Assembly (NCBI RefSeq): GCF_000568815.1
Contig: NZ_CP007201.1
Location: 620,001-684,000, forward strand
DNA: 64,000 bases
Source of the DNA: Sulfurospirillum multivorans DSM 12446
Lineage (GTDB): Bacteria > Campylobacterota > Campylobacteria > Campylobacterales > Sulfurospirillaceae
Reading direction: 5' to 3'
Position 1 is the first letter of the stretch, and the number at the start of each line of letters is the position of its first letter. Positions 1-64,000 of this stretch are shown here, one piece after another. Below the pieces are notes generated by a model. That model was not told the DNA's origin. It saw nothing but the letters and a program-made list of their open reading frames with translations, and made no database searches. A program made the translations under genes and the position numbers.

Positions 1-366
1 CTAAGTCTTCTTGCCGTGGGTAACTTTTTAGGTGGCGTTTGGGCGAATGAGTCTTGGGGAAGGTATTGGGGTTGGGATCCAAAAGAGACATGGGCATTGG
101 TCTCAATTTTGATTTATGCCGCGATTGTGCATTTTAGATTTGTTCCTAAACTCAGCACTCCTTTTGTTTTTGCGGTTGCCTCAACCGTTGCCTTCTCTTC
201 GATCATTATGACCTATTTTGGTGTGAACTTTTACCTCTCAGGCATGCACTCGTACGCCGCAGGTGACCCGATCCCTATTCCAACGTTTGTCTACTACACC
301 GTTGCCATTGTAAGCCTTGTCATAGCCTTTGCCTATCCTAAACGCGATATCACAAAAACAGCGTAA
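1..366 (+). CDS. ccsA: Cytochrome c synthase (CcsBA/ResBC type), C-terminal fragment
   Basis: The gene enters from the left edge and is open from base 1, so the true start lies outside the window. The visible ~121 residues carry the heme-handling tryptophan-rich WWD motif (WANESWGRYWGWDPKETW) followed by three hydrophobic segments, as at the end of CcsA/CcsB proteins of system II cytochrome c maturation. The family delivers heme across the inner membrane and ligates it to CXXCH motifs of apocytochromes. In Campylobacterota the two subunits are usually fused into one large CcsBA protein, but the missing 5' part prevents checking that here. A strong terminator hairpin follows directly. Confidence 0.88.
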   Translation, partial: LSLLAVGNFLGGVWANESWGRYWGWDPKETWALVSILIYAAIVHFRFVPKLSTPFVFAVASTVAFSSIIMTYFGVNFYLSGMHSYAAGDPIPIPTFVYYTVAIVSLVIAFAYPKRDITKTA

Positions 367-370
367 ATGA

Positions 371-395
371 AAAGAGGGGAACTTTTCCCCTCTTT
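371..395 (+). terminator. Rho-independent terminator after the cytochrome c synthase gene
   Basis: AAAGAGGGGAA (371-381) and TTCCCCTCTTT (385-395) form a perfect 11-bp stem with a 3-nt loop, five bases after the stop codon. The descending arm ends in TTT. The T-run is short, so termination may be partial. The next promoter starts immediately downstream. Confidence 0.75.
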
Positions 396-406
396 CTAAG
401 TTGTGC

Positions 407-412
407 TATAAT
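407..412 (+). promoter_or_regulatory. -10 box (TATAAT) for the small membrane protein gene
   Basis: A perfect TATAAT preceded by TGTGC lies 28 bases before the ATG at 440. Campylobacterota housekeeping promoters often have a strong -10 and no clear -35, which fits. It sits just after the terminator of the preceding gene. Confidence 0.55.
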
Positions 413-439
413 AGGCAAAAATTTAAGAGGCGCTCCTTC

Positions 440-883
440 ATGCAAGAGAATTATCTCATTATCACGGTTGTGGTTGTTATTGCTATCGTCTTAATCTCTC
501 TTTTTATTCTTGTCTCCAATATGCAAAAAACAGTGATTATTGAAGTCTCTCATACGCCCGAACAAGAAGAGAAAGAGCGAAAAATTGCTATTGAAGCGCT
601 CATTGATATTGCAGCAAAACGTAGCACAACGCGCAATGAGCTCACCAGTGCTATTTTAAAAGCAGCCAAAGAGTGTCCTTTTCCGCTCAAAGAAAAAGGC
701 ATGGCTCCTAAAGTTGCGAAAATCTATCTCAATTTTGTTTTATTGGTAGCCAGCCATCACAATGCAGATGCAAAATTAATCGCTTTTATGGATGAAGAGC
801 TTAAAAAAGCCAATCCTGAGTATAAACATGAAATTGATGTGTATGAAAATGAAGGAATAAACCAAAGAGGTAATAGAGTTTAA
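440..883 (+). CDS. Small single-pass membrane protein, unknown function
   Basis: I chose the ATG at 440 (147 residues) because an AAGAGG Shine-Dalgarno-like stretch lies upstream and a TATAAT box at 407-412 would put the transcript start near 419, after the upstream in-frame ATG at 401. The first ~35 residues contain one strongly hydrophobic segment (about residues 7-28), then a charged, mostly helical cytoplasmic domain rich in Lys and Glu. I recognise no enzyme motif. The gene has its own promoter and stands alone, followed by the convergent tRNA cluster. Confidence 0.7.
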   Translation: MQENYLIITVVVVIAIVLISLFILVSNMQKTVIIEVSHTPEQEEKERKIAIEALIDIAAKRSTTRNELTSAILKAAKECPFPLKEKGMAPKVAKIYLNFVLLVASHHNADAKLIAFMDEELKKANPEYKHEIDVYENEGINQRGNRV

Positions 884-894
884 TCTAGGGAAAA

Positions 895-969
895 TGGCGA
901 CCCCAGGGGGACTTGAACCCCCGTTCCCGCCTTGAGAGGGCGGTGTCCTAACCACTAGACGATGGGGTC
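895..969 (-). tRNA. tRNA-Glu (anticodon CTC)
   Basis: The minus strand reads GACCCCATCG...TGGGGTCGCCA: a 7-bp acceptor stem, discriminator G and encoded CCA. The anticodon stem CCGCC/GGCGG encloses the loop CTCTCAA, giving anticodon CTC. It is the last gene of the six-tRNA cluster. It shares its acceptor stem and D-arm start with the tRNA-Glu(TTC) at 1312-1387 but differs in the variable, T-arm and anticodon positions. Confidence 0.92.
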
Positions 970-994
970 GCACAAGTGTGTTTGTTTAGGACAA

Positions 995-1070
995 TGGTGA
1001 CCCGTGATGGATTCGAACCATCGACCACCTCCTTAAAAGGGAGATGCTCTACCGACTGAGCTAACGAGTC
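995..1070 (-). tRNA. tRNA-Lys (anticodon TTT), copy 2
   Basis: The minus-strand cloverleaf starts GACTCGTTAGCTCAG and ends ACGGGTCACCA with encoded CCA. The anticodon loop CTTTTAA gives TTT. It is identical in sequence to the tRNA-Lys at 1401-1476, so one arose by a recent duplication or the pair is kept identical by gene conversion. Confidence 0.95.
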
Positions 1071-1123
1071 ATGCTCAGGCAGTTTCATAACAAATGAGAA
1101 AATGCTGAGGGAAAACAAAATCG

Positions 1124-1200
1124 TGGCGCGGCGGACGGGGCTCGAACCCGCGACCCCCGGCGTGACAGGCCGATATTCTAACCAACTGAACTACCGCCGC
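1124..1200 (-). tRNA. tRNA-Asp (anticodon GTC)
   Basis: The minus strand starts GCGGCGGTAGTTCAG and ends CCGCCGCGCCA with encoded CCA. The anticodon loop CTGTCAC gives GTC. The length is 77 nt. It is the fourth gene in transcription order. Confidence 0.95.
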
Positions 1201-1207
1201 GCGTAAA

Positions 1208-1283
1208 TGGTGGTCGCTATAAGACTCGAACTTATGACATCCACCTTGTAAGGGTGGCGCTCTACCAACTGAGCTAAGCGACC
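1208..1283 (-). tRNA. tRNA-Val (anticodon TAC)
   Basis: The minus strand starts GGTCGCTTAGCTCAG and ends AGCGACCACCA with encoded CCA. The loop CTTACAA gives anticodon TAC. It lies only 7 nt from tRNA-Asp, consistent with one transcript. Confidence 0.95.
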
Positions 1284-1311
1284 ATCTGGGACACTAAAGA
1301 AGAAACATATA

Positions 1312-1387
1312 TGGCGACCCCAAGGGGATTTGAACCCCTGTAACCGCCGTGAAAGGGCGGGATCCTGGACCACTAGACGATGGGGTC
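1312..1387 (-). tRNA. tRNA-Glu (anticodon TTC)
   Basis: The minus strand starts GACCCCATCGTCTAG and ends TGGGGTCGCCA with encoded CCA. The anticodon stem CCGCC/GGCGG encloses CTTTCAC, giving TTC. This is the standard glutamate tRNA. A CTC relative sits at the far end of the same cluster. Confidence 0.95.
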
Positions 1388-1400
1388 GCACAGATAAAAG

Positions 1401-1476
1401 TGGTGACCCGTGATGGATTCGAACCATCGACCACCTCCTTAAAAGGGAGATGCTCTACCGACTGAGCTAACGAGTC
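1401..1476 (-). tRNA. tRNA-Lys (anticodon TTT), copy 1
   Basis: First gene of the minus-strand tRNA operon, identical to the copy at 995-1070. The anticodon loop is CTTTTAA and CCA is encoded. A consensus sigma-70 promoter lies about 30 bases upstream. Confidence 0.95.
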
Positions 1477-1506
1477 GTTCACCGTTCTTCTCGTAATGAG
1501 GCTGAA

Positions 1507-1535
1507 ATTATAGAGAAAAAAATCTCATTTGTCAA
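1507..1535 (-). promoter_or_regulatory. Consensus sigma-70 promoter of the tRNA operon
   Basis: On the minus strand TTGACA (1535-1530) is followed after exactly 17 bases by TATAAT (1512-1507): both boxes are perfect with ideal spacing, as expected for a strongly expressed stable-RNA operon. The -35 box overlaps the last codons of cinA, so the tRNA operon follows cinA on the same strand but has its own promoter. Confidence 0.9.
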
Positions 1536-2641
1536 GACATTTTTTCACTTTTTAAAAAAATGCTTTCGCCTACATGTAAAAGCAACTTTAAAGCATGGTA
1601 GGCACTTTGGGTTTGTATGTACTCACGGTCACCCTCTAAAAGAAGCCTTTCGATGAGAACATCACCCATTTTATTGCGTGCGCCTACGTAAACGGTTCCG
1701 ACGGGTTTTTCGATGCTTCCTCCCGTAGGGCCTGCTACACCACTGGTGGCGATCGCGTAGTCAGAGAGACTCGCATTGAGCACACCTTCAAGCATTTCAC
1801 GCACGCACAGCTCACTCACGGCGCCAAACTGATCGATCGTCTCAGGACTCACACCCAGCCACGACTCTTTAATTTCATTGGAGTAGGTCACCAGTCCACC
1901 TTTGAAAACAGCCGATACACCTGAACGTTTGGTGAGCATTGAGGCAATCAAGCCTCCCGTGCAACTCTCAGCAATGCTGAGTGTCTGTCCTTCACTTTCC
2001 AAACATTGTGCGATATGCATGATGACATCGGGGTGATTGATGACTTTTTGAGGTAAAAGTGCTTTGACGGCTTTAAAGAAACTCTCCAAGTTGCCGTATT
2101 TGTTTGAGATCGCTTCAACGCTGATCCAACCATCGACAATGGTCGTCGGAGTGATGCGAATTTCATAATTTTGAGCCAGCGGTTCGACGAGGATTTTAAG
2201 GGAATCTTCATCAATATTAATGATCGAAAAAAGTGCAGATGCGTTGCTGTTTTGAATGAGAAGTGGAGGTAATTGTTTGTTTTCACGTGCTTTGATGACG
2301 TTGATGTGCTTACCCGATCGGTCTAAAAGGTAGCTATTGTCTTCAAAACGAACCGCTTTGGAAGGAATGAGCATGCCCCCTTTGAGTTCCAAAGACTCTT
2401 CTCCCAGTGTCGCAATGACTTTATTAACCAGATTGAAACTGTCATTGGAGGTGACAATAACGATTTCATCGGCATGTGCGATGGACTCTTCAAGAACGAA
2501 AAAAAGATCCTTATCGTTTTTATCGATGTAGACGGTTTGATCGGGAAGATCAAGATGTTTGGTAATGGTTGCATGAATGTAATTTAAAAATGGCAGATTG
2601 TATCGCAATGCTTTTCCCACAACGATCAAAGAGCTTTTCAT
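1532..2641 (-). CDS. cinA: CinA family protein with nicotinamide-nucleotide amidase (PncC) domain
   Basis: The last ~160 of 369 residues are a typical CinA C-terminal domain: the LSIAESCTGG motif with the catalytic Ser, then a GLVTYSNEIK segment and ATSGVAGPTGG. This domain deamidates NMN to NaMN in NAD salvage. The first ~200 residues are a diverged MoCF-like domain without an obvious full active site. The ATG at 2641 is preferred over 2665 because a -10 box sits at 2664-2669, so the transcript begins after 2665, and AAGG lies before 2641. The 3' end overlaps the tRNA promoter and carries a near copy of the TTACATGTAA word (1570-1579). Confidence 0.85.
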   Translation of the reverse strand: MKSSLIVVGKALRYNLPFLNYIHATITKHLDLPDQTVYIDKNDKDLFFVLEESIAHADEIVIVTSNDSFNLVNKVIATLGEESLELKGGMLIPSKAVRFEDNSYLLDRSGKHINVIKARENKQLPPLLIQNSNASALFSIINIDEDSLKILVEPLAQNYEIRITPTTIVDGWISVEAISNKYGNLESFFKAVKALLPQKVINHPDVIMHIAQCLESEGQTLSIAESCTGGLIASMLTKRSGVSAVFKGGLVTYSNEIKESWLGVSPETIDQFGAVSELCVREMLEGVLNASLSDYAIATSGVAGPTGGSIEKPVGTVYVGARNKMGDVLIERLLLEGDREYIQTQSAYHALKLLLHVGESIFLKSEKMS

Positions 2642-2663
2642 AGGAGTACCTTTTTTACTTTGC

Positions 2664-2669
2664 ATTATA
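2664..2669 (-). promoter_or_regulatory. -10 box of cinA
   Basis: TATAAT on the minus strand. The predicted transcript start near 2657 leaves a ~16-nt leader before the ATG at 2641 and rules out the upstream in-frame ATG at 2665. Confidence 0.6.
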
Positions 2670-2777
2670 GCATCTTGCGGTGCGTAAGTGCTTCTTAAAT
2701 CGTTTTTAGATAAACTTGCCTCATTTTAAGAGACGCTTACATGTAAAGAGTTGTAGCTTCCAAGGAGAGATAAATAG

Positions 2778-5540
2778 ATGGACTATAAAGAGACCTTGCT
2801 TCTTCCTCAGACCGATTTTCCAATGCGTGGCAACCTCCCTCAAAACGAGCCTGCACGCTATGCCAAGTGGTTTTCCAAAGAGGGAAGCGCTTATGCAAAA
2901 ATGATTCACAACAGAGAAAATGCCCCAACGACATTTATACTTCATGATGGCCCTCCGTATGCCAACGGGCACATTCACATCGGACATGCACTCAACAAAA
3001 TCCTTAAAGATGTGATCGTTAAAACCCACTATTTTTTCGGTGAAAAAGTCCGTTACGTTCCAGGCTGGGATTGCCATGGTTTGCCGATTGAACAACAGGT
3101 CGAAAAGAACCTTGGAAAAGAGAAAAAAGACGCATTGCCTAAAAGCAAAATTCGCGAATTGTGTCGTGAACATGCACGCAAATTTATTGATATTCAACGT
3201 GAAGAGTTTAAATCATTAGGTGTCATTGGCGATTGGGACAATCCGTATATGACGATGAAATTTAAATTTGAAGCCGACATTTACCGTGCGTTGTGCGGTG
3301 TCGCCGATAAAGGACTTTTGGTTGAACGAAGTAAACCCGTTTACTGGTCATGGGCGGCGCGTAGTGCGTTAGCCGAAGCCGAAGTGGAGTATGAAGACAA
3401 AGAAGACTACTCCATCTTTGTTGCCTTTGCACTCACGCCTGAGGCGAAAGCAAAACTTGATATCAGCGTTGATGCCTCGGTCATTATCTGGACAACAACA
3501 CCTTGGACGCTGCCTGCAAATGTGGGTATTGCGTTTAGTCCCGAAGAAAATTATGTGCTCACGAGTGATGGTTATATCGTGGCTGAGCCTTTACATGTAA
3601 AGCTTTTGGAGCAAGGTGTGGTGAAAGGTGAAATCGTTAAAACCTTTAAAGCCAGTGTGCTTGAAAACAGCTTTGCACTCAACCCACTTAATGGTCGAAA
3701 ATCCCAATTTGTTTTGGGTGAGCATGTTACGATGGATGGCGGTAGTGGTTGTGTTCACACCGCTCCAGGACATGGTGATGATGACTACAAAGTAGGGCTT
3801 CGTTACGGTCTTGAAGTCATTATGCCAGTCGATGAGCGTGGTTGTTACGACGAGACTGTCGTTCGTTTAGGACTGCTTCCAGATGCGGAAAGTTTTGTCG
3901 GCGAGCATATTTTTAAATGTAACGAGCGTATTTTAGAGCTTTTGGGCACACGCCTTTTGAAATGTTCAAAGTTTACCCACTCCTATCCATTTTGCTGGAG
4001 AACGCATCAACCGGTCATTTACCGTGCCACCAAACAGTGGTTTGTGGCAATGGATGAAGCTATTGGTGGACGCGCGAGTCTTCGTAAAATGGCGATGGAT
4101 GAGCTTGGAAAAGTTCGTTTTTATCCCAAATCAGGCATTAACCGTTTAGGTTCGATGATCGAGAATCGCCCTGATTGGTGTATCTCAAGGCAACGTGACT
4201 GGGGTGTACCAATCGCATTTTTTAGAGATAAAACTACGGGTAAACCGATCTTTGATACAAAAGTGGTGACACATATTGCAGACATTTTTGAAGAAAAAGG
4301 TGCAGATGCATGGTGGGATTTAGAGATTAAAGACCTTTTGGTTGCAAACAGCGGTTACAACCCTGAAAACCTTGAAAAAGTGATGGATATTCTCGATGTT
4401 TGGTTTGACAGTGGAAGTACGTGGAAAGCGGTTCTTCAGTCACCTGAGTATGACGCAGGTGATTACCCAGCGTCGATGTATTTGGAAGGAAGCGATCAAC
4501 ATCGTGGTTGGTTCCAAAGCTCACTTTTAGTCAGTACCGCCAATAACGGCATAGCACCGTACGGTAAAATCTTAACACACGGATTTACGGTCGATGAGAA
4601 GGGCGAGAAGATGAGCAAATCCAAGGGCAATGTTGTTGCCCCGACCGATATTGCGAAAAGCCATGGTGTCGAGATTTTACGTCTTTGGGTTGGCACGAGC
4701 GAATACACGACCGACCTTAAAATCAGCGACAATATTTTAAAACAGATCAGTGAGCAGTACCGAAAAATCCGCAATACATTCCGATTTTTACTGGCAAATA
4801 TCAATGATTTAGAGACCATTTTGCCGTACGATCAGATGGGTGTGCTTGATCAGTGGATTTTAGTGCATGCCAAAGCGGTTTTTGATGAAGCGCAGGGTTA
4901 CTTTAGAGAGTACGAATTCTCCAAAGGGTTTGCACTTCTCAACCATTTTATTGCCGTGGAACTCAGCGGAATTTATCTGGATATTTCTAAAGATAGGCTT
5001 TACTGTAACGCTAAGCATGACACGATTCGTCTCTCCGCGCAAAGTGCGATGGCGCTCATTGCTGAAAAATTGATGGTGTTGATGGCACCAACGTTGACCT
5101 ATACGATTGATGAGATTATGGAGTATGCACCTGCTATCCTAAAAAGCAAAGGTGAGAGTGTTTTTGACCTTGTCTATGAGTCACTTCCTACGATGACAAC
5201 GGCGTTTGATGAAGCGTATATGGTCGAAGCGCGTGAGAAATTCTTTGAAATCGTTGATGCGCTTAAAAAAGAGAAAATCATCAAATCAACTCTAGAGTTA
5301 GTGCTTCAAACCACATCAGCGAAAATTGTGGCACTCGAAAAAGTGGACGCAGAAGATTGGTTTACGGTGAGCAAAGTGATCGAACACAACGAAGAGGGCG
5401 AAATGGGCGTGTTTGAAGTAGCCGGTGATAAGTTTAAAATCCTCAAAGCGACCAAATGCAAATGCCCACGTTGTTGGAAATACAAATCAAAAAGCGAAGA
5501 AGAGCTGTGCCACAGATGTCATGAGGCACTCAATGGTTGA
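2778..5540 (+). CDS. ileS: Isoleucyl-tRNA synthetase
   Basis: Class I synthetase of 920 residues, normal for the family, charging tRNA-Ile in the cytoplasm. HIGH is at residues 67-70, KMSKS at 611-615, and the C-terminal zinc finger has cysteines at about 894, 896, 899, 911 and 914. The long CP1 editing insertion lies between. The ATG at 2778 follows an AAGGAG ribosome-binding site at 2761-2766. A TTACATGTAA copy lies in the leader (2737-2746) and another inside the gene (3591-3600, read as Leu-His-Val-Lys). The stop overlaps the start of the next small gene. Confidence 0.98.
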
Positions 5541-5661
5541 TTTGAGCGCTCCTATCGAGCTTAGCTTTGTTTTTATCACCATTGTCGCGATTTTTGCGGT
5601 CATTGGTGTGTGCATTTATCTGATCAATAAAAGAACGAAAACGTTAAAGGATCACAGTTGA
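5533..5661 (+). CDS. 42-residue single-pass membrane protein
   Basis: The ATG at 5533 overlaps the ileS stop by 8 nt, and the TGA at 5659-5661 overlaps the gatA TTG start by 4 nt, so this short frame is translationally linked on both sides. It encodes one hydrophobic helix (about residues 11-31) followed by a basic tail (NKRTKTLKD). No function can be assigned. Its tight position inside an operon and clean membrane-protein composition argue that it is real. Confidence 0.6.
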
Positions 5662-7016
5662 TTACATTGAAAGAGGCATTAGGACTTCCTGCTGAAGCCA
5701 TTGCTGAGATACGTGAAGATTTAAAAAGAGCGATTGAAGCTAAAAAAGAGCTGGGCGCGTACATTGAACAGCTTACATATAAAACGATAAGTGAGTACGG
5801 TTCTGGCATTCCGATTGCGATAAAAGACAATATTCAAGTGAACGGTTGGGAAGTGACGAGCGGTTCGAATATCCTTCAAGGCTATGTTGCCCCTTACAAT
5901 GCAACGGTCATTGATAACATGCTTCGTCATGGACTCTCCCCGTTTGGTCGCACCAATATGGATGAGTTTGCGATGGGAAGCTCGACCGAATCTTCGTTTT
6001 ATGGAAAAACCTTAAATCCGCACAATCCAAAATGCGTCCCAGGTGGCAGTAGTGGTGGAAGTGCCGCTGCGGTTGCGGGAGGCATCGCGATTGCAGCCCT
6101 TGGCAGTGACACGGGTGGAAGTATTCGCCAGCCAGCCGCTTTTTGTGGCTGTGTAGGACTTAAACCCACCTATGGAAAAGTGAGTCGTTACGGTTTGGGT
6201 GCGTATTCAAGTTCGCTCGATCAGATTGGGCCAATTACCCAAAACGTTGAAGATGCGGCGATTTTGTATGACATTATCGCAGGGCACGAGCCAAAAGACT
6301 CCACGAGTGCGACTATGGCACATCAAAGTGTAGCCGATAAGCTCAATGCGGATCGTAAAATGACGATTGCTGTGATTGAAAATTACTTGAACGAAGCGAG
6401 TCCTGAAGTGCGTGAACGCATGATGGATGGCATCCGTGCGCTTGAAAAAGCGGGACACACCATTATTTATCGTAATTTCATCAACAACAAATATGACATT
6501 GCAGCCTATTATGTGATTGCCACCGCTGAAGCGAGTGCGAACCTTAGCCGTTACGATGGCGTTCGTTATGGTAACCGTGGAAGCAATGAAAACCTTAAAG
6601 AGATGTTTATTCAAAGCCGAAGCCTTGGGTTTGGCGAAGAGGTTAAACGAAGAATTTTGCTGGGGACGTTTGTTTTAAGCAGTGGTTATTACGATGCGTA
6701 TTACATCAAAGCACAAAAGGCGCGCCATTTTATCAAGGCGCAGTATGAGGCGATTTTTAAAGAGGCTGATCTGATTTTTATGCCTGTCACGCCAACCACT
6801 GCCTTCGAGTTTGGTTCAAAAGCGGATCCGTTGGAGATGTATTTGAGTGATATTTACACGATTTCACTCAATCTTGCAGGACTTCCGGGTATTTCAGTGC
6901 CTCTTGGTAAGGATAGTAAAGGTCTACCTGTTGGTGGACAATTGATCGCTCAAGCGTACGGTGAGCAGGCACTCTTAGATGGAGCGCTGAGCTTAGAGAG
7001 AGAATTAGGGTTATAA
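5658..7016 (+). CDS. gatA: Asp-tRNA(Asn)/Glu-tRNA(Gln) amidotransferase subunit A
   Basis: Amidase-signature enzyme of 452 residues that releases ammonia from glutamine for GatCAB, which converts misacylated Glu-tRNA(Gln) and Asp-tRNA(Asn). The catalytic Lys is K56 in IAIKDNI, the Ser cluster is in GGSSGGSAAAVA near residue 130, and the nucleophile region GSDTGGSIRQPA is near 155. The start is TTG at 5658, preceded by AAAGGA and overlapping the previous gene. gatB and gatC are not in this window. Confidence 0.95.
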   Translation: MITLKEALGLPAEAIAEIREDLKRAIEAKKELGAYIEQLTYKTISEYGSGIPIAIKDNIQVNGWEVTSGSNILQGYVAPYNATVIDNMLRHGLSPFGRTNMDEFAMGSSTESSFYGKTLNPHNPKCVPGGSSGGSAAAVAGGIAIAALGSDTGGSIRQPAAFCGCVGLKPTYGKVSRYGLGAYSSSLDQIGPITQNVEDAAILYDIIAGHEPKDSTSATMAHQSVADKLNADRKMTIAVIENYLNEASPEVRERMMDGIRALEKAGHTIIYRNFINNKYDIAAYYVIATAEASANLSRYDGVRYGNRGSNENLKEMFIQSRSLGFGEEVKRRILLGTFVLSSGYYDAYYIKAQKARHFIKAQYEAIFKEADLIFMPVTPTTAFEFGSKADPLEMYLSDIYTISLNLAGLPGISVPLGKDSKGLPVGGQLIAQAYGEQALLDGALSLERELGL

Positions 7017-8474
<1,458 letters not shown>

Positions 8475-8506
8475 GCATTATACGTTTTACATGTAAAGAA
8501 TATTCT

Positions 8507-8574
8507 GTTTCGAAAGAGACAAGCTTCAGTGCCACAGCGGCGAGCGTAGGTTTTTGGGGCAAAACCCAAAAACC
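8507..8574 (+). repeat. Two-hairpin intergenic repeat, copy A
   Basis: Hairpin 1 is GTTTC-GAAA-GAGAC (8507-8520), a GNRA-type tetraloop. Hairpin 2 is GGTTTTTGGG / CCCAAAAACC (8549-8558 and 8565-8574) with loop GCAAAA. Between them lie AAGCTTCAG and GCGTAGG. The same architecture recurs at 45467-45521 with different stem sequences but kept pairing and the same single-stranded words (AAGCTT, GCGTAGG, GGCAAA). It lies between guaB and metX, both on the plus strand. Confidence 0.65.
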
Positions 8575-8599
8575 GTGGTAAAAAGTAATAAGGAACGGT

Positions 8600-9709
8600 G
8601 TGAAAATTCAAACGGCGGTTGCCCATTTTGATGAACCCCTCTATTTGGAGAGTGGTCGTATCTTAGAAACCTACGATCTCAAATACGAGATGTACGGTGA
8701 AATGAACGAGACCAAAAGCAATGTCATCGTGGTTTTTCATGCCCTTACGGGAAGTTACCATGCGGCAGGTCGTTATGAAGGTGAGACCAAAGCAGGGTGG
8801 TGGGACCCGCTCATTGGAGATGGTAAGATCATTGATACGACGAAGCTTTGTGTCATCTGTGTCAATATTCTTGGGAGCTGTTTTGGCTCCACGGGACCGA
8901 TGAGTGTGAATGTTAAAACCAAAGAACCATTGCGCCTGAAATTTCCTGTTTTAACGATCAGCGATATGGTCAGAGCGCAAATGAACCTCTTTGCGCGCCT
9001 TGGTATCAAAGAGGCATACGCGATCATTGGAGGCTCTCTTGGAGGCATGCAGGGGCTTTGTATGTCCATTGAATATCCTGAGTTTGCCAAACGAGTGATT
9101 TTGCTGGCAACCACCTACGCGACAGGGCCTTGGGCGATTGCGTGGAATAAAATCGCGATTGAGGGCATCGTCAATGACCCTCGATTTAAAAATGGCAATT
9201 ATAATCCCGAAGATTTTGAAGAAGAGGGACTGCTCAGTTTTGCGATTGGTCGCATGGCGGGGCACATTAGCTTTTTAAGTCCCTATTCGATGAACAAAAA
9301 ATTTGGGCGTAATTACGTAGAGACGGACGGTTTGTACGAGCTTTTTGGACGTTTTCAAGTCGAGCGATACATGGAGTACAACGGTTACAGTTTTGCGAAA
9401 CGGTTTGATCCGCTGAGTTACCTTTACATCATTAAAGCGATGAATATCTTTGATGCGACGCGTAATTATGATTCATTGGAAGATTCGATCAAGCATATTA
9501 AGGCCAAATTGACCTTGATTTCATTTCAAGGCGATTGTCTGTTTATGCCCGAAGAGATGGCGTTGATTAAGACAACGATGGAAAATATGGGAAGAGCGGA
9601 CCTTGTCGATTATGTCTGCATTGATAGCCAATATGGGCATGATGCCTTTTTGGTTGAGTACGACAAGTTTGATTTTTACATTAAAAAAGCACTGGAATCA
9701 AAAGTTTAG
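8600..9709 (+). CDS. metX: Homoserine O-acetyltransferase
   Basis: Alpha/beta-hydrolase of 369 residues that transfers acetyl from acetyl-CoA to homoserine in methionine synthesis. The nucleophile is S146 in GGSLGGMQ, with the acid Asp near residue 312 and H347 in YGHDAF. The GTG at 8600 is preceded by AAGGAAC. The FHALTGSYHAAG oxyanion region near the N terminus is typical of MetX. A long structured repeat occupies the upstream intergenic region. xseB follows after 22 nt. Confidence 0.95.
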   Translation: MKIQTAVAHFDEPLYLESGRILETYDLKYEMYGEMNETKSNVIVVFHALTGSYHAAGRYEGETKAGWWDPLIGDGKIIDTTKLCVICVNILGSCFGSTGPMSVNVKTKEPLRLKFPVLTISDMVRAQMNLFARLGIKEAYAIIGGSLGGMQGLCMSIEYPEFAKRVILLATTYATGPWAIAWNKIAIEGIVNDPRFKNGNYNPEDFEEEGLLSFAIGRMAGHISFLSPYSMNKKFGRNYVETDGLYELFGRFQVERYMEYNGYSFAKRFDPLSYLYIIKAMNIFDATRNYDSLEDSIKHIKAKLTLISFQGDCLFMPEEMALIKTTMENMGRADLVDYVCIDSQYGHDAFLVEYDKFDFYIKKALESKV

Positions 9710-9731
9710 TGCACCTAGAAGGTTGAGTAAA

Positions 9732-9935
9732 ATGGCAGAAAAAGAGCAAAGTTTTGAAGCAAAACTTGAGAGTGCAAAAACAATCTTAGAGAACCTTTCC
9801 AATCCTGAACTCTCCTTAGAAGAGGGGATGAAAAAGTATCAAGAGGGCATTGCAATCTTAAAAGAGGCGACTAAGATGCTGGAAGAGGCAAAGTTGACTT
9901 ACACCAAATTGCAAGAAAAAGAAGCGTTGTCATGA
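9732..9935 (+). CDS. xseB: Exodeoxyribonuclease VII small subunit
   Basis: A 67-residue helical protein with the family pattern FEAKLESAKTILENL..PELSLEEGMKKYQEG. XseB binds XseA to form the single-strand DNA exonuclease. The ATG at 9732 matches the usual family start. The stop overlaps the next start by 4 nt (ATGA). Confidence 0.93.
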   Translation: MAEKEQSFEAKLESAKTILENLSNPELSLEEGMKKYQEGIAILKEATKMLEEAKLTYTKLQEKEALS

Positions 9936-10723
9936 AAATAGCGGCACTGCAACTTAGCACACTTCCGATGAGTGAGGCAAAACTCGATTACTATTTTCGC
10001 ATTTGCAAGCAAAAAGAGGTTGAAGTTGTTTTAATCAGCGAATACGCGCTCAACAGTTTTTTCAAAGAGCTAGAGGGTATGCCACTTTCAATGATTAAAG
10101 AGCAGTCGAACCATAAAATCGAGGTTTTAAAAAAACTCTGTGCCGATTATGATCTGCATGTTATCGCGCCGATTGTGAACATTAAGGGTGATTTTTGCTA
10201 CAAAAGCAACGCCCATTTTTCACCCAAATCCGTCCATTTTTTCGATCAGCAATTTTTGATCAACTATAAACACTGGAATGAAGAGAAGTTTTTTGCCAAT
10301 GCGGTTTCCAAGTACACCTTGCCGATCTTTTTACTGGGCGGCATTCGCTTTGGAATCGTGAGCGGTTTTGAGCTTCATTTTGACACCGTTTGGATGGAAG
10401 TGATGAAGAAAAATGTGGATGTCGTGCTCACACCGACCTCTTCGACCTTTGACTCAGCGCCCCGTTGGGAAGAGCTTTTGAAGATGCGCGCCATGCTGAA
10501 CAATGTCTATATCTTGCGCGCGAACCGTGTGGGAAGTTATAAAGACGAAGAGACATGGCAGTTTTATGGCAAAAGTAGCCTCATTTCTCCCTTTGGCGAG
10601 GTTGAACTGACCCTTGGCGATAAAGAGGAGATGCTGGTAGCGACCCTTGAAAAAGAGAGCCTTGTCGAAGCGCGCAAACTGTGGGGATGGAAAAAACAGG
10701 TCAGCAGAAGAGAAAACGCATGA
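9932..10723 (+). CDS. Nitrilase-superfamily protein with Ser in place of the catalytic Cys
   Basis: A 263-residue protein with the carbon-nitrogen hydrolase fold. E37 in ISEYAL and K113 in NYKHWNEEKF occupy the Glu and Lys positions of the catalytic triad. The nucleophile position, normally Cys in a GVxICYE-like strand, reads GIVSGFEL with S144 (codon AGC). The rest of the strand (GFELHFDTVW) and the TPTSS and MRAMLNN blocks align with the family, so the substitution looks genuine rather than a frameshift. It may be a pseudoenzyme or use Ser. It overlaps xseB and the ThiF-like gene by 4 nt each. Confidence 0.8.
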   Translation: MKIAALQLSTLPMSEAKLDYYFRICKQKEVEVVLISEYALNSFFKELEGMPLSMIKEQSNHKIEVLKKLCADYDLHVIAPIVNIKGDFCYKSNAHFSPKSVHFFDQQFLINYKHWNEEKFFANAVSKYTLPIFLLGGIRFGIVSGFELHFDTVWMEVMKKNVDVVLTPTSSTFDSAPRWEELLKMRAMLNNVYILRANRVGSYKDEETWQFYGKSSLISPFGEVELTLGDKEEMLVATLEKESLVEARKLWGWKKQVSRRENA

Positions 10724-11385
10724 TGCACTATTTCCACAGGCAAGTCCAGCTGTGGGGCGAAGAGACACAGCAAAGCTTGCAAAGCAAAAAGATCGTGATC
10801 ATCGGTTGCGGCGGGTTAGGAAGCTCTTTGGCGTATGCCCTTGGAAGCTCAGGCATCGGCGAGATTCACCTTGTCGATTTTGATGAAGTGAGTGTGCATA
10901 ACATTCACCGTCAGATCGCATTTAAACTAGGCGACGAGGGGAAACTCAAAGCGAGTGTGGTCAAAGAGAGCATCGAAAGTCGTTGCCCTTTTGTGAAAGT
11001 TCAGGCGCATATTGGTCGCTTGGAAGCGTTTACATGTAAAGGCATTGAAGTCGATCTCATCATCGATGCGACCGATAATTTACCGACACGCGCCCTTATT
11101 GATCTGTATGCCAAAGAGGTGAAAACCCCATGGCTTTACGGCTCGGTTGAAGCGTTTAACGGCCAAGTCTGTTTTTTCGAGAAGAGTAGTTTTAAAGCGT
11201 TTCAAATAACCAATAAAACGCCTTCTGGCATTGCCGCACCGATTGTGATGCACATTGCTTCATTGCAGGCGAATTTGGCACTGCGTTATTTGGTAGGGCT
11301 TAGTGTTAAAAAAGATCTGCTTTATTATCTGTACATCAACGAAGAGGGTGAACTGATCACCCAAAAATTTGGCATGCCTTACTAA
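10720..11385 (+). CDS. ThiF/MoeB/HesA-family adenylyltransferase, short form
   Basis: A 221-residue E1-like protein with the nucleotide-binding GCGGLGSSLAYALGSSGIG segment at about residues 29-47, the acidic VDFDEV strand, RQ of the arginine finger (NIHRQ) and DATDN. The family adenylates C-terminal glycines of sulfur-carrier proteins, or a tRNA base in TcdA. The C-terminal pair of CXXC zinc motifs of MoeB/ThiF is absent. The start is ATG 10720 (overlapping the previous stop) or 10723. A TTACATGTAA copy inside is read as Phe-Thr-Cys-Lys (11030-11039). The substrate cannot be told from the sequence. Confidence 0.82.
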   Translation: MMHYFHRQVQLWGEETQQSLQSKKIVIIGCGGLGSSLAYALGSSGIGEIHLVDFDEVSVHNIHRQIAFKLGDEGKLKASVVKESIESRCPFVKVQAHIGRLEAFTCKGIEVDLIIDATDNLPTRALIDLYAKEVKTPWLYGSVEAFNGQVCFFEKSSFKAFQITNKTPSGIAAPIVMHIASLQANLALRYLVGLSVKKDLLYYLYINEEGELITQKFGMPY

Positions 11386-11415
11386 AAAATTGTTTTACAT
11401 GTAAAAGGAAAACCA

Positions 11416-12543
11416 TTGCATTTTGAACCTTATCCCTTTGAAAAATTGACCGAGTTATTGAAAGATATAATACCGAGTAACGCGTATCCAGCAGTAACGT
11501 TGACCATTGGTGAGCCGCAGTTTGAGACGCCTGATTTTATTCAAGAAGCGCTCAAACAAAACGTGCATTTGCTTAAAAAATACCCCAAATCTTCGGGTGA
11601 AGTGTATGTCAATGAAGCACAGCGCGCGTTTGTGAAAAAGCGTTTTGGCGTTGAGCTTAAAAGCAGTGAGTTGATCTCTGTTTTTGGAACGAAAGAGGTG
11701 CTTTTTAGCTTTCCTCAGTACCTTCTGCACGATAAGCCAAACCCTGTGATGGCGTATCCGAATCCGTTTTATCAGATCTACGAAGGTGCGGCGATTGCGA
11801 GTCGTGCGCGCGTGGTGCATCTGAATCTCACCAAAGAGAATAGCTTTAAACCCGACATCAATTTGCCTGAGCTTAAAGAAGCCGATCTGATTATTCTTAA
11901 TTTCCCCAACAACCCGACAACTTCAGTTTTAAGCCTTGAAGAGCTAGGCGAATGGGTAAAATTTGCCCTCAAATACGATGTTGTGCTGTTAAACGATGAG
12001 TGTTACAGCGAACTGTATGTGGGCGAAAAACCAGCCTCTTTGCTTGAAGCCTCTTTACATGTAGGCAATGATAAATTTAGAAATGTCTTGGTATTAAACT
12101 CCATTTCCAAACGAAGCTCTGCGCCAGGACTTCGCTCGGGATTTATCGCAGGCGATGAGAAAATCCTGAATGGTTACGCAAAATACCGAACCTACGTGGG
12201 AGCGGCGATTCCCTTACCTCTTCAAATGGCTTCTGCACTTGCATGGAACGATATGGAACACGTGGAACTGACCCGCGCGCAATACGCGAAAAACCTTCGT
12301 TTAGCGCATGAAATTTTAGGTGTGCCTGAGGTGAATGCAACGTTTTACGTTTGGCTCGAAGTGAAAGACGATGTGATGTTTACATGTAAACTCTACGAGC
12401 AAAAAAATATCAAAGTGCTACCGGGTCGTTTTCTAGGACGTGGCGGCATCGGTGAGAATTATGTGCGCATTGCACTTGTGGAAAACAGTGAAAAAACAGA
12501 GCAGATCTTAAAAGAGATCAAAGAGGTTATTGCCTCTTTCTAA
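11416..12543 (+). CDS. dapC: PLP-dependent aminotransferase, probably succinyldiaminopimelate aminotransferase
   Basis: Fold-type I class I/II aminotransferase of 375 residues. The PLP-lysine region is NSISKRSSAPGLRSGF (about residues 232-247), NFPNNPT lies near 160, and the carboxylate-binding Arg is in the last quarter. Campylobacterota orthologues are generally annotated DapC in the lysine/diaminopimelate pathway, and dapE lies 4 kb downstream. The TTG at 11416 follows AAAAGGAAAACC. An intergenic TTACATGTAA is at 11395-11404, with one near copy and one exact copy inside the gene (12055-12064, 12380-12389). Confidence 0.85.
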   Translation: MHFEPYPFEKLTELLKDIIPSNAYPAVTLTIGEPQFETPDFIQEALKQNVHLLKKYPKSSGEVYVNEAQRAFVKKRFGVELKSSELISVFGTKEVLFSFPQYLLHDKPNPVMAYPNPFYQIYEGAAIASRARVVHLNLTKENSFKPDINLPELKEADLIILNFPNNPTTSVLSLEELGEWVKFALKYDVVLLNDECYSELYVGEKPASLLEASLHVGNDKFRNVLVLNSISKRSSAPGLRSGFIAGDEKILNGYAKYRTYVGAAIPLPLQMASALAWNDMEHVELTRAQYAKNLRLAHEILGVPEVNATFYVWLEVKDDVMFTCKLYEQKNIKVLPGRFLGRGGIGENYVRIALVENSEKTEQILKEIKEVIASF

Positions 12544-12604
12544 AAAATCGTGGAGCTTTTGAAGCTTAGCTTGGAAAGCGTATAAAAATAGATAAGGAAA
12601 GTAG

Positions 12605-13915
12605 TTGAAAAAGGTTCATTTTGTAGGCATTGGTGGCATTGGGCTTTCTGCCTTAGCCAAATATTTAAAACAAGAGGGCTACGAAATCACGGGCTCCGAT
12701 GTGAAAGCGAGTAAAATTACAGCAGGACTCGAAGAGATGGGCATTCCTGTGCGTATCCCACACGATCCTGCGTGCATAACCGATCAAGATTTGGTGGTGT
12801 TTTCTGCTGTGATAAAACCCGATAACATCGAGCTTGCACGCGCTCGTGAAAAGGGAATGACGATCATGCCACGTCGTGAGGCACTGCTGTTTATCTTAAA
12901 AAACAGACGTGTTTTTTCGGTTTGCGGAGCTCACGGTAAAAGTACGACGAGTGCGATGCTCGCTTCGATGGTGGAGGGCTCTTTGGTTATTGGTGCGGAG
13001 AGCAAGCAGTATGGCTCAAATATGTACTACAAAGAGGGCAACAATGTCATTTTTGAAGCCGATGAAAGCGATGCGAGCTTTTTAAATTCCAATCCCTACA
13101 TTGCGATTGTGACCAACGCGGAACCGGAGCATATGGAGTATTATAACTACGATTATGACCGATTTTACGGGGCGTATCGACACTTTTTAGAGAGTGCGAA
13201 GATTCGGGTGATTAACGCGGAAGATCCTTTTTTAAGCACGCTTACGGAACTTGAAGCCGATCGTCTCTATCCGAGTCGTGACATCAGCGGCATTGAGACC
13301 GTGATGTGTGATGGTGAACCTTTTACCTCCTTTGTACTCAAAGATTTGGGGCGTTTTGAAGTCTGGGGGATTGGTGCGCATATGGCACTCGATGCTTCAT
13401 TGGCAATTCTAGCAAGTCTGCATGAGATGGATGTAGAAACGGCGCGTGAAAAACTTAAAAACTACAAAGGCATCAAAAAGCGTTTTGATCTTTTGACCAA
13501 GCATGAAAACTTTGCGTTGATTGATGATTATGGGCATCACCCCACCGAGATCAAAGCGACTTTGGAGTCTGCGACACAATACGCTGCACTCATTGGGCTT
13601 AAAAAAGTTACCGCCATTTGGCAACCGCATAAATATTCACGCACGATTGATAATTTGCAGAGTTTTGTCAACTGCTTTGAAGGGGTCGATCAGCTCGTGA
13701 TTCTACCCGTGTGGCGTGCAGGGGAAAAAGAGGTTTTTATCGACTTTGAAAAAGAGTTTGCACGTTACTCTCCACTTTTCCCACCGCGCGTTTACCGAAA
13801 AGATGATAGTATAGAGATATTTCCTTGCGAAGCGAACCAACACATTTTTGATGAAGGGTTGGTCATTAGCTTTGGCGCAGGGGACATAACCTATCAACTC
13901 AGAGGAGCCATGTGA
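12605..13915 (+). CDS. murC: UDP-N-acetylmuramate--L-alanine ligase
   Basis: Mur ligase of 436 residues that adds L-Ala to UDP-MurNAc in peptidoglycan synthesis. N-terminal HFVGIGGIGLSALA binds the UDP substrate, the ATP P-loop is GAHGKSTTSAM near residues 106-116, and EADESDASF and DDYGHHPTEI mark the central and C-terminal domains. The start is TTG at 12605, preceded by AAGGAAAG. The stop overlaps the next gene, so the two are coupled. Confidence 0.96.
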   Translation: MKKVHFVGIGGIGLSALAKYLKQEGYEITGSDVKASKITAGLEEMGIPVRIPHDPACITDQDLVVFSAVIKPDNIELARAREKGMTIMPRREALLFILKNRRVFSVCGAHGKSTTSAMLASMVEGSLVIGAESKQYGSNMYYKEGNNVIFEADESDASFLNSNPYIAIVTNAEPEHMEYYNYDYDRFYGAYRHFLESAKIRVINAEDPFLSTLTELEADRLYPSRDISGIETVMCDGEPFTSFVLKDLGRFEVWGIGAHMALDASLAILASLHEMDVETAREKLKNYKGIKKRFDLLTKHENFALIDDYGHHPTEIKATLESATQYAALIGLKKVTAIWQPHKYSRTIDNLQSFVNCFEGVDQLVILPVWRAGEKEVFIDFEKEFARYSPLFPPRVYRKDDSIEIFPCEANQHIFDEGLVISFGAGDITYQLRGAM

Positions 13916-14265
13916 TGCAATTTTTACTTTTTTTAGCGGTGGTACTTTTGGTTGTTTCTGTGATCTATGCTAAAAAGAGTACATTCTCTAAACAAGCAAA
14001 AATTGGACTTTTTAGTTTCCTTATCATTCTGATTGGGCTTGCGTGGTGGTATGAATCATACAATCGCGAGAACAGTGAAGCAAATCGTATGATGATCAGT
14101 GCATTTAAACAGGGCAAAACACTCTATTGCGATGGACGTGAAATCTCGTCCGCTACCTTTGTTTTTGTGAATGGAACGCTCAGTTTTATCGCAAACGATC
14201 AAAACCAAAACGATAAAGGCATCGTCATCGATATGGCTACATGTAAATTGGAAAAAGTGAAGTAA
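13915..14265 (+). CDS. Two-helix membrane protein of unknown function
   Basis: A 116-residue protein between murC and mutS2. Two hydrophobic helices (about residues 1-18 and 29-46) are followed by a soluble, probably periplasmic domain with two cysteines (in LYCDGREI and MATCKLE). The ATG at 13915 is preferred over GTG 13912 because GGAG lies 7 nt upstream. No known domain is recognised. Placement in a coupled operon with murC suggests an envelope-related role, but this is inference. A near copy of the palindrome (14237-14246) encodes Ala-Thr-Cys-Lys. Confidence 0.65.
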   Translation: MQFLLFLAVVLLVVSVIYAKKSTFSKQAKIGLFSFLIILIGLAWWYESYNRENSEANRMMISAFKQGKTLYCDGREISSATFVFVNGTLSFIANDQNQNDKGIVIDMATCKLEKVK

Positions 14266-14272
14266 CGCCCTC

Positions 14273-16474
14273 ATGGAAAAGCTTTTTTCGAAACTCGATT
14301 TGGTCGATTATGCGGCTGGATTTAAACACTTTTTAGCGCGCGAAAAACCTCTGTTTATGGAGGGAGACGCGAACCTGCATTATAAAATGATCCATGAACT
14401 TCTCACACGCGATCGCTTGAAACCTTTGCCTGAAGTTCCCTCTTTAGATGTGGCACTGATGCACCTAAGTAAATTGGGCATCTTGCGCCTCAATGAGATT
14501 TTTTCCTTTGTTCAAATCATCAACTATATGCAGTATCTGAAATCAATGCTGAACGATCAAAGCCTTGGCGAATGGATGGATCGTATTGTGATTCCTGCTG
14601 AAGTCACGCAAATTTGCGGCTATTTCGATGAAAAAGGCGAGCTAAAATCTAGCGTGGATGAGCAGTTTGCGAGCATCGCTCAAAGCCTTAAAATGGTCAA
14701 AGAGGAGATGAACAGCACGCTTCGCCGTCTGATCTCCACTGAGAAAATTTCCCTCTATCTTGCCGATAAACAGATTCACTACATTAACAACCAAGAAGCG
14801 CTTTTGGTGCGTGGTGGCTTTAACCATGTGTTAAAAGGCAATGTCATCGGGCGCAGTAGCAGCGGCTTTTTCTATGTCGTGCCTGAAGCGCTTGCGAAGT
14901 TGGTGAGTCGCGAGAGTGAACTGATCGACCGCAAAGAGGAGCTGGTGTATAAGTACGCCAAACAGATCTCATCCTCTTTTACCAAACAGCTTAAATTCTT
15001 GGGTTTTGTGAACAAAGAGTTTGACCGCTTTGATGCGTACTACGCCAGAGTCGCGTATGCGCGAGAAAAAGATATGGAGTTTGTGTTGCCTTCCAAGAGC
15101 AATGTCATCAAACTTGAAAACTTTGCCCATCCTGCGCTTGCGAATCCAAAGCCGATTACGATTGATTTTAGCAAACAGGTGTTGATGATCACCGGTGTGA
15201 ATGCCGGTGGTAAGACGATGCTGCTTAAATCCATTTTGACGGCGGCGATTTTGAGCAAATACCTGCTTCCGATGCGCATTGATGCCAAGCATTCGAGTAT
15301 TGGCTCGTTTAAAGAGGTGTTTGCTATTTTGGATGATCCGCAAAATGTCAAAAATGACATCTCAACCTTTGCGGGGCGAATGAGTGAATTTAGTAAACTG
15401 TTTAGTAAAAAAGTAGCACTGATTGGTGTGGATGAGATCGAGCTTGGAACGGACGCCGATGAAGCGGCCAATCTCTTTAAAGTGATGATCGAAAAGCTTA
15501 TTGATAAAGAGATGAAAATCGTCATTACCACCCACCATAAACGCTTAGCTTCTTTGCTCGCCACACATCCTGAAGTCGAACTCTTAGCGGCGATTTACGA
15601 TGAAAAGAGCGAGCGACCGACGTATGGCTTTTTAAAAGGAACGATTGGTAGGAGTTACGCGTTTGAGACGGCACTTCGTTATGGCATTCCGCACTCCTTG
15701 GTCGCCGAAGCACGTGTTTTGTACGGCGAAGATAAAGAGAAGCTCAATGAGCTCATTCAAAAAAATATCGACTTAGAGCTTGAGATGCGTAAAACCTCCG
15801 AAGAGCTTGATGCAAGGCTCAAAGAGGTGGAAAAACTCAAAGAGTCGTTGCGCGATGAAAAAGAGCGGGTGCGAGAAGAGTTTGACCACGCCTATTCTAA
15901 AATGTCCAAAGAATTCAACCAAGCGATTGGCGAAGCGAAAAAGGCGATCAAGAGTTCCGATACCAAAGAGTCGCACCGCTTGTTAAACAAAGCCAATCAA
16001 TTGCACCAAGAGACACGTAAAGTGATTCCCGATCAAAAGGCTGAACCTTTACATGTAAACGATAAAATCAAATACGGCAGCTCCAAAGGGGTGATTAAAA
16101 GCATCAAAAAAGAGGAAGCGACCATCGAGTGCGACGGCATTACGCTTCGTGTACCTCTCTCCAAACTCAAACGCAGTGGCAATCAACCTAAAGTGCACAA
16201 GGCGGGTGTGGTGATCTCCAAAGAGACACCGAGTGGCTCGATGATTTTGGATCTGCATGGACTAAGGGCGGATGAAGCGGTTGAAAAACTCGATAAATTT
16301 TTAAGTGACGCGCTGATGAGCGGCTTTGATGAGGTTTTGGTTTATCATGGCATTGGAACGGGAAAGCTTGCCTATGCGGTGCGGACGTTTTTAAGCAGCT
16401 ATCCTTCTTTAGTTTCGTATGGCGATGCACCGATTAATATGGGTGGTTATGGTGCCACATTGATCAAGCTTTAA
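14273..16474 (+). CDS. mutS2: MutS2-type DNA-binding ATPase with Smr domain
   Basis: 733 residues. Domains in order are an N-terminal helical core and lever region, an ABC-type ATPase with Walker A GVNAGGKTMLLK (about 307-318) and Walker B LIGVDEIELGTD, a coiled coil (about 500-590) and a C-terminal Smr nuclease domain (about 655-733) with LDLHGL and HGIGTG. MutS2 binds branched DNA or collided ribosomes and limits recombination rather than performing mismatch repair. The TTACATGTAA copy at 16049-16058 reads Leu-His-Val-Asn in the linker before Smr. Confidence 0.95.
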   Translation: MEKLFSKLDLVDYAAGFKHFLAREKPLFMEGDANLHYKMIHELLTRDRLKPLPEVPSLDVALMHLSKLGILRLNEIFSFVQIINYMQYLKSMLNDQSLGEWMDRIVIPAEVTQICGYFDEKGELKSSVDEQFASIAQSLKMVKEEMNSTLRRLISTEKISLYLADKQIHYINNQEALLVRGGFNHVLKGNVIGRSSSGFFYVVPEALAKLVSRESELIDRKEELVYKYAKQISSSFTKQLKFLGFVNKEFDRFDAYYARVAYAREKDMEFVLPSKSNVIKLENFAHPALANPKPITIDFSKQVLMITGVNAGGKTMLLKSILTAAILSKYLLPMRIDAKHSSIGSFKEVFAILDDPQNVKNDISTFAGRMSEFSKLFSKKVALIGVDEIELGTDADEAANLFKVMIEKLIDKEMKIVITTHHKRLASLLATHPEVELLAAIYDEKSERPTYGFLKGTIGRSYAFETALRYGIPHSLVAEARVLYGEDKEKLNELIQKNIDLELEMRKTSEELDARLKEVEKLKESLRDEKERVREEFDHAYSKMSKEFNQAIGEAKKAIKSSDTKESHRLLNKANQLHQETRKVIPDQKAEPLHVNDKIKYGSSKGVIKSIKKEEATIECDGITLRVPLSKLKRSGNQPKVHKAGVVISKETPSGSMILDLHGLRADEAVEKLDKFLSDALMSGFDEVLVYHGIGTGKLAYAVRTFLSSYPSLVSYGDAPINMGGYGATLIKL

Positions 16475-16506
16475 AAAAACTTGATGTTAAACAGTAAACA
16501 AGAAAT

Positions 16507-16539
16507 GAGTATAAACTCTAAAGAATACTCTTTTACAAT
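16507..16539 (+). promoter_or_regulatory. Inverted repeat and -10 box before dapE
   Basis: GAGTAT (16507-16512) and ATACTC (16525-16530) can pair and are followed by TTTTACAAT, which contains a TACAAT -10 candidate (16534-16539) 10 nt before the dapE ATG. The hairpin could be a weak terminator for mutS2. The -10 is close to the start codon, so the transcript would have almost no leader. Confidence 0.35.
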
Positions 16540-16548
16540 AGAGGAATC

Positions 16549-17661
16549 ATGCTAAACACACACGAACTTTTCTTAAAACTTTTACGCTTTGTCTCCGTGA
16601 CGCCAGATGATGGTGGTGCCTTTACATTCATCAAAGCGTACCTCAATGATTTTGAGATCATTGAAGTCAATGTTGAAAATACCAAAAATCTCTTTTTATA
16701 CAAACGTTTTGGCGAAGGCCCACACCTCTGTTTTGCAGGGCATATTGACGTGGTTCCACCAGGTACGGGTTGGAAAAGTGACCCGTTTGAGCCTATCGTT
16801 AAAGAGGGTATTGTCTATGCCAGAGGTGCCCAAGATATGAAAAGTGGCGTTTGTGCGTTTGTGCAAGCGATGCGTGAGACGACGCATTTTAACGGGACAC
16901 TCTCTGCTATCTTGACCAGCGATGAAGAGGGTGATGCCAAGCATGGGACAATTGAAGTGATCAAAGAGTTAGAGCGTCGCTCTTTTTTACCCGATTATGT
17001 CATCGTGGCAGAACCGACCTGCGAGAAGGTTTTTGGCGATGCGATTAAAGTAGGGCGTCGTGGCTCCATCAACGGTGTGATCGAAATTGTCGGGAAACAA
17101 GGGCATGCGGCTTATCCTGAAAAAACGATCAATCCTGTGCATCAAATGGCACCTCTGCTTTCCAAATTTGCGGGGCATTATTTGGATGAGGGCGATGAGT
17201 TTTTTACCCCTTCGCAGATCATCATCACCGATATCAGAGGTGGCATGGAAGTCACCAATGTTACTCCTGGTAATCTCAAGATCATGTTTAATGTACGCAA
17301 CTCAACTAAAACTGATAAAGCAAAAATTAGAACGTATATGGAAGAGGTGTTGCAAGGCTTAAACTTTACTTTGTGTTTGAGTGAAAGTGCGCATCCGTTT
17401 GTGACCTCCAAAGACTCACTCATTGTCAAAAAACTTAGTAACGCGCTTTTACATGTAAAAGGTTTAATGCCTAAACTCTCCACCGCAGGAGGAACGAGCG
17501 ATGCCCGATTTTTCGGAAGTTTTGGCATTGCGACCGTCGAGTTTGGTGTTGTAAACGATACCATTCATGCGCCCAATGAGTGTTGCCCTTTGAGCGAAGT
17601 TGAATCTTTAGTCCATATTTTTAAAACCGTCATTGAAAATTTCAAAAAGGAAGATGTATGA
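16549..17661 (+). CDS. dapE: Succinyl-diaminopimelate desuccinylase
   Basis: M20 zinc peptidase family, 370 residues, releasing succinate to give LL-diaminopimelate for peptidoglycan and lysine. H65 and D67 in AGHIDV bind zinc, DEEGDA carries the general-base Glu near residue 130, and [13 protein letters not shown] with the late His follows in the C-terminal part. The dimerisation insert lies near residues 175-290. The ATG at 16549 follows AGAGGAATC. The stop overlaps the ridA start by 4 nt. The TTACATGTAA at 17449-17458 reads Leu-His-Val-Lys. Confidence 0.96.
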
Positions 17662-18029
17662 AAATAGTCTCGACGACCAATGCACCCGCTGCCATTGGTC
17701 CGTATTCACAAGCGATTGTGGTGAACGATATGGTGTTTACCTCTGGGCAAATCGCTCTTATGCCCGATGGTACTTTTTTAGAAGGCGATGTGGAAGCACA
17801 GGCTACTCAAGTGCTAGAAAACCTCAAAGCCGTGCTTAAAGAAGCAGGTAGTGGTCTGAAAAAAGTGGTTAAAACAACCATTTTTTTAGCCAATATGGAT
17901 GATTTTGCAAAAGTCAATGAAGTGTATGGCGCGTTCTTTAAAGAGCATAAACCTGCACGCAGCACCGTTGGTGTCAAAACATTGCCTAAAAATGCGTTGG
18001 TTGAGATCGAAGCAATTGCAGTAAAGTAA
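17658..18029 (+). CDS. ridA: RidA-family 2-iminobutanoate/2-iminopropanoate deaminase
   Basis: A 123-residue protein of the YjgF/YER057c/UK114 family: [12 protein letters not shown] at the N terminus, the catalytic Arg in PARSTVGV and ending VEIEAIAV. RidA hydrolyses reactive enamine/imine products of PLP enzymes. It is translationally coupled to dapE through an ATGA overlap. Confidence 0.95.
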
Positions 18030-18058
18030 CAATTTATTTTAAAAAACTTTAAAGTTTT

Positions 18059-18064
18059 TATAAT
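18059..18064 (+). promoter_or_regulatory. -10 box of mqo
   Basis: TATAAT preceded by a T-rich stretch (AAAGTTTT) lies 44 nt before the mqo ATG. A T-rich upstream region with no clear -35 is usual for this phylum. Confidence 0.55.
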
Positions 18065-18107
18065 AGAATGTCGCACCCTAAAATCTTAGAGTAGGAAGTT
18101 ATTTAGC

Positions 18108-19448
18108 ATGACAAAAAATCACTATGAAGTCTTGGTCGTCGGTGGCGGAATCTCAGGTGCAGCTCTTTTTTATGAGCTTGCAAAATATACAGACGTTAAG
18201 CGTATCGCGCTTGTCGAAAAATATGAGCGTTTAGCAAAATTAAATTCTGCTGGAACGTCCAATTCTCAAACCATTCACTGTGGCGATATAGAGACTAACT
18301 ATACTCTTGAAAAAGCGAAAAAAGTCAAAGAGACTGCAGGCATGATCGCAAAATATTGCGTTGCGCATGGGCACGAGGGTCAATTCTTATTTTCACATCA
18401 AAAAATGGCAATTGGTGTGGGTGATACCGAAGTTGCCTACATGCAAAAGCGCTACGAAGAGTTCAAAGAACTTTATCCCTACCTTGAAGTCTTTGATAAA
18501 GAGAAACTCGCACAGATTGAGCCAAAGCTTATTTACGATGCTGAGGGCAAAGAGCGTCCTGATAACGTTATTGGTGTGGGCGTTGAAGGTGGAGAGTTTA
18601 GTACCGTTGATTTTGGTCAAATGAGCGAAAGCTTGGTCAATGAAGCGCAAAAGATTGAAGGCAAGGTTGCCGATGTCTTTTTGAATGCGCAAGTGACCAA
18701 CATTACCAAATTAGGCGATATGCACGTGGTGATGACCAAAGAGCATACCTTTACGGCTGATTTTGTCGTTGTCGATGCAGGAGCACATTCACTCTATCTT
18801 GCCCATGAAATGGGATACGGGCTTGATTTTGCCTGTTTACCCGTGGGTGGCAGTTTTTACATGACCAAGAAAAAAATGCTCAATGGTAAAGTCTATATGG
18901 TGCAACACCCAAAACTTCCTTTTGCGGCACTGCATGGCGATCCCGATATCTTAGCCGATGGTTGCACACGTTTTGGACCAACAGCATTGGTAATGCCAAA
19001 ATTAGAGCGTTACACAGGTGGAACGTATCTTGATTTTTGGCAAACATTGCAATTTGATGGCAAAGTTGCGAAGGTCTTTTATGATTTGATGAAAGACAGC
19101 GATATTCGTAACTACATTTTACGAAACGTTCTTTTTGAACTTCCAAAATTTGGTAAAGAGCTTTTCATCAAAGATGCACGCAAAATCGTTCCTTCTTTGC
19201 AACTAGACGACCTTGAATACGCGCATCACTTTGGTGGTGTCAGACCTCAGGTGATTAGCAAAACAGAGAAAAAATTGATGCTAGGCGAAGCGAGTATCAA
19301 CCCAGGTACAGGCATTATCTTTAACATGACACCAAGCCCAGGGGCAACCAGTTGTCTTGGTAATGCACGTCGCGATGTTAAAATCGTGTGCGAATACCTT
19401 GGCAAGACATTTGATGAAGCACGCTTCAAACACGAACTCGTTGACTAA
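18108..19448 (+). CDS. mqo: Malate:quinone oxidoreductase
   Basis: FAD-dependent oxidase of 446 residues. The Rossmann dinucleotide motif VVGGGISGAALFYEL is at residues 10-24, and the family-typical HCGDIETNYT and GGVRPQ segments follow. It oxidises malate to oxaloacetate and passes electrons to the membrane quinone pool, replacing NAD malate dehydrogenase in many Campylobacterota. The gene is monocistronic with its own TATAAT promoter. A hairpin follows the stop. Confidence 0.9.
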   Translation: MTKNHYEVLVVGGGISGAALFYELAKYTDVKRIALVEKYERLAKLNSAGTSNSQTIHCGDIETNYTLEKAKKVKETAGMIAKYCVAHGHEGQFLFSHQKMAIGVGDTEVAYMQKRYEEFKELYPYLEVFDKEKLAQIEPKLIYDAEGKERPDNVIGVGVEGGEFSTVDFGQMSESLVNEAQKIEGKVADVFLNAQVTNITKLGDMHVVMTKEHTFTADFVVVDAGAHSLYLAHEMGYGLDFACLPVGGSFYMTKKKMLNGKVYMVQHPKLPFAALHGDPDILADGCTRFGPTALVMPKLERYTGGTYLDFWQTLQFDGKVAKVFYDLMKDSDIRNYILRNVLFELPKFGKELFIKDARKIVPSLQLDDLEYAHHFGGVRPQVISKTEKKLMLGEASINPGTGIIFNMTPSPGATSCLGNARRDVKIVCEYLGKTFDEARFKHELVD

Positions 19449-19458
19449 AAAATCTCAT

Positions 19459-19479
19459 GGGGCTTTTGATTAAAGCCCC
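19459..19479 (+). terminator. Hairpin after mqo
   Basis: GGGGCTTT (19459-19466) and AAAGCCCC (19472-19479) form a perfect 8-bp stem with loop TGATT. There is no T-tract after it, so it is an imperfect terminator or an attenuating hairpin before the methyltransferase gene, whose start lies 15 nt downstream. Confidence 0.5.
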
Positions 19480-19494
19480 AACCAAAGCTTGCCC

Positions 19495-20184
19495 ATGATA
19501 AATCCTCTTGATCTTTATGCCAAAATCGAATCGCTCATCGGTTTTGATGCACAGTATGAAACCCTCTACCAAACCTATTTGGGCTTGCTAAAACCTTTAC
19601 ATGTAAAGCGTATTTTGGATGTGGGATGTGGCAATGGAAAATTTCTTCTACATCTTAAAAACGAGAAACTCAGTGCCTGCGGTATTGATCGAAGTGCCGC
19701 AATGATCGAGCGTGCGCGTGCTTTAGGCGTGGAGGCAAGTACCAAAGAGCTCGAAGCATTTGAAGAGGCTTCGTTTGAGTGCGTTGTCGCCATTGCCGAT
19801 GTGCTCAACTACATCGCACCAGCGCAGATAGACTCTTTTTTAGAAGCCGTTGCACGCGTGCTTCCCAAAGAGGGCTACTTTGTTTTTGATGTCAATACCT
19901 TGTATGGTTTTGAAGGGGTCGCCGAAGGGGTGATGTGCCACGATACAGAAGATCAATTTTTATGCGTTGATGCAACATTTGAGCATAATGAGCTTTTAAC
20001 GAAGATTGTTTTATTTGAAAAAGAAGGCGATCTTTACCACAAAAATGAAGGTTCCATCACACAATACTTTCACCCGCTCTCTTTTTTCAAAAAACTGGGA
20101 GCATTCAAACTCTGTTCTACCAAACCCGTCACACTCTTTGGTGACGAGCCTGATAAAACAATTTTAATTTTGCAAAAACGTTAA
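19495..20184 (+). CDS. Class I SAM-dependent methyltransferase
   Basis: A 229-residue protein with motif I ILDVGCGNGKFL at about residues 40-51, an acidic post-motif region (CGIDRS) and motif II around VAIADVLNYI. The substrate is unknown. ATG 19495 is chosen over the in-frame TTG at 19489. TTACATGTAA (19597-19606) sits just before motif I, encoding Leu-His-Val-Lys in the first strand. The 3' end overlaps the convergent gene by 4 nt. Confidence 0.8.
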   Translation: MINPLDLYAKIESLIGFDAQYETLYQTYLGLLKPLHVKRILDVGCGNGKFLLHLKNEKLSACGIDRSAAMIERARALGVEASTKELEAFEEASFECVVAIADVLNYIAPAQIDSFLEAVARVLPKEGYFVFDVNTLYGFEGVAEGVMCHDTEDQFLCVDATFEHNELLTKIVLFEKEGDLYHKNEGSITQYFHPLSFFKKLGAFKLCSTKPVTLFGDEPDKTILILQKR

Positions 20185-20663
20185 GCGAGGTCTTGCAAAA
20201 ACGTATTGAGCATGGTATTTTCTTGCTCAAGTTTATCTTCGGCTTGCATCTTCTCTTGAAGTTGCTTACGGTAAGCATCGAGCATCGTGTCTAACATGGA
20301 GATTGCATTTTCTCGATCTTCACCGCTTAAGGGTGGTTCACTATCTGCACTCAGCCCCAATTTATCTTCAAGCTCCGCTTTTTTCTCTTCCATCAGTTGC
20401 TCAATTTTTTCTTGATTGTACTCTTGATAAAATTGAAGTGAACCTTTGGACGTCAGTGCTTCTTTAAATGCTTCAACCGCCGCATTTGATTCAACTGAAG
20501 CAGCTGAGATTGTGGATTCATCACTCGAACTGGTGCTTCCATCCAATTGACTTGCAAGGATACTGGCAAATGAGTCTTCACTAAGCGAATCCTTTGTGGT
20601 TACTTTTGTGAGTGTACTCAAAAACGATTGATTGACACTGTTTTTACTTTCCTCAATGGTCAT
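20181..20663 (-). CDS. Unknown protein under a flagellar-type sigma-54 promoter
   Basis: 160 residues, acidic, Ser-rich in the first third and predicted mostly helical or coiled coil in the last 60 residues; it has no Cys and no membrane segment. I recognise no family. The start has an AAGGAG site and, upstream, a GG-N10-GC sigma-54 promoter (20698-20711) matching the Campylobacter flagellar consensus. That placement suggests a structural, chaperone or export-related role in the flagellar regulon. The name is left blank because nothing in the protein itself identifies it. Confidence 0.72.
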   Translation of the reverse strand: MTIEESKNSVNQSFLSTLTKVTTKDSLSEDSFASILASQLDGSTSSSDESTISAASVESNAAVEAFKEALTSKGSLQFYQEYNQEKIEQLMEEKKAELEDKLGLSADSEPPLSGEDRENAISMLDTMLDAYRKQLQEKMQAEDKLEQENTMLNTFLQDLA

Positions 20664-20697
20664 TAAAAACTCCTTATGAGATGAGTATTTATAACAA

Positions 20698-20711
20698 GCA
20701 AAAAGGGTTCC
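20698..20711 (-). promoter_or_regulatory. Sigma-54 promoter (-24/-12) of the unknown flagellar-type gene
   Basis: The minus strand reads TAGGAACCCTTTTTGCTTG: GG (20711-20710), exactly 10 bases, then GC (20699-20698), embedded in the GGAAC...TTTGCTT form typical of Campylobacter RpoN promoters. The predicted start is near 20687, with a ~24-nt leader containing AAGGAG. Confidence 0.75.
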
Positions 20712-20743
20712 TATGTTAAAATATAAATCAAAAAAGGAGTTCT

Positions 20744-21193
20744 ATGTTTGTGGTTGAAGAGGCAAAAAGTTCTGATATAGAGCATTTAATTGATTTATTA
20801 ACCCTGCTTTTTTCGCAAGAGGCCGAATTTACGCCGCACCCTGAGCTTCAACGCTCAGGCCTTAGGATGATCTTGGAAGATGCCACCATAGGCACCATTT
20901 TTGTTCTTAAAAAAGATGGTGTGATCATCGGGATGGTGAGTCTTTTATGGACGATTAGCACGGCACTTGGCGGTAAAGTTGCCTTCTTGGAAGATATGAT
21001 TATCGCGCCTAAATACCGAGGAAAAGGGTGTGGAACACTGTTGGTGGAGGCTGCAATTGAGTATGCTAAAAAGCTTACATGTAAACGTATCACGCTTTTA
21101 ACCGACCCGCATAATCATGCGGCACAGCACTTTTACAAACGACTGGGTTTTGATGATTCACAGATGCAACCAATGCGATTGATCTTAGCGTGA
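20744..21193 (+). CDS. GNAT-family N-acetyltransferase
   Basis: A 149-residue GNAT domain. The acetyl-CoA pyrophosphate loop is IAPKYRGKGCGTLLVEAA (matching RxxGxG/A, about residues 87-104), preceded by LEDMI and ending with HFYKRLGFDDS. The substrate is not predictable. AAAGGAG lies before the ATG. TTACATGTAA (21075-21084) reads Leu-Thr-Cys-Lys just after the loop. Confidence 0.85.
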   Translation: MFVVEEAKSSDIEHLIDLLTLLFSQEAEFTPHPELQRSGLRMILEDATIGTIFVLKKDGVIIGMVSLLWTISTALGGKVAFLEDMIIAPKYRGKGCGTLLVEAAIEYAKKLTCKRITLLTDPHNHAAQHFYKRLGFDDSQMQPMRLILA

Positions 21194-21256
21194 CATTTTG
21201 CAAAAAACGGACAAAAAATAGTACTATACAGCTATACAAAGTAAAAGGATCTATGC

Positions 21257-22408
21257 TTGAGACGTTTTTTTTGTTTTTTAAGCCTCATGATGACACTACT
21301 AAATGCGACACCACCCACGGATTCTTATCTCTTATACCAAGAGGTTGTCCAAAAAATTAAAGAAGAGTCGGTTCAACCTTTTGATGAAAAACGGTTGATG
21401 GAAGGTTGTTTAGAAGGAATGGTGACCAGTGTTGACATCAATGGACGCTATCTCAACGAAGAAGAGTATGAGACGCTTTATCTCAGCTCAAAGCCCGTTG
21501 CTGGTGTCGGGTTGTATCTGATTCAAAAGCGCAACCATATTTATGTCAAATCGGTTGTTGACCACTCTCCTGCACACAAAGCCAATCTTCAAAAAGGTGA
21601 TGAAATTGTTCAAATCGATGGTGTTCTTGTTCGAAACCTCAGTTTAGATGAGGTCATTTCAGCCCTTCGCGGATCTCCCAATACCAAAATTAAATTATTA
21701 ACACTCAAACTTAACAGTTCAAAACCGATTGAGCTGCAACTCACGCGTAAAGCAGTTACGATCGATCTTATCAGTTCGTTGATGTTTGAAAATGATATTG
21801 CCTATGTCAAAATTAGCTCTTTCGCCCAAGATACACTTCCCTCTTTTTTGGAGGATATGCGCTATCTTTACGAAGCACAAAAGCACAAAATTAATGGAAT
21901 GATTTTGGATCTTCGCGATAATCCAGGAGGCATTTTCAGCAGTGGTATTGCCGTGACCTCTCTTTTTTTAGAGAAAGACAAACTTGTTTTAACAGTCAAA
22001 AGTCGCCACAAAGAGGAAAAAAAGCAGTATAAAAACACACCGCAAGATTTTGAAGGGGTTGAATATGCTGACAAAATAGAAGCGCTCTCTTTTTTAAAAA
22101 CAGTCCCCTTAGTCATTTTAACCAATAATGACTCAGCAGGGAGCTCGGAGATTGTCTCTTCGGTGCTTCAAGAGTACAATCGTGCCATGATCATTGGAAC
22201 GCCAACGTTTGGTAAAGATACGTTTGCAACGCTTTTTCCCCTCAGTTCCAACACGACAGCTGTAAAGTTTGCGACAGCACGTTGGTGTACGCCTAAGGGA
22301 AAAAGTGTATGGCCCAGTGGTGTGATACCCAATATTGAGATCAATCAAGGAAGCGAAGAGGAAGATATTCCCCTTCAAGAAGCATTACGTTTTTTACAGA
22401 AAAAGTAG
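21257..22408 (+). CDS. S41-family C-terminal processing protease, exported
   Basis: A 383-residue CtpA-like serine protease: N-terminal signal peptide, a PDZ domain (about 90-165, GVGLYLIQKR to SPNTKIKLL), then the S41 core with ILDLRDNPGG, a catalytic Ser in SAGSSEIVSS (near 296) and Lys in TFGKDTF (K319). It cleaves C-terminal tails in the periplasm. The frame opens at TTG 21257 with AAAGGA upstream. An ATG at 21253 is better placed but in another frame, separated by a run of eight T (21265-21272); see findings. The proteolytic core is intact. Confidence 0.85.
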   Translation: MRRFFCFLSLMMTLLNATPPTDSYLLYQEVVQKIKEESVQPFDEKRLMEGCLEGMVTSVDINGRYLNEEEYETLYLSSKPVAGVGLYLIQKRNHIYVKSVVDHSPAHKANLQKGDEIVQIDGVLVRNLSLDEVISALRGSPNTKIKLLTLKLNSSKPIELQLTRKAVTIDLISSLMFENDIAYVKISSFAQDTLPSFLEDMRYLYEAQKHKINGMILDLRDNPGGIFSSGIAVTSLFLEKDKLVLTVKSRHKEEKKQYKNTPQDFEGVEYADKIEALSFLKTVPLVILTNNDSAGSSEIVSSVLQEYNRAMIIGTPTFGKDTFATLFPLSSNTTAVKFATARWCTPKGKSVWPSGVIPNIEINQGSEEEDIPLQEALRFLQKK

Positions 22409-23461
22409 TTATTTGGTAATAAACATGTAAAAAGGTTTTTCATCCAGTTGCATGTCGATCCAAACGCCATTGGAACCTAACGTATCGCTCAGGGCAACTT
22501 GCACGGAGAGGTAGGTTTTAGGAAGTTCAAAAAGAACTTTAAGATTTTTACCCGAGAACGTTACTTTCGCCGATCCTGTGATGATATTGCAAAATTCAGC
22601 AACACCATCGACAATTGACGCTGTATCATCGGCTTCAAGACTCTCTCCCAACATGGCTTCTAGTGCAACAAGTGCCAGTTCTCGTGGAAAAACAAGGAAG
22701 AAAATACCACTAATATCGCCTTTAAATTTCATCGCAGCGATGATCACATGCGGAGGGATTTTTTCATTAAACGGTCTGATTTCATGCTTGATTTTTTGTG
22801 CTTCAAGCCCTGTAATCGTCACAAGCGAATTAACGGCGGTGTCAATAAACACAGGAAGATTCATCACCAGTTGTTTAGAAAGTCCTAAACCTTGTGAGGC
22901 GTGTGTTTTAGTGCTGCTTTGGTTAATGGCCGTGTGCGTGATGGTCATATCGTATTTTTTAGCAGAAGCTTTGATCTTAAAATCTTCTGCATTGCGTGCA
23001 TGAACGATGGAATAGCCCATTTTCCCCAGTTCCATTGCAATTTTGTCGGCATTCTCTTTATCTTCATCGTAGATGAGTACGTCTAGCTCTTTTTTGAAGG
23101 CTTTTGGGTTAAAAAAGAGAATCGCTGTATTAATGTTTTGAAAGAGTTTCACCGAGGTATTGGCACTAAATTTTTTAAGATAGGCAAACGTATCGCGTTT
23201 ATAATCACCAATAGCGACGGGAAGATCAATCCTATGGCTTAGTTTTTCAAGCTGTTTGACTAAATTCGCAAGGTTGGGATCTTCTTTGGTTAAAGGAGAA
23301 TAAGGGGTATCTTTTAAGGAGACAAGTACACCTTTGATCCCTTTGTCTTTGAGCATTGCCTGTTGTCCTATAATCGTATTGTATAAGACACTGTTACGAT
23401 TCTCATGAACCGCTTCGTTATAATTAAAAATTAAAATAGAGTGTTGAATGCTGTTTGTCAT
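22409..23461 (-). CDS. CheX-like chemotaxis phosphatase domain protein
   Basis: 350 residues. The C-terminal ~150 residues (from PVFIDTAVNSLVTITG) match the CheX/CheC-type phosphatase fold, including the EFCNIITGSAK helix that carries the family Glu..Asn active residues. The middle (KKELDVLIYDEDKENADKIA) resembles a degenerate CheY receiver. The N-terminal ~130 residues are unassigned. CheX removes phosphate from CheY, so this probably tunes the flagellar signal. It is a single gene converging on the S41 gene. Confidence 0.7.
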   Translation of the reverse strand: MTNSIQHSILIFNYNEAVHENRNSVLYNTIIGQQAMLKDKGIKGVLVSLKDTPYSPLTKEDPNLANLVKQLEKLSHRIDLPVAIGDYKRDTFAYLKKFSANTSVKLFQNINTAILFFNPKAFKKELDVLIYDEDKENADKIAMELGKMGYSIVHARNAEDFKIKASAKKYDMTITHTAINQSSTKTHASQGLGLSKQLVMNLPVFIDTAVNSLVTITGLEAQKIKHEIRPFNEKIPPHVIIAAMKFKGDISGIFFLVFPRELALVALEAMLGESLEADDTASIVDGVAEFCNIITGSAKVTFSGKNLKVLFELPKTYLSVQVALSDTLGSNGVWIDMQLDEKPFYMFITK

Positions 23462-23751
23462 GGTGTTATGTTAACCGTATGTGTTGATTAGGATAATAAG
23501 TAGTGATAATACCACACAAAGCTTTTAATTTTATTGAATTAATCTAAGGCTATCGTATTTATCGACCGATGCAAAAAAAGCACCTTTCTTAAAATAGAAT
23601 AAAGCCGATCCACAGACGTTTATAGGATGATGCAATGTGACAAAATGTGTAAAACTTCAGCATCTTTTTAAAGCTTACATGTAAGGCTTATGATATAATT
23701 TTGTAACACTAAAGTGATATAATAGAACTCATTATAAAAAAGGAAACAGAG
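23462..23751 (+). promoter_or_regulatory. Promoter region of pyk (and divergent cheX-like gene)
   Basis: A 290-bp gap with two TATAAT boxes on the plus strand (23694-23699 and 23718-23723), each within GATATAAT, pointing at pyk. The 12-bp palindrome CTTACATGTAAG (23674-23685) lies immediately upstream of the first box, in the -35 region, a position where a bound protein would affect transcription. A 14-codon frame from 23624 (MMQCDKMCKTSASF) is present, but I do not call it a gene. Confidence 0.5.
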
Positions 23752-25197
23752 ATGGATAAAAAGACAAAAATCCTAGCAACCGTTGGACCAGCAAGTGATA
23801 GTGTAGAGATTTTAGAGGGGTTAATTCGAGCAGGTGTGAACGTATTTCGACTCAATTTTAGCCATGGAACCCATGAGTACCATGCAAGTACACTTGCCAA
23901 AATCAGAGAAGCGGAAAAAAATGTTCAGAAAAAAGTGGGTGTTTTACAAGATATTTGCGGGCCAAAGATTCGTGTAGGAAAACTCGAAGATGACTTTTAT
24001 CTTGAGCCAGGGGATCACATCCATTTCACGAAAGAGCAAATTGTTGGTAAAAAACTTGAAGAAGGAAAATATGAACTCTGCATTAACCAACCGCAGATTT
24101 TAGATATGCTTAAAGAGGGCGAGTATATCTACCTTTACGATGGCAATATTCGCGCGAAAGTGATTGAAATAGGCGATAAGATTGTAACCCAAGTGGAAAA
24201 CAGTGGCAAACTCTCTTCCAACAAAGGGGTGAACTTTCCCAATACGGTCATTAACATCGAAGTTATTACGCCTAAAGATGAAGCAGATCTTCGCTGGGGT
24301 GCAGAGAATGACGTCGATTTTGTGGCTGTCTCTTTTGTCCAAAGTGCCAAAGATATTTTACAAGCACGAAAAATTCTTAAAGAGCATAAATCCCGTGCGC
24401 ATATTTTTGCCAAAATCGAAAAATTTGATGCGGTTGAAAAAATTGATGAGATTTTAGAAGTCAGTGATGGCATCATGGTAGCACGAGGAGACCTTGGTAT
24501 TGAAGTCCCGTACTACAAAGTTCCAAGCATCCAAAAAAGATTGATTGCCAAAGCCAACGCGGCATCTAAGCCCGTTATTACGGCGACGCAAATGCTTCTT
24601 TCCATGGCAGAAAAAGAGATGGCAACCAGAGCTGAGATCAGTGACGTTGCGAATGCTGTGTTGGATGGAACGGACGCGGTGATGCTCTCAGAAGAGAGTG
24701 CGATTGGGGTCAATCCAATCCATGTTGTTGAGGTTATGTCCAATACGATTAAAGAGATTGAAGCGATCTATCCGTATAGTAAATTCGAGGTTTATCCCTT
24801 CTTGGATGAGACCGATATTATCTCTTCATCCACCGCGCGTCTTGCGGATCGTCTAGGTGTTGAAGCGATGATTTCACTTACCAGTTCAGGAAAATCGGCT
24901 AAAAAATTAGCGAGGTACCGCATTAAAGCAGACATTTATGCCGTTACGCATGATGAACGCGTTGCACGCTCTTTAACCATTGCATGGGGCATTAAACCGA
25001 TCATGAACATTGAAGCCAGTAATCTCAACATGATGCTGGGCAAAACGCTTCAAAAGGGCATTGAGCGAGGTTTGATTGATAAAGAAAAAACCTACATCGT
25101 CACAGCAGGTTATCCAGCAGGTGTTGAGGGAAGTACCAACTTTATTCGTATCTTGAAAAAAGCACAGATTGAATACTACACCGATATGGTTCTCTAG
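23752..25197 (+). CDS. pyk: Pyruvate kinase
   Basis: 481 residues, full length: N-terminal TKILATVGPAS, the active-site block IFAKIEKFDAVEKIDEI with the catalytic Lys, MVARGDLGIEVP, and the C-terminal effector domain. It converts PEP and ADP to pyruvate and ATP. Campylobacterota usually lack phosphofructokinase, so the enzyme may mainly serve pyruvate supply, which is background rather than evidence here. AAGGAAACAG precedes the ATG. Confidence 0.96.
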   Translation: MDKKTKILATVGPASDSVEILEGLIRAGVNVFRLNFSHGTHEYHASTLAKIREAEKNVQKKVGVLQDICGPKIRVGKLEDDFYLEPGDHIHFTKEQIVGKKLEEGKYELCINQPQILDMLKEGEYIYLYDGNIRAKVIEIGDKIVTQVENSGKLSSNKGVNFPNTVINIEVITPKDEADLRWGAENDVDFVAVSFVQSAKDILQARKILKEHKSRAHIFAKIEKFDAVEKIDEILEVSDGIMVARGDLGIEVPYYKVPSIQKRLIAKANAASKPVITATQMLLSMAEKEMATRAEISDVANAVLDGTDAVMLSEESAIGVNPIHVVEVMSNTIKEIEAIYPYSKFEVYPFLDETDIISSSTARLADRLGVEAMISLTSSGKSAKKLARYRIKADIYAVTHDERVARSLTIAWGIKPIMNIEASNLNMMLGKTLQKGIERGLIDKEKTYIVTAGYPAGVEGSTNFIRILKKAQIEYYTDMVL

Positions 25198-25212
25198 GGA
25201 GATTTTAAGCGA

Positions 25213-25247
25213 TTTAAGCCTTTTGGAAAGACTCCTTTAGGCTTAAA
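25213..25247 (+). terminator. Hairpin after pyk
   Basis: TTTAAGCC (25213-25220) and GGCTTAAA (25240-25247) form an 8-bp stem with an inner GGA/TCC pair in the 19-nt loop. It is followed by GACCTTTTACTTT, a poor T-tract. It probably separates pyk from the rplU operon. Confidence 0.45.
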
Positions 25248-25285
25248 GACCTTTTACTTTAATATTACCTTAAAGAAGGTTTAGG

Positions 25286-25291
25286 TACAAT
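25286..25291 (+). promoter_or_regulatory. -10 box of rplU-rpmA
   Basis: TACAAT within GGTACAATCC, 40 nt before rplU. It is preceded by an AT-rich stretch (TTTAATATTACC) but no convincing -35. Confidence 0.5.
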
Positions 25292-25331
25292 CCAAACCTC
25301 AAAATAAATCTCTCCCAAGAAGGACATACGC

Positions 25332-25640
25332 ATGTATGCAATTATAAAAAATGGCGGGAAGCAGTATAAAGTTCAAGAAGGCGACTACTTAAATGTCGAT
25401 AGACTTGACGCTCAGCCAAAAGAGAAAATCGTAGTGACGGAAGTTTTAGCTGTGAACAATGGCGAACTTACAGTGGGTGCCCCATTCGTCAATGGTGCTA
25501 CAGTAGAACTTGAAGTTGTTACTGAAGGCAAAGACAAAAAAGTTATTACTTTCAAAAAACGTAGACGTAAAGACTCTAAAGTCAAACGTGGTTTTAGAAG
25601 ACAATACACTAGAGTAAAAGTTGTAAGCATTAAAGCTTAA
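25332..25640 (+). CDS. rplU: 50S ribosomal protein L21
   Basis: 102 residues with the whole-family signature: [18 protein letters not shown] at the start and [22 protein letters not shown] near the end, which contacts 23S rRNA. Paired with rpmA as in nearly all bacteria. The ATG is preceded by AAGAAGGAC. Confidence 0.98.
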
Positions 25641-25679
25641 CCCACAAACGTTACAAAAGATAAAGATTAGGAGTAACCA

Positions 25680-25940
25680 ATGGCTCACAAGAAAGGTCAG
25701 GGAAGTACCCAGAATAATAGAGACTCAGCTGGACGTAGACTGGGTGTTAAAAAATTTGGTGGTGAATTTGTACGCGCAGGCAATATTATTATTCGTCAAC
25801 GTGGAACAAAAGTACATGTAGGAAATAACGTAGGCATCGGTGTTGATCACACGATCTACGCATTAATCGATGGTTTTGTACAATTCCAACGTAAAGATAA
25901 AATTAGAAACAAAGTTTCTGTTATCCCCGCAAGCTTATAA
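25680..25940 (+). CDS. rpmA: 50S ribosomal protein L27
   Basis: 86 residues starting [20 protein letters not shown], the canonical L27 N terminus that reaches toward the peptidyl-transferase centre. No cleavable N-terminal extension of the Firmicutes type is present. A clear terminator follows 7 nt after the stop. Confidence 0.98.
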
Positions 25941-25946
25941 TGTAAA

Positions 25947-25974
25947 GGTGGAGTTTTCTCCACCCTCTTTTTTT
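25947..25974 (+). terminator. Rho-independent terminator of rplU-rpmA
   Basis: GGTGGAG (25947-25953), loop TTTT, CTCCACC (25958-25964), then CTC and a run of seven T. The stem is perfect. obgE downstream therefore needs its own promoter. Confidence 0.92.
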
Positions 25975-26062
25975 CCCTCAAAACAAAAATACCTCTAATG
26001 ATTATACGTTTACATGTAATGATTAAAGGTATTATTACTCTTTATATTAAAAGGTTTTTACG

Positions 26063-27169
26063 ATGTTTATAGACAATGTAGCACTCACACTCAGCTCCGG
26101 AAAAGGAGGCCCAGGTTCCGTCTCTTTCCGTAGAGAAAAGCATGTTATCCAAGGTGGTCCTGATGGTGGAGATGGAGGACGCGGAGGCAATGTCTATTTT
26201 GAAGTGGATAACAATACCCACACCCTCTCCCATTTTCGAAACAACCAACACCTTAAAGCCAAAAATGGTGAAGCAGGTATGGGAAAAAAGATGTACGGTA
26301 AAATGGGCGAACATTTGGTCGTAACGGTTCCTCCTGGAACGCAAGTTTTAGATGCAGAAACGAAAGAGGTTCTTTTAGATCTTGTCGATGACAGCGAGAA
26401 AAAGCTTTTTTTAGAAGGCGGTATGGGCGGTCTTGGCAATACACACTTTAAAAGTTCAACCAATCAACGACCTGAATTTGCTCAACCTGGGCGTCCTGGG
26501 CTTACCAAAGAGATTAAGCTTGAACTTAAATTGATCGCCGATGTTGGGCTTGTAGGTTTCCCAAATGTGGGAAAATCAACGCTGATTTCGGTTGTCTCCA
26601 ATGCGCAACCTGAAATTGCAAACTATGAATTTACCACGATTACACCAAAACTAGGTGTGGTGGTCACCGATGATTACCGCTCGTACGTTATGGCGGACAT
26701 TCCAGGTATTATTGGAGGAGCTAGTGAAGGCAAAGGGCTAGGGATTGAGTTCTTGCGCCACATTGAGCGTACTAAATTTTTACTTTTCATGATTGATCTT
26801 GCCAATTACCGTGATCTTAAAGAGCAATATTACACGCTTCAACAAGAGCTTCGCACGTTTTCTGAAAAATTAGCACACCGTGATTATGCGATCGCACTGA
26901 CACGTTGTGACACATTAAGCTCTGATGAGATCAATGAAAAAGTGGACCAATTTTTAAGACTTTTAGGGCTTGAAGCCAATGAATTTACGCACAAATATAA
27001 AACGAGGGAAGACTTGCATTCGTATGGTCAAGATGTTCATGAGAGAGAGCGTGCATTGCCATTTTTTGTGATGCCACTCTCTTCTGTCTCTAAAATCAAC
27101 GTTGATCCGATCAAGTATGCCCTATCCGATGTTATAACAAAGGTTCGTGATGAGAAGAGTAGTCGTTAA
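26063..27169 (+). CDS. obgE: GTPase Obg (CgtA)
   Basis: 368 residues. The N-terminal glycine-rich Obg fold (residues 1-157) is followed by a G domain with G1 GFPNVGKST (165-173), G3 DIPG and a G4-like TRCD. Obg supports 50S assembly and links ribosome state to growth control. The exact TTACATGTAA copy at 26010-26019 lies in the leader region, within ATTATACGTTTACATGTAAT; nearly the same extended word occurs after guaB. The proB start overlaps its 3' end. Confidence 0.97.
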   Translation: MFIDNVALTLSSGKGGPGSVSFRREKHVIQGGPDGGDGGRGGNVYFEVDNNTHTLSHFRNNQHLKAKNGEAGMGKKMYGKMGEHLVVTVPPGTQVLDAETKEVLLDLVDDSEKKLFLEGGMGGLGNTHFKSSTNQRPEFAQPGRPGLTKEIKLELKLIADVGLVGFPNVGKSTLISVVSNAQPEIANYEFTTITPKLGVVVTDDYRSYVMADIPGIIGGASEGKGLGIEFLRHIERTKFLLFMIDLANYRDLKEQYYTLQQELRTFSEKLAHRDYAIALTRCDTLSSDEINEKVDQFLRLLGLEANEFTHKYKTREDLHSYGQDVHERERALPFFVMPLSSVSKINVDPIKYALSDVITKVRDEKSSR

Positions 27170-27914
27170 GGTTGGCACGCACGTCCTAAGCGAGCAAAAC
27201 CGTTTATGTAAAGAGCGCATTTTAAATTTGGTGGAATTTTTAGTCGCACTGATGGAAAAACATGAAGTCATTTTGGTCTCTTCGGGAGCCGTGGCAGCTG
27301 GTTATTCCATCTTGAAATTGGATAAAAAATTACTGCACAATCGCCAAGCAATCGCCGCTGTGGGTCAACCCCAATTGATGGCGATCTACAATAAAAAACT
27401 TGAAAAATTTGGTAAAAGTGGCGCACAACTGCTCTTAACAGCCGATGATTTTGACTCACGAAAACGTTGTTACCATGCTAAATGTACGATTGACACTTTG
27501 CTTGAAAATGGTATTCTTCCCATTATCAATGAAAACGATGCGACGGCAACGGAAGAGCTTGTTTTTGGTGATAACGATCAACTTTCTTCACGGGTTGCAT
27601 ACTATTTTGGAGCAGACCTTTTGATCTTGCTCTCCGACATTGACGGCTATTATGACAAAGACCCTCACAAACATGCCGATGCGACGATGCGCAAGATTGT
27701 TCATGCGATTGATCCTTCCGAATTGGAAGTTGAAAAATCAGCCAATTTTGCCTTTGCAACGGGCGGCATCGTGACCAAACTCAAAGCGGCAGACTTTTTG
27801 TTGGAGCGCAAAAAATCGATGTTTATCGCGAGTGGCTTTGATTTAAGCGATGTGAAAAGTTATATGTTAGAGGGCGTTCATAAAGGCGGAACACTCTTTA
27901 CATGTAAGGATTAA
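27150..27914 (+). CDS. proB: Glutamate 5-kinase, short form without PUA domain
   Basis: About 254 residues of the amino-acid-kinase fold only: VVKVGTHVLS at the start, LVSSGAVAAGY, INENDATATEE and ATGGIVTKL. The PUA domain of E. coli ProB is missing, as usual in Campylobacterota. The enzyme makes glutamyl-5-phosphate for proline. ATG 27150 is preferred over GTG 27147 by spacing from AAAGG. The last codons (Phe-Thr-Cys-Lys-Asp) contain TTACATGTAA (27898-27907). Confidence 0.93.
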   Translation: MRRVVVKVGTHVLSEQNRLCKERILNLVEFLVALMEKHEVILVSSGAVAAGYSILKLDKKLLHNRQAIAAVGQPQLMAIYNKKLEKFGKSGAQLLLTADDFDSRKRCYHAKCTIDTLLENGILPIINENDATATEELVFGDNDQLSSRVAYYFGADLLILLSDIDGYYDKDPHKHADATMRKIVHAIDPSELEVEKSANFAFATGGIVTKLKAADFLLERKKSMFIASGFDLSDVKSYMLEGVHKGGTLFTCKD

Positions 27915-27915
27915 A

Positions 27916-28833
27916 ATGCGCATTGTTTTTATGGGTACCCCTTCGTATGCTACGACAATTTTAGAAGCATTGCTTCAACATTCTGACATCGATGTGGTGC
28001 TTTTGATAACCCAAGAAGACAAACCCGTAGGACGAAAACAGGTATTGACTCCTCCGCACATTAAAGCATGGCTCCTTGAACACGATTTACATGTAGAAAT
28101 TTATCAGCCAAAATCGTTGCGAGGAGATGAAGCTCACGCCAAAATTGCTGCGTTAAAGCCTGATTTTATCGTAGTGGCGGCATACGGTCAGCTTTTGCCT
28201 AAAGCAATCCTTGATATTGCGCCTTGTATCAACCTTCACGCTTCACTCCTTCCAAAATACCGAGGAGCAAGCCCGATTCAATCCACACTTTTAGCCAACG
28301 AAACCTACGCGGGTGTGACCTCAATGCTGATGGAAGAGGGGCTTGATACGGGCGCAATGCTTGGATTTTCATACCTTAAAATTGAACCAAAACACACTTC
28401 GACACTTTTGTTTGATGCCCTTGCCACACTGGCGGCAAAATTGACCGTTGTGACTCTTGAAAATTTTCATTCCATCTCGCCTTTAACCCAAATCAGTGCT
28501 AATGCAAGTCATTGTAAAAAGATTAAAAAAGAGGATGGTTTGGTCTCGTTTGATCACAGTGCTCAAGCGATTGTGACACGCTTTAAAGCACTCTCTCCTT
28601 GGCCGGGACTTTTCTTGGAATCGGGTATAAAACTACTAGAACTTGAATGCAGTAATGAGAAAGAAAATGCTCTTGGTGGCGTCCTTCAGGCGATAAACCC
28701 TGAAGGAATTATACTTACATGTAAAAAGGGTTCACTGCTGCTTAAAACCCTTCAGCCGATCTCCAAAAATGCGATGAGCGCTGTGGATTATATTCGTGGA
28801 AAAAGGCTTAACATTGGTGATACACTGGTTTGA
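27916..28833 (+). CDS. fmt: Methionyl-tRNA formyltransferase
   Basis: 305 residues, standard length. MRIVFMGTPSYA opens the Rossmann domain, and the catalytic Asn-His-Asp region is around CINLHASLLPKYRGASPIQ and MEEGLDTGAML. It formylates Met-tRNAi for initiation. It starts 1 nt after the proB stop. Palindrome copies are at 28087-28096 (one mismatch) and 28715-28724. Confidence 0.96.
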   Translation: MRIVFMGTPSYATTILEALLQHSDIDVVLLITQEDKPVGRKQVLTPPHIKAWLLEHDLHVEIYQPKSLRGDEAHAKIAALKPDFIVVAAYGQLLPKAILDIAPCINLHASLLPKYRGASPIQSTLLANETYAGVTSMLMEEGLDTGAMLGFSYLKIEPKHTSTLLFDALATLAAKLTVVTLENFHSISPLTQISANASHCKKIKKEDGLVSFDHSAQAIVTRFKALSPWPGLFLESGIKLLELECSNEKENALGGVLQAINPEGIILTCKKGSLLLKTLQPISKNAMSAVDYIRGKRLNIGDTLV

Positions 28834-29449
28834 TTCTTTAGAGTCCACACATCAATATCTCATCACCTCGCTTCGCGAAGGTACACTTTTTGCACCATGT
28901 GCCATCGGTGCTACGACACAAACCAATGGGGTGGGCAGTCGTGGTAACGCTTGGGTTGGCGAAGCGGGAAATCTCTTTTTTTCATTTTGTGTCGAAGAGA
29001 AACAGTTACCGCTCGATTTGCCATTAGCCTCTGTTTCGATCTATTTTTCTGCTTTAGTGAAGCAGATTTTAGAAGATAAAGGCTCGTGTGTATGGCTTAA
29101 ATGGCCCAATGATTTTTACTGTGATACGAAAAAAATTGGAGGAATGATCACCACCAAAACGAGTGTTACGATTGTAGGTTCAATTGGACTGAATCTTTGT
29201 AGCGCACCTGAAAATTTCGGGACTTTAGATATTATCATTACACCCAAAGCTTTAGCCGAAGATTTAATTGCTAAGGTTGAAGAAAAAATATCGTGGAAGA
29301 AAGTTTTTAGTAAATATAAGATAGAATTTGACCAAAATCGAAACTTTTCTTTCCATTTAGATGGCAAATTGGTCTCGTTACGTGACGCGGTATTGTGTGA
29401 TGATGGCTCTATAGAGCTAGAAAATAAAAAGGTGTACAGTTTACGATGA
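28814..29449 (+). CDS. birA: Biotin--[acetyl-CoA-carboxylase] ligase
   Basis: Catalytic and C-terminal domains only, with no N-terminal repressor helix-turn-helix, so it cannot act as BirA-type repressor. Motifs: DSLESTHQYL, GVGSRGNAWVGE (the biotinyl-AMP loop) and WLKWPNDFY with the catalytic Lys region, IGGMITT. Starts available are TTG 28814 and GTG 28817, both after AAAAGG at 28801-28806 and overlapping the end of fmt by about 20 nt. ATGA overlap with parA. Confidence 0.88.
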   Translation: MVIHWFDSLESTHQYLITSLREGTLFAPCAIGATTQTNGVGSRGNAWVGEAGNLFFSFCVEEKQLPLDLPLASVSIYFSALVKQILEDKGSCVWLKWPNDFYCDTKKIGGMITTKTSVTIVGSIGLNLCSAPENFGTLDIIITPKALAEDLIAKVEEKISWKKVFSKYKIEFDQNRNFSFHLDGKLVSLRDAVLCDDGSIELENKKVYSLR

Positions 29450-30231
29450 GTGAGATTATAGCGATAGCAAATCAAAAGGGCGGTGTTGGTAAGACAACCA
29501 CTGCTATCAATTTGGCTGCCTCCTTAGCAGTTGCTGAAAAGCGCGTGTTATTGATCGATATTGACCCTCAAGCCAATGCGACAACCGGTCTTGGTTTTCA
29601 CAGAAGCGACTATGAGTACAACATCTATCACGTGCTTATCGGCAGAAAACGTCTTTCGCAAGTCATTCTTGAGACGTCACTTTCAACCTTACATGTAGCG
29701 CCATCGAATATTGGACTTGTAGGAGTTGAAAAAGAGTTTTATGATAACAATACCAAGGGTCGCGAGCTTATTTTGAAAACGAAAATTGAAGAGATTAAAG
29801 ATCAATACGATTACATTATCATCGATTCACCTCCAGCACTTGGAAGCATTACAATCAATGCACTCAGCGCTGCAAACTCTGTAATTATCCCGATTCAGTG
29901 CGAATTTTTTGCATTGGAAGGTTTGGCGCAGTTACTCAATACCGTCAAACTGATTAAAAAAACGATTAACCCGACACTAGAAATTAAAGGCTTTTTACCG
30001 ACCATGTACAGCACCCAAAACAACCTCTCAAAACAAGTTTTTGCAGACCTTAAAGAGCATTTTAAAAGCAAACTGTTTGTGGATAAAGAGAGTGCTTCGT
30101 ATGTGGTCATTCCTCGCAATATCAAACTGGCAGAATCCCCAAGTTTTGGCAAACCGATTATTTTATACGATGTAGAATCGCCTGGTTCTAAAGCGTATCA
30201 AAATCTTGCCAATTCGATTTTAGTGAGTTAA
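29446..30231 (+). CDS. parA: Chromosome-partitioning ATPase ParA/Soj
   Basis: 261 residues. The deviant Walker A KGGVGKTTTA begins at K11 and there is no N-terminal HTH, so it is the chromosomal Soj type. IDSPPALG is the Walker B region. It works with ParB on origin segregation. The near palindrome at 29689-29698 reads Thr-Leu-His-Val-Ala. Start overlaps birA by 4 nt. Confidence 0.96.
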   Translation: MSEIIAIANQKGGVGKTTTAINLAASLAVAEKRVLLIDIDPQANATTGLGFHRSDYEYNIYHVLIGRKRLSQVILETSLSTLHVAPSNIGLVGVEKEFYDNNTKGRELILKTKIEEIKDQYDYIIIDSPPALGSITINALSAANSVIIPIQCEFFALEGLAQLLNTVKLIKKTINPTLEIKGFLPTMYSTQNNLSKQVFADLKEHFKSKLFVDKESASYVVIPRNIKLAESPSFGKPIILYDVESPGSKAYQNLANSILVS

Positions 30232-30232
30232 C

Positions 30233-31093
30233 GTGATGAGTGCAAAGAAGGTTTTAGGACGAGGACTGAGTGCGATTATCGAAGATGTCGAAGAGGCATA
30301 CAAACAAGATATTGAGCAAGCAAAAGATTTGGTTCGTGACATTGCCATTGAGCGTATTACCCCAAATCCTTACCAACCACGAACGCATTTTAATGAAGTT
30401 GCTTTAAAAGAACTCAGCGAATCGATTAAGCGTCATGGCTTATTGCAACCGATCATTGTGGTTGCTAAAGATGATGGCTATATGCTTCTTGCAGGTGAAC
30501 GTCGTTTACGTGCGAGCAAACTAGCAGGCTTTACAAAAATAAAAGCCATTGTGGCAGACATCGAATCAAAAAATCTACGTGAATTAGCGCTGATAGAAAA
30601 TATTCAAAGAGAAGACCTTAATCCCGTCGAACTTGCCATTGCCTATAAAGAACTCATTGAAGAGTATAAAATAACCCAAGATGGACTCTCTGAAATTATC
30701 CATAAAAGCCGAACCCAAATCACCAACACGATTCGGTTACTGAGCTTAAGTGATCAAACAAAAAAATACCTTGCAGAAGGTATTCTCTCTCAAGGTCATG
30801 CAAAAGTTTTGGTAGGACTTGAACCCAAAGATGAAGAGACGATCGTCAACACCATTTTAGGTCAAAAACTGAGTGTGCGTGAAACCGAAGCGTTGGTAAA
30901 GAAGCTTAAAAGCAGTGATGAGTCAACTGGTAAAGTAGAAAAGACCGTTTCGGCTATTCCTGAAGAGCTTCAAACACTTACAAGCAGGCTGAAAGAGCTT
31001 GGCTTTGAGGCAAAACCTAAAGCAAATACCATCACAATCCATTTTAAAAACGGTGAAGCAATTTATACTTTTTTGGAGCAATTGAAGTCTTAA
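30233..31093 (+). CDS. parB: Chromosome-partitioning protein ParB
   Basis: 286 residues. The N-terminal CTPase/ParB box includes NPYQPRTHFN and AGERRLRA, with ENIQREDLNP, then the HTH region (YKITQDGLSEIIHKSRTQITN), and a C-terminal dimerisation domain. The start is GTG 30233 or ATG 30236 right after parA. No consensus parS site was found in the window. Confidence 0.95.
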   Translation: MMSAKKVLGRGLSAIIEDVEEAYKQDIEQAKDLVRDIAIERITPNPYQPRTHFNEVALKELSESIKRHGLLQPIIVVAKDDGYMLLAGERRLRASKLAGFTKIKAIVADIESKNLRELALIENIQREDLNPVELAIAYKELIEEYKITQDGLSEIIHKSRTQITNTIRLLSLSDQTKKYLAEGILSQGHAKVLVGLEPKDEETIVNTILGQKLSVRETEALVKKLKSSDESTGKVEKTVSAIPEELQTLTSRLKELGFEAKPKANTITIHFKNGEAIYTFLEQLKS

Positions 31094-31140
31094 AGCGGGT
31101 TGCGTCGGTTCATTTAATAAACTATTTTCCTTTGCTGTGT

Positions 31141-31146
31141 TACAAT
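31141..31146 (+). promoter_or_regulatory. -10 box of the ATP synthase operon
   Basis: TACAAT in TGTGTTACAATTCGCG, 87 nt before the first atp gene, in the only gap (140 bp) between parB and atpF'. The long leader holds no hairpin that I can make out. Confidence 0.45.
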
Positions 31147-31233
31147 TCGCGCAAAATTTTGATACGGCAATCTTGTTTGTGCTAAAAAAATCTTAAAAAT
31201 TGAGTCTGATCTCGAGCTAAAGGAGCAAGAAAT

Positions 31234-31656
31234 ATGTTGGATATTATCCCAGCACTGTTACTGGTGACTGGAACTGTGTTTTTAGTGATGTTAATACTTC
31301 TTAACAAAACGCTTTACAAACCCCTTCTGGAGTTTATCGACAATAGAAATAACTCTATTAATCGTGATTTAGAAAATGCAGGGAAAAATGCCAGTGACGT
31401 TGTAGCCTACTATCAAGAAGTAGAAACGATTTTGTCTGAGGGCAAAATGGAAGCAGCGAAAATTAGAGAAGCTGCACTGAATGAGGCAAAAGAGAAAGCG
31501 GGCAAAAGAGTTGAGCAAAAAAAGAGTGATCTTGAAGCTCAAAGCGTAACGTTCTTGAAGGCTTTAGAGTCAGAAAAGGATGAGTTTAAAAATGGTCTGT
31601 TGGCACAAATGCCTCTTTTCAAAGAGAGTGTTGCTGCTAAACTGAGCCATATTTAA
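31234..31656 (+). CDS. atpF': F0F1 ATP synthase subunit b'
   Basis: 140 residues: an N-terminal membrane helix (about 4-26) and a long charged helix that forms half of the peripheral stalk. Campylobacterota encode b and b' separately, as here. AAAGGAGCAAG precedes the ATG. It heads the operon b'-b-delta-alpha-gamma-beta-epsilon. a and c subunits are encoded elsewhere. Confidence 0.92.
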   Translation: MLDIIPALLLVTGTVFLVMLILLNKTLYKPLLEFIDNRNNSINRDLENAGKNASDVVAYYQEVETILSEGKMEAAKIREAALNEAKEKAGKRVEQKKSDLEAQSVTFLKALESEKDEFKNGLLAQMPLFKESVAAKLSHI

Positions 31657-31667
31657 GGAGTATACGG

Positions 31668-32183
31668 ATGAAAATAAACTATTTTTTACTCTTGTTAGCT
31701 CCAATGGCACTTTTAGCCAGTGGTGGTGAAAGTGGCGGATCGACGGATATTTTTCCAAGAGCTGTCAACTTTTTAATCTTTGCTGCGATTATGTACTACT
31801 ACGTTGCAGATGCTGCAAAACAGTGGTATGTTGGGCGTAAAAACGAGATTGCAACGAAGTTAGATTCAATTCAAGTTAAATTGAAAGAGTCTAATAGCAA
31901 AAAAGAGACTGCCCTTGCTAAAGTCGAAGAGGCAAAAGCAAATGCAAGAGTCATTGTTGAAACGGCTAAAAAAGAGGCACTTCTTTTAGCTGATAAAGTT
32001 GCACAAGACGCAGATGTCGAAATCGAAAGTTTGAGCAGAGCCTTTGAAGATCGTGTCAGTATTGAGCGTCGTAAAATGCAAAGAGCTATTGTCTGTGAAG
32101 TTTTAGATGAGATGTTTAAAGAGGGTTCTATCTCTTTAGACAATGATGAAATCGTTAAAATTGTCAATAAGAAGGTTGCATAA
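31668..32183 (+). CDS. atpF: F0F1 ATP synthase subunit b
   Basis: 171 residues. A signal-like N-terminal stretch (KINYFLLLLAPMALLASGG) is followed by a second hydrophobic helix around residues 25-45 and a long coiled stalk helix. AAGGAG lies upstream. The TAA overlaps the atpH ATG by one base. The N-terminal extension before the membrane helix looks like a cleavable or second helix; I cannot decide which. Confidence 0.92.
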   Translation: MKINYFLLLLAPMALLASGGESGGSTDIFPRAVNFLIFAAIMYYYVADAAKQWYVGRKNEIATKLDSIQVKLKESNSKKETALAKVEEAKANARVIVETAKKEALLLADKVAQDADVEIESLSRAFEDRVSIERRKMQRAIVCEVLDEMFKEGSISLDNDEIVKIVNKKVA

Positions 32184-32713
32184 TGAGTGGAGCAATAGCA
32201 AAAAAATATGTTAATGCGCTCATGAGTAGCTGTAATGATGCTGAATTAACAGAGATTTATGGTTTGTTAACTCAATTGGTTGGGGCCTTAACGATAGAGA
32301 AGTTTCATAACATTATTCTCTCTCCAGATGTCTCTGCAAAAGCGAAAGAAGAATTAGTTCTCTCTTTGGTTGAAACTAAAAATACGAAATTTCAAAATTT
32401 CATCAAATTACTGAGTCACAACGATCGTCTTACCTTGATTTCGGTTGTTGCGAAAGAGTTAAAATACCAACTCTCTTTAAAAAACAATACATACGAAGGG
32501 AGTGTTGCGACCAACTTCAAAATGAGTCAAGCACAAGTCAGTATGTTAGAAGAGAATTTCAGTAAAAAGTTTAATGCTAAGATTAAATTAAATGCGAACG
32601 AAAACAGTTATCCGGGTATTAAGGTTGAGTTAGATGATTTGGGTGTTGAAGTAAGCTTCTCAGTTGAGCGTCTTAAAGCTCAATTAACAGAGCATATCTT
32701 GAAAGCAATTTAA
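32183..32713 (+). CDS. atpH: F0F1 ATP synthase subunit delta
   Basis: 176 residues. IAKKYVNALM at the start and the C-terminal PGIKVELDDLGVEVSFSVERLKAQL match the OSCP/delta family, which couples the stalk to the alpha3beta3 head. Confidence 0.94.
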   Translation: MSGAIAKKYVNALMSSCNDAELTEIYGLLTQLVGALTIEKFHNIILSPDVSAKAKEELVLSLVETKNTKFQNFIKLLSHNDRLTLISVVAKELKYQLSLKNNTYEGSVATNFKMSQAQVSMLEENFSKKFNAKIKLNANENSYPGIKVELDDLGVEVSFSVERLKAQLTEHILKAI

Positions 32714-32748
32714 TAATAAATAGATAAAAGAAAGTTAAGGAGTAATGT

Positions 32749-34266
32749 GTGGGAGCAAAAATGAAAGCTGACGAAATCAGTTCAATCATTAAAGAGCGTA
32801 TTGAAAACTTTGAGCTCAATGTAGATATCGAAGAGACAGGTAAAGTTATCTCTGTAGCTGACGGTGTTGCAAACGTTTATGGTTTGAAAAACGTTATGGC
32901 CGGTGAAATGGTTGAGTTTGAAAATGGCGAGAGAGGCATGGCACTTAACCTTGAAGAATCAAGCGTAGGTATCGTTGTTCTTGGTAGTTGTAATGAGATT
33001 AAAGAAGGCTCTTCTGTTAAAAGATTAGCAAAACTTCTTCGTGTTCCAGTCGGTGAAGCATTGGTGGGTCGTGTTGTCAACTCATTAGGTGATCCTATTG
33101 ATGCAAAAGGGCCGATTAACGCCACTGAAACACGTTTCGTTGAAGAAAAAGCACATGGTATTATGGCACGTAAATCCGTTCATGAGCCCCTTCAAACAGG
33201 TATTAAAGCGATCGATGCACTTGTACCAATTGGTAGAGGTCAAAGAGAGCTTATCATTGGTGATAGACAAACAGGTAAAACAACAATTGCCCTTGATACC
33301 ATCATTAACCAAAAAGGTCAAAACGTTACATGTATTTATGTTGCGATTGGTCAAAAACAATCAACCGTTGCTCAAGTCGTTAAAAAACTTGAAGAACACG
33401 GCGCTATGGAATACACAATCATCGTTAATGCAGGTGCAAGTGAGTCTGCTGCTATGCAATTCTTGGCTCCATACGCAGGTGTTTCTATGGGTGAGTTTTT
33501 TAGAGACAGTGGCAAACATGCGTTAATCGTGTATGATGATCTTTCAAAACATGCGGTTGCTTACCGTGAGATGTCATTGATTCTCAGACGTCCTCCGGGT
33601 CGTGAAGCATACCCAGGTGATGTTTTTTATCTACACTCAAGACTTCTTGAGCGTGCAGCGAAAGTTAATGATGAATTAGGTGCTGGTTCTTTGACAGCTC
33701 TTCCAATCATTGAAACACAAGCAGGCGACGTATCTGCGTATATTCCAACCAACGTTATCTCTATTACCGATGGTCAGATCTTCTTGGAATCCGATCTCTT
33801 TAACTCAGGTATTCGTCCTGCGATTAACGTGGGTCTATCGGTTTCACGTGTTGGTGGTGCGGCACAAATTAAAGCAACCAAACAAGTTGCAGGTACGATG
33901 AGACTTGACCTTGCTCAATACCGTGAGCTTCAAGCATTTGCACAATTTGCAAGTGATCTTGATGAGTCAAGCCGTAAACAATTAGAGCGTGGTCAACGTA
34001 TGGTTGAACTCTTGAAACAACCTCCTTATGCACCAATTCCTGTTGAAAAACAGATTTTGATTATTTTTGCAGGTGCTAAAGGGTACTTAGACAGTATTGA
34101 TGTTAAATCAGTAGGCCGTTTTGAAGCGGAACTTAACTCTTATGTTGAAGCAAAGTATGCAGATATTTTTGAACAACTTAAAGCTAAAAAAGCGATTGAT
34201 AAAGAGCTTGAAGAGCTATTACATAAGGCATTGAGCGAGTTTAAAGCGACGTTTGCAGTCAAGTAA
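32749..34266 (+). CDS. atpA: F0F1 ATP synthase subunit alpha
   Basis: 505 residues from GTG 32749, which has AAGGAG 6 nt upstream (32737-32742). ATG 32761 is a possible alternative. Walker A is GDRQTGKTT near residue 172, with the regulatory nucleotide-binding fold and the signature [17 protein letters not shown]. The only palindrome-like word in the whole atp operon is the one-mismatch copy at 33326-33335, reading Val-Thr-Cys-Ile. Confidence 0.98.
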
Positions 34267-34275
34267 GGATCAGCT

Positions 34276-35160
34276 ATGGCAAACCTTAAAGAGATAAAAA
34301 GAAAAATTAAGAGTGTTCAGAATACTCAAAAAACAACACGCGCTATGAAGCTGGTTTCAACTGCAAAGTTAAAACGTGCCGAAATGGCTGCAAAGCAATC
34401 ACGTGTGTACGCCGTTAAAATTAACGAAGTGCTCTCAGAGATTGCTTATAAAATCAACCAGTACACCAACGGTGCAGTTGAGAGTCGTTTTTTTGATAAA
34501 AATGAGACACCCAGCACAATTGATGTCATTTTTGTGACCGCAGATAAAGGTTTGTGTGGTGGTTTTAATATTCAAACCATTAAAGCTGTTCGTAACCTTT
34601 TATCTGAATATGGAAAACAAAATGTGACCGTTCGACTTCGTGCTGTCGGAAGAAAAGGTATGGCATTTTTCAATTTCCAAGGAACTGAGCTTTTGACCTC
34701 CTATGCAGGCGTAAGCTCATCTCCAAGTTATGAAAAAGCACAAGAAATTATTCAAAGTGCAATTGATGATTTTGTTGAAGGTAAAACTGACAAAGTTATT
34801 TTGATCCATAATGGATATAAAAATATGATTTCGCAAGAGTTGAAAATCGTGGATGTTGTACCGGTACAATCTCCTCTTGAAACACTCGAAACAAGCTCCT
34901 TAATGGAATTAGAGCCTGATGAGAGTGGCGAAGAGATTTTAGATTCATTGTTGCAAAAATATTTTGAATACAATATGTATTATGCACTCATTGATTCACT
35001 CGCAGCTGAACACAGTGCGAGAATGCAAGCGATGGAGAATGCAACCAACAATGCCAAAGAGCGTGTTGGCATTTTAACATTGGCCTACAATAAAGCTAGA
35101 CAAGAGTCTATTACTACTGAGCTCATTGAGATTATCAGTGGTGTAGAATCTATGAAATAA
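34276..35160 (+). CDS. atpG: F0F1 ATP synthase subunit gamma
   Basis: 294 residues. N-terminal [22 protein letters not shown] and C-terminal helix [21 protein letters not shown] form the central rotor shaft. [13 protein letters not shown] is the conserved middle. AAGGATCAGCT precedes the ATG. Confidence 0.97.
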
Positions 35161-36591
<1,431 letters not shown>

Positions 36592-36610
36592 GAAGCGATA
36601 AGGTTAAAAA

Positions 36611-37006
36611 ATGAATACATTAAAATTGGAAATTGTGACGCCAACGGGTCAAATTTTTGCCAACGATGTAAAAAGTGTTACGCTTCCAGGTAAAGAGGGT
36701 GAGTTTGGTGTTTTACCAAACCACGCCTCCTTGGTAACGCTTTTACAAGCAGGTGTCATTGATATTGAACTAAAAGATGGAAATCATGATGTTGTCGCTA
36801 TTAATTGGGGACATGTTAAAGTCGATGAGAACTCTGTTACAGTTTTAGCCGATGGCGCAGTCTCAATTGGTGGAGCCAATGAAAGCGAAGTTGCAAAATC
36901 ATTAGAAGCTGCTAAAGCACTTTTAGAGAGTATTAGTGATTCAGATATTGCTATTGCGATTGCTACAGCAAAAATCGAGTCCATTGCAAAAACAAGGAAA
37001 TTTTAA
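36611..37006 (+). CDS. atpC: F0F1 ATP synthase subunit epsilon
   Basis: 131 residues, N-terminal beta sandwich (LEIVTPTGQIF, LPGKEGEFGVLPNHASLV) plus a C-terminal helical part rich in Ala. It closes the atp operon; exbB-like follows after 5 nt, so the Tol genes may be co-transcribed. Confidence 0.95.
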   Translation: MNTLKLEIVTPTGQIFANDVKSVTLPGKEGEFGVLPNHASLVTLLQAGVIDIELKDGNHDVVAINWGHVKVDENSVTVLADGAVSIGGANESEVAKSLEAAKALLESISDSDIAIAIATAKIESIAKTRKF

Positions 37007-37011
37007 ATCTT

Positions 37012-37602
37012 ATGACATCTTTTGAATTGTTCTTGAATTATTTTGCAAGAAGTGGCTTTTTTACATGGGTGATTTTAATCTGGCTATCTGCCTATTTTAT
37101 CATTACATGTGGTATTTTCTTTAGTAGATACTTTTATCTTGGATATTGGCTTTCCATTGAAAAAAATTCGTTAGAGTCTATGCTAATGGGTTCAAAGAAT
37201 GTACGTGATGATTCAATTTTACGAAAATGTTCAAGTACAGCAGGGGCTTCTGAAAAACTTTTAAATGTGTGTAAAAATGTTGCTGAAAAAAATGCAACGA
37301 GTGGTTTATGGATGCTCTCCATTATCGCTTCAACCGCACCTTTTATTGGTTTGTTTGGAACCGTTGTCTCTATTTTGGAGACATTTAGTGGTTTAGGACA
37401 ATCAGGTAGCGCATCATTGGGCGTTATTGCACCTGCCATTAGTGAAGCCTTGGTCGCAACGGCTACGGGTATTTTTGTCGCGATTCCTGCCTACAGTGCC
37501 AATCTGTTTCTTCGTAGAAAAGCGTATGAAGTGATTGTTTATGTACAAAGAGAAGTGGATATTTTACTTTCAGCCAATGAGACACGAAGAGATAACGCAT
37601 GA
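37012..37602 (+). CDS. tolQ: TolQ/ExbB-family proton channel protein
   Basis: 196 residues with three membrane helices. The last two carry the proton-path Thr residues in ASTAPFIGLFGTVVSI and ALVATATGIFVAIPA. Followed by the TolR/ExbD, TolA/TonB, TolB and Pal genes, so it most likely energises Tol-Pal outer-membrane constriction. ExbB is the alternative name used in Campylobacter. 4-nt overlap with tolR. Confidence 0.9.
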   Translation: MTSFELFLNYFARSGFFTWVILIWLSAYFIITCGIFFSRYFYLGYWLSIEKNSLESMLMGSKNVRDDSILRKCSSTAGASEKLLNVCKNVAEKNATSGLWMLSIIASTAPFIGLFGTVVSILETFSGLGQSGSASLGVIAPAISEALVATATGIFVAIPAYSANLFLRRKAYEVIVYVQREVDILLSANETRRDNA

Positions 37603-37991
37603 TGAGTCAATTGGACGAAGTTCCTGAGTTAAACATTACACCACTTGTAGATATTATGTTGGTATTGCTGGCCATTTTAATGGTTACAACGCCTGCCTTG
37701 GTCTATGAAGAGGTGATTAAACTTCCTGATGGTAGCAAATCCTCTGTTGTGAGCAAACTTCCAGAGCTTGAGATTAGGGTTACCAAAGATAAAAAAGTCT
37801 ATATCAAAAACGATAGTTTTATGCTTGCCGAATTTCCTGATAGTTTTATGATGCAAAAAAGTAAATATCCTCTTAAAAGTATTGTCTATATCAAGGCTGA
37901 TGAAGCCCTCTCTTATAAAGACGTTATGTTTGTACTCAAAACAATTAAACAGGCTGGTTTTACGAACGTATCTTTAGAAACGAATGGATAA
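37599..37991 (+). CDS. tolR: TolR/ExbD-family protein
   Basis: 130 residues. One N-terminal membrane helix contains the essential Asp in LNITPLVDIMLVLLAIL, and the rest is a periplasmic domain. Partner of the preceding TolQ/ExbB. Start is ATG 37599 or the adjacent 37602. Confidence 0.9.
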   Translation: MMSQLDEVPELNITPLVDIMLVLLAILMVTTPALVYEEVIKLPDGSKSSVVSKLPELEIRVTKDKKVYIKNDSFMLAEFPDSFMMQKSKYPLKSIVYIKADEALSYKDVMFVLKTIKQAGFTNVSLETNG

Positions 37992-37996
37992 ATACT

Positions 37997-38773
37997 GTGT
38001 CGAGTGTGAATAAATACGCCTCTCTTGGATGGATTTTATCCATCCTTCTCTACATCTGCTTGCTATTTTGTCTTGCTTATGTTTTAAGCTCGCACAAAGA
38101 TACGCTTAAAAATTATACTTCTCAAAAAGATCCTATGAATGTTGCTTTGGTTGAGCGTAAGAAGAATGATTCAGAAAAGCTTAAAGAGGAACGCAAAAAA
38201 GAAGAAGTCCAAAAACCCGTTGAAAAACCTATTGACAAACCAAAGAGTGAAGAGAAAAAAGTTGCCTCTTCCCCCAAAGAAGCAGTAAAAAGCCAATCAC
38301 TCCGAGGCCTCTTTGAAGATATTAATACGTCTAAACTTCCGAAGGAAGCCAAAGAACAAAAAAAAGATCAAACAGCACCTACACGTATTAAGCCAAATAA
38401 AGATGAGACAAAAGAGAAGAGTGAGAGTGTTGCCTCTAAAATTGCAAACTCCTTGAATTTTTCAGAGCAAAAACATTTAGTGGACACCAAAAAAGGTGGT
38501 GAGTATGATCCATTTATTGGTAAAATTCAAGAAATTTTAGAAGAAAATTGGCAAAAGACAGTTGATACAGAAAATGGCAATGTTGCGAAGGTTGTAATTA
38601 AAGTCAGTGACCAAGGTGTCTTTAGTTACAAAATAGCTTCGTTGTCTTATAATAATGAATTCAATACAAAACTCAAAGAGTTCTTACATGCCATGGAAAG
38701 TGTTGAATTTCCAAAATATGAAAAAGGATCCTTATTTGAGATGCCAGTTGAATTTAAAGATATAAAGGAGTAA
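37997..38773 (+). CDS. tolA: TolA/TonB-like energy transducer
   Basis: 258 residues: membrane helix (about 10-31), a long Lys/Glu/Pro-rich periplasmic linker (about 50-155) and a C-terminal TonB/TolA-like domain from about residue 170 (DPFIGKIQEILEENWQ). Start is GTG 37997, 5 nt after tolR. In this gene order it links TolQR to TolB/Pal. Confidence 0.85.
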   Translation: MSSVNKYASLGWILSILLYICLLFCLAYVLSSHKDTLKNYTSQKDPMNVALVERKKNDSEKLKEERKKEEVQKPVEKPIDKPKSEEKKVASSPKEAVKSQSLRGLFEDINTSKLPKEAKEQKKDQTAPTRIKPNKDETKEKSESVASKIANSLNFSEQKHLVDTKKGGEYDPFIGKIQEILEENWQKTVDTENGNVAKVVIKVSDQGVFSYKIASLSYNNEFNTKLKEFLHAMESVEFPKYEKGSLFEMPVEFKDIKE

Positions 38774-38776
38774 AGC

Positions 38777-40045
38777 GTGATTAAAAAAATCGTTGTTTTC
38801 TTATGTTTAGCGCTGTTTGCATATGCTGGTGACGCAACCGTAGAAATTGTCAAAAAGATAGATGTGCTTCCAAAAATTGCGGTGCAAGATGCAAGCCCAA
38901 GAAATGTTGATTTAGAGTCAAGAAGAAGTTTTTTTAAGCTTATAGCAGGTGATCTACGTGTGAGTAGCCATTTTAATGTTCTTGATGATTATTTGCAAAG
39001 TAGTTATGAAGGTGGACCGTTAGAGAATTTTCTCTCCGATAAAAAAGTAGATATGATCTTACGTTTTAGTTTGACGCAAGATATCAATGCTGCTACAGCA
39101 AATGTAAAATTGATTAACGCAAAGACGGGTGTGACAACCTTTGAGAAAGTGTATAGCATAACGGATAAAAAGAGAAATCCTTTCTTAGCGCACAAAATTG
39201 TTGTAGATGTAAATGACCAAGTAGGGGCTCCTTCGGTTAAATGGATGGAGCAATCGGTTATCTTCTCTCGATATACGAATGCTAAAAAGAGTGAGATCGT
39301 GATTTCTGACTATACCTTGAGCTATACAAAGATAGTTGTAACAGGGGGGCTTAATATCTTTCCTAAATGGGCAAATACGGATCAAAGTGCTTTTTATTAT
39401 ACCTCGTACAGTGGTGCGGAGCCAACAATTTATCGATATGATTTAAGAACAGGTGGCAGAAAAAGCATTATTTCAAGCCCAGGTATGATTGTATGTTCCG
39501 ATGTTTCGAAAGATGGAACTAAACTTCTTTTAACCATGGCCCCCAAAGATCAAACCGATATTTACATTTATGATATTTCAACGCGAAAAATAAGTAAAAT
39601 TACAGATTATTCAGGTATTGATGTTAATGGTAACTTTATTGATGATGATAAACGTATTGCCTTTGTTTCTGATCGCTTAGGAAGTCCCGATATTTTTGCA
39701 CAAGGTATTTATGATAAAAGTTTTGAAAAACTGGTTTATCATGGCAAGAATAAGAATTCTATTTCAACGTATGATAATTATATTGTCTATTCAAGCAGAG
39801 AAGCGGACAGCGAGTTTGGAAGAAACACCTTTAATCTCTATTTGATTTCAACGAAAACAGATTATTTAAGACAATTAACAGCAACAGGTGAGAATCTTTA
39901 TCCACGTTTTGCAAAAGATCCTGATACCATTATGTTCATTAAACAGTTTGGAAATCAGAGTGCTTTGGGCATCATTCGTCTCAATGCAAACAAAACGTAT
40001 CATTTTCAACTCAAAACTGGTAAACTTCAGTCAATTGATTGGTAG
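38777..40045 (+). CDS. tolB: Tol-Pal system beta-propeller protein TolB
   Basis: 422 residues with a signal peptide (KKIVVFLCLALFAYAGDA), an N-terminal alpha/beta domain and a WD-like propeller with repeated SPDG-like blocks (DVSKDGTKLLLTM, DDDKRIAFVSDRLGSPDIF). Periplasmic partner of Pal. Start is GTG 38777 with AAAGGAG upstream. Confidence 0.93.
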   Translation: MIKKIVVFLCLALFAYAGDATVEIVKKIDVLPKIAVQDASPRNVDLESRRSFFKLIAGDLRVSSHFNVLDDYLQSSYEGGPLENFLSDKKVDMILRFSLTQDINAATANVKLINAKTGVTTFEKVYSITDKKRNPFLAHKIVVDVNDQVGAPSVKWMEQSVIFSRYTNAKKSEIVISDYTLSYTKIVVTGGLNIFPKWANTDQSAFYYTSYSGAEPTIYRYDLRTGGRKSIISSPGMIVCSDVSKDGTKLLLTMAPKDQTDIYIYDISTRKISKITDYSGIDVNGNFIDDDKRIAFVSDRLGSPDIFAQGIYDKSFEKLVYHGKNKNSISTYDNYIVYSSREADSEFGRNTFNLYLISTKTDYLRQLTATGENLYPRFAKDPDTIMFIKQFGNQSALGIIRLNANKTYHFQLKTGKLQSIDW

Positions 40046-40064
40046 TTTTTTAAAAAAAATGTGC

Positions 40065-40070
40065 TATAAT
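40065..40070 (+). promoter_or_regulatory. -10 box of pal
   Basis: TATAAT in GTGCTATAATTCC, preceded by a T- and A-rich run, 41 nt before the pal ATG. It gives pal a promoter separate from the upstream operon. Confidence 0.6.
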
Positions 40071-40111
40071 TCCGAAGTTTTTAAATTTGAACTTTTTAAA
40101 AGGATCTAATA

Positions 40112-40615
40112 ATGGGTAAATTAGCTTTAACGAGCTTAGCGGTAGCGGTTTTGGTTTTAACAGGTTGTAGCCAAAAAAGTCCAGAAGTCGATATGACTAA
40201 AGGAACTAATGACACAAAAGGTGCATCAACAAATGATGGTATGAGCGCTCTTCAAAAATTGATTGCTTCTTTAGAGGCTAACTCTAAAACAATCTATTTT
40301 GATTTTGACAAATACACCGTCAGAAAAGATCAACAAGCAAATATCGATGCAAATGCTGCATTGTTCAACTCTGCAGAAGCAAAAAGCTTCTCAATCAAAG
40401 TTGAAGGTAACTGTGACGAATTCGGTACAGACGAATACAACTATGCACTTGGTCTTAAAAGAGCAAAAAGTGTTAAAGATGGTCTAGTTGCTAAAGGTAT
40501 GGTTGCAGATAGAGTAACTGTTGTAAGTTATGGCGAAAGCAATCCTGCATGCACAGAGCACAATAAAGATTGTTGGTCTAAAAACAGAAGAGCAGAATTC
40601 AAAGTTCTTCCATAA
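40112..40615 (+). CDS. pal: Peptidoglycan-associated lipoprotein Pal
   Basis: 167 residues. Lipobox VLTGC with C19 as the lipidated residue, then the OmpA-like domain (IYFDFDKYTVRKDQ, NCDEFGTDEYNYALGLKRA, KNRRAEFKVLP) that binds peptidoglycan. Outer-membrane anchor of Tol-Pal. AAAAGGATC precedes the ATG. Confidence 0.97.
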   Translation: MGKLALTSLAVAVLVLTGCSQKSPEVDMTKGTNDTKGASTNDGMSALQKLIASLEANSKTIYFDFDKYTVRKDQQANIDANAALFNSAEAKSFSIKVEGNCDEFGTDEYNYALGLKRAKSVKDGLVAKGMVADRVTVVSYGESNPACTEHNKDCWSKNRRAEFKVLP

Positions 40616-40626
40616 TCTTTGTTTGA

Positions 40627-41541
40627 ATGAAAAAACAGATTTTTCTATTTTCGATAGCGTTGCTGCCTATGGCAGCGCTATCGAGTGAACCCTCAGCTTT
40701 TGGATCCAGCGATTCTAGTAGCAGCACTAGCAATACCTCCTATAGTAATACTGTTAGCGTTACTGATATGAAACCTCAAAACAGTCAAAAAATAGCAACC
40801 ATTAATGAAACCGTTGTCAATAATAAAACAGCTCTGAGTAATGTCTCTGAAGAGTACGAGGGAATGCGTTCAGTTATGGAAAGTTATGCAACTAAAATTG
40901 CTAAACAAGATGAAAAAATGCGTCAGCTCGAAGAGGAAAATAAAAAACTTAGAGAATATGTTGAAGAGAGTCGTCAGATTCAAACTGAAAATCAAGATAA
41001 AATCAAAGTGGTTGTTGGTGAACTTGGAACACTGATTGATTCTATCAATAAAGATTATGTACCCAAAGATAAATTTGATCAGCTTGCCAATGAAGTAAGA
41101 GGTAACAAGAGCAGCGCTTCTAAAACGACTACTGCCCCTGAACCCGCTAAAAAAGAGACCCCTTCAAAAACAATTTCTGCTAAAGAATTAAGCACTAAAG
41201 ATAGCGCGACATTGATTAAAGAAGCGGATGATTATTTTGATAAAAAATCGTATACTGAAGCACAAGCGCTCTATACAGAACTCTTAAATCGTAATTATAA
41301 ACCTGCAAAAGTCAATTTTACACTTGGCGAAATAGCATACAATCAAAAGTCTTATGCCAAAGCGATTGAACACTATAAATCAAGTATTTCACTTTTTGAT
41401 AAAGCAGCTTATACCCCAACACTTCTTTATCATACAGGCACTTCTTTTCAAAAGCTTGGAAAAACCAAAGATGCACAAGGTTTTTACAAAGCGCTTAAAG
41501 AGAATTACCCTGATTCCCCCGAAGCTAAAAAAATTAAATAA
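40627..41541 (+). CDS. cpoB: Tol-Pal associated protein CpoB (YbgF)
   Basis: 304 residues: signal peptide (KKQIFLFSIALLPMAALSS), a Ser-rich stretch, a coiled coil (about 85-145) for trimerisation, and C-terminal TPR repeats from about 195 (ADDYFDKKSYTEAQALYTE). It coordinates peptidoglycan synthesis with Tol function in the periplasm. Confidence 0.9.
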   Translation: MKKQIFLFSIALLPMAALSSEPSAFGSSDSSSSTSNTSYSNTVSVTDMKPQNSQKIATINETVVNNKTALSNVSEEYEGMRSVMESYATKIAKQDEKMRQLEEENKKLREYVEESRQIQTENQDKIKVVVGELGTLIDSINKDYVPKDKFDQLANEVRGNKSSASKTTTAPEPAKKETPSKTISAKELSTKDSATLIKEADDYFDKKSYTEAQALYTELLNRNYKPAKVNFTLGEIAYNQKSYAKAIEHYKSSISLFDKAAYTPTLLYHTGTSFQKLGKTKDAQGFYKALKENYPDSPEAKKIK

Positions 41542-41650
41542 CTTTTTTTATACACTTCTTTGCCCAAAAAATAGACTTAAAGCTTTCGCCTAAGGGCATA
41601 TACAACAAACTTATGTTAAAATTCCCTGTTTATAAATTAAGGGAGAAAAT

Positions 41651-42277
41651 ATGAGTATTAGTGATAATCAAGTAGTTTCAATCCATTATGAGCTTAGAAA
41701 TGTTGATAGTGGTGAAATTTTAGATAGTAATATTAATGCAGCGCCACTCTCTTTTATTGTTGGAAAAGGTCAAATTATTCCAGGATTAGAAGAGAAAATT
41801 AAAGAGCTTAAAGCTGGTGAGAACGCTGACATTAAAGTAGTTGCAGCTGATGCCTATGGTATTTACGATGATCAAGCTGTTCAAACATTACCAAAAGAGC
41901 AATTTGCTGGACTTGAACTTCAAGTTGGCATGACACTTTATGGTCAAGGTGAAAACGGTGAGACGGTTCAAGTAAGCGTTAAAAGCTTTAATGATGAAAC
42001 CGTTGAAATCGATTTTAACCATCCTTTAGCGGGACAAGATCTTTTATTTGCAATTAGCATTCTCGAAGTACGTGATGCAACAGCAGATGAGATGTTAAAC
42101 GGTTATGTTGGTGGTGGACACAGTTGTGGTTGTGGATCTGGCGGATGCGGTTCCCATGAGCATGAAGATGAGAGTGAATGCTGTGGCGGACACGATCACG
42201 ATCATGAGCACGGTGAAGGCGGATGCTGCGGCGGTGAAAGTCACTCCCATGGTGGCGGATGTTGTGGATCACACTAA
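41651..42277 (+). CDS. slyD: FKBP-type peptidyl-prolyl isomerase SlyD with metal-binding tail
   Basis: 208 residues: FKBP domain interrupted by the IF chaperone insert (residues ~70-130), then a ~55-residue C-terminal tail with about 9 Cys and 10 His among Gly and Glu. Such tails bind Ni(II) and support hydrogenase maturation. TATAAA-like promoter sequence and AAGGGAG lie upstream of the ATG. A 9-bp hairpin lies just after the stop. Confidence 0.94.
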   Translation: MSISDNQVVSIHYELRNVDSGEILDSNINAAPLSFIVGKGQIIPGLEEKIKELKAGENADIKVVAADAYGIYDDQAVQTLPKEQFAGLELQVGMTLYGQGENGETVQVSVKSFNDETVEIDFNHPLAGQDLLFAISILEVRDATADEMLNGYVGGGHSCGCGSGGCGSHEHEDESECCGGHDHDHEHGEGGCCGGESHSHGGGCCGSH

Positions 42278-42292
42278 TTATATAGCAAAGTC

Positions 42293-42314
42293 AAGAGCCT
42301 CTATGGAGGCTCTT
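42293..42314 (+). promoter_or_regulatory. 9-bp hairpin with the downstream start codon in its loop
   Basis: AAGAGCCTC (42293-42301) pairs perfectly with GAGGCTCTT (42306-42314). The 4-nt loop TATG contains the ATG at 42303-42305, and the AAGAG ribosome-site candidate is in the stem. No T-tract follows, so translation control is as plausible as termination of slyD. Confidence 0.5.
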
Positions 42315-43028
42315 AAATCAGCTAATCTTCTCAAAAGTGTTACAATTAATGCACTGATATTGGGTGAAAATGGCGCGGGCAAACAAACGCTTGCCAAACA
42401 TATTGTTTCAGCTCCTATTGTCGATGCGAGTGCTTTCAATGAGCTTTTAGCGCTTATTGAAACAAACAGTAGTCTCATCGTCAAAAATTTTCATAAAATT
42501 ACCAATTATAAAAAACTCAAAATCGCGTTAGATGTTCATAAAACACGCATTATTGCAACCTCTAGTTTGCCAATTGGCGAACCTTTAATGGATGAATTTT
42601 TCAGCCTTAAGATTGTTATTCCACCGCTTCGTGAACGTCTTGAAGATGTGCCTGCGTTGATGGAGAAATTCGCCTATGAAGCATGTATGATGTTTGATGG
42701 AGAGTTTGGTGCAGCACCTTCTTTGGATGAAATCACTCCCGATCTTAGCAAAAATTGTTACTCCCTCAGACGATCCGTTTACAATGCTTATCTTATGAAC
42801 TCTTTTGGCGAAGAAGAAATTTTAGCAATGATGGAGCGTTTTTTATCCCAACGTATTGGTGGGCGAAATGATTACCGCGATTTGCTCTACCTTTTTGATG
42901 TTCCTATGATCAAAAGTGGCTATACCAAATTTGGCTCTCAACTTGCCATCAGTGAAAAATTTGGACTCAATCGAAATACCCTACGCAAAAAAATCAACGA
43001 TTACAAAGACAGACTAAAAATAGACTAG
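42303..43028 (+). CDS. Degenerate sigma-54 activator-like protein with Fis-type HTH
   Basis: 241 residues from ATG 42303 (GTG 42264, overlapping slyD, is the alternative). Walker A-like LGENGAGKQTLAKHI is near residue 20, then PPLRERLEDVPALMEKF as in the AAA+ core of sigma-54 activators, ending with a Fis-type helix-turn-helix (EKFGLNRNTLRKKINDY). The GAFTGA loop that contacts sigma-54 is absent, as is a proper Walker B (SSLIVKNF instead of LFLDE). It probably binds DNA but should not open sigma-54 promoters. Confidence 0.75.
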   Translation: MEALKSANLLKSVTINALILGENGAGKQTLAKHIVSAPIVDASAFNELLALIETNSSLIVKNFHKITNYKKLKIALDVHKTRIIATSSLPIGEPLMDEFFSLKIVIPPLRERLEDVPALMEKFAYEACMMFDGEFGAAPSLDEITPDLSKNCYSLRRSVYNAYLMNSFGEEEILAMMERFLSQRIGGRNDYRDLLYLFDVPMIKSGYTKFGSQLAISEKFGLNRNTLRKKINDYKDRLKID

Positions 43029-43085
43029 ATGTGTGCATTTGTACCTGTGACAAAAGCTTACATGTAAAACATAAAAGGTTCATCA

Positions 43086-44009
43086 ATGAATAATAGTATC
43101 TTTATCTTTCCTGGACAAGGTAGCCAAAAAATTGGCATGGGAAAAGATTTTTATGATAACGCTCCTCTTGCAAAAAAGATGATTGAAAAAGCAAGTCAGC
43201 GAGTAGGATTTGACTTTACAGCGCTTCTGTTTGAAGAGAATGATAGATTAGATCAAACAGAGTTCGCACAACCTGCTATCTTATTGGTCAGTCTCATCGC
43301 GCATCGCCTCTTTAGTGAGCAGTGCAAAGTCATTCCTCAATCCGTTTTGGGTCATTCTCTCGGTGAATTTTCAGCTTTAAGTGCTGCTAGTGCCATGGAT
43401 TATCTCGATGCAGTAGAGCTTGTACACCAACGCGGTCTTTTGATGAAAGAGGCGTGCGAAGGCATTAATGCGGGTATGATGGCGCTTCTTGGTTTGGATG
43501 ATGTCAGTGTTGAGAATCTTACATGTAAAGAGCGTGAGCTTGGCAAAAAAGTCTGGGCGGCAAATTACAATGGCGATGGACAGATTGTTATTGCGGGGAA
43601 TAAAGATGATTTAGCTTCACTCGAGCCACTTTTTAAAGAAGCAGGGGCCAAAAAAGCGGTTTTACTTCCGATGTCCGTCGCAAGCCATTGTCCACTTTTA
43701 AGCTCAGCTCAGCCAAAACTTGAAGAATACTTAGAAAAATGGCTCAAAGAGAGTTTTGCAATGCCTGTGATTTCCAATGTGACAGCAAGCGCTTATCAGA
43801 GTAAAGCAGAGGCAAAAAGACTCCTTTCAGAGCAGTTGGTTTCACCTGTCAAATACAAACAATCTATTTTACATGTAGAGAATGCTACGGACTCGTTTAT
43901 TGAATTTGGAGGCTCTGTACTTAAGGGTCTTAATAAACGCATTACGCAAAAACCAACGCATAGCATTACCGATATGAAAAGTTTAGACGAAGTGCTTGCA
44001 CTTTTGTAA
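43086..44009 (+). CDS. fabD: Malonyl-CoA:ACP transacylase
   Basis: 307 residues. IFIFPGQGSQKIGMG at the N terminus, nucleophile Ser in GHSLGEFSAL (about 91-100), and the His in SVASHCPLL. Loads malonyl onto ACP for fatty-acid synthesis. Palindrome copies lie in the leader (43058-43067), inside as Leu-Thr-Cys-Lys (43519-43528) and as a near copy (43869-43878). Confidence 0.97.
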   Translation: MNNSIFIFPGQGSQKIGMGKDFYDNAPLAKKMIEKASQRVGFDFTALLFEENDRLDQTEFAQPAILLVSLIAHRLFSEQCKVIPQSVLGHSLGEFSALSAASAMDYLDAVELVHQRGLLMKEACEGINAGMMALLGLDDVSVENLTCKERELGKKVWAANYNGDGQIVIAGNKDDLASLEPLFKEAGAKKAVLLPMSVASHCPLLSSAQPKLEEYLEKWLKESFAMPVISNVTASAYQSKAEAKRLLSEQLVSPVKYKQSILHVENATDSFIEFGGSVLKGLNKRITQKPTHSITDMKSLDEVLALL

Positions 44010-44019
44010 AAGGAAAAAG

Positions 44020-44721
44020 ATGAAAATAGCGATTATGGGTGCGATGGTCGAAGAGATCACGCCACTTTTAGAGTTTTTTGGAACGTATGAGACGATTGAG
44101 CATGCCAAAAATCGTTACTATACCACGTCGTATAGGGGAATAGATTTAGTCATTGCTTACAGCAAGATTGGTAAAGTTAATGCGAGCCTTACCGCTTCAA
44201 CGCTTATTGAAAAATTTGGAGCGCAAAAACTTCTTTTTTCAGGCGTTGCGGGTGCACTCAACCCCTCCCTTAAAGTGGGCGATTTGCTTGTAGCAACCAA
44301 ACTTGCTCAACACGATCTTGATATTACGGCGTTTGGCCATCCTCACGGCTACGTGCCTGAGGGTTCTGTCTATGTTGAAACGGACAAAGCACTCACAGAG
44401 TTGGCTAAACAAGTAGCATTAGAACAAAAGATTCCATTGCTTGAGGGTATTATTGCCACAGGTGATCAATTCATCTGCGATGGTGTGAAAAAAGAGTGGA
44501 TTCATACGACATTTAATGCCGATGCCACTGAGATGGAAGGCGCTTCCGTTGCTGTGGTATGTGATGCTCTAAACATTCCTTTTTGTGTGCTTCGTGCCAT
44601 CAGTGATGCCGCTGATATGGACGCGGGATTTAGTTTTGATGAATTCTTAGTCAGTTCAGCCAAAGAGAGTGCTCAGTTTATTATCGCGATGTTGGACGAA
44701 CTCAGTCATGATCGAAATTAG
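44020..44721 (+). CDS. mtnN: 5'-methylthioadenosine/S-adenosylhomocysteine nucleosidase
   Basis: 233 residues from ATG 44020, preceded by AAAAGGAAAAAG. MKIAIMGAMVEEITPL at the start, FSGVAGALNP, ATGDQFI and MEGASVAVVC are the purine-binding blocks. In Campylobacterota this enzyme also acts in the futalosine menaquinone pathway (aminofutalosine hydrolysis). Confidence 0.95.
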   Translation: MKIAIMGAMVEEITPLLEFFGTYETIEHAKNRYYTTSYRGIDLVIAYSKIGKVNASLTASTLIEKFGAQKLLFSGVAGALNPSLKVGDLLVATKLAQHDLDITAFGHPHGYVPEGSVYVETDKALTELAKQVALEQKIPLLEGIIATGDQFICDGVKKEWIHTTFNADATEMEGASVAVVCDALNIPFCVLRAISDAADMDAGFSFDEFLVSSAKESAQFIIAMLDELSHDRN

Positions 44722-45460
44722 TAAACGCCTTTTACGCATCGTAGGGCGCACCAATGCCCACTACAATCTCATCAATGAGGGCGATAAGATACTGCTAGGG
44801 CTTAGTGGGGGGAAAGACTCCCTAAGCCTTGCGCATGTTTTAAAACACATGCAACGCGTTGCTCCGTTTGATTTTGAATTTAAAGCGGTTACGATTGCCT
44901 ATGGCATGGGAGAAGACCTTCAAACATTACACAATCACTGTTTGGAGCATGAGATCGATCACGAGATTGTGGATACGAAGATTTTTGAGCTTGCGCAAGA
45001 GAAAATTCGTGAAAACTCCTCATTTTGCAGTTTCTTCTCGCGCATGAGACGAGGAGCACTTTACACCTATGCGCTTGAGCAAGGTTATGCAAAGTTAGCG
45101 CTTGCGCACCACCTTGATGACGCGGTAGAGAGCTTTTTTATGAACTTCTCACACAATGGAGCACTTCGCTCTATGCCACCCATCTACAAAGCGCAAAACG
45201 GCTTGCAGGTGATTCGCCCACTGATTCATGTACGTGAGCGTCAATTGCGCGATTGTGCAATGGATGCCAATATGCCGATCATCGGAGATGAAGCGTGTCC
45301 TGCGATGCGTTTTGATGTTAAAATGCCCGTGATGCGAGCCAAAACGAAAGAGATGCTTATTAGTATGGAAAAAGAGAATCCCGATCTTTTCATCTCACTC
45401 AAAAAAGCATTTGAAAATATCCAAACATCCAGTTTTAGTGATGCGCGCTTTTTAGAGTAA
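44708..45460 (+). CDS. TtcA-like PP-loop protein (tRNA 2-thiocytidine family)
   Basis: 250 residues. PP-loop SGGKDS is at 33-38 and LAHHLDDAVESFF matches TtcA. TtcA uses a [4Fe-4S] cluster held by three Cys. Here C107 is present in FCSFFSRMRRG, but the second Cys of the CXXC is F110; C197 is present in EACPAMR. Whether it modifies tRNA with a differently ligated cluster is open. The ATG at 44708 overlaps mtnN by 14 nt. Confidence 0.8.
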   Translation: MIEISKRLLRIVGRTNAHYNLINEGDKILLGLSGGKDSLSLAHVLKHMQRVAPFDFEFKAVTIAYGMGEDLQTLHNHCLEHEIDHEIVDTKIFELAQEKIRENSSFCSFFSRMRRGALYTYALEQGYAKLALAHHLDDAVESFFMNFSHNGALRSMPPIYKAQNGLQVIRPLIHVRERQLRDCAMDANMPIIGDEACPAMRFDVKMPVMRAKTKEMLISMEKENPDLFISLKKAFENIQTSSFSDARFLE

Positions 45461-45466
45461 ATTTCT

Positions 45467-45521
45467 GCTTCGAAAGAAGCAAGCTTTAGCGCAGCGTAGG
45501 CTGTTAGGCAAAGCCAAACAG
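45467..45521 (+). repeat. Two-hairpin intergenic repeat, copy B
   Basis: Hairpin 1 is GCTTC-GAAA-GAAGC (45467-45480). Hairpin 2 is CTGTT-A-GGC-AAA-GCC-A-AACAG (45501-45521). The linker AAGCTTTAG...AGCGTAGG matches copy A at 8507-8574. It lies between the convergent ttcA-like and recO genes and could also serve as a two-way terminator. Confidence 0.62.
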
Positions 45522-45532
45522 GCGTATCAAGA

Positions 45533-46150
45533 TCAAAACCCCTCCAATAAAATTTTCCATAACACATCAATTTGTTCATCATCCAGTGCTATGGTGCTCT
45601 GTTCTTCAAAAAGTTGCTTTACATGTAAAAGATCAAAGGTCTGATTCCACGCACACAGTTTATGTGCAGGTAAAAAACCTCGAATCAGTGTTAAATCATT
45701 TTCAATGCGCTCTTCGCAGTTAAAACAGATAAAATCATCGTGCAATCTTCCCTCATAAATCAAAAGTTTGATATAGGCTTCAATAGCGACCCGTTTAGGG
45801 TTCTGCTTTTGCCAAATAGTAGAACATGCTTCTAAAAGATCAAAATAAAAACTATCAATCGTTGCTACATCTTTGAGATGCGTGTAAAAAAGCCGAATAA
45901 AAGGCTGCCAAATCAGCATGCGTTCGCGCTGGTTATTCCAAGGCGTTCCTAGGTGCATAATGGAGCGAAGCTGAGGAATGGATGACTTGAGAGAGGGAAT
46001 CGCTTCAAAGTCAATTTTGTAGCCTAAATGAATCGTAGAGTGACGGGCACCGTAAAATCTATAAAGGGTTTTAATGCTGGTTTGCGTTAAAATGGTGACA
46101 ATTAAATCTTCGTCTTTGACGCGATTTAAATTGATGATGTATCCTTGCAT
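45533..46150 (-). CDS. recO: DNA repair protein RecO
   Basis: 205 residues. The N-terminal OB fold starts MQGYIINLNRVKDEDLIVTI, and a helical domain with a CXXC-like FNCEERIE segment follows. RecO loads RecA with RecR. The start at 46150 fits the family; an upstream in-frame ATG at 46165 adds MLKFF. The palindrome at 45619-45628 reads Leu-Leu-His-Val-Lys on this strand. Confidence 0.85.
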   Translation of the reverse strand: MQGYIINLNRVKDEDLIVTILTQTSIKTLYRFYGARHSTIHLGYKIDFEAIPSLKSSIPQLRSIMHLGTPWNNQRERMLIWQPFIRLFYTHLKDVATIDSFYFDLLEACSTIWQKQNPKRVAIEAYIKLLIYEGRLHDDFICFNCEERIENDLTLIRGFLPAHKLCAWNQTFDLLHVKQLFEEQSTIALDDEQIDVLWKILLEGF

Positions 46151-46202
46151 AAAGAATTTTAGCATCTAAATATTTGACTATTATTAAAATTAAAAATTAA
46201 CT

Positions 46203-46245
46203 ATTCATATTTATTTTAATAAATTAATTGACAATTAATATGAAT
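46203..46245. promoter_or_regulatory. AT-rich divergent control region with inverted repeat (recO / gltB)
   Basis: ATTCATATT (46203-46211) and AATATGAAT (46237-46245) are a perfect 9-bp inverted repeat whose centres are 34 bp apart. A TTGACA (46228-46233) lies between. The stretch 46151-46389 is clearly more AT-rich than its surroundings and contains nothing else that I can name. Confidence 0.4.
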
Positions 46246-46389
46246 TGAGGTATGTAAATGCTATAAACATCGAAAAGTAGTGTTTAATTGAAAAATAAGC
46301 ATTATTCATGTATTATCCTTCGCTTTTAGCTTAAAAATTTGTCAGATTTCGTCAGAATTTTGATGAAAATTCCACAAAAGGCTTGTGAA

Positions 46390-49300
46390 ATGGATCTTAT
46401 TACAGGATTTAAAGACAACTGCGGTTTTGGATTAATCGCAAACATAAAAAACATTCCAACCCATGAAAATGTCGAAGATGCTATCACGGCATTAGAGCGA
46501 ATGATGCACAGAGGTGCCATTGCTGCTGATGGTAAAAGTGGCGATGGTAGTGGACTTCTTTTTTCTATGCCTGCTGAGTTTATGAAAAAAGAGGTACACA
46601 AATTAGGCATTGATCTTCCAAAGCAGTTTGCTGTTGCTATGATTTTTTTAACCACCGATGAACAAAAAAGAATTTTTGAAGAGACCTGTGAGCAAAACGA
46701 TCTTAAAGTTCTTTTGTATCGCGATGTTCCTGTAAAAACAAAAGCCCTTGGAAAATTAGCACTCGATTCATTGCCTCAAATTATTCAAGCCTTCGTAACG
46801 TCCTCATCCTTAGTGGCAACCAAACGTTTTGAAGCACTGTTGTACTTGACACGTAAAATAGTTGAGCGAAAACTCGCTAATGAGCCTGATTTTTACATTG
46901 CCTCTTTTTCAAGTAAAGTGATTTCGTACAAAGGTTTGGTGATGCCAACCTACATCAAAACTTTTTTCCCCGATTTGAGCGATGTCGATTTTAAAGCAAC
47001 CTTTGCCCTATTTCACCAACGTTTCTCCACCAATACGCTCCCCAAATGGAAACTAGCGCAACCGTTTCGAACATTAGCACACAATGGAGAGATTAACTCT
47101 ATTTCAGCCAATCGTTTCAACACACACGTTAAAAGTGAGTGTATGAAAAGCACAATTTTCTCCGATGAAGAGTTGCAAAAATTATATCCATTGACGACGA
47201 ATGATGTGAGTGACAGTGCGAGTTTGGACAACATGTTTGAATTTATGCTTATTAATGGATTTGACTTTTTCAAAGCCGTACGCTCACTGATCCCCGCTCC
47301 ATGGCAAAATGCACCGCACATGGACTCAGAGCTTCGAGCTTTTTATGAATTCTCCAGTATCAATTTTGAGCCATGGGATGGTCCCGCAGCAATTTCTCTC
47401 ACCGATGGTCGTCATATCGCCTGTGTACTGGATCGAAATGGTTTAAGACCTGCTAAATACATCATTACCAAAGATGATCGCATCATTATCTCTTCGGAGT
47501 ATGGTGTTTTAGATATTGAAGAAGACAACATCATCGAGCGAGGCAGATTACAAAGTGGTCAAATGATCGGTGTGGATCTTAAATTTGGCAAGATCATGAA
47601 AAACGACGACATCAACGACTATTTGAAAAGCTCAAATACCTATACCGAATGGTTGAACAAAGGGCTTGTGTATCTGCAAGAGTTTGTGGACATTCCTTTT
47701 TCCAAAACAACGGATTATGTACGTGAAAATTTAGAACTTGAGCAACGCTACTTTAACATCACGCAAGAAGTCAAAAATATGGTCATCGAGCCAATGATGA
47801 AAGATGGCAAAGAGGGTGTTGGCTCTATGGGTGATGACACACCAATGGCTGCATTTAGTAAAGTCCAACGTAATTTCAGTGATTATTTCAAACAAAAATT
47901 TGCGCAAGTGACCAATCCTCCGATTGACCCGATTCGCGAAAAAGTGGTGATGAGTTTAAATACGAGCTTTGGTGAAATTCGCAACATTTTAGAAGAAGAT
48001 CAAGAACATGCGATACGCATCAAATCGATCTCTCCTATTTTAATGCAAGAAAAGTACGAAATCTTAGACTCTTTTGGCGATTCTAGCAAAGCGCGCTATA
48101 AAGATGAGTATAAGAACCGCTACTTCTCAACACTGTTTGAAGACAACCTCAAAGGCAGTCTTGAAGATTTAGCCTATGACATTGCGCAAGCGGTTAAAAA
48201 TGAGGGCATTCGCATTATTTTCTTGGATGATCGTGGCATGACGAGCAAGCTTAAACCGATGCCGATGATTATGGTGATTGGTCGCGTGAATCAAGTGCTT
48301 TTGGATGAAGGTGTTCGTTCACTCACCTCTATTATCGCCATATCGGGTGAAGCGATCGATACGCACTCATGTGCCTGTATGATGGGATTTGGTGCGAGTG
48401 CCATTTATCCTTATTTACTCTATGCCACCGTTTTGGATGAAGGCAAAAAGAGTGAAATGGGCGCGTATGAGATCAAAACAAAACTCAAAAATGTCAACCA
48501 TGCTTTGGGGCAAGGACTTTTAAAAGTCATGTCTAAAATGGGTATTGCGACTATTGCATCGTACAAAAACTCAGCACTCTTTGATGTTTTAGGTCTTGGA
48601 AAAGACGTGGTTCATGAGTGTTTTGATGGTGCGATTTCACTGATTCCGGGGCTTTCGTATGAAGATGTGGAAGAGCGTTTAAGTCGTAACCATCATTTAG
48701 CGTATGAGCTTAACATCAGTAAAAAGCTTTTCCCTCTTGAAATTGGTGGTTTTTACAAATACATCGATGGGCAAGAGTACCATGATTATCATCCTAATGC
48801 GATTCATGCGATTCATAAAGCAACTACGAGCGGTGATAAAAAAGATTTTCATGAGTTCACAAAATTGGTAAATAATCGCGGACTTAAGATGATTCGCGAT
48901 TTCTTTGAACTTAAATCTGATCGTGAGCCGATTGCTCTTGATAAAGTCGAATCAAAAGAGGCGATCTTTAGACGTTTTTCAACCGCAGCGATGAGTTTGG
49001 GCTCCATCTCTCCTGAAGCGCATGAAGCTTTGGGTGAAGCGATGAATAAGATCGGTGGTATGAGTAACTCTGGCGAAGGTGGTGAAGCACCTGAACGTCT
49101 TAAAAGCAATAAAAATTCACGTATTAAACAGATTGCATCGGGTCGTTTTGGTGTAACACCTGAGTATTTACGCTCAGCAACGGAGATTCAGATCAAAGTG
49201 GCACAAGGTGCAAAACCAGGTGAGGGTGGACAGCTTCCTGGGCATAAAGTAACGCCACTGATTGCAAGCCTTCGCTACACAATTCCAGGTGTCACGCTGA

Positions 49301-50814
49301 TTTCGCCACCGCCGCATCACGATATTTATTCGATTGAGGATTTGGCACAGCTTATTTTTGATATGAAACAGATCAACCCAGAAGCAATCATCACCGTTAA
49401 ACTCGTATCGACGGCAGGTGTTGGAACGATTGCAGCAGGCGTGGCAAAAGCCTATGCCGATAAAATCATCATCTCTGGCGGTGACGGCGGTACGGGTGCA
49501 GCACCTCTGACGTCCATCAAATTTGCAGGAAATCCATGGGAAATTGGTTTAAGTGAGGCGCATAATGCGCTTAAAGCCAACCACTTAAGAGACAGCGTGC
49601 ATCTTCAAACTGATGGTGGACTCAAAACGGGTCTGGATGTCATTAAAGCAGCTTTACTTGGTGCGGAGAGTTATGCGTTTGGAACACTTTCGTTAACGAT
49701 CATTGGGTGTAAAGTGCTTCGTGTTTGTCACTTAAACCGCTGTTCTGTGGGTGTGGCAACACAAGATGAAAAACTCAGAGAGCATTTTGTAGGAACGGTC
49801 GATAAGCTGATTAACTTCTTTACGCTTTTAGCGGAGGATGTTAGAGAAATTCTTGCACACCTTGGGTATACGCGTATGGAAGAGATTATTGGACGCAGCG
49901 ATCTTCTAAGCGTAATAGACGACGCATTTGCGAAGAAGTTTGATTTTTCTTCCGTATTAATGAGGCTTGAAGGTCCTGATACACACAATGGTAAGTCGAA
50001 TGATCCGTTTGATAAAAATGAATTTGAGAAAGCCATTTTAAAAGATGTCTATAAAGTCATTGAAAATCCAGATGAAAAAATAGTCTTGCACAAAAGTATT
50101 AGCAATACCAACCGTAGTTTTGGAACACTCATCAGTGGTGAAATCGCGAAGTTTTACGGCAATAAAGGGCTCAAAGATGACAGCATCGTCTTTAGGCTCA
50201 ATGGCGTTGCAGGTCAATCTTTGGGGGCATTTTTAGCCAATGGAATTAACATCAACCTCAAAGGCACGGCGAATGATTATGTTGGTAAAGGCATGAATGG
50301 TGGTAAAATCGTCATAGCGCCTAAGTATCAAGGCAGAGACTACTCATGTGCGGGCAATACCTGTCTGTACGGCGCAACAGGTGGTAAGCTTTACATTGCA
50401 GGCAATGTCGGGGAGCGTTTTTGTGTCCGGAACTCTGGCGCAACGGCTGTTGTTGAAGGTACTGGAGATCATGCGTGTGAATATATGACGGGCGGTTTGG
50501 TTGCCATTCTTGGAAATACAGGCGTGAATTTTGGTGCTGGTATGACGGGTGGTGTCGCATTTGTTTATGACGAAACACGTGATTTTATTGATAAACTCAA
50601 CCAAGAGTTAGTGATTGCGGAACGCATTGATACGGATGATATGGATGAAGCACGCCACTTCTTGAAGCGACTTTTACGAACCCATATTAACGAGACAACA
50701 AGCTTTAAAGCAACGCATATTTTAGATGATTTCCGCCACGCGGTAAGAGATTTTTGGATGGTGAGACCTAAAGATATGACGAAGGTACCACTCAATCCTG
50801 AGCAAGGAGACTAA
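46390..50814 (+). CDS. gltB: Glutamate synthase (NADPH) large subunit
   Basis: 1474 residues from ATG 46390, preceded by AAAAGG (46376-46381). The short propeptide MDLITGFKDN ends just before the catalytic N-terminal C11 (CGFGLIA), the glutaminase nucleophile. Then come the FMN-binding synthase domain (PPPHHDIYSIEDLAQ, GGDGGTGAAP), the 3Fe-4S cysteines in CKVLRVCHLNRC, and the GXG beta-helix. Makes glutamate from glutamine and 2-oxoglutarate with GltD. In-frame upstream starts (46339, 46363) lack ribosome sites. Confidence 0.97.
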   Translation: MDLITGFKDNCGFGLIANIKNIPTHENVEDAITALERMMHRGAIAADGKSGDGSGLLFSMPAEFMKKEVHKLGIDLPKQFAVAMIFLTTDEQKRIFEETCEQNDLKVLLYRDVPVKTKALGKLALDSLPQIIQAFVTSSSLVATKRFEALLYLTRKIVERKLANEPDFYIASFSSKVISYKGLVMPTYIKTFFPDLSDVDFKATFALFHQRFSTNTLPKWKLAQPFRTLAHNGEINSISANRFNTHVKSECMKSTIFSDEELQKLYPLTTNDVSDSASLDNMFEFMLINGFDFFKAVRSLIPAPWQNAPHMDSELRAFYEFSSINFEPWDGPAAISLTDGRHIACVLDRNGLRPAKYIITKDDRIIISSEYGVLDIEEDNIIERGRLQSGQMIGVDLKFGKIMKNDDINDYLKSSNTYTEWLNKGLVYLQEFVDIPFSKTTDYVRENLELEQRYFNITQEVKNMVIEPMMKDGKEGVGSMGDDTPMAAFSKVQRNFSDYFKQKFAQVTNPPIDPIREKVVMSLNTSFGEIRNILEEDQEHAIRIKSISPILMQEKYEILDSFGDSSKARYKDEYKNRYFSTLFEDNLKGSLEDLAYDIAQAVKNEGIRIIFLDDRGMTSKLKPMPMIMVIGRVNQVLLDEGVRSLTSIIAISGEAIDTHSCACMMGFGASAIYPYLLYATVLDEGKKSEMGAYEIKTKLKNVNHALGQGLLKVMSKMGIATIASYKNSALFDVLGLGKDVVHECFDGAISLIPGLSYEDVEERLSRNHHLAYELNISKKLFPLEIGGFYKYIDGQEYHDYHPNAIHAIHKATTSGDKKDFHEFTKLVNNRGLKMIRDFFELKSDREPIALDKVESKEAIFRRFSTAAMSLGSISPEAHEALGEAMNKIGGMSNSGEGGEAPERLKSNKNSRIKQIASGRFGVTPEYLRSATEIQIKVAQGAKPGEGGQLPGHKVTPLIASLRYTIPGVTLISPPPHHDIYSIEDLAQLIFDMKQINPEAIITVKLVSTAGVGTIAAGVAKAYADKIIISGGDGGTGAAPLTSIKFAGNPWEIGLSEAHNALKANHLRDSVHLQTDGGLKTGLDVIKAALLGAESYAFGTLSLTIIGCKVLRVCHLNRCSVGVATQDEKLREHFVGTVDKLINFFTLLAEDVREILAHLGYTRMEEIIGRSDLLSVIDDAFAKKFDFSSVLMRLEGPDTHNGKSNDPFDKNEFEKAILKDVYKVIENPDEKIVLHKSISNTNRSFGTLISGEIAKFYGNKGLKDDSIVFRLNGVAGQSLGAFLANGININLKGTANDYVGKGMNGGKIVIAPKYQGRDYSCAGNTCLYGATGGKLYIAGNVGERFCVRNSGATAVVEGTGDHACEYMTGGLVAILGNTGVNFGAGMTGGVAFVYDETRDFIDKLNQELVIAERIDTDDMDEARHFLKRLLRTHINETTSFKATHILDDFRHAVRDFWMVRPKDMTKVPLNPEQGD

Positions 50815-50815
50815 G

Positions 50816-52198
50816 ATGCAAAATTTTGTGAATGAAGAGAGATGTGAGCCTAGAAAACGCTCAACCGGTGATAGAGTCAAAGATTTTAGAGAAATTTATG
50901 AAATTTTGAGTAAAGAAGATGCCTCTTTGCAAGCCGATCGTTGTATTCAATGTGGCGATCCTTTTTGCCATAGCAAATGTCCTTTGCACAACTACATCCC
51001 CTTTTGGCTCAAAGCCACGAGTGCAATGAAGCGTGATTTGGCGTTTAATCTCTCCAATGAGAGCAATCCATACCCTGAGATTACAGGGCGAATTTGTCCA
51101 CAAGATCGTCTTTGCGAAGGCGATTGTACGCTGAATGATGGGCATGGCGCGATCACCATTGGGGCGATTGAGACCTTTATCTCAGAAGAGGGATTTAAAA
51201 AAGGGTTGAAGCCAAGTTTTCCAGGCATTACGACGAAGAAAAAAGTCGCCATCATTGGAGCAGGCCCTGCAGGACTTGCCTGTGCAACCTACCTTTTACG
51301 TGCGGGTATTGCGGTCAGTATGTACGAGAGACAAAACAGAGCAGGTGGACTTTTAACGTACGGCATTCCTGGTTTTAAACTCGATAAAGAGGTTGTCGCA
51401 CGTCGTGTCAGATGGCTTCAAGACGCGGGAATGACCTTACATGTAAACACCCATGTGGGTAAAGAAATGAGCTTTGATGAGATCGCACACAGCCATGATG
51501 CCCTATTTTTAGGTGTGGGTGCAGAGAGTCCTCGCAAAGCCAATATTGCCAATGAAAATGCGAATGGTGTTTTTATGGCAATTGATTTTTTACGCTCTAT
51601 CCAGAAAAAACTTTTTAGTGAAAGTTACGATAAAAAGTTTGAAGTCAAAGGCAAAAACGTTGTGGTTATCGGTGGTGGTGACACGGCGATGGATTGTCTA
51701 AGAACCTCGATTCGTGAAGGGGCTAAAAGTGTCACCTGTCTTTACAGACGCGATAAATACAATATGCCTGGTTCTAAAAAAGAGTTTAAAAATGCGATCG
51801 AAGAGGGTGCAGAGTTTGTTTACAACGTAACGCCAAAAGAGATTTTGGTGAACTCTGAGGGACAAGTGATCGGCATTGATATGCACAAAACGATTTTAGG
51901 TGCGAAAGATGCGAGTTGTCGTCAATGCGTTGAGATCGTTAAAGGTGGCGATTTTAGAGTGGATGGCGATATTATCATCTTTGCCCTTGGTTTTACGCCA
52001 AGTGTTCCAACCTTCTTGGCAGAAAATGGCATTGAGGTTAATAAATCAGGCTGCATTGTCGTCAATGCGGAGTATCAAACCAGCAAATCAGGTGTGTATG
52101 CAGGCGGCGATTGCAAACGAGGTTCTGACCTTGTGGTTACAGCTGCAAAAGAGGGCAGAGATGCTGCGCTTAGCATCATCAAAAAATTGCTTGGATAA
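50816..52198 (+). CDS. gltD: Glutamate synthase (NADPH) small subunit
   Basis: 460 residues. N-terminal Fe-S cysteines CIQCGDPFCHSKC and CPQDRLCEGDC, FAD-binding IIGAGPAGLACATYL, NADPH-binding VIGGGDTAMDCLR. Supplies electrons to GltB. Starts 1 nt after gltB. Palindrome at 51437-51446, read Leu-His-Val-Asn. Confidence 0.97.
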   Translation: MQNFVNEERCEPRKRSTGDRVKDFREIYEILSKEDASLQADRCIQCGDPFCHSKCPLHNYIPFWLKATSAMKRDLAFNLSNESNPYPEITGRICPQDRLCEGDCTLNDGHGAITIGAIETFISEEGFKKGLKPSFPGITTKKKVAIIGAGPAGLACATYLLRAGIAVSMYERQNRAGGLLTYGIPGFKLDKEVVARRVRWLQDAGMTLHVNTHVGKEMSFDEIAHSHDALFLGVGAESPRKANIANENANGVFMAIDFLRSIQKKLFSESYDKKFEVKGKNVVVIGGGDTAMDCLRTSIREGAKSVTCLYRRDKYNMPGSKKEFKNAIEEGAEFVYNVTPKEILVNSEGQVIGIDMHKTILGAKDASCRQCVEIVKGGDFRVDGDIIIFALGFTPSVPTFLAENGIEVNKSGCIVVNAEYQTSKSGVYAGGDCKRGSDLVVTAAKEGRDAALSIIKKLLG

Positions 52199-52208
52199 TG
52201 AGTCCCAT

Positions 52209-52934
52209 GTGAGCTTTTTAAACACCGCGATAAATGCCAATGAAGAGCTGTTTGAGCTTTTACATGTAAAAGGATTAAACGCGTCGCATCACCACCTTTT
52301 TGCCGTTGGCGCGGGTGGCGATGTGAGTGCTGGCATTGACCTCGAAGCCGAGCAGATTTTCATCAAACATCTTTTGCCTTTTGGTGAGATTGTCTCGGAA
52401 GAGAGTGGGGTGATCTCCAGCCCCAACGCTCATGCGCGCATTATCCTAGACCCCATTGATGGCAGTGACAATCTTCTCTCCCATCTTCCTTATTATGGTA
52501 CCTCTATTGCCTATTTTGAAAACGAAAAATGCACGCAAGCGATCATCACCAATTTAGCCAATGGCGATGTTTTTATCAAAGATGAAACGGGTTTACGCCA
52601 AGGAAAAATAGGAAAAAAAGACTTTACATTGGTTACATATAACGCCTTTTCAAAGGTAGGAATTTTTGAGCGTTCTTACTGTTCCAAAAAGGCACATGAG
52701 AAGCTGCACGACGCTAAAATAAAGTACCGATCCCCAGGCGCTTTTGCCCTCTCTTTAGCCTATGCCCACGATGTTTCCTTTGTGCTGTATGAAGGCGTTA
52801 TGCGCTCCTACGATGTCGAAGCGGGTCTGTTTATGTGCGAGGATTTACATACCTTTTATGGGGGAGATATTTTCCTCGTAAGCAAAGATAAGGAAATTTT
52901 TGATAAAATAAAAAGTTTATTTATAAGTAATTAG
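52209..52934 (+). CDS. Inositol monophosphatase-family phosphatase
   Basis: 241 residues from GTG 52209. Metal-binding motifs SEESG (63-67) and LDPIDGSDN (80-88), with YDVEAG at about 207 in place of WDxAAG. Could be SuhB/IMPase or a CysQ-like nucleotidase; the sequence alone does not decide. Lies between gltD and accD; the corresponding C. jejuni gene also sits beside accD. Palindrome at 52260-52269 (Leu-Leu-His-Val-Lys). Confidence 0.82.
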   Translation: MSFLNTAINANEELFELLHVKGLNASHHHLFAVGAGGDVSAGIDLEAEQIFIKHLLPFGEIVSEESGVISSPNAHARIILDPIDGSDNLLSHLPYYGTSIAYFENEKCTQAIITNLANGDVFIKDETGLRQGKIGKKDFTLVTYNAFSKVGIFERSYCSKKAHEKLHDAKIKYRSPGAFALSLAYAHDVSFVLYEGVMRSYDVEAGLFMCEDLHTFYGGDIFLVSKDKEIFDKIKSLFISN

Positions 52935-52956
52935 CTTTCAAAGAGGATAAAAACCG

Positions 52957-53835
52957 ATGCGATTTGCAGAAATTTTCTCTAAAATCCGAAAAACGCAATC
53001 TGCTCCAAGTGAAGCGCCAAGCCACTGGGTCAAATGCACTGCGTGCCAATCTTTAATGTATTACAAAGAGATCGAACAACGTTTTAATGTCTGTCCAAAG
53101 TGTGGTTTTCATATGCGTATCTCTGCAAAACAACGAATTGAACAGCTCTGTGATGAGGGAAGTTTTGTTGAGTTTGACACCAATCTCATACCGATAGATC
53201 CTCTGAAATTTGTGGATAAAAAATCCTATAAAAAACGTATCGAAGAGGCGCAAGAAAAAACAGGAAAAAACTCATCAGTCATGTGTGGCTCATGCAGCAT
53301 TGAGGGTGTGCCCGCTCAGATTGTTGTCTTTGACTTCGCCTTTATGGGCGGAAGTTTGGGCTCCGTTGAGGGTGAAAAGATTGTAAGAGCTATCAACCGC
53401 GCTATTGCCAACAAAGAGGGCGTGATTATCGTGAGTGCGAGCGGTGGTGCGCGTATGCAAGAGAGCACCTTCTCCTTGCTTCAAATGTCTAAAACATCCG
53501 CTGCTTTGACCAAACTCGCTGATGCCAAATTGCCCTACATCTCCATTTTAACCGATCCGACGATGGGTGGAGTCAGTGCGTCTTTTGCCTTTTTGGGCGA
53601 TATCATCATGGCAGAACCGGGTGCCCTTGTAGGATTTGCAGGTCAGAGGGTTATCAAACAGACCATTGGTGCCGATTTACCAGAAGGGTTCCAAAAAGCG
53701 GAGTTTTTATTGGAGCACGGTTTGATTGATATGATCGTAACGCGTACCGATATGAAAAAAGTGGTCGCAGACTTGTTGAATCTTTTAGGTGGGAGTTGCA
53801 AAAACGATGCATTTGAGTTAAGACTCAAAGCATGA
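52957..53835 (+). CDS. accD: Acetyl-CoA carboxylase carboxyltransferase subunit beta
   Basis: 292 residues. Zinc ribbon C27-C30-C46-C49, then the crotonase-like domain with SASGGARMQE and MGGVSASFAFLGD. Transfers CO2 from biotin to acetyl-CoA with AccA. rlmH overlaps by 4 nt. Confidence 0.97.
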   Translation: MRFAEIFSKIRKTQSAPSEAPSHWVKCTACQSLMYYKEIEQRFNVCPKCGFHMRISAKQRIEQLCDEGSFVEFDTNLIPIDPLKFVDKKSYKKRIEEAQEKTGKNSSVMCGSCSIEGVPAQIVVFDFAFMGGSLGSVEGEKIVRAINRAIANKEGVIIVSASGGARMQESTFSLLQMSKTSAALTKLADAKLPYISILTDPTMGGVSASFAFLGDIIMAEPGALVGFAGQRVIKQTIGADLPEGFQKAEFLLEHGLIDMIVTRTDMKKVVADLLNLLGGSCKNDAFELRLKA

Positions 53836-54287
53836 ATGTAAAGATTTTTACGATCGAAAAAAGCAGCGATAAGGCACTCGAGGCGATCGCTGGCGAATAC
53901 ACTAAAATGATTTCTCGCTTTGCCAAAGTCGAAGAGATTAAGATCTTTAATAAGCAAATTGCCTCCGCTCAGATGATCGGAGAAAAAGAAGCGCGAGCTT
54001 CTTACACAAAAGCGTACGAATCCCATTTAAAAGGGTACAATGTTGCACTTGATGTGGAAGGGGAACAGCTCAGCAGTGAGCAGTTTAGTACACTTTTCGA
54101 TCAAGATGTGAGCATTAATTTTTTTATTGGTGGTGCTTTTGGGTTTGAAGAGGGTTTTTTAAGCAAAACTCAAAAGATTATAAGTTTAAGTAGATTAACA
54201 TATGCGCACAAAATCGCGAAAGTGGTTTTATTTGAGCAGATTTATAGGGGATTGTGTATAAAAAACAACCATCCCTATCATAAATAG
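53832..54287 (+). CDS. rlmH: 23S rRNA pseudouridine-1915 N3-methyltransferase RlmH
   Basis: 151-residue SPOUT methyltransferase. The knot region is FFIGGAFGFEEGF, followed by SRLTYAHKIAKVVLFEQIYRG and the family-ending NNHPYHK. Methylates the ribosomal stem-loop 69 pseudouridine. Confidence 0.94.
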   Translation: MNVKIFTIEKSSDKALEAIAGEYTKMISRFAKVEEIKIFNKQIASAQMIGEKEARASYTKAYESHLKGYNVALDVEGEQLSSEQFSTLFDQDVSINFFIGGAFGFEEGFLSKTQKIISLSRLTYAHKIAKVVLFEQIYRGLCIKNNHPYHK

Positions 54288-54340
54288 TTGATTATAATGC
54301 AACGTTATTTCAGGTCAATTTTTTGTAAAGGAAACAAAGG

Positions 54341-54700
54341 ATGAGAGAGCACGAGCTAAAGCATTTCGAGGACATTCTCAAAGAGAGACGCGTCCAAATC
54401 AAAAAAAATATCGAAGACTCAATGCGAGAAATCGAAGATCTTAAAGATACCGATGTCGGTGATGAAGCAGATCATGCTTCCGTGAGTACCGATCGTATGA
54501 TCGAGCAAGCAATTAGTGCACAACAGATGAAAGAGCTCAACGAGATAGAGTTTGCTCTCAACAAAATTCGAAATGGCAGTTATGGCATTTGTGAAATGTG
54601 TGAAGAAGATATTGGTTTTCAACGCCTCAAAGTTAAGCCACATGCGCGCTACTGCATTGTGTGCCGTGAGATCATTGAGAAATCAGCAAAAAATAAATAA
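54341..54700 (+). CDS. dksA: DksA/TraR-family zinc-finger regulator
   Basis: 119 residues. N-terminal coiled coil, DEADHAS near the tip, and a C4 zinc finger with C84, C87, C105 and C108. Such proteins bind RNA polymerase secondary channel and modulate promoters. All four Cys are kept. AAAGGAAACAAAGG precedes the ATG. Confidence 0.92.
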   Translation: MREHELKHFEDILKERRVQIKKNIEDSMREIEDLKDTDVGDEADHASVSTDRMIEQAISAQQMKELNEIEFALNKIRNGSYGICEMCEEDIGFQRLKVKPHARYCIVCREIIEKSAKNK

Positions 54701-54712
54701 GTAGGAAAAGCC

Positions 54713-55723
54713 ATGGGAATCAAACGCTATATCCTTGTGACGCTCATTTACATGTTAGCCATTGGACTGTATATCTATAGTTTTAATGGTGAAAGTTATA
54801 CCCTTGAACTGTTTGGTCTCTCATTAAGCTTGCCTATAGCGTTATGGGTACTTCTCCCTGTATTCTTCTTGGCACTTGGTTCTATCGGGCACTTGGTATT
54901 TTATAATTTCAAAGATTTTCTCTACAAAAGAGCGTTGAAAAAAGACAATGAACTGTTTCAAGAGTCTGCTAAAAATCGTATTTTAGGTGAAGAGGTTACC
55001 ACTTCGTATAAAACCGAGGGATTTAAATTTGCGGGAAAAGTGCTACAAAGTATGCGTTTTGATGCGACACTTCCAACATCGTTTATTGAAGAAGAGGTGG
55101 CAAAAGCATGTGCGGTTGCGGTGAGTGTGACAAACGGAAATTACGAAGATCTAAAAAAATATAAGCTTTCTAAAACCAATCCTCTTGTGATTCAAAATAG
55201 TATCAATCGTCTTAAAATTGAGCCTCGCTTTGCACTTGAGGTGCTTAAAAATTGTAAAGAACTTAACAGTGAATTGTGCAAAAAAGCGTATGAAGCATTG
55301 CTTGATTTTGCAAGTTTTAATGAAATTAAACGGTATGATTTTCCCACCGATAAAGATGCCTTTACCCATATGATGAAACGCTACTTAGACGCGGATGATA
55401 GTTTTGAGATGGATATTAAATCAATTGAAGATATGCTAGAGCAGTTTAAAGCCGATAGGGCTGATTACCTAGAGCTTGCACGCGAAATGAAGATGAAATT
55501 AACACCGGACGCTTTGATTGCACTCTTTGAAAAACTTTACAACTCCAAAGGTACCGTTGCGACGGATGCTTATTTGTATGTACTTTATGATCTTCAAATG
55601 ATTGATAAAATTCGTGAACTTCTCCTCAATTCTGATGGTGAAGAGTTTGTTAAATTTAAAACCATTATGTTCTTACGCGACCATGGTAAAAGTATTGACA
55701 TCGAAAAATTCTTGCACGCATGA
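54713..55723 (+). CDS. Membrane-anchored protein of unknown function
   Basis: 336 residues. Two N-terminal helices (about 6-24 and 34-60) and a ~270-residue soluble, helical, Lys/Asp/Glu-rich cytoplasmic part with no recognised domain. Its position between dksA and dus is the same as in C. jejuni as I recall, so it is a conserved lineage gene. 4-nt overlap with dus. A one-mismatch palindrome (54748-54757) lies in the first helix. Confidence 0.72.
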   Translation: MGIKRYILVTLIYMLAIGLYIYSFNGESYTLELFGLSLSLPIALWVLLPVFFLALGSIGHLVFYNFKDFLYKRALKKDNELFQESAKNRILGEEVTTSYKTEGFKFAGKVLQSMRFDATLPTSFIEEEVAKACAVAVSVTNGNYEDLKKYKLSKTNPLVIQNSINRLKIEPRFALEVLKNCKELNSELCKKAYEALLDFASFNEIKRYDFPTDKDAFTHMMKRYLDADDSFEMDIKSIEDMLEQFKADRADYLELAREMKMKLTPDALIALFEKLYNSKGTVATDAYLYVLYDLQMIDKIRELLLNSDGEEFVKFKTIMFLRDHGKSIDIEKFLHA

Positions 55724-56658
55724 CTTCCGAGATAGACTTTAGTAAGGGCATTTTAGCCCTTGCACCTCTTGCTGGCTTTACCGACCTTCCTTTTCGTAGC
55801 GTTGTTAAAAAATTTGGTGCCGATGTCACCTTTTCTGAGATGATCAGCGCGAATGCGCTGCGTTATGGATCTGAAAAAACCTTTAAGATGATCACCAAAT
55901 CCCCACGAGAGACGCCCTACATTGTTCAGATTGCAGGATCAGACTTAGTCTCAATTAAAGAGGCAGTGCTGGCTTTAAATGACATTGAAGGCATTGATGG
56001 GATCGATCTTAATTGTGGTTGTCCTGTGCCTAAAATTATCTCCCAAGAGGCAGGCTCTTCACTGCTTCTCAATCTTCCGCACATGCAAAAAATTATTGAG
56101 ACGATTAAGACGCATTCAAACAAACGTTACACCAGTGCTAAAGTGCGCCTGGGCTTTACGACCAAGATTCCTGAAGAGATTGCACAAGCGTGTGAGAGTG
56201 CAGGGGTTGATTTTATGAGCATGCACGGCAGGACGCGTTCAGGAGCGTATAAAGCCGAAGTCGACTACCAAGCGATTGCAAGAGCACGCGCGTCTGTGAA
56301 GATTCCTCTGATTGCCAATGGTGACATCACCAGCTATGAAAAAGCCTTACATGTAAAAGAGCTCACAGGGTGCAATAGCTTGATGATTGGGCGAGGAGCG
56401 GTGGGAAATCCGTGGATTTTTTACCAGATCAAAAATGAGCTCGTACACGTTGAAAAAACCAAAATTTTAGAAATTGTCTTAGAGCATTACGATGCAATGG
56501 TCGATTTTTACGGTCAAAAAGGGATTTCGATTTTTCGTAAACATCTGCACACCTATTCCAAAGGGTTTCGCGAAGCGTCTGAATTTAGAGATAAAATTAA
56601 TCGTATTGAAGATGGAGTGCTGATGAGAGAAGCTATTTTAACTTTTTTCGCTCAATAG
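55720..56658 (+). CDS. dus: tRNA-dihydrouridine synthase
   Basis: 312 residues. TIM barrel with FMN: APLAGFTDLPFR, DLNCGCPVPKI with the catalytic Cys, HGRTRSG, and IGRGAVGNPWIF. Reduces uridines in the tRNA D-loop. Closest to DusB by overall appearance, so DusA/C is not excluded. Palindrome at 56347-56356 (Leu-His-Val-Lys). Confidence 0.93.
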   Translation: MTSEIDFSKGILALAPLAGFTDLPFRSVVKKFGADVTFSEMISANALRYGSEKTFKMITKSPRETPYIVQIAGSDLVSIKEAVLALNDIEGIDGIDLNCGCPVPKIISQEAGSSLLLNLPHMQKIIETIKTHSNKRYTSAKVRLGFTTKIPEEIAQACESAGVDFMSMHGRTRSGAYKAEVDYQAIARARASVKIPLIANGDITSYEKALHVKELTGCNSLMIGRGAVGNPWIFYQIKNELVHVEKTKILEIVLEHYDAMVDFYGQKGISIFRKHLHTYSKGFREASEFRDKINRIEDGVLMREAILTFFAQ

Positions 56659-57014
56659 CCGTCATCAAAGCCTTGTGCTTTGTGTTTATCTTTTTTATAA
56701 TTACCTCGATACTTCTCTTTCTCCAGTAAATTAGCCTCTTTTAAAAGACGTTTGTGCGTCTCTTCCGTGTCTATTTCTTCTAAGTTCACAATGCTATTGG
56801 CGACCAAATTGGCGTAATTTTCCAGTCCATTCGTATAGGTTGAATCGAGTCGGATGGGTTCGACTTTTCTGAGTGTCTTAAGCCCTTTTTCGGCACGTTT
56901 GACAAACAAAATAAAATCAAAATTTTCATTTTTAAGCGCACTCACGCAACTGCCTAAAAAGCGCTCCAAGGATCGGATGTATTTAACGCGAGCGTCTTTG
57001 TCGTTGATATTCAT
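56652..57014 (-). CDS. Small cytoplasmic protein of unknown function
   Basis: 120 residues, highly charged and helical, with no Trp. The first half has a regular amphipathic pattern (SLERFLGSCVSALKNENFDFILFVKRAEKGLKTL). It converges on dus with a 7-nt overlap and overlaps the upstream AEC transporter gene by 4 nt, so it is translationally coupled to it. No family recognised. Confidence 0.6.
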   Translation of the reverse strand: MNINDKDARVKYIRSLERFLGSCVSALKNENFDFILFVKRAEKGLKTLRKVEPIRLDSTYTNGLENYANLVANSIVNLEEIDTEETHKRLLKEANLLEKEKYRGNYKKDKHKAQGFDDGY

Positions 57015-57940
57015 GGCATACTCACGATGTTAAGATAGTGTAAAAGGTTGCTGATAAGGATAAAAAAAGGTATAAAAACCAAAGAGGTGAAAAAGACCAA
57101 GAGAGTCACATCTAAGGGCTTGCACTCATACAACGCGGCTAAATTGACGTTCGTGACCGCCAATGGTACAATCAGCTCAATAAAAATCAGGGTCGCGACC
57201 ATCGGCTCCAAATCAAGCAAACCATAGAGAATCCAACCGGCAATCAATGGTGTGATGACAAACTTAATAACGCTTACATGTAAAAGAAGTTTCGTGTTGA
57301 TACTGCGAAGTTTGATGTTGTAAAGGTACATACCAAAAATGACCAATTGAATGACCATCGTACAATACGCTCCCATCTCTAAAGGAATAAGCATCGCAGG
57401 ATGCAGGTGGATCTCAAAAATGTTCATTAAAAGGGCTAAGGAAGCAAACCAGATCACAGGTAATTTGATGATGTTAAAGAGAGATTGTTTGATGCTAAAA
57501 TTGCCTCTGGAGTAGAAGAAGACGCCAAGGGTATAGACGATAAACACATTGGTGATGTTGATCATGCTCATGTACAAAATAGATGCATCTCCAAAAAGTG
57601 CAATGCCCAGAGGAATACCCAGATTGCCTGTATTGCCAATGATTACACAGATGGTGATGATGGATTTTTCTTTAATGTCCTCTTTGAAAAAGATAAAAGC
57701 AATGAGAGAGCTTATCAGCACGCAGATTAGCGAAATCGTTAGGTACCAAAAGGGTGCTTCGAGGAGTGAAAACTCAATCGGACGGCTGGAGAGTCCCCAA
57801 AATGAGAGCATGGGTTGTAAAAAATAGATGGAGAGAAGGATCATCCCTTTTTCATTCATCTCCTCTTTGAGCATCCGCTTTGCCATAAATCCTAGAAAGA
57901 TGAAGGCGTAGATAGACAAGATGGAGATAGCGATGGTCAT
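57011..57940 (-). CDS. AEC-family membrane transporter, paralogue 1
   Basis: 309 residues with about ten hydrophobic helices in two halves. GNTGNLGIPLGIALFGDASI is the family's first broken-helix region. Members export auxin, malate or related organic acids; substrate unknown here. A second paralogue with nearly the same motifs lies at 60689-61612. The palindrome (57274-57283) falls at the equivalent point in both (LLLHV). Confidence 0.88.
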   Translation of the reverse strand: MTIAISILSIYAFIFLGFMAKRMLKEEMNEKGMILLSIYFLQPMLSFWGLSSRPIEFSLLEAPFWYLTISLICVLISSLIAFIFFKEDIKEKSIITICVIIGNTGNLGIPLGIALFGDASILYMSMINITNVFIVYTLGVFFYSRGNFSIKQSLFNIIKLPVIWFASLALLMNIFEIHLHPAMLIPLEMGAYCTMVIQLVIFGMYLYNIKLRSINTKLLLHVSVIKFVITPLIAGWILYGLLDLEPMVATLIFIELIVPLAVTNVNLAALYECKPLDVTLLVFFTSLVFIPFFILISNLLHYLNIVSMP

Positions 57941-57946
57941 AAGGTT

Positions 57947-58819
57947 TTAACGGAGCTCATCTATAGGGGTGTAATCTGCGGAAGCCTTGTTTTTATAGGT
58001 GCTGAGTTTATTGTCTTGAAGCTTAAGGTAGTCATCCAAACGTCTGCGATTTTCCTCAAAAACCTTTTCAAAATCGGTGTCATCTTTGACTTCGCCATTT
58101 TGAAATTTCTCTAAAAGAACGTTGGAATTTCCTGTCATCACGAGGTATTTGATGGTGCCATACTCAAAAAGTACCACACTGTTTTGGTTATCGATCTGTT
58201 TTTTATGCAACAGCGTCACCTCTTGTTGTGTGCCTGTTTTTGGGTTGAAAAGCCATGATTTCCCGCCCTTTTGAGCAGCAGCATTGGATGGTTTGATCGT
58301 TTGAATCGCCAGTCGTTTTTTAATCCAAAACATCACGAGCACCAAGAAGAGTAAAATAGCAATCACAATAATATAGCGCGTGTCGATCAGATCAACAGAA
58401 GAGGAAGGCACGGTTGGAAGGGATGAACTCACCGCTTCTGAGGAGCTTTGTGTCGGTGCTTGCATCACACTACTGCGAATGCGAAGCCCAAAACCATCAA
58501 CGGTTTTTGAGGCAATGACACTTACTTTTTTATCGCTTTTCAGCACCACTTTAAGGGTATTGTTTTTTTCAGGGATGATGGTCAGTTCTTGAATGATGTT
58601 GGAGTTAATGCTCTTCTCGATCATCTTGTCATACCCAAGATCGTTAATCGTAAGCGTAATAGACGTTGCATCATTTTTTTGAGAGATACTGCCTTCATGG
58701 GGGGCATCAAACGAGAGCATCACATCAACGCGATCACTTCGCTCGTAGACATTGTAGGTCAATAAATTAGACGCATTTACCCATGAAAGTAACACGAGGA
58801 GTGCGACAAAAAGTCTCAT
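57947..58819 (-). CDS. fliO: FliO-like flagellar export protein with large periplasmic domain
   Basis: 290 residues: signal or membrane helix (1-17), a ~110-residue periplasmic beta-rich domain, a Ser/Pro linker, a membrane helix (about 147-167) and a basic cytoplasmic region. Helicobacter and Campylobacter FliO are known to be of this enlarged type. It lies directly downstream of fliN (4-nt overlap), supporting the call. Sequence identity to FliO is not obvious, so this is partly inference. Confidence 0.65.
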   Translation of the reverse strand: MRLFVALLVLLSWVNASNLLTYNVYERSDRVDVMLSFDAPHEGSISQKNDATSITLTINDLGYDKMIEKSINSNIIQELTIIPEKNNTLKVVLKSDKKVSVIASKTVDGFGLRIRSSVMQAPTQSSSEAVSSSLPTVPSSSVDLIDTRYIIVIAILLFLVLVMFWIKKRLAIQTIKPSNAAAQKGGKSWLFNPKTGTQQEVTLLHKKQIDNQNSVVLFEYGTIKYLVMTGNSNVLLEKFQNGEVKDDTDFEKVFEENRRRLDDYLKLQDNKLSTYKNKASADYTPIDELR

Positions 58820-59127
58820 ACGTTCTCTTTTTTAAAGTATTGGATGACGGTTTTGGAGTCTAGGATTTCATTGATACGGATCGCGAGGTTTTTCTCATAC
58901 ACCATCACCTCTCCTTTACCAAAGATTTTGTTGTTGATGTAGAGTTCAACACTTTCACCTGCAGGTTTTTCAAGGTCGATGACGGAACCTTTTTCGAGTT
59001 TTAAAAGTTTTTGAATCGTAATATTGGTCGTGCCAAGCTCTGCCACAAAATCGACATTAATATCTAAAAGATTTTCAAATCCCGAGAGAAGTTTGCGTGC
59101 GACATACTCTTGATCGACTGCGTCCAA
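58816..59127 (-). CDS. fliN: Flagellar motor switch protein FliN
   Basis: 103 residues from TTG 59127. The SpoA/FliN domain is complete: VDFVAELGTTNITIQKLLKLEKGSVIDL and VYEKNLAIRINEIL. The longer frame opening at 59160 is not used: a sigma-54 promoter at 59162-59175 starts transcription near 59150, and AAAGGAA lies 5 nt before the TTG. FliN forms the C-ring with FliM and FliG. Confidence 0.88.
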   Translation of the reverse strand: MDAVDQEYVARKLLSGFENLLDINVDFVAELGTTNITIQKLLKLEKGSVIDLEKPAGESVELYINNKIFGKGEVMVYEKNLAIRINEILDSKTVIQYFKKENV

Positions 59128-59161
59128 TGCTATTCCTTTACAGATGTGTTCACCTAACAAA

Positions 59162-59175
59162 GCAAAAACTCTTCC
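59162..59175 (-). promoter_or_regulatory. Sigma-54 promoter of fliN
   Basis: The minus strand reads TTTGGAAGAGTTTTTGCTTT: GG (59175-59174), 10 bases, GC (59163-59162). An excellent RpoN match, expected for flagellar middle genes in this phylum. Confidence 0.8.
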
Positions 59176-59253
59176 AAACCTTGGTGTATAGGTTTATTAT
59201 AGTTTATTTTGTTTAAATTGTTTATTAAGCTAGATTTTAGTGGTATGATGTTT

Positions 59254-59267
59254 GGTATAGCTTTTGC
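59254..59267 (+). promoter_or_regulatory. Sigma-54 promoter of the ArsC-like gene
   Basis: TTTGGTATAGCTTTTGCATA: GG (59254-59255), 10 bases, GC (59266-59267). The predicted start is near 59279, 17 nt before the gene. It diverges from the fliN promoter within 80 bp. Confidence 0.65.
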
Positions 59268-59295
59268 ATAGACCCTATCTAAACGCAAAGGAGCG

Positions 59296-59724
59296 ATGAT
59301 GTTTAAAACGACACCCAATCAGGTCATTTTCTACGAAAAAACAGGCTGTAGTGGGAACGCTCGTCAAAAAGCGCTTCTTAAAGAACACGGTGTCATATTT
59401 GAAGTGCGAAGCCTTTTGGACACACGCTGGGATGTGCAAACATTGAACGCATTTTTTGAAGGACTAAGCCTCAAAGAGATGCTCAACCCTTTTGCTCCAC
59501 AGCTTAAAGATGGGACGTTTAAAGTGGACGATTACACCAAGGAAAGTCTTATCGAAAAAATGGTGCAAGAGCCCATTTTGATCCGTCGTCCGCTGATGCA
59601 AATTGGTACTGTAAAGCTCTGTGGTTTCGACATTCCAAAGCTTAATTCCCTTTTACATGTAAAGATGCCAATTCCCCAAAATATCAACGCCTGTTTAAGC
59701 AGTGACGCATGCAACAATGCTTAG
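59296..59724 (+). CDS. ArsC/Spx-fold protein, nitrogenase-associated-protein-like
   Basis: 142 residues. A thioredoxin-like fold with C18 in YEKTGCSGNARQKALL, and the family LIRRPLMQIG block. COG1393 proteins include arsenate reductases and proteins found beside nif genes; the CSGNARQK form looks closer to the nif-associated type than to ArsC (CXXS-R). Start is ATG 59296 or 59299 after AAAGGAGCG. Driven by a sigma-54 promoter. No nif genes are in the window. Palindrome at 59653-59662. Confidence 0.75.
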   Translation: MMFKTTPNQVIFYEKTGCSGNARQKALLKEHGVIFEVRSLLDTRWDVQTLNAFFEGLSLKEMLNPFAPQLKDGTFKVDDYTKESLIEKMVQEPILIRRPLMQIGTVKLCGFDIPKLNSLLHVKMPIPQNINACLSSDACNNA

Positions 59725-60008
59725 AATATATCTGTCGCGAGTTTGAAAAGGTCAAGGACTATCTGCATGCGCCCACACCTGCCAAAGAGCTGATCATCAA
59801 CAATCTTTTTGCCAATTTTATGGACTGTTTTTCGGAGTATCCGTTTGAAAAAAAGCGCTACCCCAAAGAGTTTTTACACAGTGCCAATCTCTACAATGCA
59901 GGCGATGTGGTGATGCTCAAACGCTTTGAGGACATTGGGATGCGCTATTTACTGCTGAGTGATTTTTACGATTATGTCAAAATCACCCATTTGTATCACA
60001 AAGTCTAA
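59709..60008 (+). CDS. Unknown 99-residue protein coupled to the ArsC-like gene
   Basis: The ATG overlaps the ArsC-like gene by 16 nt, so it is co-translated. Aromatic-rich, soluble and probably helical (NNLFANFMDCFSEYPFEKKRYPKEF, split by a charged centre). I do not recognise it. Its stop overlaps the convergent carbonic-anhydrase gene by 4 nt. Shared sigma-54 control suggests a joint role with the ArsC-like protein. Confidence 0.65.
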   Translation: MQQCLEYICREFEKVKDYLHAPTPAKELIINNLFANFMDCFSEYPFEKKRYPKEFLHSANLYNAGDVVMLKRFEDIGMRYLLLSDFYDYVKITHLYHKV

Positions 60009-60589
60009 TCTTCCTTCAAACTTGCCAGTTTGGCACAGAGCTTTTGCGTCACTTTTTTGGTCGTCGCTTCATCGCGCTCCAATCCGTAAACGCTAAGAGG
60101 AAAATTCAGAGGTTTTTGGATGCGCCAGATGCACTCGTGCTCTTCGGTGGGCAGTATGGAAGCAGGATTGCCCACGGCAACCCAACCGATGGGTACCATG
60201 CCATCAGGTTTGACATAGGACTTGATATGAACCACGGCGCCAATGCGAATTTCACTGCGCGCGCCAACGTGTGCGCCATGCAAAACAGAAGCATTGGTTG
60301 CCACAAAGACTTCTTCTTCCAAATGACAGCCAACGACATGCGCGTGTGGGCCGATGAGGCAGTTGTTTGCGATAGTGAGTGGGTGATTATCAAGGCTTCG
60401 AAGCACCGCATTTTCCATAACAACACACTCGTCGCCAATGCAAATCGCGCCGCCTTCTGCGATAATTTGCGCCCCAAACAAAATGCGAGCGTTCGTACCA
60501 ATGGTGACATTGCCATAAACCATAGCATTAGGAGCGATAAACGCGGTAGGGTCGATGCGCGGAGATACGCCTTGATGACTTGAAATCAT
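60005..60589 (-). CDS. Gamma-carbonic-anhydrase-family (left-handed beta-helix) protein
   Basis: 194 residues from ATG 60589, preceded by AAGGAAACTCT. Hexapeptide repeats start at DPTAFIAPNAMVYGNVTIGTNARI and run through most of the length. Two zinc-ligand His positions are plausible (DNHPLTIANNCLIGPHAHVVGCHLE). Could be a carbonic anhydrase or an acyltransferase-like fold (YrdA/PaaY); activity is not settled. Confidence 0.82.
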   Translation of the reverse strand: MISSHQGVSPRIDPTAFIAPNAMVYGNVTIGTNARILFGAQIIAEGGAICIGDECVVMENAVLRSLDNHPLTIANNCLIGPHAHVVGCHLEEEVFVATNASVLHGAHVGARSEIRIGAVVHIKSYVKPDGMVPIGWVAVGNPASILPTEEHECIWRIQKPLNFPLSVYGLERDEATTKKVTQKLCAKLASLKED

Positions 60590-60688
60590 AGAGTTTCCTT
60601 TTGAAAGCACAACGTGTGTGGATGAGATAAGATAGAGATGAAATTATACTGCTAAGCGGGGCAAATAAAGCTATAAAAAAATAAATTT

Positions 60689-61612
60689 TTAGAGTGAAAC
60701 GATATGAAAATAGTTCAAAAGATAACTGATAAAGATAAGATAAGGGATGAAAATAAACGAGGTAAAAAAGACCAAAGAGGCGACATCGACGGGCTTACAA
60801 CCATAAATTGCTGCGACGTTGATGTTATTGAGTGCCAAAGGCATGATGAGCTGAACCAATAAGATTGCGGCAACCATTGGCTCGATGGGAAGAAGGTAAA
60901 AGAGTATCCAAGCGCTTAGCAGAGGTGCAACGATGAACTTCACAAGGTTTACATGTAAAAGCAGTTTATAATTGAGCGTTTTAATTTTGACATTGCACAG
61001 ATACATGCCAAAGACGATGAGTTGAAGCACGATCATACAGTATGCACCCATCTCTAACGATTTAAAAATCGTCGGTGGAATCTGAACCTGTGCGAAATTC
61101 AGTGCTAGGGCGATAAAAGACGCCCAGATGACAGGAAGTTTGATGATATTGAGCAGGGATGCTTTGAGATTGGACGTGCCACCTGAGTAGAAGAAAACGC
61201 CTAAAGTATAGGTCATAAAGGTATTGGCAACGCTGATCATACTGGTGTAAATGATAGACTCCTCACCAAAGAGCGCAATGCCCAAAGGGATACCAAGGTT
61301 GCCTGTATTGCCAAGGGCTACGGCGATACTCATGATCGCTTTTTCTTTATCGTCCGTAAAAAAAAGTCGCGCAAAGATGTAGCCAAGCACAATCGTCACA
61401 CACGAAATCAGCACATAATACAACGGTACTTGCAATAAAGAAAGCGTGATGGGTCTGGTGGAAAGTCCCCAAAACGAAAAAATTGGGTGCAGAAAATAGA
61501 CAGTGATGATGCTCATGCCGCGCTCTTGTATCTGCTCTTTAAAAATCTTTTTCGCGATAAATCCAAAGAGGATAAAAACATAAATCGACAAGATCGCAAT
61601 GGCAATATTCAT
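60689..61612 (-). CDS. AEC-family membrane transporter, paralogue 2
   Basis: 307 residues, about ten helices, with GNTGNLGIPLGIALFGEESI as in paralogue 1 (57011-57940). The two are clearly related over their whole length. Intervening genes are unrelated, so this is not a simple tandem. The palindrome at 60949-60958 falls at the equivalent LLLHV site. Confidence 0.88.
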   Translation of the reverse strand: MNIAIAILSIYVFILFGFIAKKIFKEQIQERGMSIITVYFLHPIFSFWGLSTRPITLSLLQVPLYYVLISCVTIVLGYIFARLFFTDDKEKAIMSIAVALGNTGNLGIPLGIALFGEESIIYTSMISVANTFMTYTLGVFFYSGGTSNLKASLLNIIKLPVIWASFIALALNFAQVQIPPTIFKSLEMGAYCMIVLQLIVFGMYLCNVKIKTLNYKLLLHVNLVKFIVAPLLSAWILFYLLPIEPMVAAILLVQLIMPLALNNINVAAIYGCKPVDVASLVFFTSFIFIPYLIFISYLLNYFHIVSL

Positions 61613-61743
61613 AGCAAAGACTCTTTACATGTAACGATTTTAAAAAAGGGTATTGTAACGCAAATTGAAGCAAACGGTTTAATTTTTAGGACACTTTAGC
61701 CCTTTAGTCGTCGCATGCTAGAATGAAAGGAAAAAGAGAATCC

Positions 61744-62229
61744 ATGAAAGAATTTATCAAAAATATTCAAACCGCCATCATCGGCACACTGGACAAAAAT
61801 AACCTTCCTTTTTCATCCTATGCCCCGTATATTTACGATGCCAACCGTTTTTATGTCTATATCTCCGACATTGCAACACATGCCAAAAATATTCAAAAAA
61901 CCCCAAAAGCCTCACTCTTTTTCGTGGAAGATGAGAGTAAAACGGAGAATTTATTTGCCAGAAAACGCGTATCATTGCAGTGCGACAGTGTGAAAATAGC
62001 GCGAGGCAGTGAACGTTTTGAGGAAGTTTTAAGTCTGTTTGCAGAGAAATTTGATGCGAAGATGGTCGCAACGTTGAAAAAGATGACCGACTTTAATCTG
62101 TACGAATTCAAAGTGCATTACGGCGAAGCGACCTTTGGGTTTGGAAAGGCGTATTTTATCGGTGGGGAAAATATGGACGAACTCATAGCAAGAACAGGTG
62201 ATAATCCGCATCATGGAACAGAAAAATAG
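61744..62229 (+). CDS. HugZ-like split-barrel FMN/heme-binding protein
   Basis: 161 residues from ATG 61744. The pyridoxamine-oxidase-type split barrel includes TAIIGTLDKNNLPFSSYAPY and ASLFFVEDESKTENLFARKRVSLQC, ending with a His-containing C terminus (GDNPHHG) as in HugZ-type heme oxygenases. ATG 61723 lacks a ribosome site; AAAGGA serves 61744. The next gene overlaps by 17 nt. Confidence 0.8.
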   Translation: MKEFIKNIQTAIIGTLDKNNLPFSSYAPYIYDANRFYVYISDIATHAKNIQKTPKASLFFVEDESKTENLFARKRVSLQCDSVKIARGSERFEEVLSLFAEKFDAKMVATLKKMTDFNLYEFKVHYGEATFGFGKAYFIGGENMDELIARTGDNPHHGTEK

Positions 62230-62491
62230 TGTATTGACAAAACATCAACTGTTGCAACTTCAACGAGGTGTGAGTTTTGAAGAGGTGCTTGAGCTGATTG
62301 TTCAAGGTAGCGTTTTAAATCGCCTCATGCATCCTAACCGTGAAAAATACCCCCATCAAGAGATTTTTGTTGTTGAGATGAAGGGGTACATTTGGTATGT
62401 TCCTTTCGTGGAAAATGAGAGTGAAATTTTTTTAAAGACCATTATTCCGAGCCGAAAACTGGTCAAATCCTTTGGAGGTAAAAAACAATGA
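62213..62491 (+). CDS. BrnT-like toxin candidate
   Basis: 92 residues. RGVSFEEVLELI, HPNREKYPHQEIFVVE and FLKTIIPSRK match the small BrnT/RelE-like toxin family that pairs with CopG antitoxins. Overlaps the HugZ-like gene and, by 4 nt (ATGA), the antitoxin gene, as is usual for toxin-first operons of this type. RNase activity is inferred from family only. Confidence 0.75.
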   Translation: MEQKNSVLTKHQLLQLQRGVSFEEVLELIVQGSVLNRLMHPNREKYPHQEIFVVEMKGYIWYVPFVENESEIFLKTIIPSRKLVKSFGGKKQ

Positions 62492-62778
62492 AAACAAAAA
62501 AAATAGTCCTAGATACCGAAGAAGCAGAACTTCTCAGTGAGATAGAAGCAGGTGAATGGCACGAAAAACCAATGGATGAGCAAGAACTGAGTGCGTACCA
62601 AAACCATGCCAAATATACCAAAGCATTGAATGAAAAAAGACAAACCACCATTCGCTTTTCCGTCAGTGACCTAGCCATACTCAAAGCAAAATCCAAAGAG
62701 CTGGGCATCGGGTATCAAAACCTGATTCAAGCGCTGGTACATAACTATGTGAAGGGTGATATTAAGCTAGAAATGTGA
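62488..62778 (+). CDS. CopG-type antitoxin candidate
   Basis: 96 residues. An acidic N-terminal part that could wrap the toxin, then a ribbon-helix-helix TTIRFSVSDLAILKAKSKELGIGYQNLIQALVHNY. AAAGGAG-like GGAGG lies upstream. Presumably represses its own operon. Confidence 0.78.
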   Translation: MKTKKIVLDTEEAELLSEIEAGEWHEKPMDEQELSAYQNHAKYTKALNEKRQTTIRFSVSDLAILKAKSKELGIGYQNLIQALVHNYVKGDIKLEM

Positions 62779-62800
62779 GGGTTTTGGCTTTACATGTAAA

Positions 62801-62829
62801 GGGGAAAATTAAAAGTTTAGCCCCTTTTT
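62801..62829 (+). terminator. Possible terminator of the toxin-antitoxin pair
   Basis: GGGG (62801-62804) and CCCC (62821-62824) followed by TTTTT. The inner part can pair only partly, and it contains the left direct repeat. Directly preceded by a TTACATGTAA (62790-62799). Confidence 0.4.
62809..62823 (+). repeat. Left direct repeat flanking the DUF4160/DUF2442 pair
   Basis: TTAAAAGTTTAGCCC, repeated exactly at 63328-63342. The two copies bracket the gene pair and nothing else. Confidence 0.6.
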
Positions 62830-62833
62830 GCGG

Positions 62834-62839
62834 TATAAT
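62834..62839 (+). promoter_or_regulatory. -10 box of the DUF4160/DUF2442 pair
   Basis: TATAAT in GCGGTATAATATTC, 25 nt before the ATG and inside the repeat-bounded segment, so the cassette carries its own promoter. Confidence 0.6.
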
Positions 62840-62864
62840 ATTCTTAAACGGATAGGGAATGTGA

Positions 62865-63092
62865 ATGCCTACACTTTTGCTTCAAGACGGTTTTAAATTT
62901 TTCTTTTATGCCAATGAGCATGAGCCAAAGCATATTCACGTGATGAAAAATGAGGGTTTTGCAAAAATTGAGTTAGAGCACTTGAAAGTCGTACAAAATT
63001 ATTTGAAACCAAAAGATTTAAAAATAGCATTGGCTATTATAGAACAACACAAAGACGAATTTGAAAGGAAGTGGAATGAGTGGTTTAATTAA
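62865..63092 (+). CDS. DUF4160 protein
   Basis: 75 residues. FYANEHEPKHIHVMKNEGFAKIE is the DUF4160 hallmark. DUF4160 genes usually travel with a DUF2442 gene, as here, and are suspected toxin-antitoxin-like modules with no proven function. Start ATG 62865. Confidence 0.88.
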   Translation: MPTLLLQDGFKFFFYANEHEPKHIHVMKNEGFAKIELEHLKVVQNYLKPKDLKIALAIIEQHKDEFERKWNEWFN

Positions 63093-63315
63093 AGGAAAAG
63101 AAGTCCATTTTGACGATACCTATTTACATGTAAAGCTCAGTGATGAACGCATCATTTCAACGCCGCTTGATTGGTATAAACCTCTCAAAAATGCCACATT
63201 GGCTCAGCTCAAAAATTACACATTTATCTGTTTAGACTCTGGCATCGAATGGGAAGAACTTGACTATCAGCTCAGTATTGAAAGTATGTTACATGGTGAG
63301 AGTAGAGTCGCTTGA
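63076..63315 (+). CDS. DUF2442 protein
   Basis: 79 residues from ATG 63076, preceded by AAAGGAAG. ISTPLDWYKPLKNATLAQL and the IEWEELDYQLSIESML ending match DUF2442. It overlaps DUF4160 by 17 nt. The palindrome (63124-63133) reads Tyr-Leu-His-Val-Lys. Confidence 0.88.
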   Translation: MSGLIKGKEVHFDDTYLHVKLSDERIISTPLDWYKPLKNATLAQLKNYTFICLDSGIEWEELDYQLSIESMLHGESRVA

Positions 63316-63327
63316 TTGTGTAAAAAG

Positions 63328-63342
63328 TTAAAAGTTTAGCCC
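63328..63342 (+). repeat. Right direct repeat flanking the DUF4160/DUF2442 pair
   Basis: Exact copy of TTAAAAGTTTAGCCC (62809-62823), beginning 13 nt after the DUF2442 stop. Confidence 0.6.
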
Positions 63343-63377
63343 TGCCTCGTATTGAAATTAAATTAAAGGTAAACGTA

Positions 63378-63752
63378 ATGTATAAAAAACTGATTATGCC
63401 AATATTTCTTATTCTTATTTGTGGTTGTGCCAGTACAAAAAATTATGAAATGAAATTAGATAGCTGGCTTGGGCATAGTGCTAATGAACTTGTTAGTTCT
63501 TGGGGGTATCCTCAGAGTTCTTTAGTTGCTCCGAATGGGAATACGGTGTATATTTATGGAAATTCTGGTAGTTATAGGATGCCTTCACAAACAAATAGCA
63601 CATATAATGTTGTAGGGAATACAATTTATGGGAATTCATATACAACGGGTGGGCAAACTATAAATTTTTGGTGTAGAACTTTTTTTGAAGTCAATGAATC
63701 AAAAAAAATAATTTCTTGGAAATGGGAAGGCAATAATTGCATTTCAGAATAA
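63378..63752 (+). CDS. Small lipoprotein, unknown function
   Basis: 124 residues. Lipobox LICGC at residues 13-17, then a Ser/Asn/Gly/Tyr-rich body (GNTVYIYGNSGSYRMPSQTN) and two late Cys. Base composition is more AT-rich than the core genes, in keeping with an acquired gene. Function unknown. Confidence 0.7.
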   Translation: MYKKLIMPIFLILICGCASTKNYEMKLDSWLGHSANELVSSWGYPQSSLVAPNGNTVYIYGNSGSYRMPSQTNSTYNVVGNTIYGNSYTTGGQTINFWCRTFFEVNESKKIISWKWEGNNCISE

Positions 63753-63858
63753 AAATGATGCTATCAAATAACAAAACTTCTTTTTTTAAAATTTAACTCT
63801 TACCCTTTGTCTTCTTAGCGTATTTATCAAATATCATGTGTAAAAAAATGGAGCATTG

Positions 63859-64000
63859 ATGAAAATATTGAGATGGATATTATTTTTACCTTTAGGCTTT
63901 GTTGCCTCATTTGTATTTGGCTTTCTAGCAGCTATGCTAACTAATTTTTTTGGTGGAGCTAGTTGGTATGTTTGGCTTGTTAGCGGCGCAGCATCAAGTG
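63859..64000 (+). CDS. Small membrane protein, 3'-truncated by the window edge
   Basis: ATG 63859, preceded by TGGAGCATTG. The first 47 residues are almost entirely hydrophobic (two helices: ILFLPLGFVASFVFGFLAA and a WYVWLVSGAAS stretch). The end is outside the window. No family assigned. Confidence 0.55.
   Translation, partial: MKILRWILFLPLGFVASFVFGFLAAMLTNFFGGASWYVWLVSGAASS

Follow-up and report, generated by a model that had tools for sequence, protein, structure and literature searches.

The window analysed here, a stretch of 64,000 nucleotides, comprises positions 620001-684000 of the single-contig genome of Sulfurospirillum multivorans DSM 12446 (3,175,729 bases). Between guaB (7026-8474; TIGR01302) and metX (8600-9709; NF001209), the initial annotation placed an intergenic element with two hairpins at 8507-8574, and both the position and the gene neighbors agree with our analysis. 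The conserved limits are wider, from TTCTG at 8503 through an A-run up to 8584, and the whole element (copy A; + strand, 8503-8584; TTCTG ... CGTGGTAAAAA) corresponds to the covariance model match G000:C1:628503-628584, with a score of 85.7 bits and an E-value of 7.6e-16. Along the + strand, copy A consists of hairpin 1 (H1; 8507-8520; GTTTC-GAAA-GAGAC, with one G-T pair), the conserved core AAGCTTYAGYGCCACAGCGGCNAGCGTA together with the small hairpin 2 (H2) (8521-8548; GCC at 8531-8533 and GGC at 8539-8541), and hairpin 3 (H3; 8549-8574; GGTTTTTGGG-GCAAAA-CCCAAAAACC), with GTAG just before it. Both stems proposed for copy A are present, as are those of copy B, GCTTC/GAAGC and CTGTT/AACAG, which lies between convergent genes at 45463-45533 on the same strand (match G000:C1:665463-665533, 67.3 bits); the two-hairpin description holds for the named stems but omits the small third hairpin that copy A possesses and copy B has lost. 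A remnant with H3 only is found before murC (TIGR01082) at 12554-12588 (+ strand), a site at which the genomes G019 and G016 contain the full element. Taken alone, copy A folds better than its shuffled versions (z -2.42), and neither a promoter-like site nor a terminator was found adjoining it. Strong intergenic hairpins such as these could conceivably form an intrinsic terminator or attenuator, and a terminator-like module had been suggested for this locus; however, neither H1 nor H3 is followed by a T-run on either strand, the scan detected no terminator, and copies of the element are as frequent in divergent gaps as in convergent ones, so this explanation is largely refuted and very improbable. 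A separate observation in the 64-kb window concerns the highly iterated palindrome TTACATGTAA, which occurs 26 times, compared to 0.07 expected, both within and between genes (for example, at 8487-8496).

A DNA similarity search of the same genome yielded 11 matches, the last two of them weak. Alignment of 12 copies from this genome and a search with the covariance model built from that alignment (R2) recovered approximately 27 full copies scoring above 54 bits, which we denote fam-1, along with some 35 weaker matches, mostly of 65 nt. The fam-1 element is about 80 nt long; its three hairpins all form on the same strand and are connected by a nearly invariant core. In the alignment of the 12 copies, in which the core is largely invariant, 95.8% of the cells are paired and nine pairs show two-sided change, and none of 500 shuffles matched the alignment in either paired cells or covariation score. 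Among 41 sequences from the whole order, 95.6% of the cells remain paired, with 156 two-sided cells versus 47.5 in shuffles (0 of 500), whereas sliding the pairing reduces it to 30-44%. The individual helices behave accordingly: H1 is paired in 98.6% of the cells in this genome and in 99.0% order-wide, with two-sided changes in four of its five pairs in the latter set, and H3 (helix 4) shows such changes in six of 11 pairs within the genome and nine of 11 across the order; for hairpin 2, there is a single compensatory change, in copy 2412791. The order-wide covariation of fam-1 is decisive, and the earlier proposals that the element belongs to a repeat family and that its structure is under selection are both strongly backed: the covariance model search retrieved further copies in this genome and its relatives, in which the pairing is preserved, and the excess of two-sided changes is significant in both sets. 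The tetranucleotide GNAG that precedes H3 has T in most copies and A or C in some copies from Sulfurimonas (GAAG/GCAG).

The weaker class of R2 matches represents a second family, fam-2, which has a 5' half of its own (GCACC-AAA-GGTGC, then a covarying stem with the loop GCCGA) and a 3' module, AACGTAG-H3-CGTG, that is the same as in fam-1, with GNAG-H3-CGT common to the two families. In the fam-2 alignment, 97.4% of the cells are paired, again with none of 500 shuffles reaching its paired cells or covariation score, and many members carry an extra hairpin at each end. A dedicated model (R3) found 41 matches in the S. multivorans genome and from three to 56 per genome among the 24 genomes of the genus. 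The departures from canonical pairing are informative with regard to the strand involved. The ratio of G-T to A-C in the stems is 8:4 in the 12-copy fam-1 alignment, 17:1 in fam-2, 51:6 in the order-wide set, and 56:2 on hand-anchored H1 and H3 stems. A palindrome acting as a double-stranded site would be expected to accumulate G-T and A-C equally, which is not the pattern here; since the departures are mostly G-T, the folded molecule is, as judged from the alignments, most likely the sense strand, either as RNA or as single-stranded DNA.

The element is widespread. R2 matches were detected in all 24 Sulfurospirillum genomes, S. multivorans and 23 others, at 7-76 per genome, counts that include cross-hits to fam-2; the other genera of the same family have few R2 or R3 matches. 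The fam-1 core accompanied by quite different, still paired stems is found in Sulfurimonas, Sulfuricurvum, Sulfurovum and Hydrogenimonas. Scanning 84,980 species for the exact core returned 66 stretches, a set in which core conservation results from how the sequences were selected, the pattern itself fixing the core; outside the pattern, the stems take more than 10 forms and stay paired. By title, all of these stretches belong to Campylobacterota apart from two from one unplaced 'Proteobacteria' metagenome-assembled genome (MAG) with the full element and one from Rubrivivax without it; 65 are counted as Campylobacterota or probable Campylobacterota. Among 397 sampled genomes of the class, 22 from four genera contained a longer core, and none contained the reversed control. 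Tandem, head-to-tail copies of fam-1 were also seen. The core is absent from 2.9 million viral contigs, which were searched for phage carriage; Rfam 15 yielded no family match at gathering score, and a permissive scan of 8300-8750 produced a chance hit alone. No paper on the element emerged from literature searches for repeats in Sulfurospirillum or Campylobacterota. The family extends across the order in sulfur-metabolising Campylobacterota and apparently is uncatalogued. Some copies have additional sequences associated with them. Small hairpin-like inserts are nested in the element, namely, variants of TTTCARRGAAACTTYGTTTTG in Sulfurospirillum (among L036, L041, L043 and L046) and in L316, and ACCCTCACTTTTGGGTA in Sulfurimonas copies (L344, L363, L369). 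Copies from Hydrogenimonas and Campylobacterales MAGs (L325, L342, L364, L368, L372) share a tail like TTTAATGATAGAACGC after the element and have gene neighborhoods in common.

Comparison of orthologous sites reveals extensive presence-absence polymorphism. When the joined flanks of the S. multivorans copies were compared with relatives, the fam-1 site L033 was empty in six of them and the site L029 in five; at L033, the insertion brings the stop codon approximately three residues earlier. Other fam-1 sites (L018, L020, A438650) are older or lack a clean alignment. When 864 kb of the S. multivorans genome were set against 800 kb from G019, fam-2 proved polymorphic at A102128, A280922, B279079, B708960 and other sites, and many of the clean ones lose about 140 nt, corresponding to the core plus both end hairpins. 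At position 475783 of the S. multivorans genome, fam-1 is present in this species and fam-2 in G019, and G016 has neither. The guaB-metX gap itself holds fam-1 in nine species and other sequences in 13: a divergent, fam-2-like copy in G020, and short hairpins or an unrelated repeat in others. The gap of G014 has no element although G016 and G023, both closely related to it, have one, and the copy in G013 has mismatched stems. The gaps of G015, G017 and G007 (L106, L111, L115) contain a third, unrelated hairpin repeat, CTCTTTTTCTAACAAGAGTTGAGACAC..., in either orientation. Flank duplications at the empty sites vary, from about 11 nt with one mismatch (L029) and 8 nt (one fam-2 site) to 3-6 nt or unclear elsewhere, and the flanks established no target-site rule and displayed no constant target tetranucleotide. 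The presence of the element in one species and its absence, with clean empty sites, in the next indicate, as judged by genome comparison, that it is a mobile element rather than a fixed RNA gene, which bears on the small RNA proposed in the initial annotation. Insertions at orthologous sites are polymorphic in both fam-1 and fam-2, as is typical of MITEs.

The copies are mostly intergenic and, between unidirectional genes, are predominantly in the sense orientation, with sense to antisense ratios of 12:3 in this genome and 29:7 order-wide; for the pooled 41:10, p is 1.5e-5, a naive value, since related species and a number of orthologous sites are among the loci counted. A hand tally of the matches in the S. 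multivorans genome revealed no replication-strand bias (36:26, p 0.25, with the origin assumed at base 1). According to a simple ORF caller, the element is often located 15-50 nt upstream of a start codon. Together with the sense bias, the covariation on one strand, the nearly invariant unpaired core and the retention of copies at one site across species (guaB-metX, and a neighbor pair common to three Sulfurimonas loci), this arrangement could be taken to suggest a cis-regulatory or processing RNA, such as a riboswitch-like element, an RNase site or an mRNA stabiliser, that happens to spread. We consider this scenario unlikely and place it second among the alternatives: the neighboring genes mostly show no relationship to one another, many copies are antisense or lie between convergent genes, copy B lacks H2 and the G013 copy is mismatched in its stems, and Rfam contains no match. 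A shared neighbor gene also was sought, but the clusters among the order-wide loci look like orthologous sites.

The GTAG (GAAG or GCAG in some copies) before H3 resembles the tag of GTAG REPs, as described in PMC3733652, and suggests a further possibility, a REP proper, that is, a GTAG-tagged palindrome mobilised by a resident RAYT-like Y1 transposase. Y1 genes are present in 23 of the 24 genomes of the genus, with one to three and mostly one in each, and that of S. multivorans is RAYT-like, scoring just below the cut-off of the NCBIfam REP-associated tyrosine transposase model. However, this gene is bounded by GGGGTC and CCCTGACCC, as are most Y1 loci in the genus, the terminal inverted repeat type that fits GGGGWSAS in PMC3733652, and none of the 58 Y1 loci examined contains the element nearby, compared with 81 matches of the same profile in the positive loci. 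Co-occurrence fails in G369, G169 and G216; the element-rich G369, which is 99% complete and carries seven exact copies, has no Y1 match. Furthermore, REPs are 20-40 bp palindromes according to PMC3733652, as opposed to three hairpins and a conserved core in about 80 nt. A RAYT mobiliser is therefore unsupported by flank inspection, by two covariance or profile searches and by co-occurrence; on these comparisons, the element is apparently not linked to the Y1 transposase of the genus, and a REP proper, foremost among the alternatives, is improbable.

The interpretation that we favor, and consider probable, is a non-autonomous, REP/MITE-like mobile element of Campylobacterales that would be moved in trans and would become a folded spacer in operon mRNAs; comparison demonstrates its mobility and fold, and a mover, transcription and an effect on the adjacent genes are proposed. 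Under this scenario, a trans-acting enzyme would recognise the folded single strand and the unpaired core, and would copy or move the folded strand by analogy with REP/IS200-type hairpins. Once inserted between the genes of an operon, the element would be transcribed and persist as a folded intercistronic spacer, with the sense orientation tolerated or selected, and might alter mRNA processing or stability. A function at the RNA level is plausible. A mobile structured RNA is a doubtful alternative that we place third. In that case, the sense strand, folded and with its unpaired core almost invariant, would itself be the active molecule, either recognised by a dedicated protein or catalytic, and would spread via an intermediate consisting of RNA or a single strand, the two families having one 3' module in common. 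The family raises the question of how it is mobilised where no matching transposase is seen in the genome. It combines unusually clean covariation with presence-absence polymorphism, and provides a natural insertion set for testing the effect of a mobile hairpin on operon mRNAs.

Among known systems, GTAG-tagged REPs and REPINs, as described in PMC3733652 and PMC3116915, resemble the element in being short, intergenic and multicopy, with a hairpin bearing a G(T)AG tag, in forming subfamilies with compensatory stems and in being located between genes that are unidirectional or convergent; according to these sources, GTAG repeats also occur in Sulfurovum, which belongs to the same phylum. Unlike GTAG REPs, the element has three hairpins, a 28-nt conserved core and head-to-tail copies, and no RAYT linkage was found at the Y1 loci; the GNAG tag before H3 is internal and not at an end of the element. 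The family is closest to REPs in kind and departs from them in two defining respects, the 20-40 bp palindrome and linkage to a RAYT gene. The hairpin that fam-2 often has at each end is reminiscent of miniature elements derived from IS200/IS605, although no parent insertion sequence with such ends and no constant target tetranucleotide were found. Mosaic intergenic elements of the ERIC/BIME kind are modular sequences of about 80-140 nt with small internal insertions, and the element is similar to these in size, modular build, intergenic location and small internal insertions, a likeness of general description.
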